Source: Bacteroidaceae bacterium
GTDB taxonomy: Bacteria; Bacteroidota; Bacteroidia; Bacteroidales; Bacteroidaceae
Reading direction: 5' to 3'
NCBI GenBank assembly: GCA_017408685.1
Contig: JAFQUE010000087.1
Span: 1-40,496, forward strand
DNA length: 40,496 bases
Of this stretch, positions 1 through 40,496 are shown in pieces. Each line of letters starts with the position of its first letter. The first letter of the stretch is position 1. The notes beneath the pieces are model-generated. The model did not search any database and was not told where the DNA came from. It worked only from the letters and a program-made list of their open reading frames with translations. Both the position numbers and the translations under genes were made by a program.

Positions 1-1075
1 CTTCATCCTGCATAAGTTTTGAGAGAGCTTTTCCATAAGCATCGATATCTCCATTGGGAACAAGGACACCATTTTCCCAATTCGGTAAAAGGATATCCCG
101 TACACCATAACTGCAATCAAACGCTATTGTTGCACAGCCATGTTGTTGGGCCTCAAGCAACACCATTGGACAACCCTCGAAATCGGATGTAAGACACAAT
201 ATTTCCGATTCTCGATAATACGGTTCCGGAGTTGAGGTAAAGTTCACAAATTGTACGCGAGACAAACTATTCTTCAGTACATATTGTTTAAGAGTCTTCT
301 CCTCGGGACCATCACCAATTATCATCAGTTCCCACTCCGGAAACGCAGCATAGACTCTTTCCCACACCTTCAAAAGACGGTCCACACGTTTATCGGCATA
401 AGACAGACGACCGACAAATATAATACGTTTTTTACGTTCCTGTTCGGGAAATTCCCCGGCAATAGGCAGAATGGGATTCTGTAACGTAAAAAATTTAGGG
501 TCTTTTTCACTTACACCTATACATTGGGCAACCACTCCCTTATAATTATCATTCAACACACCGAACGCGTCCAATTCTTCATAGCGTTGTTTATATCTCT
601 TCTTGACTTTCCTATGATAATATCCGAGTTTGAATTTTGGTATTGTAAGCAGATGTTTTTTCAGAAATCCACCTATTCCGTCTTCTAAATTCCCCTTTAC
701 ATGGAAGTTGTTTTCAATCTCCTTAAGTTCATAAAGAGGAGCACTATGCAAAACATAGCACACCTTACAAAGATTCTCTTTCCTTAACTCAAAAATATAT
801 TTAGGTGATATGATTGGAGATATGAACAACTCTATGCCATACCGCTTTATCGCCTCCGCAATAATCGGTTTATTTCTTTTATCAGTTGTACGGTATGGAA
901 GTTGGATGAAAGTTACAGGCAAGTCAAAACCCGCAAGTTTTTCCTCATTCAGTTTACATACAAAAATGAATATCCTATGTCCTTTATCATACGTTAAAGA
1001 AGGAATCAGATTCATTGTAACACGCTCTACACCTCCTGAAGGAAAATGATTAAGCAAAAAAGATATATTTGCCAT
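1..1075 (-). CDS. GT4-type glycosyltransferase, C-terminus cut by window edge
   Basis: The reading frame is open from an ATG at 1073-1075 to the window edge, about 358 codons with no stop, so the extreme C-terminus is missing. The N-terminus reads MANISFLLNHFPSGGVERV, the glycine-rich donor loop common in GT-B glycosyltransferases. A middle segment (IIFVGRLSYADKRVD) is the usual start of the C-terminal Rossmann domain, and FEGCPMVLLE gives the E-x7-E motif that contacts the nucleotide-sugar donor in GT4 enzymes. It probably adds a sugar to a lipid-linked surface glycan at the cytoplasmic membrane; donor and acceptor cannot be told. It lies 11 nt downstream of the next glycosyltransferase and is surely co-transcribed with it. 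The region is A+T-rich compared with the rest of the window. Confidence 0.9.
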   Translation of the reverse strand, partial: MANISFLLNHFPSGGVERVTMNLIPSLTYDKGHRIFIFVCKLNEEKLAGFDLPVTFIQLPYRTTDKRNKPIIAEAIKRYGIELFISPIISPKYIFELRKENLCKVCYVLHSAPLYELKEIENNFHVKGNLEDGIGGFLKKHLLTIPKFKLGYYHRKVKKRYKQRYEELDAFGVLNDNYKGVVAQCIGVSEKDPKFFTLQNPILPIAGEFPEQERKKRIIFVGRLSYADKRVDRLLKVWERVYAAFPEWELMIIGDGPEEKTLKQYVLKNSLSRVQFVNFTSTPEPYYRESEILCLTSDFEGCPMVLLEAQQHGCATIAFDCSYGVRDILLPNWENGVLVPNGDIDAYGKALSKLMQDE

Positions 1076-1086
1076 ATAAGAACAGC

Positions 1087-2016
1087 TTATTTATGTATTT
1101 TACGCGCACATTTCATAAATCCGGAAGCAGCCAAGAAAAGGGCTATCCTACGTTTTAATTTGAATTTTGATTTAAGAAAATCTTTACGATATCTGCCAAA
1201 TATAACGGAAAATTCTGCTGAAGAGAATATGTCGTTATAATAACTGTCGAAAGCAATCACGCTTATCACATGAGACAAAGCCTTTTCCTGACGACCATTC
1301 AGTATTTCACATAACTTGCCAAAAAACCGGAACTGCGTCTGCAGAGTTTCTTTTGTATAACGGCGTGTTGCACTGTTGTTGTTTACCACCTGATCATAGT
1401 GATAGAAAGGTTTCGGGATATAGGAAATTCTCACGCCCTGTATAAACAACTGTACACAAGTAAGATAATCCTCACAATAATTTATTCCGTCAAAGAAACA
1501 GATTTTATATCTGCTGTACAAGTCTGAACGAATCAATTTATTGCAAAGACTACCATGTATCTTTCCATACATCATACGATTGAGACAATCATCAGGTTCA
1601 CATTTACCCACCTCCTGTGACGCTACATAATTACGGTCGGCAAAGTCAACCATAAAGTCGCATATCACCATATCGGCATCCTCTTCTACAGCCTTTGCAT
1701 ACATCTCTTCAAACATTGTCTGCTCTACCCAATCATCCGGGTCAACATGAATAGAATAGACGCCACGCGCCGCATCTATTCCCGCTTGACGCGCCATAGC
1801 CACTCCACGATTAGACTGAGAAACAATCTTGACACGATTATCATTTGCTGCATATCGTTCACAAATCGCTTTTGAAGAGTCTGTACTCCCATCGTCAACC
1901 AATACAACCTCAATATCCTGAAGTGTTTGCGACAACAGACTATCGATACACCGACTTAAAAATGATTCGGCATTATAAACCGGTACTATAACAGATATTG
2001 TTGGTTTCTTCATCAT
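1087..2016 (-). CDS. GT2 family glycosyltransferase
   Basis: A 309-residue protein with a classic GT-A N-terminal domain. It starts TISVIVPVYNAESFLSRCID, then has VVLVDDGSTDSS (nucleotide binding) and HVDPDDWV around residue 90, holding the Asp residues that coordinate the metal and sugar nucleotide. The C-terminal third is basic and amphipathic, as in membrane-associated family members. It probably transfers a sugar during capsule or O-antigen repeat-unit synthesis; the specificity is unknown. The two ATG codons in a row at the start are equivalent. It lies 3 nt after the upstream GT32-like gene and 11 nt before the partial GT4 gene, so the three form one operon read leftward. Confidence 0.93.
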   Translation of the reverse strand: MMKKPTISVIVPVYNAESFLSRCIDSLLSQTLQDIEVVLVDDGSTDSSKAICERYAANDNRVKIVSQSNRGVAMARQAGIDAARGVYSIHVDPDDWVEQTMFEEMYAKAVEEDADMVICDFMVDFADRNYVASQEVGKCEPDDCLNRMMYGKIHGSLCNKLIRSDLYSRYKICFFDGINYCEDYLTCVQLFIQGVRISYIPKPFYHYDQVVNNNSATRRYTKETLQTQFRFFGKLCEILNGRQEKALSHVISVIAFDSYYNDIFSSAEFSVIFGRYRKDFLKSKFKLKRRIALFLAASGFMKCARKIHK

Positions 2017-2019
2017 TTT

Positions 2020-2790
2020 TCACTTTGAAAACACTCTTTTAATACTCAAACGAAGTCGCAACATAAGGTTCATAAACCTCTCGCGGTGCATTTTTAAACC
2101 TCTTACCCGTTTTCTGTCAACCCAAGTTGAAGAATAATGATGGATACTTCGGGTATTCTCTGTTATGGTAATTTTACCCGTAGCCACTCGTTTAGGATTA
2201 AAGTATTCCTCCGGATATATATATATACCGGAACAAAGCGTAATATTTTCAGGATCTATAACACCACCTTTATCAAGTAACACATCTGCCACAATCAAAA
2301 CAACGGTTTTATATTGCAGTTTACCCTTGAGCGAGATAAAGTGTTTGCCATAATAATACTCCATCATATCCTTTATTACATCAAGACCGGGATATGAAGC
2401 CATTCCTAAACCTGCGGCAGGCGCAGCTTTCAGGTCACGATATTTGTACCAAGGTTCAAATCCCTCCAATCCCATGAATGGGCCTTTTTCAAGAATGTCA
2501 TCAATAGGTTTGAGTAATTCCACATCTATGTCAAAGTAAATGCCGCCATATTTATACAACACCCAAAACCGGGCAAAATCACTTACGAAGGCATATTTTT
2601 TCATATGATATGCCTCTTCGACATATGGATTGATTCTAATATCGAAATTATCCTCATTCCATTCTTTAATCTCGTAACCCGGAAGATACTTTTTCCAAGA
2701 TTCAATACACATTACAGCCATTTGAGGCAAAGGGTTACGACCGAACCAACAATAATGTATAACTTTTGGAATTGACGTATTTTTCATCAC
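2020..2790 (-). CDS. GT32-like DXD glycosyltransferase (capsular polysaccharide type)
   Basis: A 256-residue protein with the features of the Gly_transf_sug (DXD) family: IPKVIHYCWFG at the N-terminus, SDFARFWVLYKYGGIYFDID around residues 70-90 with DID as the metal-binding DXD motif, and a conserved HHYSSTW segment near the C-terminus. Family members transfer hexoses or related sugars onto surface polysaccharide intermediates in the cytoplasm. It is the first gene of the leftward glycosyltransferase operon seen here, and its stop lies 3 nt from the next start. Its promoter should lie in the 360-bp divergent region to purH, but no strong consensus is visible there for this strand. Confidence 0.92.
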   Translation of the reverse strand: MMKNTSIPKVIHYCWFGRNPLPQMAVMCIESWKKYLPGYEIKEWNEDNFDIRINPYVEEAYHMKKYAFVSDFARFWVLYKYGGIYFDIDVELLKPIDDILEKGPFMGLEGFEPWYKYRDLKAAPAAGLGMASYPGLDVIKDMMEYYYGKHFISLKGKLQYKTVVLIVADVLLDKGGVIDPENITLCSGIYIYPEEYFNPKRVATGKITITENTRSIHHYSSTWVDRKRVRGLKMHRERFMNLMLRLRLSIKRVFSK

Positions 2791-2830
2791 TGTAATAATT
2801 TCATAATAATAGGGAACAATGCAGAAATTA

Positions 2831-2847
2831 CAAACAGGGTCTGTTTG
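2831..2847. repeat. Perfect inverted repeat upstream of glycosyltransferase operon
   Basis: CAAACAG and CTGTTTG form a perfect 7-bp dyad around GGT, ending 41 nt before the start of the GT32-like gene. Its position fits an operator or a 5' leader hairpin. The TTTG it contributes on the minus strand could serve as a -33 element, but the matching -7 box is poor. Confidence 0.4.
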
Positions 2848-3061
2848 CCTCTCTCAACATTCAACATCGATAAAGTTACTAAAAAAAAAACATTTAGCAC
2901 CCACATTCCTATATTTTTTCAAAAAAACGGTTATAAAGTTCCTTAAACATGGTAACAATATTTGAAAAGTGTATGTATCATAAAAGGAAACAACTTCTAA
3001 ATAATGCTGAATTGTTGATAAATAACAACCTTTTTGTAGTGTAAAATCGGGCAAAAAAAGT

Positions 3062-3099
3062 TAACTTCGCAAGAAAATGGAGCGTACGTTCCATTTTCT
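3062..3099 (+). promoter_or_regulatory. Candidate purH promoter -7 box with adjoining 28-bp palindrome
   Basis: TAACTTCG at 3062-3069 resembles the Bacteroidota -7 box (TAnnTTTG with one change); no clear -33 element was found at the usual distance. Starting 3 nt later, 3072-3099 is a near-perfect 28-bp palindrome: arms AGAAAATGGA and TCCATTTTCT around GCGTACGT, with one G/T mismatch pair. TTAACTT occurs on both sides (3061-3067 and 3103-3109), 42 bp apart. The palindrome would overlap the transcription start or form the very 5' end of the mRNA. It could be a repressor operator or a 5' hairpin; it is not a typical terminator because no T-run follows. Confidence 0.5.
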
Positions 3100-3150
3100 C
3101 GTTTAACTTATTTATAAACAGCGCAATAAACAACAAAACAGATAACAGAC

Positions 3151-4674
3151 ATGTCTACTAAAAGAATTAAATCGGCATTGGTTTCCGTATTCCATAAAGA
3201 CGGGCTTGACGAGATTATAAAAATGCTTCACGCCAATGGTGTGCAACTCATTTCAACAGGCGGCACACAGCAGTTCATTGAATCACTCGACATTCCATGC
3301 ACGGCGGTTGAGAGTCTCACTGGTTACCCCTCAATTCTGGGCGGTCGCGTGAAGACACTGCACCCAAAAGTGTTCGGCGGCATTCTTGGCCGCAGGGAAC
3401 TCGAGAAGGACCAGCAGCAGATGGCACAGTACGAGATTCCCGAGATTGACCTGGTGATTGTTGACCTCTACCCATTTGAGCAGACAGTCGCTTCGGGCGC
3501 ATGCGCAGCCGACATCATTGAGAAGATTGACATTGGCGGCATTTCGCTCATCCGTGGTGCGGCAAAGAACTTCAACGACGTTGTCATTGTGGCAAGCAAG
3601 GCACAATTTGCTCCGCTTCACGAGATTCTCAAGAGCAAGGGAGCCGAGACAACACTCGAGGAGCGCCGTTTCTTCGCACGCGAGGCATTCGCCGTGTCAT
3701 CGGCCTACGACTCTGCAATCTTCAACTGGTTCGACAAAGACGACCAGAGTGCGTTCCGCCAGACAAACGACACACCAATGTCACTGCGCTACGGCGAGAA
3801 CCCTCACCAGAAGGGTGCTTTCTACGGCAACTTCAATGACATGCTGGAGCAGATTCACGGCAAGGAGATTTCATACAACAACCTGCTCGACATAAACGCT
3901 GCAGTAGAACTCATTGGCGATTTTGCAGGTGAGACAACATTCGCAATCCTCAAGCACAACAACGCTTGCGGCCTTGCTTCACGCCCCACACTGGCCGAGG
4001 CATGGGACGCGGCTCTTGCCGGTGACCCCGTATCGGCATTCGGCGGCGTGCTCATCGCAAATGCAAACGTCGACAAGGCAACAGCCGAGAAGGTGAACGA
4101 GATATTCTTCGAAGTAATCATTGCCCCGGGTTACGACGCCGACGCTCTTGAAGTACTCAAGCAGAAGAAGAACCGCATTATCCTCATACAGAAGCAGACC
4201 GCAATGCCCGAGAAAACATTCCGCAGCGTGCTCAACGGCGTGCTTGTACAGGACCGCGACACAAAGGTTGAAACAGCCGCCGACCTGCAGGTCGTTTCAA
4301 AGACCGCGCCAAAGGACAGCGAGATTGAAGACATGCTGTTCGCGAACAAAATTGTAAAGCACAGCAAGAGTAACGCCATTGTACTTGCAAAGGGCAAGCA
4401 ACTCATTGCCAGCGGCGTGGGACAGACATCACGCGTAGACTCGCTGAGACACGCCATTGAGAAGGCCGGCAACTTCGGTTTCTCTCTCGAGGGCAGCGTA
4501 ATGGCAAGCGACGCATTCTTCCCATTCCCCGACTGTGTTGAGATTGCACACAAGGCCGGCGTGACCGCTGTGGTTCATCCTGGCGGTTCAATCAGGGACA
4601 AGGAGTCTGTCGACTACTGCGACGCAAACGGCGTGGCAATGGTAATCACCGGGTTCCGTCACTTCAAACATTAA
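3151..4674 (+). CDS. purH: Bifunctional AICAR transformylase / IMP cyclohydrolase
   Basis: A 507-residue cytosolic enzyme that catalyses the last two steps of de novo IMP synthesis: formylation of AICAR by 10-formyl-THF, then ring closure. The N-terminal IMP cyclohydrolase (MGS-like) domain shows ISTGGT, GGRVKTLHPKVFGG around residues 64-77 and DIGGISLIRGAAKN around 127-140. The transformylase domain has RYGENPHQ (213-220), the catalytic Lys268-His269 pair within KHNNACG (most homologues read KHxNPCG, so the Ala for Pro is a small variation), DPVSAFGG, SGVGQTSR and a C-terminal GFRHFKH. The length is normal. It lies 25 nt ahead of mreB, so purine synthesis and cell-shape genes may share a transcript. 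Confidence 0.98.
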   Translation: MSTKRIKSALVSVFHKDGLDEIIKMLHANGVQLISTGGTQQFIESLDIPCTAVESLTGYPSILGGRVKTLHPKVFGGILGRRELEKDQQQMAQYEIPEIDLVIVDLYPFEQTVASGACAADIIEKIDIGGISLIRGAAKNFNDVVIVASKAQFAPLHEILKSKGAETTLEERRFFAREAFAVSSAYDSAIFNWFDKDDQSAFRQTNDTPMSLRYGENPHQKGAFYGNFNDMLEQIHGKEISYNNLLDINAAVELIGDFAGETTFAILKHNNACGLASRPTLAEAWDAALAGDPVSAFGGVLIANANVDKATAEKVNEIFFEVIIAPGYDADALEVLKQKKNRIILIQKQTAMPEKTFRSVLNGVLVQDRDTKVETAADLQVVSKTAPKDSEIEDMLFANKIVKHSKSNAIVLAKGKQLIASGVGQTSRVDSLRHAIEKAGNFGFSLEGSVMASDAFFPFPDCVEIAHKAGVTAVVHPGGSIRDKESVDYCDANGVAMVITGFRHFKH

Positions 4675-4699
4675 TTACACTTAAAAACAGAACAACAGA

Positions 4700-5716
4700 A
4701 TGGGTCTATTTTCATTCACAAGAGATGTCGCTATTGACCTTGGCACAGCAAACACCATTGTTTCGTACAATGGAAAGATTGTTGTTGACGAGCCTTCGGT
4801 TGTAGCCATCGACGGACAGAAGAAGATGATTGCGGTTGGTGAGAAAGCAAAGCAAATGCACGAAAAGACCAACCCAAACATACAGACAATCCGCCCGCTC
4901 AGGGACGGTGTCATTGCAGACTTCTATGCCTGCGAGATGATGATGCGCGGTTTCATTGACAAGGTGAACATGGGCAGCAAACTCTTCACACCTTCACTGC
5001 GCATGGTAATTGGCGTACCTTACGGCTCTACCGAGGTTGAACTCCGCGCCGTACGCGACTCTGCCGAGCATGCAGGCGGCCGCGATGTATACCTCATTTA
5101 TGAACCTATGGCCTCGGCACTCGGTATCGGCCTTGACGTTACCGCGCCCGAAGGCAACATGGTTGTCGACATAGGTGGCGGCTCTACAGAGATTGCCGTA
5201 ATTTCCTTGGGCGGCATTGTATCGAACGGTTCACTGCGCACGGCGGGTGACGACTTCACAGCCGACATACAGGACTACATGAGCCGCCAGCACAATGTAC
5301 GCGTGAGCGAGCGCATGGCCGAGCGTATAAAAATTCACGTTGGTTCGGCGCTCACCGACCTTGGCGACGAAGCTCCGCAGGACTACATTGTACACGGTCC
5401 TAACCGCATAACAGCCATGCCTATCGAGGTTCCTGTATGCTATCAGGAGATTGCGCACTGCATTGACAAGTCAATCATAAAGATTGAGAATGCCATCATA
5501 AGCGCACTTGAGCATACACCGCCCGAACTATATGCCGACATTGTACACAACGGCATATACCTTGCCGGTGGCGGCGCATTGCTCCGAGGCCTTGACAAGC
5601 GCCTGTCGAACAAGATAAACATCCCGTTCCATATTGCCGAAAACCCGCTCTACTGCGTGGCAAAGGGAACAGCGCTTGCACTCAACGACCTCACCTATCC
5701 GTTCCTCATGAGATAA
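4700..5716 (+). CDS. mreB: Rod shape-determining actin homologue MreB
   Basis: A 338-residue actin-fold ATPase that assembles into membrane-bound filaments and guides the elongasome. DLGTANT (residues 13-19) is phosphate loop 1, VVDIGGGSTEIAVIS is phosphate loop 2, and LAGGGALLRGL near the C-terminus is the adenosine loop. The N-terminal MGLFSFTRD is a short amphipathic lead typical of membrane-binding MreB. The length matches the family. It follows purH by 25 nt and leads mreC by 34 nt, beginning the conserved mreBCD-mrdA-rodA order. Confidence 0.98.
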   Translation: MGLFSFTRDVAIDLGTANTIVSYNGKIVVDEPSVVAIDGQKKMIAVGEKAKQMHEKTNPNIQTIRPLRDGVIADFYACEMMMRGFIDKVNMGSKLFTPSLRMVIGVPYGSTEVELRAVRDSAEHAGGRDVYLIYEPMASALGIGLDVTAPEGNMVVDIGGGSTEIAVISLGGIVSNGSLRTAGDDFTADIQDYMSRQHNVRVSERMAERIKIHVGSALTDLGDEAPQDYIVHGPNRITAMPIEVPVCYQEIAHCIDKSIIKIENAIISALEHTPPELYADIVHNGIYLAGGGALLRGLDKRLSNKINIPFHIAENPLYCVAKGTALALNDLTYPFLMR

Positions 5717-5750
5717 GAATGGTTGTGTAAACAGAGCAAAAGATAGAAAA

Positions 5751-6602
5751 GTGCAGTCCATACTGAACCTGCTTATAAAGTACAATCACTGGTTCCTTTT
5801 CACATTGCTGGAAGGAATCAGTATTGTACTTTTGCTTTTTTTCAACAACTACCACAGCGCCGTGTTCTTCACCTCGGCAAACGGTATTGCCGGGAACATA
5901 TACTCGATGATTACCGATGTCGAGGGGTACTTCAATCTCAAAGACGAGAATATGAGACTTGTTGAACACAACAGACTGCTCTCCGAAGAATTGCAGGCAA
6001 TGGGCAAAGAACTTTCCGCATACAAGGACAGTACAATGCTCGCCGGAAACGGTTTCGTTGCTGCAAACAGAGGGAATTTTACATTCGGCACAGCAAAGGT
6101 AATAAACGGTTCGCTCAACAGAGTCAATAATTTCATCACCATAGACAAGGGCAGCAGCGACGGGGTCACCACCGAAATGGGAGTATTCAACGAGCAGGGA
6201 GTAGTGGGTATTGTGCGGCAGACATCGGAAAACTTTGCCATAGTGCTGCCACTGCTCAACAGCAAGAGCATGATAAGTTGCCGCGTGAAAGGCAGCAACA
6301 GTTTCTGCACACTCAAATGGGACGGAACAGAACTGCAACACTCATACCTCATTGACCTGCCACGCTACGCACTCTTTGAACAGGGAGACACAGTTGTTAC
6401 AAGCGGTTTCTCATCGATATTCCCTGCAGGAATCCCTGTCGGAGAAATACAGAACCTCGAGGACTCGGACGATGGCATGTTCTACCGCGCCAAAGTGAAA
6501 TTGTATGTAAACTTCTCAAGCATTGACAACCTTTTCATTGTGGGGCACAAGAAAAAGAACGAGCAAGAGATTCTCGAAGAAAGCATGAACAAAGAGAAAT
6601 GA
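5751..6602 (+). CDS. mreC: Rod shape-determining protein MreC
   Basis: A 283-residue bitopic membrane protein that links cytoplasmic MreB to periplasmic PBP2. Start codon GTG. A single membrane segment lies at about residues 14-33 (WFLFTLLEGISIVLLLFF), followed by a coiled-coil stretch around 60-90 and the MreC beta-barrel domain with VINGSLNRVNNFITIDKG and GVVGIVRQTSENFA. The acidic/basic C-terminal tail (NEQEILEESMNKEK) is dispensable in many homologues. Its stop overlaps the mreD start in ATGA, showing translational coupling. Confidence 0.96.
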   Translation: MQSILNLLIKYNHWFLFTLLEGISIVLLLFFNNYHSAVFFTSANGIAGNIYSMITDVEGYFNLKDENMRLVEHNRLLSEELQAMGKELSAYKDSTMLAGNGFVAANRGNFTFGTAKVINGSLNRVNNFITIDKGSSDGVTTEMGVFNEQGVVGIVRQTSENFAIVLPLLNSKSMISCRVKGSNSFCTLKWDGTELQHSYLIDLPRYALFEQGDTVVTSGFSSIFPAGIPVGEIQNLEDSDDGMFYRAKVKLYVNFSSIDNLFIVGHKKKNEQEILEESMNKEK

Positions 6603-7102
6603 CACGCAGCACACTCATAAACATAAGAAACTTCACACTGGTACTCCTGGCCCAGGTGCTTGTGTTCAGCCGGATACACCTCTTCGGTTATGCCACAGCG
6701 TGCATATACCTCATCTTCATACTAAAACTGCCGCGCCACACCTCCTTGAACGCCTTACTGCTGTGGGGTTTTACAGCAGGTATTGTCGTAGACATGTTCT
6801 GCAACACTCCCGGAATGAATGCCGCAGCAGCAACAGCCATGGCATTTGCAAGAAACATGTTCCTTGCCACATTCACACACAAAGGACTGCCCGACGACTT
6901 CATCCCCGGTGCAAAGAGCATAAAATGGGGAGGATACCTTGTATACTCGCTCATGTGCATACTGCTGTTCTTCACAATCCTCTTCCTGCTTGAACTCTTC
7001 ACCGCAGGACACATCCTGCCCCTCCTCATAAGCATAGCAGGCAGCACGCTGCTCACAATGCTGTTCGTGATAGTTACCGAATGTTTCTCATTCAGCAAGT
7101 GA
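6599..7102 (+). CDS. mreD: Rod shape-determining protein MreD
   Basis: A 167-residue multi-pass inner membrane protein with about five hydrophobic segments (for example TLVLLAQVLVFSRIHLFGYA and YSLMCILLFFTILFLLELF). MreD proteins are poorly conserved but can be recognised by size, hydropathy and position; this one sits between mreC (4-nt overlap) and mrdA (4-nt gap). It is part of the elongasome and interacts with MreC. The segment GIVVDMFCNTPGMNAAAAT around residues 60-80 is typical of Bacteroidota MreD. Confidence 0.93.
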   Translation: MTRSTLINIRNFTLVLLAQVLVFSRIHLFGYATACIYLIFILKLPRHTSLNALLLWGFTAGIVVDMFCNTPGMNAAAATAMAFARNMFLATFTHKGLPDDFIPGAKSIKWGGYLVYSLMCILLFFTILFLLELFTAGHILPLLISIAGSTLLTMLFVIVTECFSFSK

Positions 7103-7106
7103 CAGG

Positions 7107-8954
7107 ATGAAGGACCACAGTCTCGACAGCCGCAGATACATCCTGGCAGGAGTGGTAATTCTTGTCCTGGTAACATACGTAGTGCGGCTGTTCAATATAC
7201 AGTTGCGCAACGATGACTATAAAGCACTTGCCGAAAGCAACGCCTACTACACGAAGACAGTCTACCCTGCCCGCGGACACATGTATGACCGCAACAACCG
7301 GTTGCTTGTCTACAACCAGCCATCATACGACATCACATTCATCCCGCGTGAGACAAAAAATGTCGATACTTTAGAATTGTGCAAAGCCATAGGCATAACC
7401 CGCGAGGAGTATGACGAGAGGATGAAACGGATAAAGGACAGGCGGCTGAACCCCGGATACTCCACATACACCGAGCAGGAATTCATAACACAGTTGCCTG
7501 GCGAGGAGTTCGCGAGGTTTCAGGAGAATATGTTCCGTTTCCCGGGATTCTACCTGCGCAAGCGTTCCATAAGACAATACAACTACAATGCAGCAGGAGT
7601 ATTGTTTGGTGACATTGGCGAGGTATCACGTTCAAAAATAGAGAAAGACCCATACTATGGTCGCGGGGACTACATAGGCACACAAGGACTTGAGGCGTCG
7701 TACGAAGAGGAACTCCGTGGCGAGAAGGGAACCGAAGTGTTGCTGCGTGACGCTCACGGACGTATACAGGGCAGCCACAGCAACGGAGCCTTCGACCGGC
7801 CCGCCGTGCGTGGCAAAGACCTCACCCTGAGCCTTGATATCGAGTTGCAGGAACTCGGCGAAAGACTCATGGAAAACAAAATTGGAAGCATTGTGGCCAT
7901 TGAACCCGCCACAGGCGAAATACTGTGCATGGTGTCGGCACCCTCGTACGACCCGTCGCTGCTCACGGGACGCCAGCGCGGCAAGAACCACAAGGAACTC
8001 TCAAAGGACAAGCGCAAACCGCTGATGAACCGCGCCATAATGGGAACATACCCTCCCGGTTCCACCTTCAAGACATCACAGGCGCTCACATTCCTCGAGG
8101 AAGGTATTATAACTCCCGAGACAAGTTTCCCCTGCACAGGAGGGTTCGTATTCAACAGGTTCAAGCTCGGTTGTCACGCACACTCCTCGCCCACCCCACT
8201 TAAACCGGCCATTGCAACATCCTGCAATGCCTACTTCTGTTGGGGACTGCACAGAATGTTCGGTTCAAGCAAATACCCCGGCGGCACCAAGGAGGCCATG
8301 AACAAATGGCGCGACTACATGGTATCAATGGGATTCGGATACAGGTTGGGAATAGACCTGCCGGGAGAAGCACGAGGAATGATACCCAACGCCGAATACT
8401 ACACAAAGCACTATGGCAACTATTGGCGTGCAGTCACCGTCATAAGTATCTCGATAGGCCAAGGCGAGGTAACACTGACACCGTTGCAGATAGCCAACCT
8501 TGGAGCAACCATAGCCAACAGGGGAACATATATAACACCGCACCTTGTAAAGGGAGTAGAGGGCGAAGAAATCGACAGCGTATACCGCACGCCAAAGAGC
8601 ACCATGGTAAGCCGCAAGTCATATGAGGAGGTCGTCGAAGGAATGCGCCTGGCAGTCACCGACGGCACATGCCGTGCAGCCAACATCCCCGGGCTCGATG
8701 TCTGTGGAAAGACCGGAACTGCCGAGAATAAAGGGAAGGACCACTCTGTATTCATGGGTTTTGCGCCAATGCATGAACCCAAGATTGCCATAGCCGTGTA
8801 TGTGGAGAACGGCGGATTCGGCGCAGAATTCGGAGTACCCATCGGAGCGTTGCTAATGGAGAAATACTTGAATGGGGAACTTTCTGAGGAGAGCAAGGAG
8901 AAAGCAGAAAAGATAAGAAACAGGACAATCAATTATGGAGCAACGGAACGGTAA
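7107..8954 (+). CDS. mrdA: Penicillin-binding protein 2, elongasome transpeptidase
   Basis: A 615-residue class B PBP that cross-links peptidoglycan during side-wall growth. A membrane anchor lies at about residues 12-28, followed by the dimerisation/pedestal region (PARGHMYDRNNRLL, 54-67). The transpeptidase motifs are all present: STFK at 319-322 (Ser319 nucleophile), SCN at 372-374 and KTGTA at 535-539. It partners with RodA, encoded by the next gene, which overlaps its 3' end by 20 nt. The length is typical (E. coli PBP2 is 633 residues). No motif looks damaged, so normal beta-lactam sensitivity of the active site is expected. Confidence 0.98.
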   Translation: MKDHSLDSRRYILAGVVILVLVTYVVRLFNIQLRNDDYKALAESNAYYTKTVYPARGHMYDRNNRLLVYNQPSYDITFIPRETKNVDTLELCKAIGITREEYDERMKRIKDRRLNPGYSTYTEQEFITQLPGEEFARFQENMFRFPGFYLRKRSIRQYNYNAAGVLFGDIGEVSRSKIEKDPYYGRGDYIGTQGLEASYEEELRGEKGTEVLLRDAHGRIQGSHSNGAFDRPAVRGKDLTLSLDIELQELGERLMENKIGSIVAIEPATGEILCMVSAPSYDPSLLTGRQRGKNHKELSKDKRKPLMNRAIMGTYPPGSTFKTSQALTFLEEGIITPETSFPCTGGFVFNRFKLGCHAHSSPTPLKPAIATSCNAYFCWGLHRMFGSSKYPGGTKEAMNKWRDYMVSMGFGYRLGIDLPGEARGMIPNAEYYTKHYGNYWRAVTVISISIGQGEVTLTPLQIANLGATIANRGTYITPHLVKGVEGEEIDSVYRTPKSTMVSRKSYEEVVEGMRLAVTDGTCRAANIPGLDVCGKTGTAENKGKDHSVFMGFAPMHEPKIAIAVYVENGGFGAEFGVPIGALLMEKYLNGELSEESKEKAEKIRNRTINYGATER

Positions 8955-10410
8955 CATATTGGGCAAGATAGACTGGTGGACTGTACTGCTGTTCGCATGC
9001 CTTGCAATAATGGGATGGCTTGCCATCTGCGGTTCAATTTACAGTTACGTGGAGACTGATTACCTGGAATTCCTTAACCCGTCGGAAAGGACCGGGAAAC
9101 AGGCAATGTGGATGGGAGTATCGGTCATTGCGGGTGCGGTACTCCTATGTATAAAGAAGCACACATACCTTAACCTCTCGTGGATAATATACATTGCCAC
9201 CATGCTGTTGGGTATAGTCACAATATTCATTGCCAAGGACACCAAGGGTTCGTTCTCGTGGATTGCCATAGGCTCGTTCAAGATACAGCCTGCAGAGTTC
9301 ATGAAGTTCGCCACAGCCCTGACACTTGCCGCATTCATGAACCGCCGGAGTTTCAACATAAACAACAACATAGACCTTGCGAAGTGCATTGGGATAATCC
9401 TGTTGCCGATGATAATTATCATTTGCCAGAAAGAGACCGGTAGCGCGCTGGTATACCTGGCGCTGTTCCTGGCACTCTACCGGGAGGGTATGACAGGACT
9501 GTTCCTGCTCATGGGAGTGAGCGCCGTGGTGTATTTCGTAGTTGGTATAAAATTCGGGAACGAGTTCTTCGAAGCACTGCCTGTTGCAATAGGACCTTAT
9601 GCCGTGACTGTGCTGATACAGGCATTTTCCATTGCCATGGTCAAATTCTGGTGCAAGCACAACAGGACTTTCCTGATTATGCTTACCGTTAACCTTGCTG
9701 TAACATTGGCAACCTACTGGACTGCAATATACCTCATTGAGTTCAACATAATGACCGTGCAGTATCTGCTGCTGGCATTCGACATCATATACCTTATTAT
9801 AAGGATAAGATTGGGAAATGAGTCAAAGAACCTGTGGATAGCACTCTACATCATAGGTTCGTTGGTGTTCTACCACTCTTCGAACTATGTAATGCATGAA
9901 GTACTGAAACCGCACCAGAGAGTGCGCATAGAGGTACTGTTGGGATTGAAAGAAGACCTTGCCGGCGCAGGCTACAACGTACACCAGTCAATGATTGCAA
10001 TAGGTTCAGGCGGACTCACCGGCAAAGGGTTCCTTAACGGAACGCAGACAAAACTCGATTATGTACCCGAGCAGGATACCGATTTTATTTTCTGCACGAT
10101 AGGCGAGGAACAAGGGTTCATGGGAGCCACATTCGTAATGACGGTATTCATCATTTTCATCCTCAGACTCATGGCGCTTGCCGAGCGGCAGGACGACCGC
10201 TTCGGGAGGGTATTCGGCTACTCCTTGGCGTCAATATTCTTCTTCCATTTTGCCATAAATATAGGTATGGTGCTCGGAATAACACCGGTGATTGGTATAC
10301 CGTTGCCATTCTTCAGTTACGGCGGTTCCTCGTTCCTGGGATTCTCAATCCTGCTGTTCACATTCCTGAGGATTGACGCTGACCGTGACCGGTCGAAGAG
10401 CAGAGCCTGA
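8935..10410 (+). CDS. rodA: SEDS peptidoglycan polymerase RodA
   Basis: A 491-residue polytopic membrane protein of the SEDS family, which polymerises lipid II into glycan strands with PBP2. Diagnostic features are ATALTLAAFMNRR, the QKETGSALVYLALF segment, GKGFLNGTQTKLDYVPEQ in the large extracytoplasmic loop, DFIFCTIGEEQGF and the C-terminal signature PLPFFSYGGSS. It is longer than E. coli RodA (370 residues) because of an extra membrane region around residues 215-310, as far as I know common in Bacteroidota. The start overlaps mrdA by 20 nt. Its last 17 codons and stop are overlapped on the other strand by the 3' end of gldH. Confidence 0.96.
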   Translation: MEQRNGNILGKIDWWTVLLFACLAIMGWLAICGSIYSYVETDYLEFLNPSERTGKQAMWMGVSVIAGAVLLCIKKHTYLNLSWIIYIATMLLGIVTIFIAKDTKGSFSWIAIGSFKIQPAEFMKFATALTLAAFMNRRSFNINNNIDLAKCIGIILLPMIIIICQKETGSALVYLALFLALYREGMTGLFLLMGVSAVVYFVVGIKFGNEFFEALPVAIGPYAVTVLIQAFSIAMVKFWCKHNRTFLIMLTVNLAVTLATYWTAIYLIEFNIMTVQYLLLAFDIIYLIIRIRLGNESKNLWIALYIIGSLVFYHSSNYVMHEVLKPHQRVRIEVLLGLKEDLAGAGYNVHQSMIAIGSGGLTGKGFLNGTQTKLDYVPEQDTDFIFCTIGEEQGFMGATFVMTVFIIFILRLMALAERQDDRFGRVFGYSLASIFFFHFAINIGMVLGITPVIGIPLPFFSYGGSSFLGFSILLFTFLRIDADRDRSKSRA

Positions 10411-10864
10411 GTCCCACATCATATACACCGCATATTACACAGGAATCCATAATGTGCGACACGCGCATGAGAAGCGTATCGCAATTGCCGGAGACGACAG
10501 TTACAGGAGTGCTGCCGGCCTGGTAGAGCATGCCGGCTGTTGCCCCCTCACGGTTCCCCTTGTTATCGTAGAGCGCGCAACAGAGCGTGTCCTCTGCAAA
10601 AAGAGAGTCCCCGGTTGCAGAAAGAATTTCTACACGGGTCACAAGATTCTTGAAAGGATAGGAGGCACCGACGCGCACCTCAAGGAAAAGACTATACTCT
10701 CCTGTCAAAGGTTCATGAGTGCGGTCGAAAAGGAATGCAATCGTGTCGTTCCTGCTCCAACCACTGCTTTCCACACTGCGGAACTCATGGAAACGTGTCC
10801 TGCTGCACGATACAAACAGCAGGACACCAAACAGTACAAGCAATTTACTCGCCCTTCGGAGCAT
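10358..10864 (-). CDS. gldH: GldH family lipoprotein
   Basis: A 168-residue lipoprotein when started at the ATG at 10862-10864; a longer frame exists upstream but overlaps ricT heavily and lacks a signal before the lipobox. The N-terminus is MLRRASKLLVLFGVLLFVSC, with lipidated Cys20. The middle (GEYSLFLEVRVGASYPFKNL, then EDTLCCALYDNKG and GVYDVGLRL at the end) matches the GldH family. GldH is needed for gliding in Flavobacterium, but the family is widespread in non-gliding Bacteroidales, where its role is unclear. The start overlaps ricT by 20 nt. The final 14 or so residues, after the conserved DVGLRL, are encoded antisense to the rodA 3' end and look like a non-conserved tail. Confidence 0.88.
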   Translation of the reverse strand: MLRRASKLLVLFGVLLFVSCSRTRFHEFRSVESSGWSRNDTIAFLFDRTHEPLTGEYSLFLEVRVGASYPFKNLVTRVEILSATGDSLFAEDTLCCALYDNKGNREGATAGMLYQAGSTPVTVVSGNCDTLLMRVSHIMDSCVICGVYDVGLRLCSSTGHGQRQSSGM

Positions 10865-12014
10865 TGTTCTTCTCACCTTTATCCCTCCTGCCACTGTTTC
10901 TCCTCTGTTCGGGACGGTTCTGACCTCCTTTGCGGCGTTTCTTCCCGCCACGTGAAGCATTATCGAAGCGGTCGATGTTCTCCTGCTCAAGAAGGTCGGC
11001 CGTACGTTTTGGTTCCTGAACTCCACCGGTCTGCAGAGCCTCGGGGCGCTCACCGCGCTTGTTCATCTCAATGACAGCAAACGCACGGCGTCCCGTAATT
11101 GTCACAAGGTTTGCCGGGATATGCTTGTCGGTAGAGTATGTCACTTCGCCACGCATTATATCACACTTGAAGAAATAGTATGTGCCATCCTTCGTTTCAA
11201 GTTCTACATCACGTGGAGGCAGATTGCGCGAAGCCTCTACATAGGCGTCGACTTCATAGTTGAGACAGCACTTCAGTTTTGCGCACTGACCCGCCAATTT
11301 CTGAGGATTGAGGGATATATCCTGAAAACGCGCCGCAGAAGTCGACACCGACACAAAGTTGGTAGTGAATGTTGCGCAGCACAATCCACGACCACAAGGA
11401 CCAATTCCACCAATGCGGCCGGCCTCCTGACGTGCGCCAATCTGTTTCATCTCAATCTTTATCTTGAACACATCGGCAAGCACCTTAATGAGTTGACGAA
11501 AATCGACACGGTTATCGGCAATGTAATAGAAGATAGCCTTTTGACCGTCGCCCTGATACTCGACATCACCTATCTTCATATCAAGGTCAAGGTCCTTGGC
11601 TATCTGGCGCGAACGTATCATGGTATCATGTTCACGAGCCTTTGCCTCCTCGAATTTCTCCATATCCACCGGACGCGCCTTGCGGTAAATGCGCTTGAAC
11701 TCGCTCTCCGGCGTAAGACGTGTCTTCTTCAGTTGCAGCAGCACCAGGCGCCCGGTCATTGTCACTTTGCCGATATCATGCCCCGGAGTAGCCTCGACGG
11801 CAACAATGTCACCTTTCTGTAAAGGTATATTGTTACTGTTCCGGTAGTATCCCTTGCGGGTATTCTTGAACTGCACTTCGACAATGTCGGTATACTCCTC
11901 GTTGCCCGGCACACATGCGAGCCAGTCGAAGGTATTGAGCGGAGCGTCCATCTTGCCACACCCCTTGCAGCAAATACCGGCACAACCGTTGTTTTCCTTA
12001 TATCTTTTCTCCAT
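10845..12014 (-). CDS. ricT: PSP1-domain protein, RicT/YaaT homologue
   Basis: A 389-residue cytosolic protein. The PSP1 C-terminal domain is clear: GRIGGIGPCGRGLCCATF, then AGQCAKLKCCLNYE, a cysteine-rich set which in Bacillus RicT takes part in Fe-S cluster binding within the RicA-RicF-RicT (Y-complex) that affects RNase Y processing. The N-terminal CAGICCKGCGK adds further cysteines. The C-terminus after about residue 330 is a low-complexity basic tail rich in Arg, Gly, Lys and Asn (RGGKKRRKGGQNRPEQRR), suggesting RNA contact. RicA and RicF partners are not in this window, so the role in this group is inferred only. It lies 48 nt downstream of holB. Confidence 0.92.
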   Translation of the reverse strand: MEKRYKENNGCAGICCKGCGKMDAPLNTFDWLACVPGNEEYTDIVEVQFKNTRKGYYRNSNNIPLQKGDIVAVEATPGHDIGKVTMTGRLVLLQLKKTRLTPESEFKRIYRKARPVDMEKFEEAKAREHDTMIRSRQIAKDLDLDMKIGDVEYQGDGQKAIFYYIADNRVDFRQLIKVLADVFKIKIEMKQIGARQEAGRIGGIGPCGRGLCCATFTTNFVSVSTSAARFQDISLNPQKLAGQCAKLKCCLNYEVDAYVEASRNLPPRDVELETKDGTYYFFKCDIMRGEVTYSTDKHIPANLVTITGRRAFAVIEMNKRGERPEALQTGGVQEPKRTADLLEQENIDRFDNASRGGKKRRKGGQNRPEQRRNSGRRDKGEKNNAPKGE

Positions 12015-12062
12015 TATTCAGTAACTGTTTAAATTCCTAAAATATATTTTTATAGAAACCGC

Positions 12063-13196
12063 CTATCTGTTCTTTATCCAGACAATCATTCTCAACGACA
12101 TGTCGAAAAAGACCATTTTCGCATTCACATTCTGTTCAATGTGTCTCTGCGCCTCAGACAGTTCCTCCATAATACCGAAGATGTTGCGCTCATTCACGAA
12201 AGGAGAGAAACGCACCGAGAAGTTTCGCTCGGCCTGCGACATATAGTTCATCTCATTCTCCTTGAAGTTCATTATGAAGTTCTCGCGAATCATGCGCTGG
12301 CAATATTCAAGCAGGCGCTTCTGGCGCTCACGGCCAAGTGCTGCAACCTGTTCGCTCCAGACCTTCATCTCGCGTATGTTGCGGGCATAGGCAATGCGCA
12401 TGAGTTGCATGAACAGTTCAAGGTAAAGCGCCTTGTCGTCGCTCAGCGATATAAGTTCCTCGGCCTGCTCCCAGTTGCCGGCACTCTGCTGGGCAATCAT
12501 CTTGGCGTCTTCGAATGAAAGTCCCAGACGCGATTGCAGGGCATTTTCCATATCCTCCTGGGCTATACGCGGAACTTCGACACGCTGCGTGCGGCTCTGT
12601 ATCGTGGTTATTATCTTATCCGGTTCTTCCGACACAAGCAGGAAGAGCGTATCCTTGGGCGGTTCCTCAATTATCTTGAGCAGTTTATTGGAACCCACCT
12701 CCTTCATTTTCTCGGGCAGCCATATTATAACCACCTTCCAACCGCCTTCGCGCGACTGCATTGAGAGTTTATGAAGAATCTCGCTGCTCTCGCGCTCATA
12801 TATCATCGGTTGCTGGTTATCGAGATTGAGTTTTGCAAGCCAGTCATCGTAACTGAAATATGCGCCCTTTGACAGCATTTCACGCCACTCGGCAATATAA
12901 TCATCACTGACAGGGTTATCACTACCGCTCTTTTTCTTCTTTACCGGGAATACAAAATGCAGGTCACTGTGTATGAACTTGCCGAGTTTCACACATGCCG
13001 GACATACCCCGCATGCGTCACCGTTACCCTTGCCGCATAGCAGATAATTGGCAAGCGCTATTGCAATGGCAAGTTTACCGTTCCCTCGCGGACCGGTAAT
13101 GAGCAGCGCATGGGCCAGGCGGTTGTCATCGACACTGCGACGCAACTGCTCTATCACACCCCTCTGCCCTATTATGTCTTTGAAAAAAATGCTCAT
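12063..13196 (-). CDS. holB: DNA polymerase III clamp-loader subunit delta'
   Basis: A 377-residue AAA+ protein of the clamp loader, which opens the sliding clamp at the replication fork. The N-terminus FFKDIIGQRGVIEQLRRS is typical; GPRGNGKL at 35-42 is a P-loop-like sequence, and Cys54, Cys62, Cys65 and Cys68 form the zinc module found in delta'/gamma proteins. KLLKIIEEPPKDTLFLLVS is the conserved sensor-region segment. E. coli delta' lacks a working P-loop, whereas this copy keeps the GxxGxGK pattern. The start codon shares one nucleotide with the metF stop (TGATG), so the two are translationally coupled. Confidence 0.95.
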   Translation of the reverse strand: MSIFFKDIIGQRGVIEQLRRSVDDNRLAHALLITGPRGNGKLAIAIALANYLLCGKGNGDACGVCPACVKLGKFIHSDLHFVFPVKKKKSGSDNPVSDDYIAEWREMLSKGAYFSYDDWLAKLNLDNQQPMIYERESSEILHKLSMQSREGGWKVVIIWLPEKMKEVGSNKLLKIIEEPPKDTLFLLVSEEPDKIITTIQSRTQRVEVPRIAQEDMENALQSRLGLSFEDAKMIAQQSAGNWEQAEELISLSDDKALYLELFMQLMRIAYARNIREMKVWSEQVAALGRERQKRLLEYCQRMIRENFIMNFKENEMNYMSQAERNFSVRFSPFVNERNIFGIMEELSEAQRHIEQNVNAKMVFFDMSLRMIVWIKNR

Positions 13197-14149
13197 CAGT
13201 ATATGGCCTTTGCAATATCATAAACACTGTCGAAAGCATTGAGCGTGTAGAAGTGAATGCTGGGCACACCGTGCTTCATGAGTTCACGGCATTGGTTTAT
13301 ACCCCACTCGCGCCCCACCTGTGCCACAGCTGCATCGTCCTTGCAATGTTCTATTTCGGCAACAAGTTCGCCCGGCAAATCGACACGGAAAGTCTTCGGC
13401 AACACGTTCAACTGCGAAAGACGATGTATGGGTTTTATTCCCGGAATAATGGGAATTGTAATCCCTGCCGCACGTGCACGCTCCACAAAATCGAAATATT
13501 TGCGGTTATCGAAGAACATCTGCGTAACTGCATACGCAGCACCCGCGTCGGCCTTCTGCTTGAGCACAGCAAGGTCACTCTCCATGTTGGGTGCCTCCTC
13601 ATGCTTTTCGGGGTAGCATGCCACACCGAAAGAGAACGGCACACCACGCTCCTTCATCTGCGAGCCGTCGGCAAAGAACCCCTCGTTGAAACGGTTCACC
13701 TGAAACACAAGGTCAATGGCGTGAAGATTGCCTTTCTTTGCAGGCGCTGTGTTCGCGTCGCCCTTACACTTGTCGCCACGCAACACAAGGATATCGTTTA
13801 TTCCCGAGAGTTGCAGGTCTATAAGAGCGTACTCCGTATCTTCAAGCGTATAACCGTCACACAGTATATGCGGTACCACCGGCACGTTATAGCGATGATG
13901 AATGGCAGTTGCCACGGCCACAGTCCCCGGACGGCGGCGTATGCTGCTCAATTTAAATGTTCCGTTGCCCAGATTTTGGTACACAGGTTCACTGTGATGG
14001 GTTGTTATATTTATATACCCGGGATTGAACTCCATCAGGCGGTCGATGTTACCGAACAACCTGCCGGTTCCTGTACCCTTGAGCGGCGGCAGCACCTCGA
14101 ACGAGAAGGCAGTCTTTGAAGATGAGTTTATATAGTCTATTACACGCAT
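13196..14149 (-). CDS. metF: 5,10-methylenetetrahydrofolate reductase
   Basis: A 317-residue FAD-dependent TIM-barrel enzyme that makes 5-methyl-THF for methionine synthesis. Recognisable segments are SFEVLPPLKGTG (the Glu in FEVLPP corresponds to the catalytic Glu of the family's FExxPP motif), ITTHHSE, VPHILCDGYT (His-containing folate/FAD site), ILVLRGDK and AVTQMFFDN. The length is normal. It is the first gene of the leftward metF-holB-ricT-gldH unit. A good -7 box (TATTTTTG) lies 28 nt upstream, right after the terminator of the preceding PepSY operon. Confidence 0.97.
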   Translation of the reverse strand: MRVIDYINSSSKTAFSFEVLPPLKGTGTGRLFGNIDRLMEFNPGYINITTHHSEPVYQNLGNGTFKLSSIRRRPGTVAVATAIHHRYNVPVVPHILCDGYTLEDTEYALIDLQLSGINDILVLRGDKCKGDANTAPAKKGNLHAIDLVFQVNRFNEGFFADGSQMKERGVPFSFGVACYPEKHEEAPNMESDLAVLKQKADAGAAYAVTQMFFDNRKYFDFVERARAAGITIPIIPGIKPIHRLSQLNVLPKTFRVDLPGELVAEIEHCKDDAAVAQVGREWGINQCRELMKHGVPSIHFYTLNAFDSVYDIAKAIY

Positions 14150-14176
14150 TTAATGTTTCCAATTTTCCTTAAGATA

Positions 14177-14184
14177 CAAAAATA
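14177..14184 (-). promoter_or_regulatory. Candidate metF -7 box
   Basis: On the minus strand TATTTTTG fits TAnnTTTG exactly and lies 28 nt ahead of the metF ATG. The TTTG/TTG element expected 19-21 bp upstream is not visible because the U-run of the adjacent terminator occupies that position, so the assignment rests on the -7 box alone. Confidence 0.45.
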
Positions 14185-14192
14185 TAAAAAAA

Positions 14193-14230
14193 ACTTTGTT
14201 TTTCAGCCTGTTCGGGCAGAAAAACAAAGT
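14193..14230 (-). terminator. Intrinsic terminator of the PepSY operon
   Basis: A perfect 12-bp stem (ACTTTGTTTTTC with GAAAAACAAAGT) encloses a 14-nt loop that can itself pair GCC/GGC. Read on the minus strand it is followed by a run of T, so it ends the two-gene PepSY transcript coming from 15205 and insulates metF. Confidence 0.85.
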
Positions 14231-14286
14231 AAAAGCAAACAGTTTGCAGAAAAAGGGACTCTACAGGTTCCGCAACAATCCCTTTT

Positions 14287-14721
14287 TCAATTCAGTATTT
14301 CTCCTTCCGGAGTGACGTTCACTACAAATTCAGTTTCATCACCACGGTCAAGTTCAATGGAATAGTAACTTATTGTCTCGCGCTCAATGAAATCAATACT
14401 GTCAACCCTGTAACCGTGATAAGCCTCGGCTATGGCCGAATATACCGGTTGCGGCAACTCGGTCCCGCTTACATCCCATGAGGTATACACCCACCTGCTC
14501 TGCGAATCGAAATATACATCCTTGACCTTGCCGTCGTGTAATATTTCAATCTCAAGAAGACCATTCTTCTCATACTCCGAAGCACGCAGAGTTGCTCCCG
14601 GATATCTACGCTCGATAAACTCCATGACAGCATTGTTGGGGGCGGTTTTCACACTGTCGTCCTCGTCACAGGCGACGAGGACGGGAAGTGACAGCATTAT
14701 CAACAGAACAAGTTTCTTCAT
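14287..14721 (-). CDS. PepSY-like (BLIP-fold) lipoprotein
   Basis: A 144-residue exported protein. The signal peptide MKKLVLLIMLSLPVLVAC ends in a lipobox with Cys18. It is followed at once by DEDD, an acidic run resembling the lipoprotein export signal that sends lipoproteins to the outer face of the outer membrane in Bacteroidota. The mature part has two related units of about 55 residues, each with a helix then a strand pair (NAVMEFIERRYPGATL and PQPVYSAIAEAYHGYRV begin them), as in the PepSY-like/DUF2874 family of inhibitor-like folds. Ligand unknown. It follows a paralogous gene by 43 nt and precedes a strong terminator. Confidence 0.82.
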   Translation of the reverse strand: MKKLVLLIMLSLPVLVACDEDDSVKTAPNNAVMEFIERRYPGATLRASEYEKNGLLEIEILHDGKVKDVYFDSQSRWVYTSWDVSGTELPQPVYSAIAEAYHGYRVDSIDFIERETISYYSIELDRGDETEFVVNVTPEGEILN

Positions 14722-14722
14722 C

Positions 14723-14758
14723 AGTTGTATAGTATATTATTGGAAGTTGTAAAGTATA
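14723..14758. repeat. 14-bp direct repeats with 22-bp period between the PepSY genes
   Basis: AGTTGTATAGTATA (14723-14736) and AGTTGTAAAGTATA (14745-14758) differ at one base and start 22 bp apart, two helical turns. They fill nearly all of the 43-nt spacer upstream of the second PepSY gene. The geometry is like that bound by dimeric regulators such as the LytTR type, but could instead affect mRNA processing. Confidence 0.5.
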
Positions 14759-14764
14759 GTTTTC

Positions 14765-15205
14765 TTAATCGTCGATATCCACAATCCTGAAGTCATTGTT
14801 GAATTTAAGTTCAAGCCTGTTCGAGAGTTTCACTTCATACCCCCTGCTGTCACGCTCAATCTTCAGAACCTTTTCGGCAGAATAGTTTTCTGCAATGTAC
14901 TTCTTTATTGGAGCAGGGACGATGGCTGAAGGAACCTCACCGTAACGGCAATCGACCTCTTTCCATGCACCTTTGTTGGTAAACTCAAGTTTAGTACCAT
15001 CGGCAAGCACAACCTCATAGGAACGCTCCAGGAAATCAGTTTCATGCTTTGCATAGGAAATTTTGACGCCGGCAAAATTATCGTTGATGAAACTCTGCGC
15101 CTGAGCCGGCAACTGGTTCTTGTTTATAACCTTATCGCCACCACCGAAGGCCAATACTGCACTGAAGGAAAATACCACTGCTAACAGAACAAAAATCTTT
15201 TTCAT
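14765..15205 (-). CDS. Exported PepSY-like (BLIP-fold) protein
   Basis: A 146-residue protein with a cleavable signal peptide (MKKIFVLLAVVFSFSAVLAF, likely cut after the Ala at position 19) and no lipobox, so it is probably periplasmic. The mature chain has two PepSY-like units: LPAQAQSFINDNFAGVKISY with YEVVLADGTKLEF, then VPAPIKKYIAENYSAEKVL with YEVKLSNRLELKF. Proteins of this type (PF11396-like) are common next to two-component systems in Bacteroidota and are thought to bind or inhibit periplasmic partners; the function is not established. It is the first gene of the unit and has a candidate response-regulator operator upstream. Confidence 0.83.
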   Translation of the reverse strand: MKKIFVLLAVVFSFSAVLAFGGGDKVINKNQLPAQAQSFINDNFAGVKISYAKHETDFLERSYEVVLADGTKLEFTNKGAWKEVDCRYGEVPSAIVPAPIKKYIAENYSAEKVLKIERDSRGYEVKLSNRLELKFNNDFRIVDIDD

Positions 15206-15304
15206 AATACTTAGTTGTTTTTTGATTAGTTATTTAACACACATTTCTCTATTTTTGTTTTAACAAAGTGCTTATTTCATTACTCTTCCGCACTTGTTAC
15301 ACTG

Positions 15305-15339
15305 CAAAGGTTATACATGATTCTGAAATGAATCTGAAA
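15305..15339 (-). promoter_or_regulatory. PepSY operon promoter with TTTCAG tandem operator
   Basis: Read on the minus strand, TTTCAG occurs twice (15339-15334 and 15328-15323) with an exact 11-bp period, each within ATTTCAGA. Ten bp after the second copy is AACCTTTG (15312-15305), one base off the TAnnTTTG -7 box. No -33 TTTG is present, which suits an activator-dependent promoter. The same layout occurs before the response-regulator gene at 19857-19891. Confidence 0.65.
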
Positions 15340-15359
15340 TTTTATTCTATTTTCAAAAA

Positions 15360-15396
15360 AAATGTGGATGCCCAAAATATTTAGGCATCCACATTT
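15360..15396 (-). terminator. Intrinsic terminator of the PAP2 gene
   Basis: A perfect 13-bp stem (AAATGTGGATGCC with GGCATCCACATTT) encloses an 11-nt loop. On the minus strand it is followed by eight T residues. It lies 21 nt after the stop of the PAP2 gene and just upstream of the PepSY operator. Confidence 0.88.
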
Positions 15397-15416
15397 ATAG
15401 ACGTTCTGAGAAACAA

Positions 15417-16376
15417 TCAGCAATCCTCTTTAAAGAACCTCCCGTAAAGCCAAGCAGCAATATAGTAAACCACAACACCTGTAACAAGACCGGCAATGGC
15501 GTCAATCAGATAATGCGCCTTAATGTAGACAGTGGCACAACAGAGCAGCACAAAAACAGGGAACAGGATTGCTGCCAGACGCTTGCTTGTCTTGAAAGAG
15601 AGAATCAACAGAACAACCGAGACGCCGATATGCGAACTCGGAAAAGCCGCAGTCGGGCGCTCCCCGGCACTCTGCGCCAGACCCACAAGATTTGTAAACA
15701 GAGCCCCTTTACCCTCCTGGGCAAAAGTTATTTCGGGGTTCAAATTGAAGTAGTCTCCTATTTCGGGGTACAGCCCCGCTGCAGCCAGTTCTTCGCCAAT
15801 GACAGGGAAATAGAACTGCGGACCAGAAACGGGCAGGAATATATACACCGTATAATAGAGGAAGAACGACGCCATTATTATGAATGTCACGCGGTCGACC
15901 TCCTTTGGACGACGGAAAAAGCAGAAGAACGACACTGTGGCAATCATAGGATAGTATAACCAGTAACCCATATTGAACAGTTCGCGCCACACAATACTGC
16001 TGCACACCTGCTCGAACAGCAATGCAGGCTGACAGCCGAATATATCAAACTCCAGCGTTGCAAACCAATGGTCAAGATTAGGGAATATCCTGTTGAACTC
16101 AAAAGTGTCGGGGTACCAGTAGTTCAGCAGGAACATCTGCGACACCATCCTCACGAGGCGTATAGCCTTTGAAGGGTACAGGGTGTACATATAAATTACA
16201 GCAAAGGTCCCAACCAAAATAACGAAACGCCCCATGAGCATTCCTTGAGGGTCATTCAACCTGTCAAAGAATATTATTATGAGCAGTGTTGTCAACAGAT
16301 TGTAGAGAATGTTCAGTTTCTCCACAGCAAGAAACTTCACCTCAAGTTCCTCGCGTTTGAATAAGTCTATAGCCAT
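15417..16376 (-). CDS. PAP2/AUR1-like integral membrane phosphotransferase or phosphatase
   Basis: A 319-residue polytopic membrane protein with about six to eight hydrophobic segments. The PAP2 catalytic motifs are AFPSSHIG (about residues 243-250, with the active-site His) and KAHYLIDAIAG (about 284-294, His and Asp). The layout resembles AUR1/inositol-phosphotransferase-like PAP2 proteins more than soluble acid phosphatases. Possible roles are undecaprenyl-pyrophosphate or phosphatidate phosphatase, or head-group transfer to ceramide; the sequence does not decide. Its start overlaps the upstream dehydrogenase by 10 nt, so the two are co-translated and may act on the same lipid. It ends at a strong terminator. 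Confidence 0.83.
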   Translation of the reverse strand: MAIDLFKREELEVKFLAVEKLNILYNLLTTLLIIIFFDRLNDPQGMLMGRFVILVGTFAVIYMYTLYPSKAIRLVRMVSQMFLLNYWYPDTFEFNRIFPNLDHWFATLEFDIFGCQPALLFEQVCSSIVWRELFNMGYWLYYPMIATVSFFCFFRRPKEVDRVTFIIMASFFLYYTVYIFLPVSGPQFYFPVIGEELAAAGLYPEIGDYFNLNPEITFAQEGKGALFTNLVGLAQSAGERPTAAFPSSHIGVSVVLLILSFKTSKRLAAILFPVFVLLCCATVYIKAHYLIDAIAGLVTGVVVYYIAAWLYGRFFKEDC

Positions 16377-17374
16377 TTTTCCTGTTTATACCATTCTACA
16401 GTCTCCTTGACACCGTCCTTGAGCGGATAGTCAATACTGAAACCCAGTTCCTGTTCTATGGGCGCAGTGTCGCAGAGCCAATTGCGTTGTTTCATTATCT
16501 TGTATTTGTCGCCATTGAGCGTGCCCGGTTTGCCGGTAAGGTGTGAGAGCCATCCGGCACACAAGCATGCCACCTTGAGCACCCACACCGGTGCCTTTAT
16601 GTGCAACACTCCCCTGATTCCCATCTCGTGCTGAATGCAATCACTGAATGCACGGCTGCTGTACCCTTGGGGTTCACTCACAAAATAACAGCGATTCTCC
16701 ACCCTGCTCTCCATTGCCATGTATATTGCCTTCACAAGGTCCTTTACATAAATGAAAGTGATTACTTGAGGCCTGTACCCTACTGCAAAATCAATATGAT
16801 TCTTTATGCTCACCGCCATTTGGTAGTAGTCGCGCTCGCGAGGACCATAGACACCTGTAGGACGCAGGATTATATAAGGGAACTGCGCATTCTCCATTAC
16901 ATACCTTTCGGCAAGCACCTTGCTTTTGCCGTATGCTGTGTTAGGGGCAGGGGTGTCACTTTCAAGTATGGGGGCATACGGTTGCTGTTCGTGCAAAGGT
17001 CCGAAGATACTGAGCGAACTCAGATATATGAACTTGCGCGGTTGCATGCCGGCAAGGACAAGAGCGTCTACAAAGTTCCTTGTCCCTTCATAGTTTACCT
17101 TGAAGAACTCCTTTTTATCGAGACATTTTGTGACTCCTGCCGCATGTACAATATAATCCCAAGTGCCATGTGACGCCTTGAATACCGACAGTTGTTCCAT
17201 GAGCCGTTCCTTGGACAAGAAATCGAGTTCGATAAAATTAATGCGCTCATCTTTCAGGTACCTGCGACTGCTGCCGCCACGCATGCCGGCCCAAAGGGTG
17301 AAGCCCTTCTCCAACCCTTTCTCGACAACAAAACTGCCTATGAAACCGCTTGCTCCTGTAACCAATACTTTCAT
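16367..17374 (-). CDS. NAD(P)-dependent epimerase/dehydratase-type extended SDR
   Basis: A 335-residue protein starting at the ATG at 17372-17374; a longer frame adds 14 unlikely residues. MKVLVTGASGFIG is the Rossmann dinucleotide loop, YGKSK carries the catalytic Tyr and Lys, and YLSSLSIFG supplies the Ser. The C-terminal region has a hydrophobic stretch (APVWVLKVACLCAGWLSHL) followed by LNGDKYKIMKQRNWLCD, a pattern seen in extended SDRs acting on lipid or sterol substrates rather than nucleotide sugars. Together with the co-translated PAP2 gene this suggests lipid metabolism, perhaps 3-ketosphinganine/ceramide reduction, but that is inference. A perfect -7 box lies 5 nt before the ATG. Confidence 0.85.
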   Translation of the reverse strand: MKVLVTGASGFIGSFVVEKGLEKGFTLWAGMRGGSSRRYLKDERINFIELDFLSKERLMEQLSVFKASHGTWDYIVHAAGVTKCLDKKEFFKVNYEGTRNFVDALVLAGMQPRKFIYLSSLSIFGPLHEQQPYAPILESDTPAPNTAYGKSKVLAERYVMENAQFPYIILRPTGVYGPRERDYYQMAVSIKNHIDFAVGYRPQVITFIYVKDLVKAIYMAMESRVENRCYFVSEPQGYSSRAFSDCIQHEMGIRGVLHIKAPVWVLKVACLCAGWLSHLTGKPGTLNGDKYKIMKQRNWLCDTAPIEQELGFSIDYPLKDGVKETVEWYKQEKWL

Positions 17375-17379
17375 CACTG

Positions 17380-17387
17380 CAAAGATA
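17380..17387 (-). promoter_or_regulatory. Consensus -7 box abutting the SDR start codon
   Basis: TATCTTTG on the minus strand matches TAnnTTTG exactly. Only 5 nt separate it from the ATG at 17374, so transcription from it would begin at or next to the start codon, giving a leaderless or nearly leaderless mRNA. A -33 element is not obvious. Confidence 0.55.
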
Positions 17388-17525
17388 CAACAAAGAAACG
17401 GAAAACAGTGCGACAATATCTTTTTAATCTTTTACAGTAACACGCCTTGCTGAACGGAACACCCCTGCGGCAAAGCCTTTTTCACATACTTTAATATTGC
17501 AGCACACACTTTTTGCTCCGGAATA

Positions 17526-17555
17526 TTGACAAATGCCGTTTTATTACTATTTTAG
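17526..17555 (+). promoter_or_regulatory. Candidate rnr promoter
   Basis: TTG (17526-17528), 19 bp, then TATTTTAG (17548-17555, one base from TAnnTTTG). Transcription would begin near 17561, inside the longer possible rnr frame, which supports the ATG at 17578 as the real start. Confidence 0.5.
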
Positions 17556-17577
17556 CAACAACAAAAAATATCACACT

Positions 17578-19725
17578 ATGGCAAAGAAAGGTGGAAAAGG
17601 CAAAGGCCGTATAAACAAGAATGCACTTGTGGAAATGCTCGTATCGTTATTCAACCACAACCAGGGCAAAATGTTGAGTCCAAAGGAGATATTCAAAGAG
17701 TTGAGCCTGACCTCCACAGCGTCAAGGACACTCTGTGTGGAGATTCTGGACGACATGGTTTTTGACGGTTTCATAATGGAACCCGAATTCAGAAGATATG
17801 TGCTCGCGAACAACACTTCAATGCTGTTCGGCACATTCTCGCGCAGCAAGGACGGATATAACGAGTTCTACCCCGAGGACGGCAGCGAACCTGTACTCAT
17901 AAGCGAGCGGAACTCGGCACATGCACTCACCGATGACCTTGTACGTGTTGCGCTCTTTGCACGAAGGCGAGGACGCGGGCGCGAAGGCGAGGTGGTGGAG
18001 ATTGTGAAGCGCGTACACGACACCTTTGTGGGCGAATTGCATGTAGAAAAGCATTATGCCTTTCTCATTACCGAGAACCGCATAATGCCCAATGACATAT
18101 TCATTCCCAAGGAGATGCTCAAGGGCGGCAAGAATGGCGACAAGGCAGTGGTAAAACTGCTCGAGTGGGCGCCGGAGAGCAAGAACCCCGTGGGTAAGGT
18201 AATTGACATACTTGGCAAGAGCGGCGAGAACAATGCCGAAATGAATGCCATACTTGCCGAATATGGCCTGCCTTACAAATACCCCGAGGCCGTAGAAGAG
18301 GCCGCAGCCAAACTCCCCACCGACATTACCGACGAGGAGATTGCCAAGCGCGAGGACTTCCGCGGAGTGACCACCTTCACCATTGACCCCGCCGACGCAA
18401 AGGACTTTGATGACGCACTCTCCATTCGCCCCGCAGGAGAAGGACTGTGGGAAGTCGGCGTGCACATTGCCGATGTATCGCACTACGTTACCGAAGGCAG
18501 CATAATAGACAAGGAGGCATTCAAGCGCGCGACATCAATATACCTTGTAGACCGCACAATTCCCATGCTCCCCGAAAGGCTCTGCAATTTTCTATGCTCA
18601 CTGCGCCCCAACGAAGAGAAACTCACATACTCGGTCATATTCACCATAAACGAGAAGGCCGAAGTGAAGAAATCGCACATCACCCGTTCCATAATAAAGA
18701 GCAACCGCCGCTTCTGCTACGAGGAGGTACAGGAAATAATAGAAAAGGGCGAAGGCGAGTACTACAACGAGATAAACATACTCAATACACTTGCGCAGAA
18801 AATGCGTGGGAAGCGTTTCCAGTCAGGCGCAATCGACTTCCAACAGGCCGAAGTGAGGTTCCGTCTCGACGACAGCGGCAAACCTCTGTCGGTTTACTTC
18901 ACCGAGAGCAACGAGTCACACCAGTTGATTGAGGAGTTCATGCTCCTTGCAAACCGTACCGTTGCCGAGAAAATAGGTCAAAAGAGTGCCACGAACAAGA
19001 ACCCCAAGGTCTTTGTGTACCGCATACACGACCAACCCAACCCCGAGAAGATTGCCATGCTCTCGAAGTTCGTCACCAAACTCGGTTACAAGATGAAGAG
19101 CGCTTCGGGGCGCACCACATCGGCCACGGCACTCAACAGCCTGCTCAAGGAGGTGCACGGTACAAAAGAGCAGAACGTTATTGAGCAGATATCATTGCGC
19201 ACAATGCAGAAGGCGCGCTACTCCACTGAGAACATAGGACACTACGGTCTCGCATTCCGCTACTACTCACACTTCACCTCACCGATACGCCGTTACCCCG
19301 ACCTGCTTGTGCACCGCCTGCTGCACCGTTACCTCACCCTTGAGTCACGCACGGTGAGCAAACAAAAATATGAGGACCTTTGCGAGCACTGTTCGGCCCA
19401 GGAACAGGTTGCAGCCAATGCCGAACGCGCAAGCATAAAGTACAAGCAGGTTGAATTCATGAGCGAGCACATAGGCGAGGAGTACGACGCCGTCATCAGC
19501 GGCGTTACCGAGTGGGGGTTATATGCCGAAATCAACGTGAACAAGTGCGAGGGTATGATTCCCATGCGCACACTGCAGGACGACTATTATGAGTTCGACG
19601 ACGCCAACTACTGCCTAATAGGGCGCCGCACACACCGCAAGTTCACAATTGGCGACCCTGTACGGATACGCATAGTACGCGCCAACCTCGACCGCAAGCA
19701 ACTCGACTTTGAACTGGTAGAATGA
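17578..19725 (+). CDS. rnr: Ribonuclease R (RNB-family 3'-5' exoribonuclease)
   Basis: A 715-residue cytosolic exonuclease that degrades structured RNA. It starts MAKKGGKGKGR at 17578; a GTG/ATG-type extension of 15 codons upstream lies across the promoter and is rejected. An N-terminal winged-helix-like region (NALVEMLVSLFNHNQGKMLS) is followed by cold-shock domains and the RNB catalytic core with DPADAKDFDDAL; the four metal-binding Asp are D270, D276, D278 and D279. HFTSPIRRYPDLLVHR is the conserved RNB exit segment. An S1 domain (YDAVISGVTEWGLYAEI onward) closes the protein. It lacks the long Lys-rich C-terminal tail of the E. coli enzyme. It is monocistronic, with hairpins after the stop. 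Confidence 0.97.
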   Translation: MAKKGGKGKGRINKNALVEMLVSLFNHNQGKMLSPKEIFKELSLTSTASRTLCVEILDDMVFDGFIMEPEFRRYVLANNTSMLFGTFSRSKDGYNEFYPEDGSEPVLISERNSAHALTDDLVRVALFARRRGRGREGEVVEIVKRVHDTFVGELHVEKHYAFLITENRIMPNDIFIPKEMLKGGKNGDKAVVKLLEWAPESKNPVGKVIDILGKSGENNAEMNAILAEYGLPYKYPEAVEEAAAKLPTDITDEEIAKREDFRGVTTFTIDPADAKDFDDALSIRPAGEGLWEVGVHIADVSHYVTEGSIIDKEAFKRATSIYLVDRTIPMLPERLCNFLCSLRPNEEKLTYSVIFTINEKAEVKKSHITRSIIKSNRRFCYEEVQEIIEKGEGEYYNEINILNTLAQKMRGKRFQSGAIDFQQAEVRFRLDDSGKPLSVYFTESNESHQLIEEFMLLANRTVAEKIGQKSATNKNPKVFVYRIHDQPNPEKIAMLSKFVTKLGYKMKSASGRTTSATALNSLLKEVHGTKEQNVIEQISLRTMQKARYSTENIGHYGLAFRYYSHFTSPIRRYPDLLVHRLLHRYLTLESRTVSKQKYEDLCEHCSAQEQVAANAERASIKYKQVEFMSEHIGEEYDAVISGVTEWGLYAEINVNKCEGMIPMRTLQDDYYEFDDANYCLIGRRTHRKFTIGDPVRIRIVRANLDRKQLDFELVE

Positions 19726-19741
19726 CAAAACAACGTTTTGT
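19725..19741. repeat. Short hairpin directly after rnr stop
   Basis: ACAAAAC and GTTTTGT form a perfect 7-bp stem around a 3-nt loop, beginning on the last base of the rnr stop codon. It has no T-run and so is at most a weak terminator; it may block 3' exonucleases. Confidence 0.4.
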
Positions 19742-19745
19742 TATC

Positions 19746-19823
19746 GACGAGTTTTGCAGCAACAGGTCAAACGTAGCATAGCCGCAGGTTATGCCGTTTG
19801 GGTTGCGAAAAGTAAAACGAGTC
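19746..19823. other. Extended imperfect hairpin (possible structured RNA) after rnr
   Basis: One 78-nt segment folds on itself with 27 base pairs in five helices stacked on one axis: 19746-19748 with 19821-19823; 19751-19755 with 19814-19818; 19759-19763 with 19802-19806; 19768-19773 with 19795-19800; 19776-19783 with 19787-19794, closing a 3-nt loop. The first two helices are separated by a symmetric GA/GA internal loop. It has no downstream T-run and no ORF. It could be an rnr 3'-UTR structure, a small RNA, or a copy of a palindromic intergenic repeat. Confidence 0.5.
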
Positions 19824-19856
19824 AATGACAGTGCAAATATAGAATGACAGACAGCA

Positions 19857-19891
19857 TTTCAGTTTATTTTCAGAAACCGTCCCTACCTTTT
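19857..19891 (+). promoter_or_regulatory. Response-regulator operon promoter with TTTCAG tandem operator
   Basis: TTTCAG at 19857-19862 and 19868-19873 repeat with an exact 11-bp period. Ten bp later is TACCTTTT (19884-19891), one base from the TAnnTTTG -7 box. The order and both spacings equal those at the PepSY promoter (15305-15339). No -33 TTTG is present. The site overlaps the extra N-terminal codons of the longer response-regulator frame and so supports the ATG at 19904. Confidence 0.65.
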
Positions 19892-19903
19892 AAAAAAAAA
19901 TCA

Positions 19904-20587
19904 ATGAAACTGCTTGTTATAGAAGATGACGCCTCGCTACGTGAGATAATGCAACGCGCATTGCAGAGCGAAGGCTATGTCGTAGAGACAGCCCCGACAT
20001 ATTTTGACGCCTGCGACAAGATTGCCGGCTACAGTTACGATTGCATAATGCTCGACATAATGCTGCCCGACGGCAACGGTCTGAAACTGCTTGAGGAGAT
20101 AAAAAAAAGCGGAAAGGAAGAGAGGGTTATAATAATATCGGCGCGAGACTCACTCGACGACAAGATAACCGGTCTTGACCTTGGTGCCGACGACTACCTT
20201 GCCAAACCGTTCTACATGGCCGAACTCTCGGCACGCATAAAGAGCGTAATGCGCCGCGGCAGCGGTGCGGTGAACAACAGCATGAAAGCAGGGAACATAA
20301 CCCTTGACCTGGGCAGCCGCACCGTAAAGGTAGACGGCAAGGATGTACCGCTACTTAAAAAGGAGTTCGACATACTGCTCTACTTCATGCAACGCCCGGG
20401 TCACATTGTAGACAAAGCCGTGCTTGCCGAGGCCGTGTGGGGCGACCACATTGACATGGTCGACAACTTCCAGTTTGTCTATGCCCAGATAAAGAACCTC
20501 CGCAAGAAACTCGCCGAAGCAGGCGCCGACATCAACGTAAAGGCCGTCTACGGCTTTGGTTACAAATTCACAGACACCGAAGAATGA
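19904..20587 (+). CDS. OmpR-family response regulator
   Basis: A 227-residue DNA-binding response regulator. The receiver domain starts MKLLVIEDD (acidic pair D8/D9), with the phosphoacceptor Asp51 in DCIMLDIMLPDG, the switch Ser79 and the conserved Lys101 in YLAKPF. The C-terminal winged helix (about 130-227) has WGDHIDMVDNFQFVYAQI as recognition region and ends KAVYGFGYKF. The chosen ATG at 19904 begins exactly at the canonical receiver; a 20-codon extension runs through the promoter. Its stop overlaps the kinase start (ATGA). OmpR-type proteins usually bind direct repeats about 11 bp apart, which matches the tandem site in its own promoter and at the PepSY operon. Confidence 0.95.
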   Translation: MKLLVIEDDASLREIMQRALQSEGYVVETAPTYFDACDKIAGYSYDCIMLDIMLPDGNGLKLLEEIKKSGKEERVIIISARDSLDDKITGLDLGADDYLAKPFYMAELSARIKSVMRRGSGAVNNSMKAGNITLDLGSRTVKVDGKDVPLLKKEFDILLYFMQRPGHIVDKAVLAEAVWGDHIDMVDNFQFVYAQIKNLRKKLAEAGADINVKAVYGFGYKFTDTEE

Positions 20588-21846
20588 AACTCATCTACCG
20601 CGTTACATTAAGGCTCTCCATTGTGCTGTTGCCCATTCTTCTCATTTGGGCAACAGTATTCTACTTCTCAATGGTAAACGAAATAAATGACGAGACAGAC
20701 GACAGCCTTGAGGACTATGCCACCATGCTCATACGCCGCACGCTCACAGGCAGCGAACTACCCGGGCAGAGCGACGGCAGCAACAACACCTACAGCATTG
20801 AACTGCTCGGCAACAGCGGACAGCACAAACCTTATATACATTTCGAAGACCGCAGAGTGTATATCCCCGAGAAGAGAGAGACCGAACCCGCCCGCACCCT
20901 CACAATGACCTTTGCCGACAGCGACGGCAACACATACCTTCTCACCGTGTCCACGCCCACATTCGAGCGCGAGGACCTGCTGCTCTCTGTGCTATGGCAC
21001 CTTATATTGCTCTATGCCACACTCACACTCACCATACTTGCCGTAACGGCACTCATCTTCAACTACAGCATGCGCCCGCTTTACCGCCTGCTTTCCTGGC
21101 TCGACAACTACAACCTTGGCGACGGCGTAGAGAACCTTCCCGTGTGCACACACACAACAGAATTCAAGAAACTGACCGAGAGCGCCCGGAGCACAATCGA
21201 GCGTGCCGAGAAATATTACGAGCGCCAGAAACAGTTCATAGGCAACGCCTCGCACGAATTGCAGACACCGCTTGCCGTACTGGGCACACGCATTGAGTGG
21301 ATGATTGACAACACCCCGCTCACCGAGGAACAGTTTGCCGAACTCGCCAAAATGCGCCAGTCACTGCACCGTTTGAGTCGCCTCAACCGCACTCTGCTGC
21401 TAATTTCAAAGATTGAGAACGCACAATTCAACGAAAAGCACGACGTTGACTTCGTAGAACTCACAAACAATGAACTTGAAATTTACCAAGATATTTATGC
21501 CGGCAAAGAGATACAATGCAACACAGAAATGCCTGCGCGTTTCATTGTTAGCATGGACGAATCATTGGCAACGACACTTGTCACCAACCTATTGAAGAAC
21601 GCCTTCCTGCACACCGCTGACGGCAGTACAATAGACATTTCCCTGTCGAACGGCACTCTCACCGTGAGCAATAGCGGCGAGGAAACCCTTGACGCCACCC
21701 GCCTCTTCGACCGCTTCTACACAAGCGGCAAAAGTGGTTCCACCGGTCTGGGTCTTGCACTTGTGAAGTCAATATCGGAGTTCTACAAATTCGGGCTGGA
21801 ATACAGTTTCACCGGCGGGAAACACCACTTTACTGTAAGGTTCTAA
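20584..21846 (+). CDS. Membrane sensor histidine kinase
   Basis: A 420-residue kinase that is the cognate partner of the preceding regulator (4-nt overlap). TM1 lies at about 12-30, a periplasmic sensor region of about 100 residues at 31-130 has no recognisable domain, and TM2 is at about 138-160, followed by a short HAMP-like linker (NYSMRPLYRLLSWLDNY). The H-box is FIGNASHELQTPL with phosphorylated His224; the N-box is VTNLLKNAFLHT; the G-box is STGLGLALVKSI. The DxGxG G1 motif is reduced (VSNSGEETLD), as in several Bacteroidota kinases. The periplasmic PepSY proteins at 14287-15205 are candidate signal modulators. Confidence 0.94.
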   Translation: MKLIYRVTLRLSIVLLPILLIWATVFYFSMVNEINDETDDSLEDYATMLIRRTLTGSELPGQSDGSNNTYSIELLGNSGQHKPYIHFEDRRVYIPEKRETEPARTLTMTFADSDGNTYLLTVSTPTFEREDLLLSVLWHLILLYATLTLTILAVTALIFNYSMRPLYRLLSWLDNYNLGDGVENLPVCTHTTEFKKLTESARSTIERAEKYYERQKQFIGNASHELQTPLAVLGTRIEWMIDNTPLTEEQFAELAKMRQSLHRLSRLNRTLLLISKIENAQFNEKHDVDFVELTNNELEIYQDIYAGKEIQCNTEMPARFIVSMDESLATTLVTNLLKNAFLHTADGSTIDISLSNGTLTVSNSGEETLDATRLFDRFYTSGKSGSTGLGLALVKSISEFYKFGLEYSFTGGKHHFTVRF

Positions 21847-21877
21847 AAAAGAATCATTAAAACATTTAGAAAAAGTG

Positions 21878-22369
21878 CTACATTACAAGCACTGCCTTAC
21901 CCTCTTCAAGCGAGCGCTTTACGTCTATAATGCGCTGGTTACTGCTGCCACGGAAACGCAGTTGCTCATCACGCAAAGCCTCAACGAAACGGCCGTCTAC
22001 AAGTACATCGACCTGCTCAAGCAATGTACGTTGTGCGGGATTTTCAAGAATCTGTTCAAACAGATAACCGGTGTAGCACCAAATATTCTTGCTGCTTCGC
22101 TCCTTTATTGCAACGGCAAGTTCGGTAAAACCCTGAGGCTGGAACATAGGGTCGCCGCCCGAAAAGGTGACATCGGCAAAAGGGTCGGCGAGAATCACCT
22201 CAAGAATCTCCTCAATATCCACATCGTGTCCGTTGTTTATGTCCCATGACCGGGGGTTATGACACCCCGGACAATGGTTCGGGCAACCGGCACAATAGAT
22301 TGTAGTGCGGAAGCCCGGACCATCGACTGTAGTGTCCTCCACAATGTCGAGTATGGATATTTTTGTCAT
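21878..22369 (-). CDS. nrdG: Anaerobic ribonucleotide reductase activating enzyme
   Basis: A 163-residue radical-SAM protein that makes the glycyl radical on NrdD. The 4Fe-4S motif CxxxCxxC is Cys29, Cys33 and Cys36 (CPNHCPGCHNP), followed by TFSGGDPMFQP, the SAM-binding GGDP. The length is typical (about 155). It starts 1 nt after the nrdD stop. Its 3' end faces the histidine kinase 31 nt away; that short gap holds no strong terminator hairpin. Confidence 0.97.
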   Translation of the reverse strand: MTKISILDIVEDTTVDGPGFRTTIYCAGCPNHCPGCHNPRSWDINNGHDVDIEEILEVILADPFADVTFSGGDPMFQPQGFTELAVAIKERSSKNIWCYTGYLFEQILENPAQRTLLEQVDVLVDGRFVEALRDEQLRFRGSSNQRIIDVKRSLEEGKAVLVM

Positions 22370-22370
22370 G

Positions 22371-24578
22371 TTATTCGTGAACTACGCGGTCGTTGAGTTC
22401 GGCAAGTTTAGCCTTGTTCCAGCGGTCGGTGGTACCTACGAGATAACCTGTGATACGCTGCAATTTATCAAGGTTCTTGCTGCCGCACTGCGGACACTCC
22501 TGAAGGTCCTTTGTTGAGTTCTCATATCCGCAATCGAGACAACGGTTGCGGTTGTGGTTCACCGAACCGTAACCAATGTTGTACTTGTCCATCATATCGA
22601 CCACACGCATGATGGCCTCGGGGTTGTGTGTGGCGTCACCGTCAATCTCAACGTAGAAAATGTGACCGCCGCGTGTAAGGTCGTGATAAGGAGCCTCAAC
22701 CTCGGCCTTGTGACGTGCGCTGCACTTGTAATAGACAGGAACGTGGTTACTGTTTGTATAGTAGTCGCGGTCGGTAACACCTTCGATTACGCCGAAGCGT
22801 TTGCGGTCGCCACGTGTGAAACGGCCGGAGAGTCCCTCGGCAGGAGTTGCAAGCACGCTGTAATTGTGCTGGTACTGCTCCGAGAAATCATTGGCACGGT
22901 CACGCATGTATGTGATAATGCGCAAACCAAGTTCCTGCGCCTCTTCACTCTCACCATGGTGCTTGCCCACAAGCGCAACGAGACACTCGGCAAGACCAAT
23001 GAAACCTATACCCAATGTGCCCTGGTTTATTACAGGAGCAATTGTATCACCGGGTTTGAGTTTGTCGCAGCCAATCCATAGCGCCGACATCACCAGAGGG
23101 AACTGCTTTGCAAAAGCACTCTTCTGGAACTCCATGCGCTCATGCAACTGGCGTGCGGTAACATCGAGCAGTTCGTCGAGTTTAGCGAAGAACATCGCAA
23201 TGCGCTGTTCCTTGTTCTCAACCTCCATGCATTCTATTGCAAGGCGCACTATGTTTATGGTAGAGAACGAGAGGTTACCGCGACCCACTGATGTCTTTTG
23301 CCCGAAACGGTTCTCATACACACGGGTACGGCAACCCATTGTTGCCACCTCATGCATATAGCGCTTCGGGTCATCTGCTCTCCACTCCTCGCTCTGGTTG
23401 AATGTAGCGTCAAGGTTCAGGAAGTTAGGGAAGAAACGGCGTGCTGTAACCTTGCATGCAAGTTGGTAAAGGTCATAGTTGCGGTCACCCGGCAAGTAAC
23501 TTACACCGCGTTTCTTCTTCCATATCTGAATGGGGAATATTGCAGTCTCGCCGTTGCCCACACCGCGGTAGGTGCTGTTCAGCAGTTCGCGGATTATGCA
23601 ACGCCCCTCGGCCGAAGTATCTGTACCATAGTTGATTGAACTGAACACCACCTGATTGCCGCCACGTGAATGAATGGTATTCATGTTGTGGATGAACGCC
23701 TCCATAGCCTGGTGCACGCGTGCTACAGTCTTGTTCATGGCATGCTGCATTATGCGCTCCTCGCCGCTGAGGAAATCAAGGGGTTGCTGAATATAGTCCT
23801 CAATCTCCTTATTATAAAGGTGCGAGTAATCGGCGCCTGTAAGTTCCTCGATTGCCTTGAGTTCCTCGATGAAACTTGAACGCACATAAGGAGCAAGGTA
23901 GAAATCGAATGCCGGTATCGCCTGACCGCCGTGCATTTCGTTCTGCGCAGTCTCCATTGAGATACATGCCATGATACTTGCCGTTTCAATGCGCTTTGCA
24001 GGACGTGACTCGCCATGGCCGGCATTGAAACCGTTGCGCAGTATGTTGTCGAGCGGGTGCTGGCAACATGTAAGACTCTTGGTGGGATAGTAGTCCTTAT
24101 CGTGTATATGCAGATAGTTGTTGTGTACGGCGTCCACGACCTCTTCACTCAAAAGGAAATCGTCGACGAACGGTTTTGTACTCTCGCTGGCGAACTTCAT
24201 CATCATTCCGGCGGGGGTGTCGGCATTCATATTGGCATTTTCGCGGGTGACATCGTTCGACTGTATATTGATGATTTCCTGGAAAATGTCACGGGTCTTT
24301 GCCTTGCGCGCAATGCGGCGCTGGTTACGGTAAGCGATGTACTTCTGTGCAACATCCTTGCGGCTACTCTTCATGAGTTCGAGTTCCACCATGTCCTGTA
24401 TAGCCTCCACTGTCATCTGCGCGTCGCCGCGGAAAGAGATGTGGTCGGTTATCTGACGGATAAGAGACATGTCCTCGCCCTTATCGGTGTGCAGCATGGC
24501 CTTACGGATGGCCGTGATAATCTTCTCTTCATTAAAGCCTACAATACGCCCGTCGCGCTTTACAACTGTCTGAATCAT
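22371..24578 (-). CDS. nrdD: Anaerobic (class III) ribonucleoside-triphosphate reductase
   Basis: A 735-residue oxygen-sensitive enzyme that reduces NTPs to dNTPs without oxygen. The start is set at the ATG at 24576-24578 (MIQTVVKRDGRIVGF), the usual beginning of the ATP-cone regulatory domain; the frame extends 10 codons upstream across the promoter. The core shows KSLTCCQHPL, GGNQVVFSSINYG and NLSFSTINIVRLA. Near the C-terminus CLDCGY and CPQCGS form the zinc site, and RITGYL carries the glycyl radical at Gly711. It is followed by nrdG after 1 nt. Presence of class III reductase fits an anaerobe. Confidence 0.97.
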   Translation of the reverse strand: MIQTVVKRDGRIVGFNEEKIITAIRKAMLHTDKGEDMSLIRQITDHISFRGDAQMTVEAIQDMVELELMKSSRKDVAQKYIAYRNQRRIARKAKTRDIFQEIINIQSNDVTRENANMNADTPAGMMMKFASESTKPFVDDFLLSEEVVDAVHNNYLHIHDKDYYPTKSLTCCQHPLDNILRNGFNAGHGESRPAKRIETASIMACISMETAQNEMHGGQAIPAFDFYLAPYVRSSFIEELKAIEELTGADYSHLYNKEIEDYIQQPLDFLSGEERIMQHAMNKTVARVHQAMEAFIHNMNTIHSRGGNQVVFSSINYGTDTSAEGRCIIRELLNSTYRGVGNGETAIFPIQIWKKKRGVSYLPGDRNYDLYQLACKVTARRFFPNFLNLDATFNQSEEWRADDPKRYMHEVATMGCRTRVYENRFGQKTSVGRGNLSFSTINIVRLAIECMEVENKEQRIAMFFAKLDELLDVTARQLHERMEFQKSAFAKQFPLVMSALWIGCDKLKPGDTIAPVINQGTLGIGFIGLAECLVALVGKHHGESEEAQELGLRIITYMRDRANDFSEQYQHNYSVLATPAEGLSGRFTRGDRKRFGVIEGVTDRDYYTNSNHVPVYYKCSARHKAEVEAPYHDLTRGGHIFYVEIDGDATHNPEAIMRVVDMMDKYNIGYGSVNHNRNRCLDCGYENSTKDLQECPQCGSKNLDKLQRITGYLVGTTDRWNKAKLAELNDRVVHE

Positions 24579-24608
24579 ATATTTATTGAATTTTTGTTTC
24601 GGGAACAC

Positions 24609-24641
24609 GAAAGGTAGGCAAAAATAAAAAATATATGCAAA
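24609..24641 (-). promoter_or_regulatory. Candidate nrdD promoter
   Basis: On the minus strand TTTG (24641-24638), 21 bp, then TACCTTTC (24616-24609, one base from TAnnTTTG). A second exact match, TATTTTTG at 24626-24619, lies slightly upstream but lacks a -33 at proper distance. Either would give a leader of roughly 25-40 nt. Confidence 0.45.
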
Positions 24642-24748
24642 GAATTATGTTAAAGAGAAAAAAAGATATCAACAATATTCCATTTTAGGAAAACAGCATG
24701 AGTCGGGTTGTGCTTTTTAGTTAAAAATACAAAATTTAACCGTTTGCA

Positions 24749-24780
24749 TTTGTTTGTTTCTGCGGGAATATATACATTGC
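24749..24780 (+). promoter_or_regulatory. Candidate promoter of the 57-residue membrane peptide gene
   Basis: TTTG (24749-24752), 20 bp, then TACATTGC (24773-24780), an imperfect -7 box. It would start transcription about 40 nt before the ATG at 24828. Confidence 0.35.
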
Positions 24781-24827
24781 ACCCAGTGAGTACAACCCAT
24801 TATATTAACCCATTAACAACCTCGCCT

Positions 24828-25001
24828 ATGATTGTCTGGATTATAATAATAGGAATTCTTGTCGTCGCCTTCACTGCAAAGATGATTGTAAAACTGCGCC
24901 GCAGGAAATACGCAGGAAATTACCACCCCATAATCAACACACGCAAGAAGAGAATGAAATTCACCCGAAGGTTCCGTCACACCGAAGGATTGGGTGATTG
25001 A
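24828..25001 (+). CDS. Small basic single-pass membrane protein, unknown function
   Basis: A 57-residue protein if started at the ATG at 24828, where the chain begins directly with a hydrophobic helix (MIVWIIIIGILVVAFTA). The rest is strongly basic (KLRRRKYAGNYH, then TRKKRMKFTRRFRH), so the topology is N-out, tail in the cytoplasm. A longer frame from 24708 has an implausible composition. The frame ends exactly at a shared terminator palindrome and a candidate promoter lies upstream, which supports a real gene. I do not recognise the family. It stands alone between nrdD and aminopeptidase P. The tail could bind nucleic acid or acidic lipids; this is only a guess. Confidence 0.6.
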   Translation: MIVWIIIIGILVVAFTAKMIVKLRRRKYAGNYHPIINTRKKRMKFTRRFRHTEGLGD

Positions 25002-25003
25002 AC

Positions 25004-25051
25004 GATTATACAACGAGGTCCGGCATTAATGCCGGACCTCGTTGTATAATC
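25004..25051. terminator. Bidirectional terminator: perfect 48-bp palindrome
   Basis: Positions 25004-25027 are the exact reverse complement of 25028-25051, a 24-bp arm with no spacer. It fills the whole gap between the stop of the small membrane protein (25001) and the stop of aminopeptidase P (25050-25052, overlapping by two bases). The foot of the stem is A/T-rich on both sides, so it can act in either direction. Confidence 0.85.
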
Positions 25052-26441
25052 AACTGTTACGCACCTCTTCTATTTCTTCGGGCGACATTGGCTTGTACTT
25101 GCCCAGGCGGCGTGCGCCACCCTCGAATACAAGGTAATCCTCCTCGCCACGCATTCCGCCGAAGTTCTTCCATGCCTCCAGTTTATCGTAGCAGATGAAA
25201 TCGGTGAACTGCTTCTCGGCACGCCATTTGTCAATGAGGTCAGGGATAAAGTAGATACCCGGTTCAACAGTGAACACAAATCCCGGTTCAAGGGCCTTTG
25301 CAAGACGCAAAGATTTCCAGCCGAAGAGAGGACTCTTTGTACGACCCTCCTCGTAACCTACATTGACCTCGCCAAGATTCTCCATGTCATGTACGTCAAG
25401 ACCCATCATGTGACCAAGACCGTGAGGCATGAACATGCATGTTGCACCCTTTACGGTAGCCTCAACAGGGTCGCCCTTCATGAGACCGAGGTCAATCATA
25501 CCCTTTGCAATCTCTGTAAGCACAAGTTTATGAACCTCGCGATACTCTATTCCCGGGCGCAGGTTCTCCACTGCCGTGAGGTGCGCACGGCGCAATATAT
25601 TGCACACGGTACGCTGCTGCTCGGTAAAGTGTGTGCCCACAGGCATTGTTGTGGTAAGGTCACCGGCATAATGCATTGCATTCTCGCAACCCGAGTCAAG
25701 AAGCAACATCTGCCCCTCTTTGAGCGGAGCAGTACCATAAGCATGGTTATGCAATGTCTGACCGTTCACTGTTGCGATTATGGGGAACGAAAGCCCGAAG
25801 TTATGTTTCTGGGCTTCGGCCTGCACAACAGCAACAATCTCGGCCTCGGTTGTACCGGGTCGCACAGCACGCATGGCAGCGCAATGCATGTCAACCGAAA
25901 CGTTTACAGCCTCCTCAATCTGCGCTATCTCCTCCTCACTCTTGTAGTTGCGCTGCGCAATGACGGCCCTTACAAACTCAAGAGAAACCTCCCGGGCCTG
26001 CTCGGCAGGATTAATGCCAAGAAGTTCCTGTAACCAAACCTGGTGCTCACCACGGTAGGGAGGAAGGAAATGTATTCTCTGCCCTTTGGCCTGTGCATTC
26101 TGTACATATGTTGCAAAATCGGCCATCGGACGTGTAATTTCAATACCCACACGCTCGCTCTTCTCCTTGATTGTAGGCTGTACGCCTGTCCACACAATAT
26201 CATCTATCGTGAGTTCGTTACCGAAGATTATCTCCTTGTCGTTGTCGATGTCTATTACAGCGGCAAGCCCCTCATAATCCGAAGCAAAGTAGTAAAGGAA
26301 TGTAGAGTCCTGGCGGAAATGGTATGCATTGTCGGCATAGTTCATACCCGTGAAATTGTTACCCAAGAACAGCAGCAATCCATCACCCATTCTCTCTTTA
26401 AGCGCCTTGCGGCGTGCGATATAAGTCTCTTTTGAAAACAT
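25050..26441 (-). CDS. pepP: Xaa-Pro aminopeptidase (aminopeptidase P, M24B)
   Basis: A 463-residue cytosolic metallopeptidase that removes N-terminal residues preceding proline. An N-terminal creatinase-like domain (FLGNNFTGMNYADNAYHFRQDSTFLY) precedes the pita-bread domain. Dimetal ligands are visible: Asp249 and Asp261 (LLLDSG and AGDLT), His344 in HGLGHMMG (His340 also conserved), Glu393 in TVEPGIY, and Glu433 in MRGEEDYLV (usually RIEDD). The length is normal. It lies 27 nt after a GT2 gene and may be the last cistron of the metG-to-pepP run, or have its own promoter; none is obvious in the short gap. Confidence 0.95.
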   Translation of the reverse strand: MFSKETYIARRKALKERMGDGLLLFLGNNFTGMNYADNAYHFRQDSTFLYYFASDYEGLAAVIDIDNDKEIIFGNELTIDDIVWTGVQPTIKEKSERVGIEITRPMADFATYVQNAQAKGQRIHFLPPYRGEHQVWLQELLGINPAEQAREVSLEFVRAVIAQRNYKSEEEIAQIEEAVNVSVDMHCAAMRAVRPGTTEAEIVAVVQAEAQKHNFGLSFPIIATVNGQTLHNHAYGTAPLKEGQMLLLDSGCENAMHYAGDLTTTMPVGTHFTEQQRTVCNILRRAHLTAVENLRPGIEYREVHKLVLTEIAKGMIDLGLMKGDPVEATVKGATCMFMPHGLGHMMGLDVHDMENLGEVNVGYEEGRTKSPLFGWKSLRLAKALEPGFVFTVEPGIYFIPDLIDKWRAEKQFTDFICYDKLEAWKNFGGMRGEEDYLVFEGGARRLGKYKPMSPEEIEEVRNS

Positions 26442-26468
26442 GTTGGTTATATTTATAAGTTATTATCT

Positions 26469-27212
26469 TTATCTTTTTATTATTGCCCTCAACACAAACC
26501 ACATGTGCCGTCCTATTGTCGGCAGAAGGCCATAGTGGTTGCTCATCACCTTGAAACGTTCCATGAGCGAAGCACGATGATGTTTCAAAGATAGTCCATT
26601 TTGCAGATAATTCACCACAACACCCTCAGTTTTAACCAGTTTTGATGAAACTTTCATCACTTTAATGCACCAGTCCACATCGGACGACAAGCGGTATTTG
26701 AGGTCGTACATGGGTGCTATGTCCCTGCGGGCATAGAATGCCTGATGGCACACAAGCATTCCATCCCTGAAACTGCGCCATGTAAGGTTATCGGGCGCTT
26801 TCAGGCGGCGCATGCGCACGAACTCGCGTGCGTCGTTCACCTCGGCGGTCTCGCCATAGAGCACATGCGGCAGTTCATCACAGGCAGCAGCAGTATTGGC
26901 CAGTTTCTGCAAGGTGTCGGGAGCATAGAACGAATCGCCGGCATTCAGGAAGCATAGATAGTCGCCCGTTGCAAGGGCAATACCCTTGTTCATGGCATCG
27001 TATATACCCCTGTCGCGCTCGCTCACAATGTGGGCAAACTGCACGCCGCTTGCTTTTGCCTTTGCCACGGTGTCATCAGTGGAACCGCCGTCAATGAGCA
27101 GATACTCATAATTGGTATATGTCTGCGAGAGCACACTCTCAAGAGTATGCCCGATGAGATCGCCTGCGTTGAAAGCGACGGTTATGATGGAGAATTTAGG
27201 TTGCTGAGCCAT
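26469..27212 (-). CDS. GT2 family glycosyltransferase (WcaE-like)
   Basis: A 247-residue GT-A enzyme. SIITVAFNAGDLIGHTLESV opens the nucleotide-sugar domain, LLIDGGSTDDT follows, and ERDRGIYDAMNKG with FLNAGDSF (about residues 65-95) is the arrangement of a subfamily where NAGD replaces the usual DXD. The C-terminal SLKHHRASLMERFKVM is basic and probably touches the membrane. It acts in assembly of a surface glycan; the sugar is unknown. Its ATG shares one nucleotide with the stop of the YfhO gene (TAATG), so translation is coupled. Confidence 0.92.
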   Translation of the reverse strand: MAQQPKFSIITVAFNAGDLIGHTLESVLSQTYTNYEYLLIDGGSTDDTVAKAKASGVQFAHIVSERDRGIYDAMNKGIALATGDYLCFLNAGDSFYAPDTLQKLANTAAACDELPHVLYGETAEVNDAREFVRMRRLKAPDNLTWRSFRDGMLVCHQAFYARRDIAPMYDLKYRLSSDVDWCIKVMKVSSKLVKTEGVVVNYLQNGLSLKHHRASLMERFKVMSNHYGLLPTIGRHMWFVLRAIIKR

Positions 27213-29767
27213 TATCCTTTTACTTTTCTATATATAATCGCACATACAAGCAGCACAATCACGACACCCACCACGATGGACATATATAACGACCATGCAT
27301 GGCTCTTTATCATAAGTTCATCGACACACTTGAATTCAACAGTGTGTTCGCCGGCAGGAAGAGGCAACGCGCGCAGCACATAGTTGGCACGTACGGGAAC
27401 AACCTCCTTGCCGTCGACATATGCCTTCCAGGTCTTGTAATACACCTCGGAGAAAACGGCCATTTTAGGAGCCTCGCAGTTACTCTTGTATACAAGATTT
27501 CCCGGGTTGCGGTACTCTACCAGTTCTATTGTTCCCGGGGTTGGATTGTTATACAGGGCAGGATTGCCAATCTTGCTCTCCCAGCACCTGTCAATAATCG
27601 CCGCCGTCTTGTCAACATGGTCAAGTGCGGCAATCTCCTCTTTTGGACTGCCTACCCACTCAATTCTGTCAACAAGCCAACAATGTCCGAAAGCATCGCT
27701 GTTCAGCGCCACCTCGTTTGCCGATGTGCCTTGAATGAAATACTTAGTGTTGAGCATATCAAGGACACGTTTATTTCCCTTGCTTATCTGCTGTTCTATG
27801 AGGTCCTGATAACGGGAAAGTTTGGCCGGGCTGTAGCCTCCTACCGAATTGTGATAATATGATGTGAATGACTGGTTGAACACACTGCCGCGCGTGTAGT
27901 CAAGCACACGATAATGGTTGTCGCCCTCGATAGCATGTATCGCCTTGTCGGCGTCGGTAATCTGTATCTCGGTTGTCTTATTCTTCACCATGAAATGACT
28001 GTCGTTCACAAAGCGCTTGCACACCGGCCACATATCAAGCAGGAACAGCACTCCAAGAAGAGCAATGAACACCCACTGCTTCATATTCTTGATAATGGCA
28101 AAAAGGTACATGAGCACTGCTGCTGCGGCAATAAACCCGAATGAGCGCCACGCGTCACTTGCAAACATCGACTGGCGCTCGGTTATAAGCGCGTCCATGA
28201 GTTCGGGTACCTCGGCGAACTGCGCGTCGGTTGGCGATGTAAAATCGAACAGCGAAGAACCTGCCAGCGCCAATATGAGTGTTATTCCGCCTACAACGCC
28301 TGCCGAAAGGTAGAGCCCCTTTATAGCCGCGACTTTCTCGCCTGCATTTTCAGGAGCAATCATCTCCATGAATCTCTTTACGGCCAATATTGCAAGTGTC
28401 GCCATTGTGAGTGTAGTAATCACCAGTGCCTGCGACGGCGCCCTGAACTTGTTGTAAAGGGGAAGATACTCAAACAGGAACTCATTTACCGATGGCAGAT
28501 TGCTTCCCCATGCAAGTACCAGCGAAAAAAGCGTTGCTGCAAAAAGCCACCACTTTTCGGGACCGCGCACTATGAGCAGACCGAGTACAAACAGAAAACA
28601 CACAATTGCTCCGGCATATACCGGACCCGATGTTCCATACATGGCCTGCGGTCCCCAGTATGTAGGCGCATACATGGCCTTCTCCGACGCCTCTTTCCTT
28701 ATACGTCCCTGAATACTACCTATGTAGTCGACAATTTCGTCCTGCGTTGCACCCGGGTTCGCATTCTGTACAGCCTCAACATACCCCATTGTAGTAGAAT
28801 ACTCTGCATAAGGATAATATGCCTTGTAGAATTCGCTGTTCTTGTCTACTTTATACGAAGAGGCAGCACCGTACATATTAGGCACAAGCAGGGTAAGACT
28901 CTCCATTTTGCCGTAACTCCAACGGAAGGCATACTCGGTATCGAGACCACCGGAGTTTCCGCTCTCTTCAGTTGCCAATTCCGAACCGCCACGCATTGAA
29001 TCCTTGGAATAGTCGGCAGTAGGCAACAGGATTCCCGCAGCGGGAGCAATGGACAACACCGCCACAACCGCAAGCAGCGCTGTAGCCTTGCAGTAATACG
29101 GCAACCATTTCTCTCTGATTGCATACACAAGATATACAACAGCCATTATTGCAGCAACTATGGCTGTGTAGTAACTCATCTGCTGATGGCTCCAGAGAAT
29201 GTTTAGGCCGGCAAAAATGAGCGTTACGAGCGCTCCAAGGAGAAGTTTTCTCCTGTACATCAATACAATGCCGCCAATGAGAGGAGCCATTGTCGCTATA
29301 ACCAGACTCTTGTTCATGTGCCCGGCAGCAATGATTATGAAATTGTAGGACCCGAGCGTATATACTATGGAACCCGCTATACTGAGCCACGGTTTACATC
29401 CAAGAGCCAGAAAAAGAATGTAGCACCCTATGAAGGTTGCGAATATGCAACCTATGTGACGGCGCGAAGCGCCGAAAATACCCAAGGTTACCACATCGGC
29501 TGCAGGTTTGAACACGTTGGCCGGTTGGGGCGAATAGGTATAGTTACAGGGCATGCCCGAGAACATGGAGTTAGACCAGTAGGAATACTCCCCGCTCTCC
29601 TCGTGATAATCCTTGGCATCCTTGCCCCATGCAATGGAACCTATCGCGTCGTCTTGCTTTATATCCTTGCCTTGGAGCACCGGACTGAAGTATACCAGTG
29701 TAAGCACAAGAAAAACAGCAACCGCAACCACATGCGGAAGGATTGCTTTCCAGTTAAAGTTCTTCAT
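27212..29767 (-). CDS. YfhO-family polytopic membrane protein
   Basis: An 851-residue integral membrane protein with about a dozen hydrophobic segments and a C-terminal extracytoplasmic domain before a last helix (SHAWSLYMSIVVGVVIVLLVCAIIY). YfhO-family traits are the first-loop segment KQDDAIGSIAW, FSGMPCNYTYSP and a C-terminal beta-rich part ending LPAGEHTVEFKCVDELM. Family members are thought to be GT-C-like enzymes that modify envelope glycans (the Bacillus protein acts on lipoteichoic acid); the substrate in Bacteroidota is unknown. It overlaps the upstream GT4 gene by 4 nt (ATGA) and the downstream GT2 gene by 1 nt, so it belongs to the glycan operon. Confidence 0.92.
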   Translation of the reverse strand: MKNFNWKAILPHVVAVAVFLVLTLVYFSPVLQGKDIKQDDAIGSIAWGKDAKDYHEESGEYSYWSNSMFSGMPCNYTYSPQPANVFKPAADVVTLGIFGASRRHIGCIFATFIGCYILFLALGCKPWLSIAGSIVYTLGSYNFIIIAAGHMNKSLVIATMAPLIGGIVLMYRRKLLLGALVTLIFAGLNILWSHQQMSYYTAIVAAIMAVVYLVYAIREKWLPYYCKATALLAVVAVLSIAPAAGILLPTADYSKDSMRGGSELATEESGNSGGLDTEYAFRWSYGKMESLTLLVPNMYGAASSYKVDKNSEFYKAYYPYAEYSTTMGYVEAVQNANPGATQDEIVDYIGSIQGRIRKEASEKAMYAPTYWGPQAMYGTSGPVYAGAIVCFLFVLGLLIVRGPEKWWLFAATLFSLVLAWGSNLPSVNEFLFEYLPLYNKFRAPSQALVITTLTMATLAILAVKRFMEMIAPENAGEKVAAIKGLYLSAGVVGGITLILALAGSSLFDFTSPTDAQFAEVPELMDALITERQSMFASDAWRSFGFIAAAAVLMYLFAIIKNMKQWVFIALLGVLFLLDMWPVCKRFVNDSHFMVKNKTTEIQITDADKAIHAIEGDNHYRVLDYTRGSVFNQSFTSYYHNSVGGYSPAKLSRYQDLIEQQISKGNKRVLDMLNTKYFIQGTSANEVALNSDAFGHCWLVDRIEWVGSPKEEIAALDHVDKTAAIIDRCWESKIGNPALYNNPTPGTIELVEYRNPGNLVYKSNCEAPKMAVFSEVYYKTWKAYVDGKEVVPVRANYVLRALPLPAGEHTVEFKCVDELMIKSHAWSLYMSIVVGVVIVLLVCAIIYRKVKG

Positions 29768-30993
29768 ATTCTATCTTTTCTATTTTCAATTATATTCTTG
29801 ATATATCCGTACATCCTTTCTTCATACTTCTCAAGCGAGCACTCCTCCCGCACAAACCTATGTGCAGCAAAGGCTTTCGCAGCAAACGTCTCAAGCGGAA
29901 GGGAGTCGGCCCGCAGCATAGCCTCTTCAAAAGCCGTGTAAGTGACACCGGGCACCACAATCCCGTTATCCGAGAAATCTATTCCCGTTGCCCGGCTATA
30001 CACAGGCAACAGAGCGCCATTGCCAAGCACGTTGAGTACAGAGACTGCACCGCCTTCTGACACAGACGGGTTAAGCAATATACCGCATTGCACCAGCAAA
30101 TCAGCAAATTCCTTTGATTCAATATCTACAAATCCATGCAACACTATGTTGCTGCAATTCTTTATAATAGGCCTGTAATATTCCCAGAAATCTTTCTCAT
30201 TGCTGCTGCTTCCGCACACGTGCAATGTAAATTCGGGATGTGCAGCAGCAAAATCAATGGCAATGTCAAGTCCCTTATGCAAAAGACCGGTACTGCCGAA
30301 CCACAAAATATTCCTGCGGCAAGCAGCGAAATCCTTCTCTTCACACGGTTCATTCACCTTGAAATAGAAAGCCGGAAGCCAGCAGTACCGTTCCTGCGCA
30401 GAGTCCTCTTCGAGGAACTGCTCGTAGACATACCTGTCACCAAGACATATTACAGCGTCACTGAAACGTGCCTCATAGTAGTTTCTTGGGTCGCCCGGCA
30501 TATAACGGTTTGAATCGAGGAACCAGCGACCATGTCTGCTGTAGAATTCAAGGTTACGCATAGCGGTCTTCCTATAGTTGAAACATGTTTCGGCGCCGAC
30601 GGAGTAGAAGATTCTCAATGGAGAGATATCGGCATTGGCACTGAAAGACCCCATGAAAGCATTGCCGTTTATGCCAAAGACCACATCATAAGGCGTATAA
30701 TCGATTCCGCTCTTTGCCCGTGACGCACAGTCCACATTGTACCCCAAACGGTTGAAGCACCTGGCAACGACGAGGCATTCGGTGAGATTGGAGTGGTGCT
30801 TTGGCAACTCTTTGCCGCTGAAAGCCTCGGGAAGATGGCACAACAACACACGCTTGCCATGGTTCTCGCGGAACACGTTTTTAACAAGCCTGTCGGTAGA
30901 GAAGAGACGCTGCACCCATGACACCACTCGGGCACCCATTCGGCGTTTGGCAATAGGCCATATGCGGGATATTTCGGAACGGTTCAGTTTCAT
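29764..30993 (-). CDS. GT4-like glycosyltransferase with altered donor motif
   Basis: A 409-residue GT-B protein. The N-terminal acceptor domain is divergent (HLPEAFSGKELPKHHSNLTE); the C-terminal domain has ILWFGSTGLLHKGLDIAIDF and LHVCGSSSNEKDFW. At the donor site the sequence is SEGGAVSVLNVLGNG: the first Glu of E-x7-E is kept but the second is Asn, which may change donor use or activity. An ATG at 30991-30993 is preferred; a GTG two codons upstream overlaps the preceding stop. It overlaps YfhO by 4 nt. Confidence 0.85.
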   Translation of the reverse strand: MKLNRSEISRIWPIAKRRMGARVVSWVQRLFSTDRLVKNVFRENHGKRVLLCHLPEAFSGKELPKHHSNLTECLVVARCFNRLGYNVDCASRAKSGIDYTPYDVVFGINGNAFMGSFSANADISPLRIFYSVGAETCFNYRKTAMRNLEFYSRHGRWFLDSNRYMPGDPRNYYEARFSDAVICLGDRYVYEQFLEEDSAQERYCWLPAFYFKVNEPCEEKDFAACRRNILWFGSTGLLHKGLDIAIDFAAAHPEFTLHVCGSSSNEKDFWEYYRPIIKNCSNIVLHGFVDIESKEFADLLVQCGILLNPSVSEGGAVSVLNVLGNGALLPVYSRATGIDFSDNGIVVPGVTYTAFEEAMLRADSLPLETFAAKAFAAHRFVREECSLEKYEERMYGYIKNIIENRKDRI

Positions 30994-30995
30994 AG

Positions 30996-32084
30996 TCACA
31001 GTTTTCGGTATACTTTACAGGTCTGCTCCACCATGCGCCCGATGGAGAATTCTTTGCTGCGCTCAATTCCTTTCTGACGCAGTTCGTCGCGCAGGGCTGT
31101 ACTCGACAAGAGTTCCTTGAGCGTATCCTGCATTGACTGCGCATTGCTCGGGTTAAAATATATGGCTGCGTCGCCCGCCACCTCGGGGAATGCACTGGCA
31201 TTGCTCAGGCACACCGGGCAACCGTTGGCAAAAGCCTCGAGGATAGGAATTCCAAAACCTTCGTAGTGCGACGGGAATACAAAACACTGCGCATGACGGT
31301 AAAGCGAAGCCATCTGAGCGTCGGCGGCGGCAATGTGCACGAGTTTATCGGCAATGTTCCATCGCCTGAATAACTTTACCTCTGAAGCGCTGAACGGCGA
31401 ACCGGTACAAACGACCTTGAGGTTCGGGTCAAGATTGAAAATCGGGCGTATGGCCGAAAGCCAAGGAAGAAAATTCTTGTAGCCTTTACGCTCGCCCACA
31501 TAAAGCACATATCTGTCGAAGAGTTGCTGTGCGGGCTCTGCAATGACCCGATAGCCGTGGTGCACAACTGTAATCTTTGAAGGGTCGGTTCCAAGCAGTT
31601 CCACAATATCGCGCTTGGTATTCTCGCTTACGGCAATTATATGGTCAGCCTCGGCAATGAGGCGTTTCTTATGAGGGATAGTGCGGTCGTAAAGGAGCAC
31701 ATCCTGCGGATAGCGTTCAAAAGTCATGTCGTGCACCGTGAGCACAAAAGGTTTCCCACGGCGTTTCACATGCTTGAGAAAATAGGGATTGAAATATGTA
31801 GGATGAAATATATCGTAATTGTCGAACCTGACAGCCTCCCAGGCAACAGTCCTGTTAGCCAACATGTATATCTGCCGGCGGAAACGGTAGTTTTGGGGAA
31901 AGGATATCTTTTCGTACCTGTGACCATAGGTTTCGGTAACATAATGGTTTTCGCAGTAACGCATGGGTATATCGGCCAGAAATTCGTCAGCAGGCAGATT
32001 GTACATAAGGTCGGCAAAGTACCGTGTAACACCGCCAAAACGCTGCAACGTAAACATCTGATTATCGAACAATATCTTTTTCAT
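30996..32084 (-). CDS. GT4 family glycosyltransferase
   Basis: A 362-residue GT-B enzyme of the mannosyl/rhamnosyl-transferase type. Evidence: LQRFGGVTRYFADL (acceptor-domain Gly loop), VLTVHDMTFERYP, IIAVSENTKRDIV, YVLYVGERKGYKN and the donor motif SHYEGFGIPILEAFANG with E-x7-E intact. It probably extends a lipid-linked oligosaccharide on the inner membrane. The ATG at 32082-32084 is taken; a GTG at 32090 would overlap the flippase stop by one base. It is embedded in the glycan operon between the flippase and the second GT4-like gene. Confidence 0.93.
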   Translation of the reverse strand: MKKILFDNQMFTLQRFGGVTRYFADLMYNLPADEFLADIPMRYCENHYVTETYGHRYEKISFPQNYRFRRQIYMLANRTVAWEAVRFDNYDIFHPTYFNPYFLKHVKRRGKPFVLTVHDMTFERYPQDVLLYDRTIPHKKRLIAEADHIIAVSENTKRDIVELLGTDPSKITVVHHGYRVIAEPAQQLFDRYVLYVGERKGYKNFLPWLSAIRPIFNLDPNLKVVCTGSPFSASEVKLFRRWNIADKLVHIAAADAQMASLYRHAQCFVFPSHYEGFGIPILEAFANGCPVCLSNASAFPEVAGDAAIYFNPSNAQSMQDTLKELLSSTALRDELRQKGIERSKEFSIGRMVEQTCKVYRKL

Positions 32085-32089
32085 CAGCA

Positions 32090-33553
32090 CTATGCTTTTT
32101 TACGTTTAAAAAGAAAATCGGTTATCTCTTGCAGTTCCTTGCTACGCAGAGTCCATGCGGTCCCAGCATACAACAGCGCAGCAATGCCCACACGCGACAA
32201 CAGGAGCTGAAGTTCACCGTCAATGCTGTCCGTAAGCACATATGTCAGAACCATTGTTGCTGCGGCAAGCAGCATGTAAGGAGAAACATCGAGCAGGAAC
32301 ATCGGAAACGTCACCGCAATTTCTTTACTCGCAAAGTATCGCCACACAAACAGCCACAAGGCATTGAACACACAATAACTGAACAGCATAGGTCTTATCC
32401 CGAATGGATGTACAAACAGCAGTATTGCCAACATGAGTACCCCTTGCACTATTGTACACCACATGAATGTGCGCGAACGCCCGCAACTAACAAGCAGATT
32501 CGTCAACATTGACTGAAGCGGCATGAAGGCGCCCCAAACGGCAAGTATACGCAACATTGACGCGCTTTCGGCCCATTTGTCCGTGATTACTATCGTTATG
32601 AGTTCCGGAGCAACCAATGACAGACCGAACATGACCGGAAATGAAACAAAGGCTGTAAAGCGGAGCATTTTGCGGAAAACGCGCAACTGTCTCTCGCTGT
32701 CATCGACCACCTTTGCCAGTACAGGTTGTGCCACAGCATTCACCATGCCGTTTACAACATCCCCGCCCATATTGAACCACTCGGCGGCCTTGGTATAATT
32801 ACCGACATCTGTCTTCGTGTAGAACTTACCCAATATGAACGAGAAGATATTCCAGTTGAAACGCTGGAAAATATTGGTTATCAAGAGCCGGTAACTGAAC
32901 GCAAACAGATATTTCAGCGGAGCAAAGTTCACTTTAAGACTCGGACGCCATGGAGTGAAACACCAACAAACCACAGTGCGCACAAGCACATACACAATGC
33001 TCTGTGTGGCAATGCCCCAATAGGAGTACCCCTTTATGGCCATTACCACACCCACAACTCCTGAAACTACAATAGACAGTATAAGAGCAATGGATTTCTG
33101 TTTCACCTTAAGTTCGCGGAACAGATAAGCCGACGGAGCAATACCGAAACCCGCCACCACAAAGCCAAGGAAGTTGTATCTTGACAGGTTCACCAGAACC
33201 GGCTGATTAAAGAACTCGGCAATCAGAGGCGCACACATGAAAAGCACACCATACATCAACAGCGAAACAAGCACATTGAACCAGAAGACAGCATTGTAAT
33301 CGTCGTGCGTTACACTCTTCCGGTTGGCTATCGCAGCCACAAAACCACTGTCCTGTAAAGAACCCGCAATGGCGGAGAAAATGGCAAGCATACCTATTGG
33401 CCCGTAGTCACCGGGACCCAGTATGCGTGCCAGATATACACCGAAAATAAGGCTGAACAATTGGCACACGACGTTGCTCATGCCGCCCCAAAAAAAACCC
33501 TTTGCGACAGTATGTTTCAAATTATTACCCTCTGCAGTGCCTTTGTTTACCAT
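32090..33553 (-). CDS. Wzx-like oligosaccharide flippase (MOP superfamily)
   Basis: A 487-residue protein with about 12 to 14 membrane helices. The N-terminal TVAKGFFWGGMSNVVCQL, ARILGPGDYGPIGML and GFVAAIANR are typical of the polysaccharide-synthesis/flippase family (PF01943/PF13440 type). It would move undecaprenyl-linked repeat units made by the neighbouring glycosyltransferases across the inner membrane. The start is the ATG at 33551-33553 (MVNKGTAEGNN); the frame is open 44 codons further but those run through an intergenic inverted repeat and give an implausible sequence. It lies about 200 bp downstream of metG, with hairpins between, so it may have its own promoter. Confidence 0.92.
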   Translation of the reverse strand: MVNKGTAEGNNLKHTVAKGFFWGGMSNVVCQLFSLIFGVYLARILGPGDYGPIGMLAIFSAIAGSLQDSGFVAAIANRKSVTHDDYNAVFWFNVLVSLLMYGVLFMCAPLIAEFFNQPVLVNLSRYNFLGFVVAGFGIAPSAYLFRELKVKQKSIALILSIVVSGVVGVVMAIKGYSYWGIATQSIVYVLVRTVVCWCFTPWRPSLKVNFAPLKYLFAFSYRLLITNIFQRFNWNIFSFILGKFYTKTDVGNYTKAAEWFNMGGDVVNGMVNAVAQPVLAKVVDDSERQLRVFRKMLRFTAFVSFPVMFGLSLVAPELITIVITDKWAESASMLRILAVWGAFMPLQSMLTNLLVSCGRSRTFMWCTIVQGVLMLAILLFVHPFGIRPMLFSYCVFNALWLFVWRYFASKEIAVTFPMFLLDVSPYMLLAAATMVLTYVLTDSIDGELQLLLSRVGIAALLYAGTAWTLRSKELQEITDFLFKRKKA

Positions 33554-33600
33554 TGCTCTTACCTTATCTCCTTGGCCCAAAAGAACCCCTTTGCATTTCC

Positions 33601-33750
33601 TGTCATGTTGAGTGTAACGAAACATCTCTGTCAAGTGTGGTTCCATTGAGCTTTTTCGGGCTTTTATAATCCCCTTATTGTTCACTTATTCTTAAACAAT
33701 AAGAGATACTTCACTTCGTTCAGTATGACACAAGGCGAATGTATCTCTTA
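33601..33750. repeat. Inverted pair of TGTCAT...ATCTCT repeats upstream of the flippase
   Basis: The segment 33601-33630 (beginning TGTCATGTTGAGTGTAACGA and ending ATCTCTG) and the reverse complement of 33702-33730 (TGTCAT, then TGAACGAAGTGAA, ending ATCTCT) are clearly related and face each other 71 bp apart. This resembles the widespread dispersed repeat of the TCATTCTGAGCGAAGCGAAGAATCT type. Further hairpins lie inside: CTTATTGTT/AACAATAAG at 33674-33703 (9 bp), and TAAGAGATAC/GTATCTCTTA at 33700-33709 and 33741-33750 (10 bp). Together they fill the gap after metG and may terminate or attenuate transcription into the flippase. Confidence 0.6.
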
Positions 33751-33758
33751 CTATGCGC

Positions 33759-35816
33759 CTACTTTATTTCGCTGCCAGGTTTGGTTGCGGGAGTAACTGT
33801 GAGCAAAGATAGTTTGCCCTCGTTATCTTCGGCACTCAAAATCATGCCTTCGCTCACAATGCCGCGCATTGTACGTGGAGGCAGATTGGCTATGAAACAC
33901 ACTTGCTTGCCTACAAGTTCCTCGGGTTTGAAGTGCTTTGCAATGCCCGAGATGATTGTACGTGTCTCAAGACCGTCATCAATCTTGAACTGCAGCAGTT
34001 TATCAGCCTTCGGTACCTTTGTGCACTCAAGCACGGTACCTACACGCATATCAAGTTTCAGGAAATCGTCGAATGTACATTCAGGACGCACCGGGTTAGC
34101 CTTGTATGCAGCAGCCTCGTTCTCTTTCTTTATTCGCTCAAGACGGTCGAGTTGCGCCTGGATGGCGTCATCCTCGATTTTTTCGAACAGCAGGCCCACC
34201 TCGCCAAGTTCATGACCTACCGGCAGAAGTTCTGTACTGCCAAGGTTTGTCCATTCGAATGAAGCAAGATTGAGCATGTCACGCAGTTTCTTGCTGCTGA
34301 AAGGCAAGAACGGTTCAAATGCTATGGAAAGGTTTGCAACCAACTGCAACGAAAGGTTAAGGATTGTTGCAACACGGTCCATATCGGTCTTTGCAAGTTT
34401 CCAAGGCTCGGTCTCGGCAAGATAGCGGTTGCCTATGCGGGCAAGTTCCATTGCCTCTTTCTGCGCGTCGCGGAACTTGTATTGGTCGAGCAGGTGCTCC
34501 ACCTTGCCCTTGACATCTATGAACTCGGCAATGATAGCCTTGTCGTAATCCGTGAGTTCACCGCAAGCAGGGACTTTACCTTCGAAATATTTCTTTGTGA
34601 GCACAAGGGCGCGGTTCACGAAGTTTCCGTACACAGCAACAAGTTCGTTATTGTTGCGTGCCTGGAAATCCTTCCATGTGAAGTTGTTGTCCTTGGTCTC
34701 GGGTGCATTTGCTGTAAGTACATAGCGCAACACATCCTGCTTGCCCGGGAAGTCGACAAGATATTCGTTGAGCCATACAGCCCAGTTGCGCGATGTGGAA
34801 ATCTTGTCATCCTCAAGGTTAAGGAACTCATTGCTGGGGACATTGTCGGGCATTACATACTTGCCATGAGCCTTCATCATCACCGGGAAAATGATACAGT
34901 GGAACACAATGTTGTCCTTGCCGATGAAGTGTACAAGACGTGTGTCCTCACTCTGCCACCACTGCTCCCAAGTACCATGCTTTTCCGGGTCTTTGTCGCA
35001 CAGTTCCTTTGTGTTTGAGATATACCCGATGGGGGCGTCGAACCAAACATAGAGAACTTTGCCGTCGGCACCTTCAACTGGCACAGGAATACCCCAATCG
35101 AGGTCACGTGTCATGGCGCGGGGCTGCAGGTCCATGTCGAGCCAACTCTTGCACTGGCCATAGACATTCGGACGCCACTCTTTATGGTTCTCCAGAATCC
35201 ACTCCTTGAGCCACTGCTGGTATTCGTTGAGCGGAAGATACCAATTCTTTGTCTCCTTGAGCACAGGCGCCTCACCTGTCTCCTTTGAACGGGGATTGAT
35301 TAGTTCTGTAGGTTCAAGCGCGCGGCCACAACCCTCCTCGCACTGGTTTCCATAGGCTTGTTTGTGACAATAAGGGCACTCGCCAACGACATCGCGGTCG
35401 GTGAGGAACTTCTCGTTCTTCACATCGTAGAACTGCTTGGAAGTCTGCTCCACAAGTTTGCCGTCATCGTAAAGTTTGCGGAAGAACTCCGAAGCGAACT
35501 TGTGATGTGTCTCGGATGTTGTACGGCTGTACACGTCAAAGGAGATACCGAAGCCCTCGAATGACTCCTTGATGATATTGTGGTAACGGTCAACCACATC
35601 CTGGGGAGTAATGCCTTCCTTACGGGCGCGCTGGGTAACAGGCACGCCATGCTCATCGCTTCCGCCGATGAAGAGAACATCCTCGCCTTTGAGGCGCAGA
35701 TAACGCACATAAATGTCGGCAGGCACATAAACGCCTGCAAGGTGACCGATGTGGACAGGGCCGTTGGCATAAGGCAAGGCCGATGTCACAAGCGTTCTTT
35801 TGAATTTCTTTTCCAT
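33759..35816 (-). CDS. metG: Methionyl-tRNA synthetase
   Basis: A 685-residue class I aminoacyl-tRNA synthetase. The HIGH motif is at residues 22-25 (VHIGHLAG), the KMSKS loop is KISTS at 338-342, and the zinc knuckle uses Cys147, Cys150, Cys159 and Cys163. The C-terminal EMAP/Trbp111-like tRNA-binding domain ([20 protein letters not shown] onward, about residues 580-680) is fused, as in E. coli MetRS. The length matches the family. It is divergent from the acyltransferase gene; an 8-bp inverted repeat (35856-35881) lies in its leader. Confidence 0.98.
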
Positions 35817-35878
35817 AGATTATATTATTTATTTTGATTTCTATTGTCCGTTTTATTGTAGTTCGCATTTACAAACTA

Positions 35879-35886
35879 CAAAATTA
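35879..35886 (-). promoter_or_regulatory. Candidate metG -7 box
   Basis: On the minus strand TAATTTTG fits TAnnTTTG exactly; a clear -33 is lacking. It overlaps by three bases a perfect 8-bp inverted repeat, TTGTAGTT/AACTACAA at 35856-35881, which would form a small hairpin at the 5' end of the metG mRNA. Confidence 0.45.
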
Positions 35887-35955
35887 TATATTTATTTTTA
35901 AATAGCGCGCGCGAAAAGCGAAATTCTTGCTTCGACGCCTTTATACTTCATGAAA

Positions 35956-35988
35956 TTGTTGCAAGTTAACGAGATTGCTGTATATTTG
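35956..35988 (+). promoter_or_regulatory. Consensus promoter of the acyltransferase gene
   Basis: TTGTTG (35956-35961), 19 bp, then TATATTTG (35981-35988), an exact TAnnTTTG box. This is the best promoter match in the window. Transcription would start near 35994, so the longer frame beginning at 35975 cannot be used and the ATG at 36020 is the start. Confidence 0.75.
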
Positions 35989-36019
35989 TAAAAATTCATT
36001 TACAGATAGCCATATACAA

Positions 36020-37192
36020 ATGCAAAAAAACACATTTTCATCGGCAAATTTTGCCGACACAAAACCACACTACGAACTGCTTGACGGGTTGCGCGGTGTA
36101 GCGGCCATACTGGTACTTTTCTACCACATCTTCGAAGGGTTCTCATTTGCCGAAGTGACAAACGGCGCAGGAGACGGAATCATACGCACACTGAACCACG
36201 GACACATTGCAGTGGACTTTTTCTTTATCCTTTCGGGATTCGTTATAAGTTATGCCTATGACGACCGTTGGAAAAAGATGAGCACTTGGCAATTCTTCAA
36301 GCGCCGACTAATACGTCTTCATCCCATGCTCATTATGGGCGCAATCATAGGTTTCCTGGCTTTCGCATTTGTAGGGTTCGAACGTTGGGACGGCACCACT
36401 GCACCCACCGGTTGGGTGATGACTGCGCTGTTGCTTGCAATGTTCATGATACCAGCGGTACCGGGCGTGCCTTATGAGGTGCGCGGCAACGGCGAAATGT
36501 TCCCGCTCAACGGTCCGGGTTGGTCATTGTTCTTTGAATATATCGGCAACATACTCTATGCGCTTTTCATTCGTCGCATGTCTACAAAGGTTCTTGTTGC
36601 ATTCACTATATTGATAGGCGCCGTACATGCATGGTTCTTTATAGGCAATCTATCGGGATATGACATGATTGGTGTGGGTTGGACCATTGATGAAGTGAAC
36701 TTCTGGGGCGGCCTGGTACGCATGCTCTTCCCTTTCAGTATGGGTATGCTGCTTGCACGTACATTCAAGCCACGTAAGATAAAAGGTGTGTTCTGGATAT
36801 GCAGCATTGCACTTGTTGTGCTTTTCTCAATTCCTTACATTGCCTCAACCGGCAGCATAAGCCTCAACAGCCTGTATGAATTCGTGTGTATCGCTTTCCT
36901 GTTCCCGTTTATTGTATGGCTCGGTGCCTGTGGCACAGCAAGCGGAACAACAGGCAAGATGAACAGCCTGCTGGGAGAATTGTCATACCCTCTTTACATT
37001 GTACACTACCCTATTATGTATATCTTCTACGCTTGGCTCATTAAGAATAATATTTACACGCTTGACAACTGTTTGGGAGTTGCCGCACTTGTCATCGTGT
37101 CGAGCATTGCTCTGGCATTCCTCTGCCTGAAACTGTATGACGAACCCGTGCGCCGTTGGCTGACAAGAAAGTTCATGAAGAAACAACAATAA
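36020..37192 (+). CDS. Acyltransferase family 3 membrane protein (OafA-like)
   Basis: A 390-residue polytopic membrane protein. ELLDGLRGVAAILVLFYHIF with the catalytic-type His in FYHIF, and HGHIAVDFFFILSGFVISYA with the FFxxSGF pattern, identify the Acyl_transf_3 family. About ten membrane helices follow; the end (LGELSYPLYIVHYPIMYIFY) is also conserved. Members O-acetylate or otherwise acylate surface polysaccharides, peptidoglycan or lipids. It lies between metG and dapB as a single gene with its own promoter and terminator, so the target cannot be told from context; the glycan cluster on the far side of metG is one possibility. Confidence 0.92.
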   Translation: MQKNTFSSANFADTKPHYELLDGLRGVAAILVLFYHIFEGFSFAEVTNGAGDGIIRTLNHGHIAVDFFFILSGFVISYAYDDRWKKMSTWQFFKRRLIRLHPMLIMGAIIGFLAFAFVGFERWDGTTAPTGWVMTALLLAMFMIPAVPGVPYEVRGNGEMFPLNGPGWSLFFEYIGNILYALFIRRMSTKVLVAFTILIGAVHAWFFIGNLSGYDMIGVGWTIDEVNFWGGLVRMLFPFSMGMLLARTFKPRKIKGVFWICSIALVVLFSIPYIASTGSISLNSLYEFVCIAFLFPFIVWLGACGTASGTTGKMNSLLGELSYPLYIVHYPIMYIFYAWLIKNNIYTLDNCLGVAALVIVSSIALAFLCLKLYDEPVRRWLTRKFMKKQQ

Positions 37193-37213
37193 CCGATAAC
37201 AAAAGAATAAAAG

Positions 37214-37255
37214 AATAACAATGCAGGTGCCCGCACGGGCACCTGCATTGTTATT
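37214..37255 (+). terminator. Intrinsic terminator of the acyltransferase gene
   Basis: A perfect 20-bp inverted repeat with a 2-nt centre (37214-37233 with 37236-37255), GC-rich in the middle (GGTGCCCG/CGGGCACC) and A/T at the foot, followed by TATAATT. It begins 22 nt after the stop at 37192. Confidence 0.88.
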
Positions 37256-37291
37256 TATAATTAAATTGATTTATATTAGTAAAAAAATGAG

Positions 37292-37299
37292 TATCTTCG
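37292..37299 (+). promoter_or_regulatory. Candidate dapB -7 box
   Basis: TATCTTCG differs by one base from TAnnTTTG and lies 19 nt before the dapB ATG, after the acyltransferase terminator. TTG occurs 23 bp upstream, slightly farther than usual. Confidence 0.5.
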
Positions 37300-37318
37300 C
37301 GCCAAAATAGATAAAGCC

Positions 37319-38077
37319 ATGAAAATAGCACTTATAGGATACGGTAAAATGGGCAAGACCATAGAGAAGATTGCCCTTGAGAGAGGGCACGAGATTGTGT
37401 CAATCATAGACATTGACAACCGCGAGGATTTCGGCAGCGACGCCTTCAAGAGCGCCGATGTCGCAATAGAGTTCACAGCGCCCGCGGTAGCCTTTGACAA
37501 CTGCATAAAGGCAATGGAAGCTGGTGTGAAGGTTGTAAGCGGCAGTACAGGCTGGTTTCAGCAGCACGAAACCGAAATGCGCGAGAAGTGCGGGAAAGAG
37601 GGCAAGACCCTCTTCTGGAGCAGCAACTTCAGCCTTGGTGTGGCAATATTCTCGGCCGTGAACCGCTACCTCGCAAAAATCATGAACAATTTCGACAACT
37701 ACAACAGAGTCAAGATTGAAGAGACCCATCACATCCACAAACTCGACGCTCCCAGCGGCACAGCGATTACACTGGCCGAGGGCATTCTTGAGAACATCGA
37801 CTACAAGACACGTTGGGTTATGGGTGACCTTACAAACCCCGACGGCACCGTGACAAAGGGTGCAGAACCACTACCCACCGAGATTAAGATTGACGCAATA
37901 CGCCGTGACGAGGTTCCCGGCATACACAGTATCACATACGACTCCAACGAAGACACCATTACAATAACTCACGACGCACACAACCGCAGTGGTTTTGCTC
38001 TGGGCGCAGTGATTGCGGCAGAGTATACAAAGGAACACAGCGGACTGTTGGGAATGAAGGACCTTATCAATTTCTGA
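37319..38077 (+). CDS. dapB: 4-hydroxy-tetrahydrodipicolinate reductase
   Basis: A 252-residue NAD(P)H-dependent enzyme of the lysine/meso-diaminopimelate pathway, acting in the cytosol. The Rossmann loop is GYGKMG (residues 7-12), followed by the nicotinamide-proximal GSTGW (75-79) and SSNFSLGV (101-108). The catalytic and substrate-binding segment is HHIHKLDAPSGTA (137-149), with His137/His138 and Lys141. Its start is 19 nt after a -7-like box. It precedes lepB by 60 nt, and dapB-lepB-wbqC appear to form one unit; this association is familiar in Bacteroidales. Confidence 0.97.
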   Translation: MKIALIGYGKMGKTIEKIALERGHEIVSIIDIDNREDFGSDAFKSADVAIEFTAPAVAFDNCIKAMEAGVKVVSGSTGWFQQHETEMREKCGKEGKTLFWSSNFSLGVAIFSAVNRYLAKIMNNFDNYNRVKIEETHHIHKLDAPSGTAITLAEGILENIDYKTRWVMGDLTNPDGTVTKGAEPLPTEIKIDAIRRDEVPGIHSITYDSNEDTITITHDAHNRSGFALGAVIAAEYTKEHSGLLGMKDLINF

Positions 38078-38137
38078 TTGTAGTCGACAAGGCACCTCCA
38101 ACGTCTAATGAGTAAATAACTGACAAATAACAAAACA

Positions 38138-39658
38138 ATGGAATTCAAGATATTCGGACGCGAAGTAAAGATGACAAGAAAGTCACTCATTACCTTAATT
38201 ACAATACTTGTACTGTATGTCCTATTTCTCATTTGGGTAAGAAGTTGGCTGGGTATAATAGCAATCCCATTTATCATTGACAACTACACCACGCGTTTCA
38301 TCCCTTGGGGTTGGTGGAAAAAGTCGGAGAACGCACTGCTCAGGAGAGTGATGAGTTGGGTAGACGCAATTGTATTTGCACTTGTAGCCGTATACTTTGT
38401 ACACCTCTACTTTTTCCAGAACTATGTAATCCCCACATCTTCACTCGAAAAGACGTTGCTCGTTGGCGACTACCTCTTTGTGAGCAAGGTCAACTATGGA
38501 CCACGCAAGCCGCAGACACCGCTGAGCATGCCCCTGACACAGCACACAATGCCGGTATTCGGTTGCAAAAGTTATATTGACGCTGTACAGTGGGATTATG
38601 AGCGTGTAAACGGACTTGAAGAGATTGAGATTGGAGATATCGTAGTGTTCAACTACCCGGCCGGAGACCTTGCTACAACAAACCCCGGAGTAATTGACCT
38701 GCATTCGATATGTTATGCCGAAGGATTCAACAAAAGCGTTGTCGAAAAATACAGGCCGGCCGACAACAATGAGTTCATGAGAGCAAACGAAGAGTACAAC
38801 CGCTACCTTGACACCCTCCCCAACGAGCAGGCATACACCTTGTACAAGAAGCACTACAACGACGGACTTGCCATTGCCAAGCAGCACCCCGCCGAACTTG
38901 GCGAGGTGGTAGAACGCCCGGTAGACCGCCGTGAGAACTATGTGAAACGCTGCGTGGGACTCCCCGGCAACACACTTGAAATAAAAGACAAGGTAGTATA
39001 TATCGACGGCAAGCCCATGGACAAACCGGAGAACCTGCAGTTCAACTACAATGTGAAGTTCCGCCAGGCTATGCCCGAGAAGCTTCGCCGTGAACTCGGC
39101 ATAAGCAAGGAGGACCTTGCGAACTTCCAGTTCTATAAGCAAGCAAGTGGCGACGGCTTCGGAGAACTTCCGCTGACACAAAAGAGTTATGAGAGACTCA
39201 AAGGACTGAACGCACTTGTAGAGAGTATCACCATTGCCGAGAAGAACAGCACCGACGGCATATACCCGCTGAACGGCAACACCGGCTGGACACTCGACAA
39301 CTATGGTCCCATTTGGATTCCCAAAAGAGGCGAGAGCGTAAAACTCACAATGGACAACATTGCCGTGTATGAACGCCCCATTGTCGCATATGAGGGCAAC
39401 ACGCTCGAGGTAAAGGACGGCAAGATATACATCAACGGCCAGGAGAGCGACAGCTACACATTCAAGATGGACTACTACTGGATGATGGGCGACAACCGCC
39501 ACAACAGTGCCGACTCACGCTGCTGGGGATTCGTGCCCGAAGACCACATTGTGGGCAAGGCACTCTTCATCTGGCTCTCACTTGACAAGGACCTGGGGCT
39601 GTTCGACGGCAAGATACGTTGGAACCGCATGTTCCGCGGCGTAAACAGCTTCGACTGA
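38138..39658 (+). CDS. lepB: Signal peptidase I, long Bacteroidales form
   Basis: A 506-residue inner membrane serine protease that cleaves signal peptides of exported proteins. Two N-terminal hydrophobic segments lie at about 16-48 and 74-93. The nucleophile is Ser102 in IPTSSLEKTL (usually IPSGSMxPTL), and the general base is Lys270 in YVKRCVGLPG. Box E is GDNRHNSADSRCWG near residue 450. The Ser-to-Lys distance is about 168 residues against about 55 in E. coli, because of an inserted charged helical region at about 190-260. Many Bacteroidales carry a second lepB just after this one; here wbqC follows directly, with its ATG overlapping the stop. Confidence 0.95.
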   Translation: MEFKIFGREVKMTRKSLITLITILVLYVLFLIWVRSWLGIIAIPFIIDNYTTRFIPWGWWKKSENALLRRVMSWVDAIVFALVAVYFVHLYFFQNYVIPTSSLEKTLLVGDYLFVSKVNYGPRKPQTPLSMPLTQHTMPVFGCKSYIDAVQWDYERVNGLEEIEIGDIVVFNYPAGDLATTNPGVIDLHSICYAEGFNKSVVEKYRPADNNEFMRANEEYNRYLDTLPNEQAYTLYKKHYNDGLAIAKQHPAELGEVVERPVDRRENYVKRCVGLPGNTLEIKDKVVYIDGKPMDKPENLQFNYNVKFRQAMPEKLRRELGISKEDLANFQFYKQASGDGFGELPLTQKSYERLKGLNALVESITIAEKNSTDGIYPLNGNTGWTLDNYGPIWIPKRGESVKLTMDNIAVYERPIVAYEGNTLEVKDGKIYINGQESDSYTFKMDYYWMMGDNRHNSADSRCWGFVPEDHIVGKALFIWLSLDKDLGLFDGKIRWNRMFRGVNSFD

Positions 39659-40287
39659 TGGAACTGCTTTCACACCCCTTATACATGGCACCCGTAGCGC
39701 TGTATGCAAGGCTGTACAGCGCTACGGGGCTTCTCATTGACGGCGATACCCCGTTCGTAAAGCAGACATTCCGCAACCGCTGCATGATAGCTGCAGAGAA
39801 CGGGCCATTGAGCCTGAACATACCTGTTGTACACGACGGCGGACGCACTGCCATGCGCAACGTGCGAATAAGCGAACATGGCAACTGGCGCCGCCAGCAC
39901 TGGAACGCAATTGTCAGCGCCTACCACAACAGCCCTTTCTTCGACTATTATGCCGATGACTTCGCGCACTTCTACGAGGAGCACGACGGGTTCCTAATGG
40001 ATTTCAATCTGCGCCTGCACAGCACAGTGTGCGAACTTTTAGGACTTGACAGGGAAATAAGAATTCTAACAGCAGAGGAAATTGAAGAACGCAGAGCAAC
40101 AGCAGACATGTGCGACATGCGCCACATTGCAGAGCCCAAGACCCTTGCGGCATGCACTGTAAACACACAGCCATACTACCAGGTATTTGCCCAACGACAC
40201 GGTTTCCAGCCCAACCTGAGCATTGCCGACCTGCTGTTCAACATGGGTCCCGAAGGACTCATAACATTAAGGGAGAATTGTTTATAA
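39658..40287 (+). CDS. WbqC-like family protein
   Basis: A 209-residue protein started at the ATG at 39658, which shares one nucleotide with the lepB stop (TGATG); a longer upstream frame lies inside lepB. The N-terminal LSHPLYMAPVALYARLYSAT, followed by KQTFRNRCMIAAENGPLSLNIPV, and a C-terminal NLSIADLLFNMGPEGL fit the WbqC family (PF08889). Members appear in polysaccharide loci and are assumed to take part in glycan or lipid modification, but the reaction is not known. It ends 10 nt before a very strong hairpin, closing the dapB-lepB-wbqC unit. Confidence 0.88.
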   Translation: MELLSHPLYMAPVALYARLYSATGLLIDGDTPFVKQTFRNRCMIAAENGPLSLNIPVVHDGGRTAMRNVRISEHGNWRRQHWNAIVSAYHNSPFFDYYADDFAHFYEEHDGFLMDFNLRLHSTVCELLGLDREIRILTAEEIEERRATADMCDMRHIAEPKTLAACTVNTQPYYQVFAQRHGFQPNLSIADLLFNMGPEGLITLRENCL

Positions 40288-40297
40288 CAACATAAAA

Positions 40298-40346
40298 CCA
40301 ACAAAGTGGGTGACCCAAAAGTAAAATGGGTCACCCACTTTGTTGG
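40298..40346 (+). terminator. Strong hairpin after wbqC, probable terminator
   Basis: A perfect 20-bp stem (40298-40317 with 40327-40346) with a 9-nt A-rich loop begins 10 nt after the stop codon. The stem foot is CCAACAAAGT. No T-run follows on the plus strand, so it may act as an end-stabilising structure or depend on a factor. Confidence 0.7.
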
Positions 40347-40496
40347 GAGGTTGGGTAAAAAGAGCTATTTTTAGGCTTGCGAAGCCCGAAAAAACGCAAC
40401 CGACGCTGTAATGCGAGAGCAGAGAGTGCTCGCATTCTATGCCGAGCTACGAGGAGGAAAAGCCACTTGGTGGGTTAATTTACTAAGCGTAAATGA
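40347..40496. other. Non-coding structured tail, possible dispersed repeat
   Basis: No convincing gene is seen in these 150 bp. There are two further hairpins: TTTTT-GGCTT-gcg-AAGCC-AAAAA at 40368-40393 (one internal loop), and AATGCGAG/CTCGCATT with two extra pairs around a 5-nt loop at 40410-40436. A 34-codon minus-strand frame running from the second hairpin region into the terminator stem has an Arg/Leu-rich composition typical of non-coding repeats. The density of inverted repeats suggests an intergenic repeat element. Confidence 0.4.

Follow-up and report, generated by a model that had tools for sequence, protein, structure and literature searches.

Background

DbfQ, a PepSY protein of Vibrio cholerae, is reported to bind the sensor domain of the histidine kinase of the DbfQRS system, so that phosphatase activity is favoured, and the dbfQRS promoter reports the activity of its own system (PMC12714742). 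DbfQRS-like modules are named in that study for Proteobacteria, Terrabacteria and Fusobacteria, while the string 'Bacteroid' has 0 occurrences in its main text (PMC12714742). OmpR-type regulators are described as recognizing two direct repeats with their DNA-binding domains arranged head to tail (PMC4415409, PMC4660055), and in one of them, PmrA, Val192 is given as a base-contacting residue of the recognition helix (PMC4660055). As for the promoters on which a regulator of this phylum would act, the Bacteroides sigma factor is reported to use TAnnTTTG at -7 plus a TTTG motif near -33, a motif that was not detectable in a further member of that phylum (PMC7366714).

The locus described here is a variant of two known kinds, namely the PepSY-linked two-component modules and the promoter boxes of PmrA and pho type. 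No earlier description of its TTTCAG doublet site was found in the open-licence PMC literature.

Results and discussion

Gene content compared with known systems

The window, that is, the whole 40,496-nucleotide stretch of Bacteroidaceae DNA that was analysed, encodes two PepSY_like proteins on the minus strand. PepSY1 (14765..15205), an exported protein of 146 amino acids, matches PF11396 at 109.8 bits (cut-off 28.3), resembles PDB entries 3db7 and 3due and, judged by eye, appears to carry a normal signal peptide. PepSY2 (14287..14721) matches PF11396 at 33.8 bits (cut-off 28.3) and has what looks by eye like a lipoprotein-type N-terminus (VLVAC). PF11396 occurs in two places in the assembly, both inside the window. 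On the plus strand, an OmpR-family response regulator (RR; 19904..20587) combines Response_reg and Trans_reg_C domains (98.9 and 60.4 bits; cut-offs 30.2 and 26.2), the domain pair of the OmpR/PhoB group. The following gene, the start of which overlaps the RR stop codon (ATGA), encodes a sensor histidine kinase (HK; 20584..21846) with HisKA and HATPase_c domains, which belongs to the PorY family (NF052314, 437.2 bits; cut-off 350). Genes for PAP2, an epimerase and RNase R sit between the PepSY operon and RR-HK.

As in DbfQRS, a small exported PepSY protein is linked to a pair of histidine kinase and response regulator (PMC12714742). The PepSY gene of DbfQRS lies inside the operon, however, whereas in the present type it is joined to the system by a promoter motif and, in several loci, is not next to the kinase. 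The domains also differ: DbfQ has a PepSY domain, the proteins described here the PF11396 PepSY_like domain, which falls outside the definition used in that survey. With the PAP2, epimerase and RNase R genes in between, PepSY1 stands at the limit of four genes from RR-HK that delimits DbfQRS-like modules, but its domain is PF11396.

The best NCBIfam model for the RR is that of PmrA, at 185.9 bits, which is below the 330 cut-off of the PmrA equivalog, and the solved structure nearest to it by sequence is BasR/PmrA (Salmonella and Klebsiella PmrA/BasR were compared). Unlike PmrA, the RR belongs to another phylum with another sigma factor, and it carries two additional residues close to the recognition helix.

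The kinase recalls the PorX/PorY system of P. gingivalis, since it is a member of the PorY family and a PorX-like PglZ gene is present elsewhere in the same genome. In P. gingivalis, porY and porX are described as lying in separate genetic units (PMC5005315), whereas here an OmpR-type partner is directly upstream. Among the HK loci of this and related genomes, the arrangement of the T9SS-associated PorXY system, a kinase standing apart from any OmpR-type partner, was not seen, the RR being directly upstream of the HK in 46 of 46. Two PglZ matches of equal score lie in opposite orientation on one contig of this genome (G000:C60:23393-23971 (-) and 118788-119366 (+)), the result either of a true duplication or of an error in assembly.

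Two promoters with the same geometry

Both operons are preceded by two TTTCAG half-sites and an octamer in one geometry. At the PepSY promoter, on the minus strand, direct reading places the upstream half-site at 15334..15339 (full 11-mer TTTCAGATTCA), the second at 15323..15328 (full 11-mer TTTCAGAATCA) and the -7 octamer AACCTTTG at 15305..15312, 10 bp past the second half-site across the spacer AATCATGTAT. At the RR-HK promoter, on the plus strand, the half-sites occupy 19857..19862 and 19868..19873, and the ten-base spacer AAACCGTCCC leads to a -7-like octamer, TACCTTTT, at 19884..19891. The TTTCAG-N5-TTTCAG-N10-octamer arrangement that the first-pass annotation had reported at both promoters proved exact when the coordinates were read again. 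The -33 element that it had called missing is indeed absent: TTTG is not present at the normal -33 distance in either promoter, and the sole TTTG within the 48 bases that precede the two octamers lies 41 bases from that of PepSY. The -7 core of the RR-HK promoter in the window is TTTT, not TTTG; a close relative (L005) has TAGTTTTG at the -7 position of its RR promoter.

The geometry is that of the PmrA box, in which an OmpR/PhoB regulator binds hexamers 5 bp apart in head-to-tail order (PMC3973317, PMC4660055). The half-sites differ, those of PmrA being given as CTTAAG/xTTAAT (PMC3973317) and those here being TTTCAG.

The PepSY site lies just past a strong intrinsic terminator that follows the PAP2 gene (15360..15396, minus strand; 17-pair stem, 15396-15360, plus T tail; mean of shuffles 0.0), which sets it apart from that gene. 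At the other promoter, the ATG of the RR gene at 19904 follows the -7-like octamer by 12 bases (window 19884-19904), so that a very short leader is expected on the RR transcript.

Frequency of the doublet in the assembly and the genus

Two such promoters could resemble each other by chance, or could descend from a duplicated promoter, with no regulator in common. The exact doublet occurs twice in the whole assembly (2,251,037 bases, 86% complete), both times in the window, in agreement with the earlier statement that the window contains no other; the reversed control pattern has a count of 0. Under an independent-base model, 0.0055 exact doublets are expected in the window. Loose versions are common, which is the one point in favour of chance: with up to two mismatches the window contains five doublets, and shuffles lead one to expect 4.0, so that weight can be given to the exact form alone. 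The sequences around the two window sites are unlike each other by eye, which speaks against a duplicated promoter. A scan of the same genome with a 35-letter consensus at up to three mismatches yielded no third site and recovered the PepSY site alone; with four mismatches to the consensus, the RR site lies beyond the scan. Because the assembly is 86% complete, a further target in this genome is possible.

In 44 genomes of the genus, the exact doublet was found 31 times vs once for the reversed control. The expectation that matches would lie mainly upstream of RR and PepSY genes held for part of the 30 genus loci examined: 16 precede a PepSY1 homologue and two an RR gene, and 12 precede neither. 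These 12 (L006, L007, L008, L011, L013, L015, L016, L019-L022, L026), with no match to a window protein downstream, were taken as chance occurrences.

At the 16 genus PepSY sites, the sequence is mostly TTTCAGATTCW TTTCAGAATC, an 11-bp repeat TTTCAGAWTCN, and the repeat at PepSY sites thus extends past the TTTCAG hexamer that had been described earlier. The hexamers of these sites were fixed by the search, with the flanking letters and the -7 region left free. In the first half-site, TT at repeat positions 8-9 is invariant, and in the second half-site the hexamer is followed by AAT in 16/16; at the fixed distance, which the search did not require, TTTG is present in 14 sites and TTCG in two. 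The two genus RR sites have TTTT and TTTG at -7. A variable-gap scan was dropped as a spacing statistic, since 7-bp tandem repeats swamp the count in one genome (G007). Many such repeats (TTTCAGT / TTTTCAC / TTTCCGT), unrelated to the 11-bp doublet, are among the matches listed for it, and counts are as high in G018 and G038.

Distribution in the family and order

A composite motif (doublet, N10 and nAnnTTTG, with at most one mismatch) is present in 99 of 301 family genomes, with 196 hits vs 12 for the reversed pattern. In both genus and family, the motif is far above the frequency that chance would give, whereas a chance frequency would have told against the first-pass annotation.

The site co-occurs with the HK, which was detected (NF052314, E <=1e-60) in 123 of the 301 genomes. 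Two or more sites are found in 59/123 genomes with the HK vs 0/178 without it, and any site in 81/123 vs 18/178, values for which Fisher probabilities are not true probabilities given the kinship among the 301 genomes. The 18 HK-less genomes bear one site each, and 42 of the 123 HK genomes lack the composite motif at one mismatch. A PepSY gene directly follows the HK gene in many relatives, and none is nearby in others.

Targets were read out at 100 loci, which cover about half of the 196 hits and gave 105 site readings, with at least one site counted twice. PepSY genes account for 69 readings, RR genes for six and another downstream gene for 14; the rest lie inside an antisense ORF (nine) or a sense ORF (five) or have nothing downstream (two), so that 30/105 readings are neither PepSY nor RR. 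The PepSY calls were made with a profile built from the loci themselves, and Pfam identified PF11396 in 7/7 of the profile-called proteins submitted to it. PepSY is the most constant target of the site.

In the order, the 35-letter consensus at up to two mismatches matched 16 sites in 13 of 295 genomes, with a control count of 0. Conservation in orthologous promoters, a prediction of the first-pass annotation, is evident in the 14 sites outside the family, all of which precede a PepSY gene (13) or an RR gene (one) in nine families, as called with that profile and a search for the RR; at L185 and L188 the longest ORF starts before the site, and the true start follows the authors' own reading. 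The 11-bp repeats are conserved before the RR's own gene and its putative targets, and the doublet marks out a small regulon that extends over at least ten of the order's families. For the exact doublet, chance was rejected on the counts in the assembly and the genus and on the base model, while for the loose versions it was not. With 14/14 sites in nine other families kept before PepSY or RR, the probability of mere likeness or of a duplicated promoter lacking a common regulator is negligible.

Drifted sites and the recognition helix

Several relatives without TTTCAG retain the same geometry with a drifted repeat. Among 20 further kinase loci, 16 of them from genomes without a composite-motif hit, the PepSY gene beside the kinase is often preceded by TTCCCAAATCT-TTCCCAAAT or by TTCCAG-type repeats, with the 11-bp period and the distance to TTTG unchanged. 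A repeat matching in at least 7 of 10 positions at that spacing was found before 19 of 49 PepSY/RR ORFs, a set that includes second genes of operons, vs 2 of 65 other ORFs and 18 of 2,450 shuffled regions. TTTCAA doublets precede PepSY genes in a Rikenellaceae locus (L104) and an Alistipes locus (L105).

At the residue aligned with Val192 of PmrA, 39 RRs with a site carry Ala (TTTCAG rows) and 16 carry Ser (TTCC rows), and the third base of the first half-site is T in 38/39 Ala-type RRs and C in 16/16 Ser-type RRs. This comparison covers the 55 of 74 RRs with a site under the filter used, of which at least one (L086) looks spurious. Three Thr-type RRs (L090, L185, L192) have no site under that filter, the site of L185 itself being TTTCAG. 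Because the covariation of Ala/Ser with T/C amounts to one change on the tree, it is suggestive and not independent proof. Site drift may track change in the recognition helix, as would be the case if the RR were the reader of the site.

These data bear on whether the doublet could have another reader, such as a second OmpR-type protein, PorX or an alternative sigma factor. In favour of such a reader, the genome has a PorX-like PglZ gene, the linked HK is of the PorY family and PorY of P. gingivalis is reported to pass phosphate to PorX (PMC5005315). The site nevertheless tracks the linked HK across genera and precedes the gene of its own RR, OmpR-type dimers are known to bind head-to-tail repeats of 11 bp, and the drift of the site goes with the helix change, a single event, in the linked RR. 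A reader other than that RR is very unlikely.

Proposed mode of regulation

The doublet is very probably the binding site of the linked OmpR-family RR, which would thereby control both the RR-HK and the PepSY1-PepSY2 operons. The RR regulon proposed by the first-pass annotation is supported by these sequence comparisons. We infer that the RR binds the site and activates transcription, and that the PepSY proteins feed back on the system. One RR dimer would read the two head-to-tail 11-bp repeats (TTTCAGAWTCN at PepSY sites) and, once bound, would cover the position where the -33 element would be. From there, with a fixed 10 bp between the second hexamer and -7, it would probably aid the Bacteroidales primary sigma factor in starting transcription. 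Three features, the 11-bp period, the 10 bp to the -7 element and the lack of a -33 element, are consistent with a tandem dimer of OmpR type that sits over the -33 region. Because the repeats have this tandem geometry, TTTG is lacking at -33 and the doublet lies over that place, the RR is best viewed as a putative class II-type activator.

PhoB boxes likewise replace a -35 element, with about 10 bp between box and -10 element, and at pho boxes a fixed spacing to the core promoter goes with polymerase contact. The Pho box of E. coli PhoB differs from the present site in sequence, regulon and sigma factor (PMC4415409).

The RR might instead bind the doublet and repress, with the -33 region covered and RNA polymerase blocked. 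The sites do overlap the promoter core, and the sign of regulation is not given by sequence alone; yet promoters without TTTG at the normal -33 distance would probably be weak if unaided, and the constant 10 bp to -7 across families fits contact with the polymerase, so that repression appears unlikely.

With both operons under the RR, the two exact sites, the one RR-HK pair and the sole two PF11396 genes found in the 86% complete assembly would form a closed circuit, in which the RR controls its own operon together with that of PepSY1 and PepSY2. Once exported, the PepSY proteins would act back on the extracytoplasmic domain of the HK, probably as negative feedback. This role is preferred because DbfQ binds the kinase sensor domain in V. 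cholerae, and is given about an even chance of being correct.

Targets other than PepSY and RR

Further envelope proteins seem to belong to the regulon in some relatives, with the cell envelope as the apparent common theme. In one genus (g14, which includes genome G317), eight of the 14 readings with another downstream gene represent one apparent family (L118, L132, L133, L138, L143, L147, L148, L152). The eight genes look like ones for secreted calcineurin-like phosphoesterases, an assignment that draws on Pfam for two of the eight.

In a second genus (g30), 24 sites were read in six genomes, chosen because each has three to five of them; these sites precede PepSY genes (five), an RR gene (one), a group of DUF2490-type genes (six), genes for a small lipoprotein-like protein (three) and an alpha-L-fucosidase gene (one), and eight were not assignable. 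The six proteins of the DUF2490-type group are mutually similar, and the two submitted to Pfam both matched DUF2490; the small lipoprotein-like protein gave no Pfam match in the two of three submitted. The doublets before DUF2490-type genes (L223, L227, L228, L230-L232) perhaps reflect a lineage-specific growth of the regulon. A DUF2490 gene also lies downstream of a site in a genome of another genus, g3 (L042).

PepSY_like proteins of known structure

The function of PF11396 proteins such as BVU2987 was still open in a structure paper of 2010, and the main text of that paper on BVU2987 and BT0923 contains none of the terms two-component, histidine kinase and operon (PMC2954215). In G317, the PepSY gene just after the HK gene encodes the protein of PDB 3due (BVU2987), with identity over 126 amino acids, and its promoter (L068) has the doublet with one mismatch. 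The gene at L240, whose product is 100% identical to PDB 3db7 (BT0923), is preceded by a hybrid site, TTCCCAAATCTTTTCAGATTC, with a degenerate first half, followed by a -7 element at the usual distance. The hybrid site was read by eye in five relatives as well (proteins 90-98% identical). BT0923-type promoters gave no site in automatic scans (up to two mismatches; at least 7 of 10) and were recognized by eye, and no RR or HK gene was found near these PepSY genes in the 3.4-kb loci. Repeated TAGTGACGCTAT-like units are seen by eye upstream of the hybrid site in L242-L245, and not in L240 and L241.

For the BT0922-BT0923 operon, a rise in iron limitation and colitis has been reported, and a table of loci regulated in these conditions lists BT0922 and BT0923 with 3.7 and 5.0 in one column and 4.1 and 3.2 in another, the iron/colitis order of the columns being left unassigned here (PMC10434189). 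As reported, this induction hints at the signal conditions for the circuit.

Conclusions

A broader reading, held tentatively and at somewhat less than even probability, would extend these observations to the Bacteroidales as a whole. PF11396 PepSY proteins would be feedback ligands of the PorY-family kinase in a DbfQRS-like envelope circuit that is tied together by a promoter code and not by gene order; some lineages would have added outer-membrane DUF2490 proteins and secreted phosphoesterases, and the T9SS PorY of P. gingivalis would be a branch that works with PorX.

For the widespread PF11396 family, which has solved structures, the findings supply a regulator, a site of binding and a set of targets that can be put to the test. 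They also show how an OmpR-type activator may work with a Bacteroidales promoter, in which the -7 element is present and the -33 element is often not clear. As a cis-regulatory signature, the doublet makes much of the regulon readable from Bacteroidales genomes, including those of gut commensals with working genetics, and it suggests that the cell envelope has a compact signalling circuit, which consists of a sensor system and small exported proteins under its apparent control.
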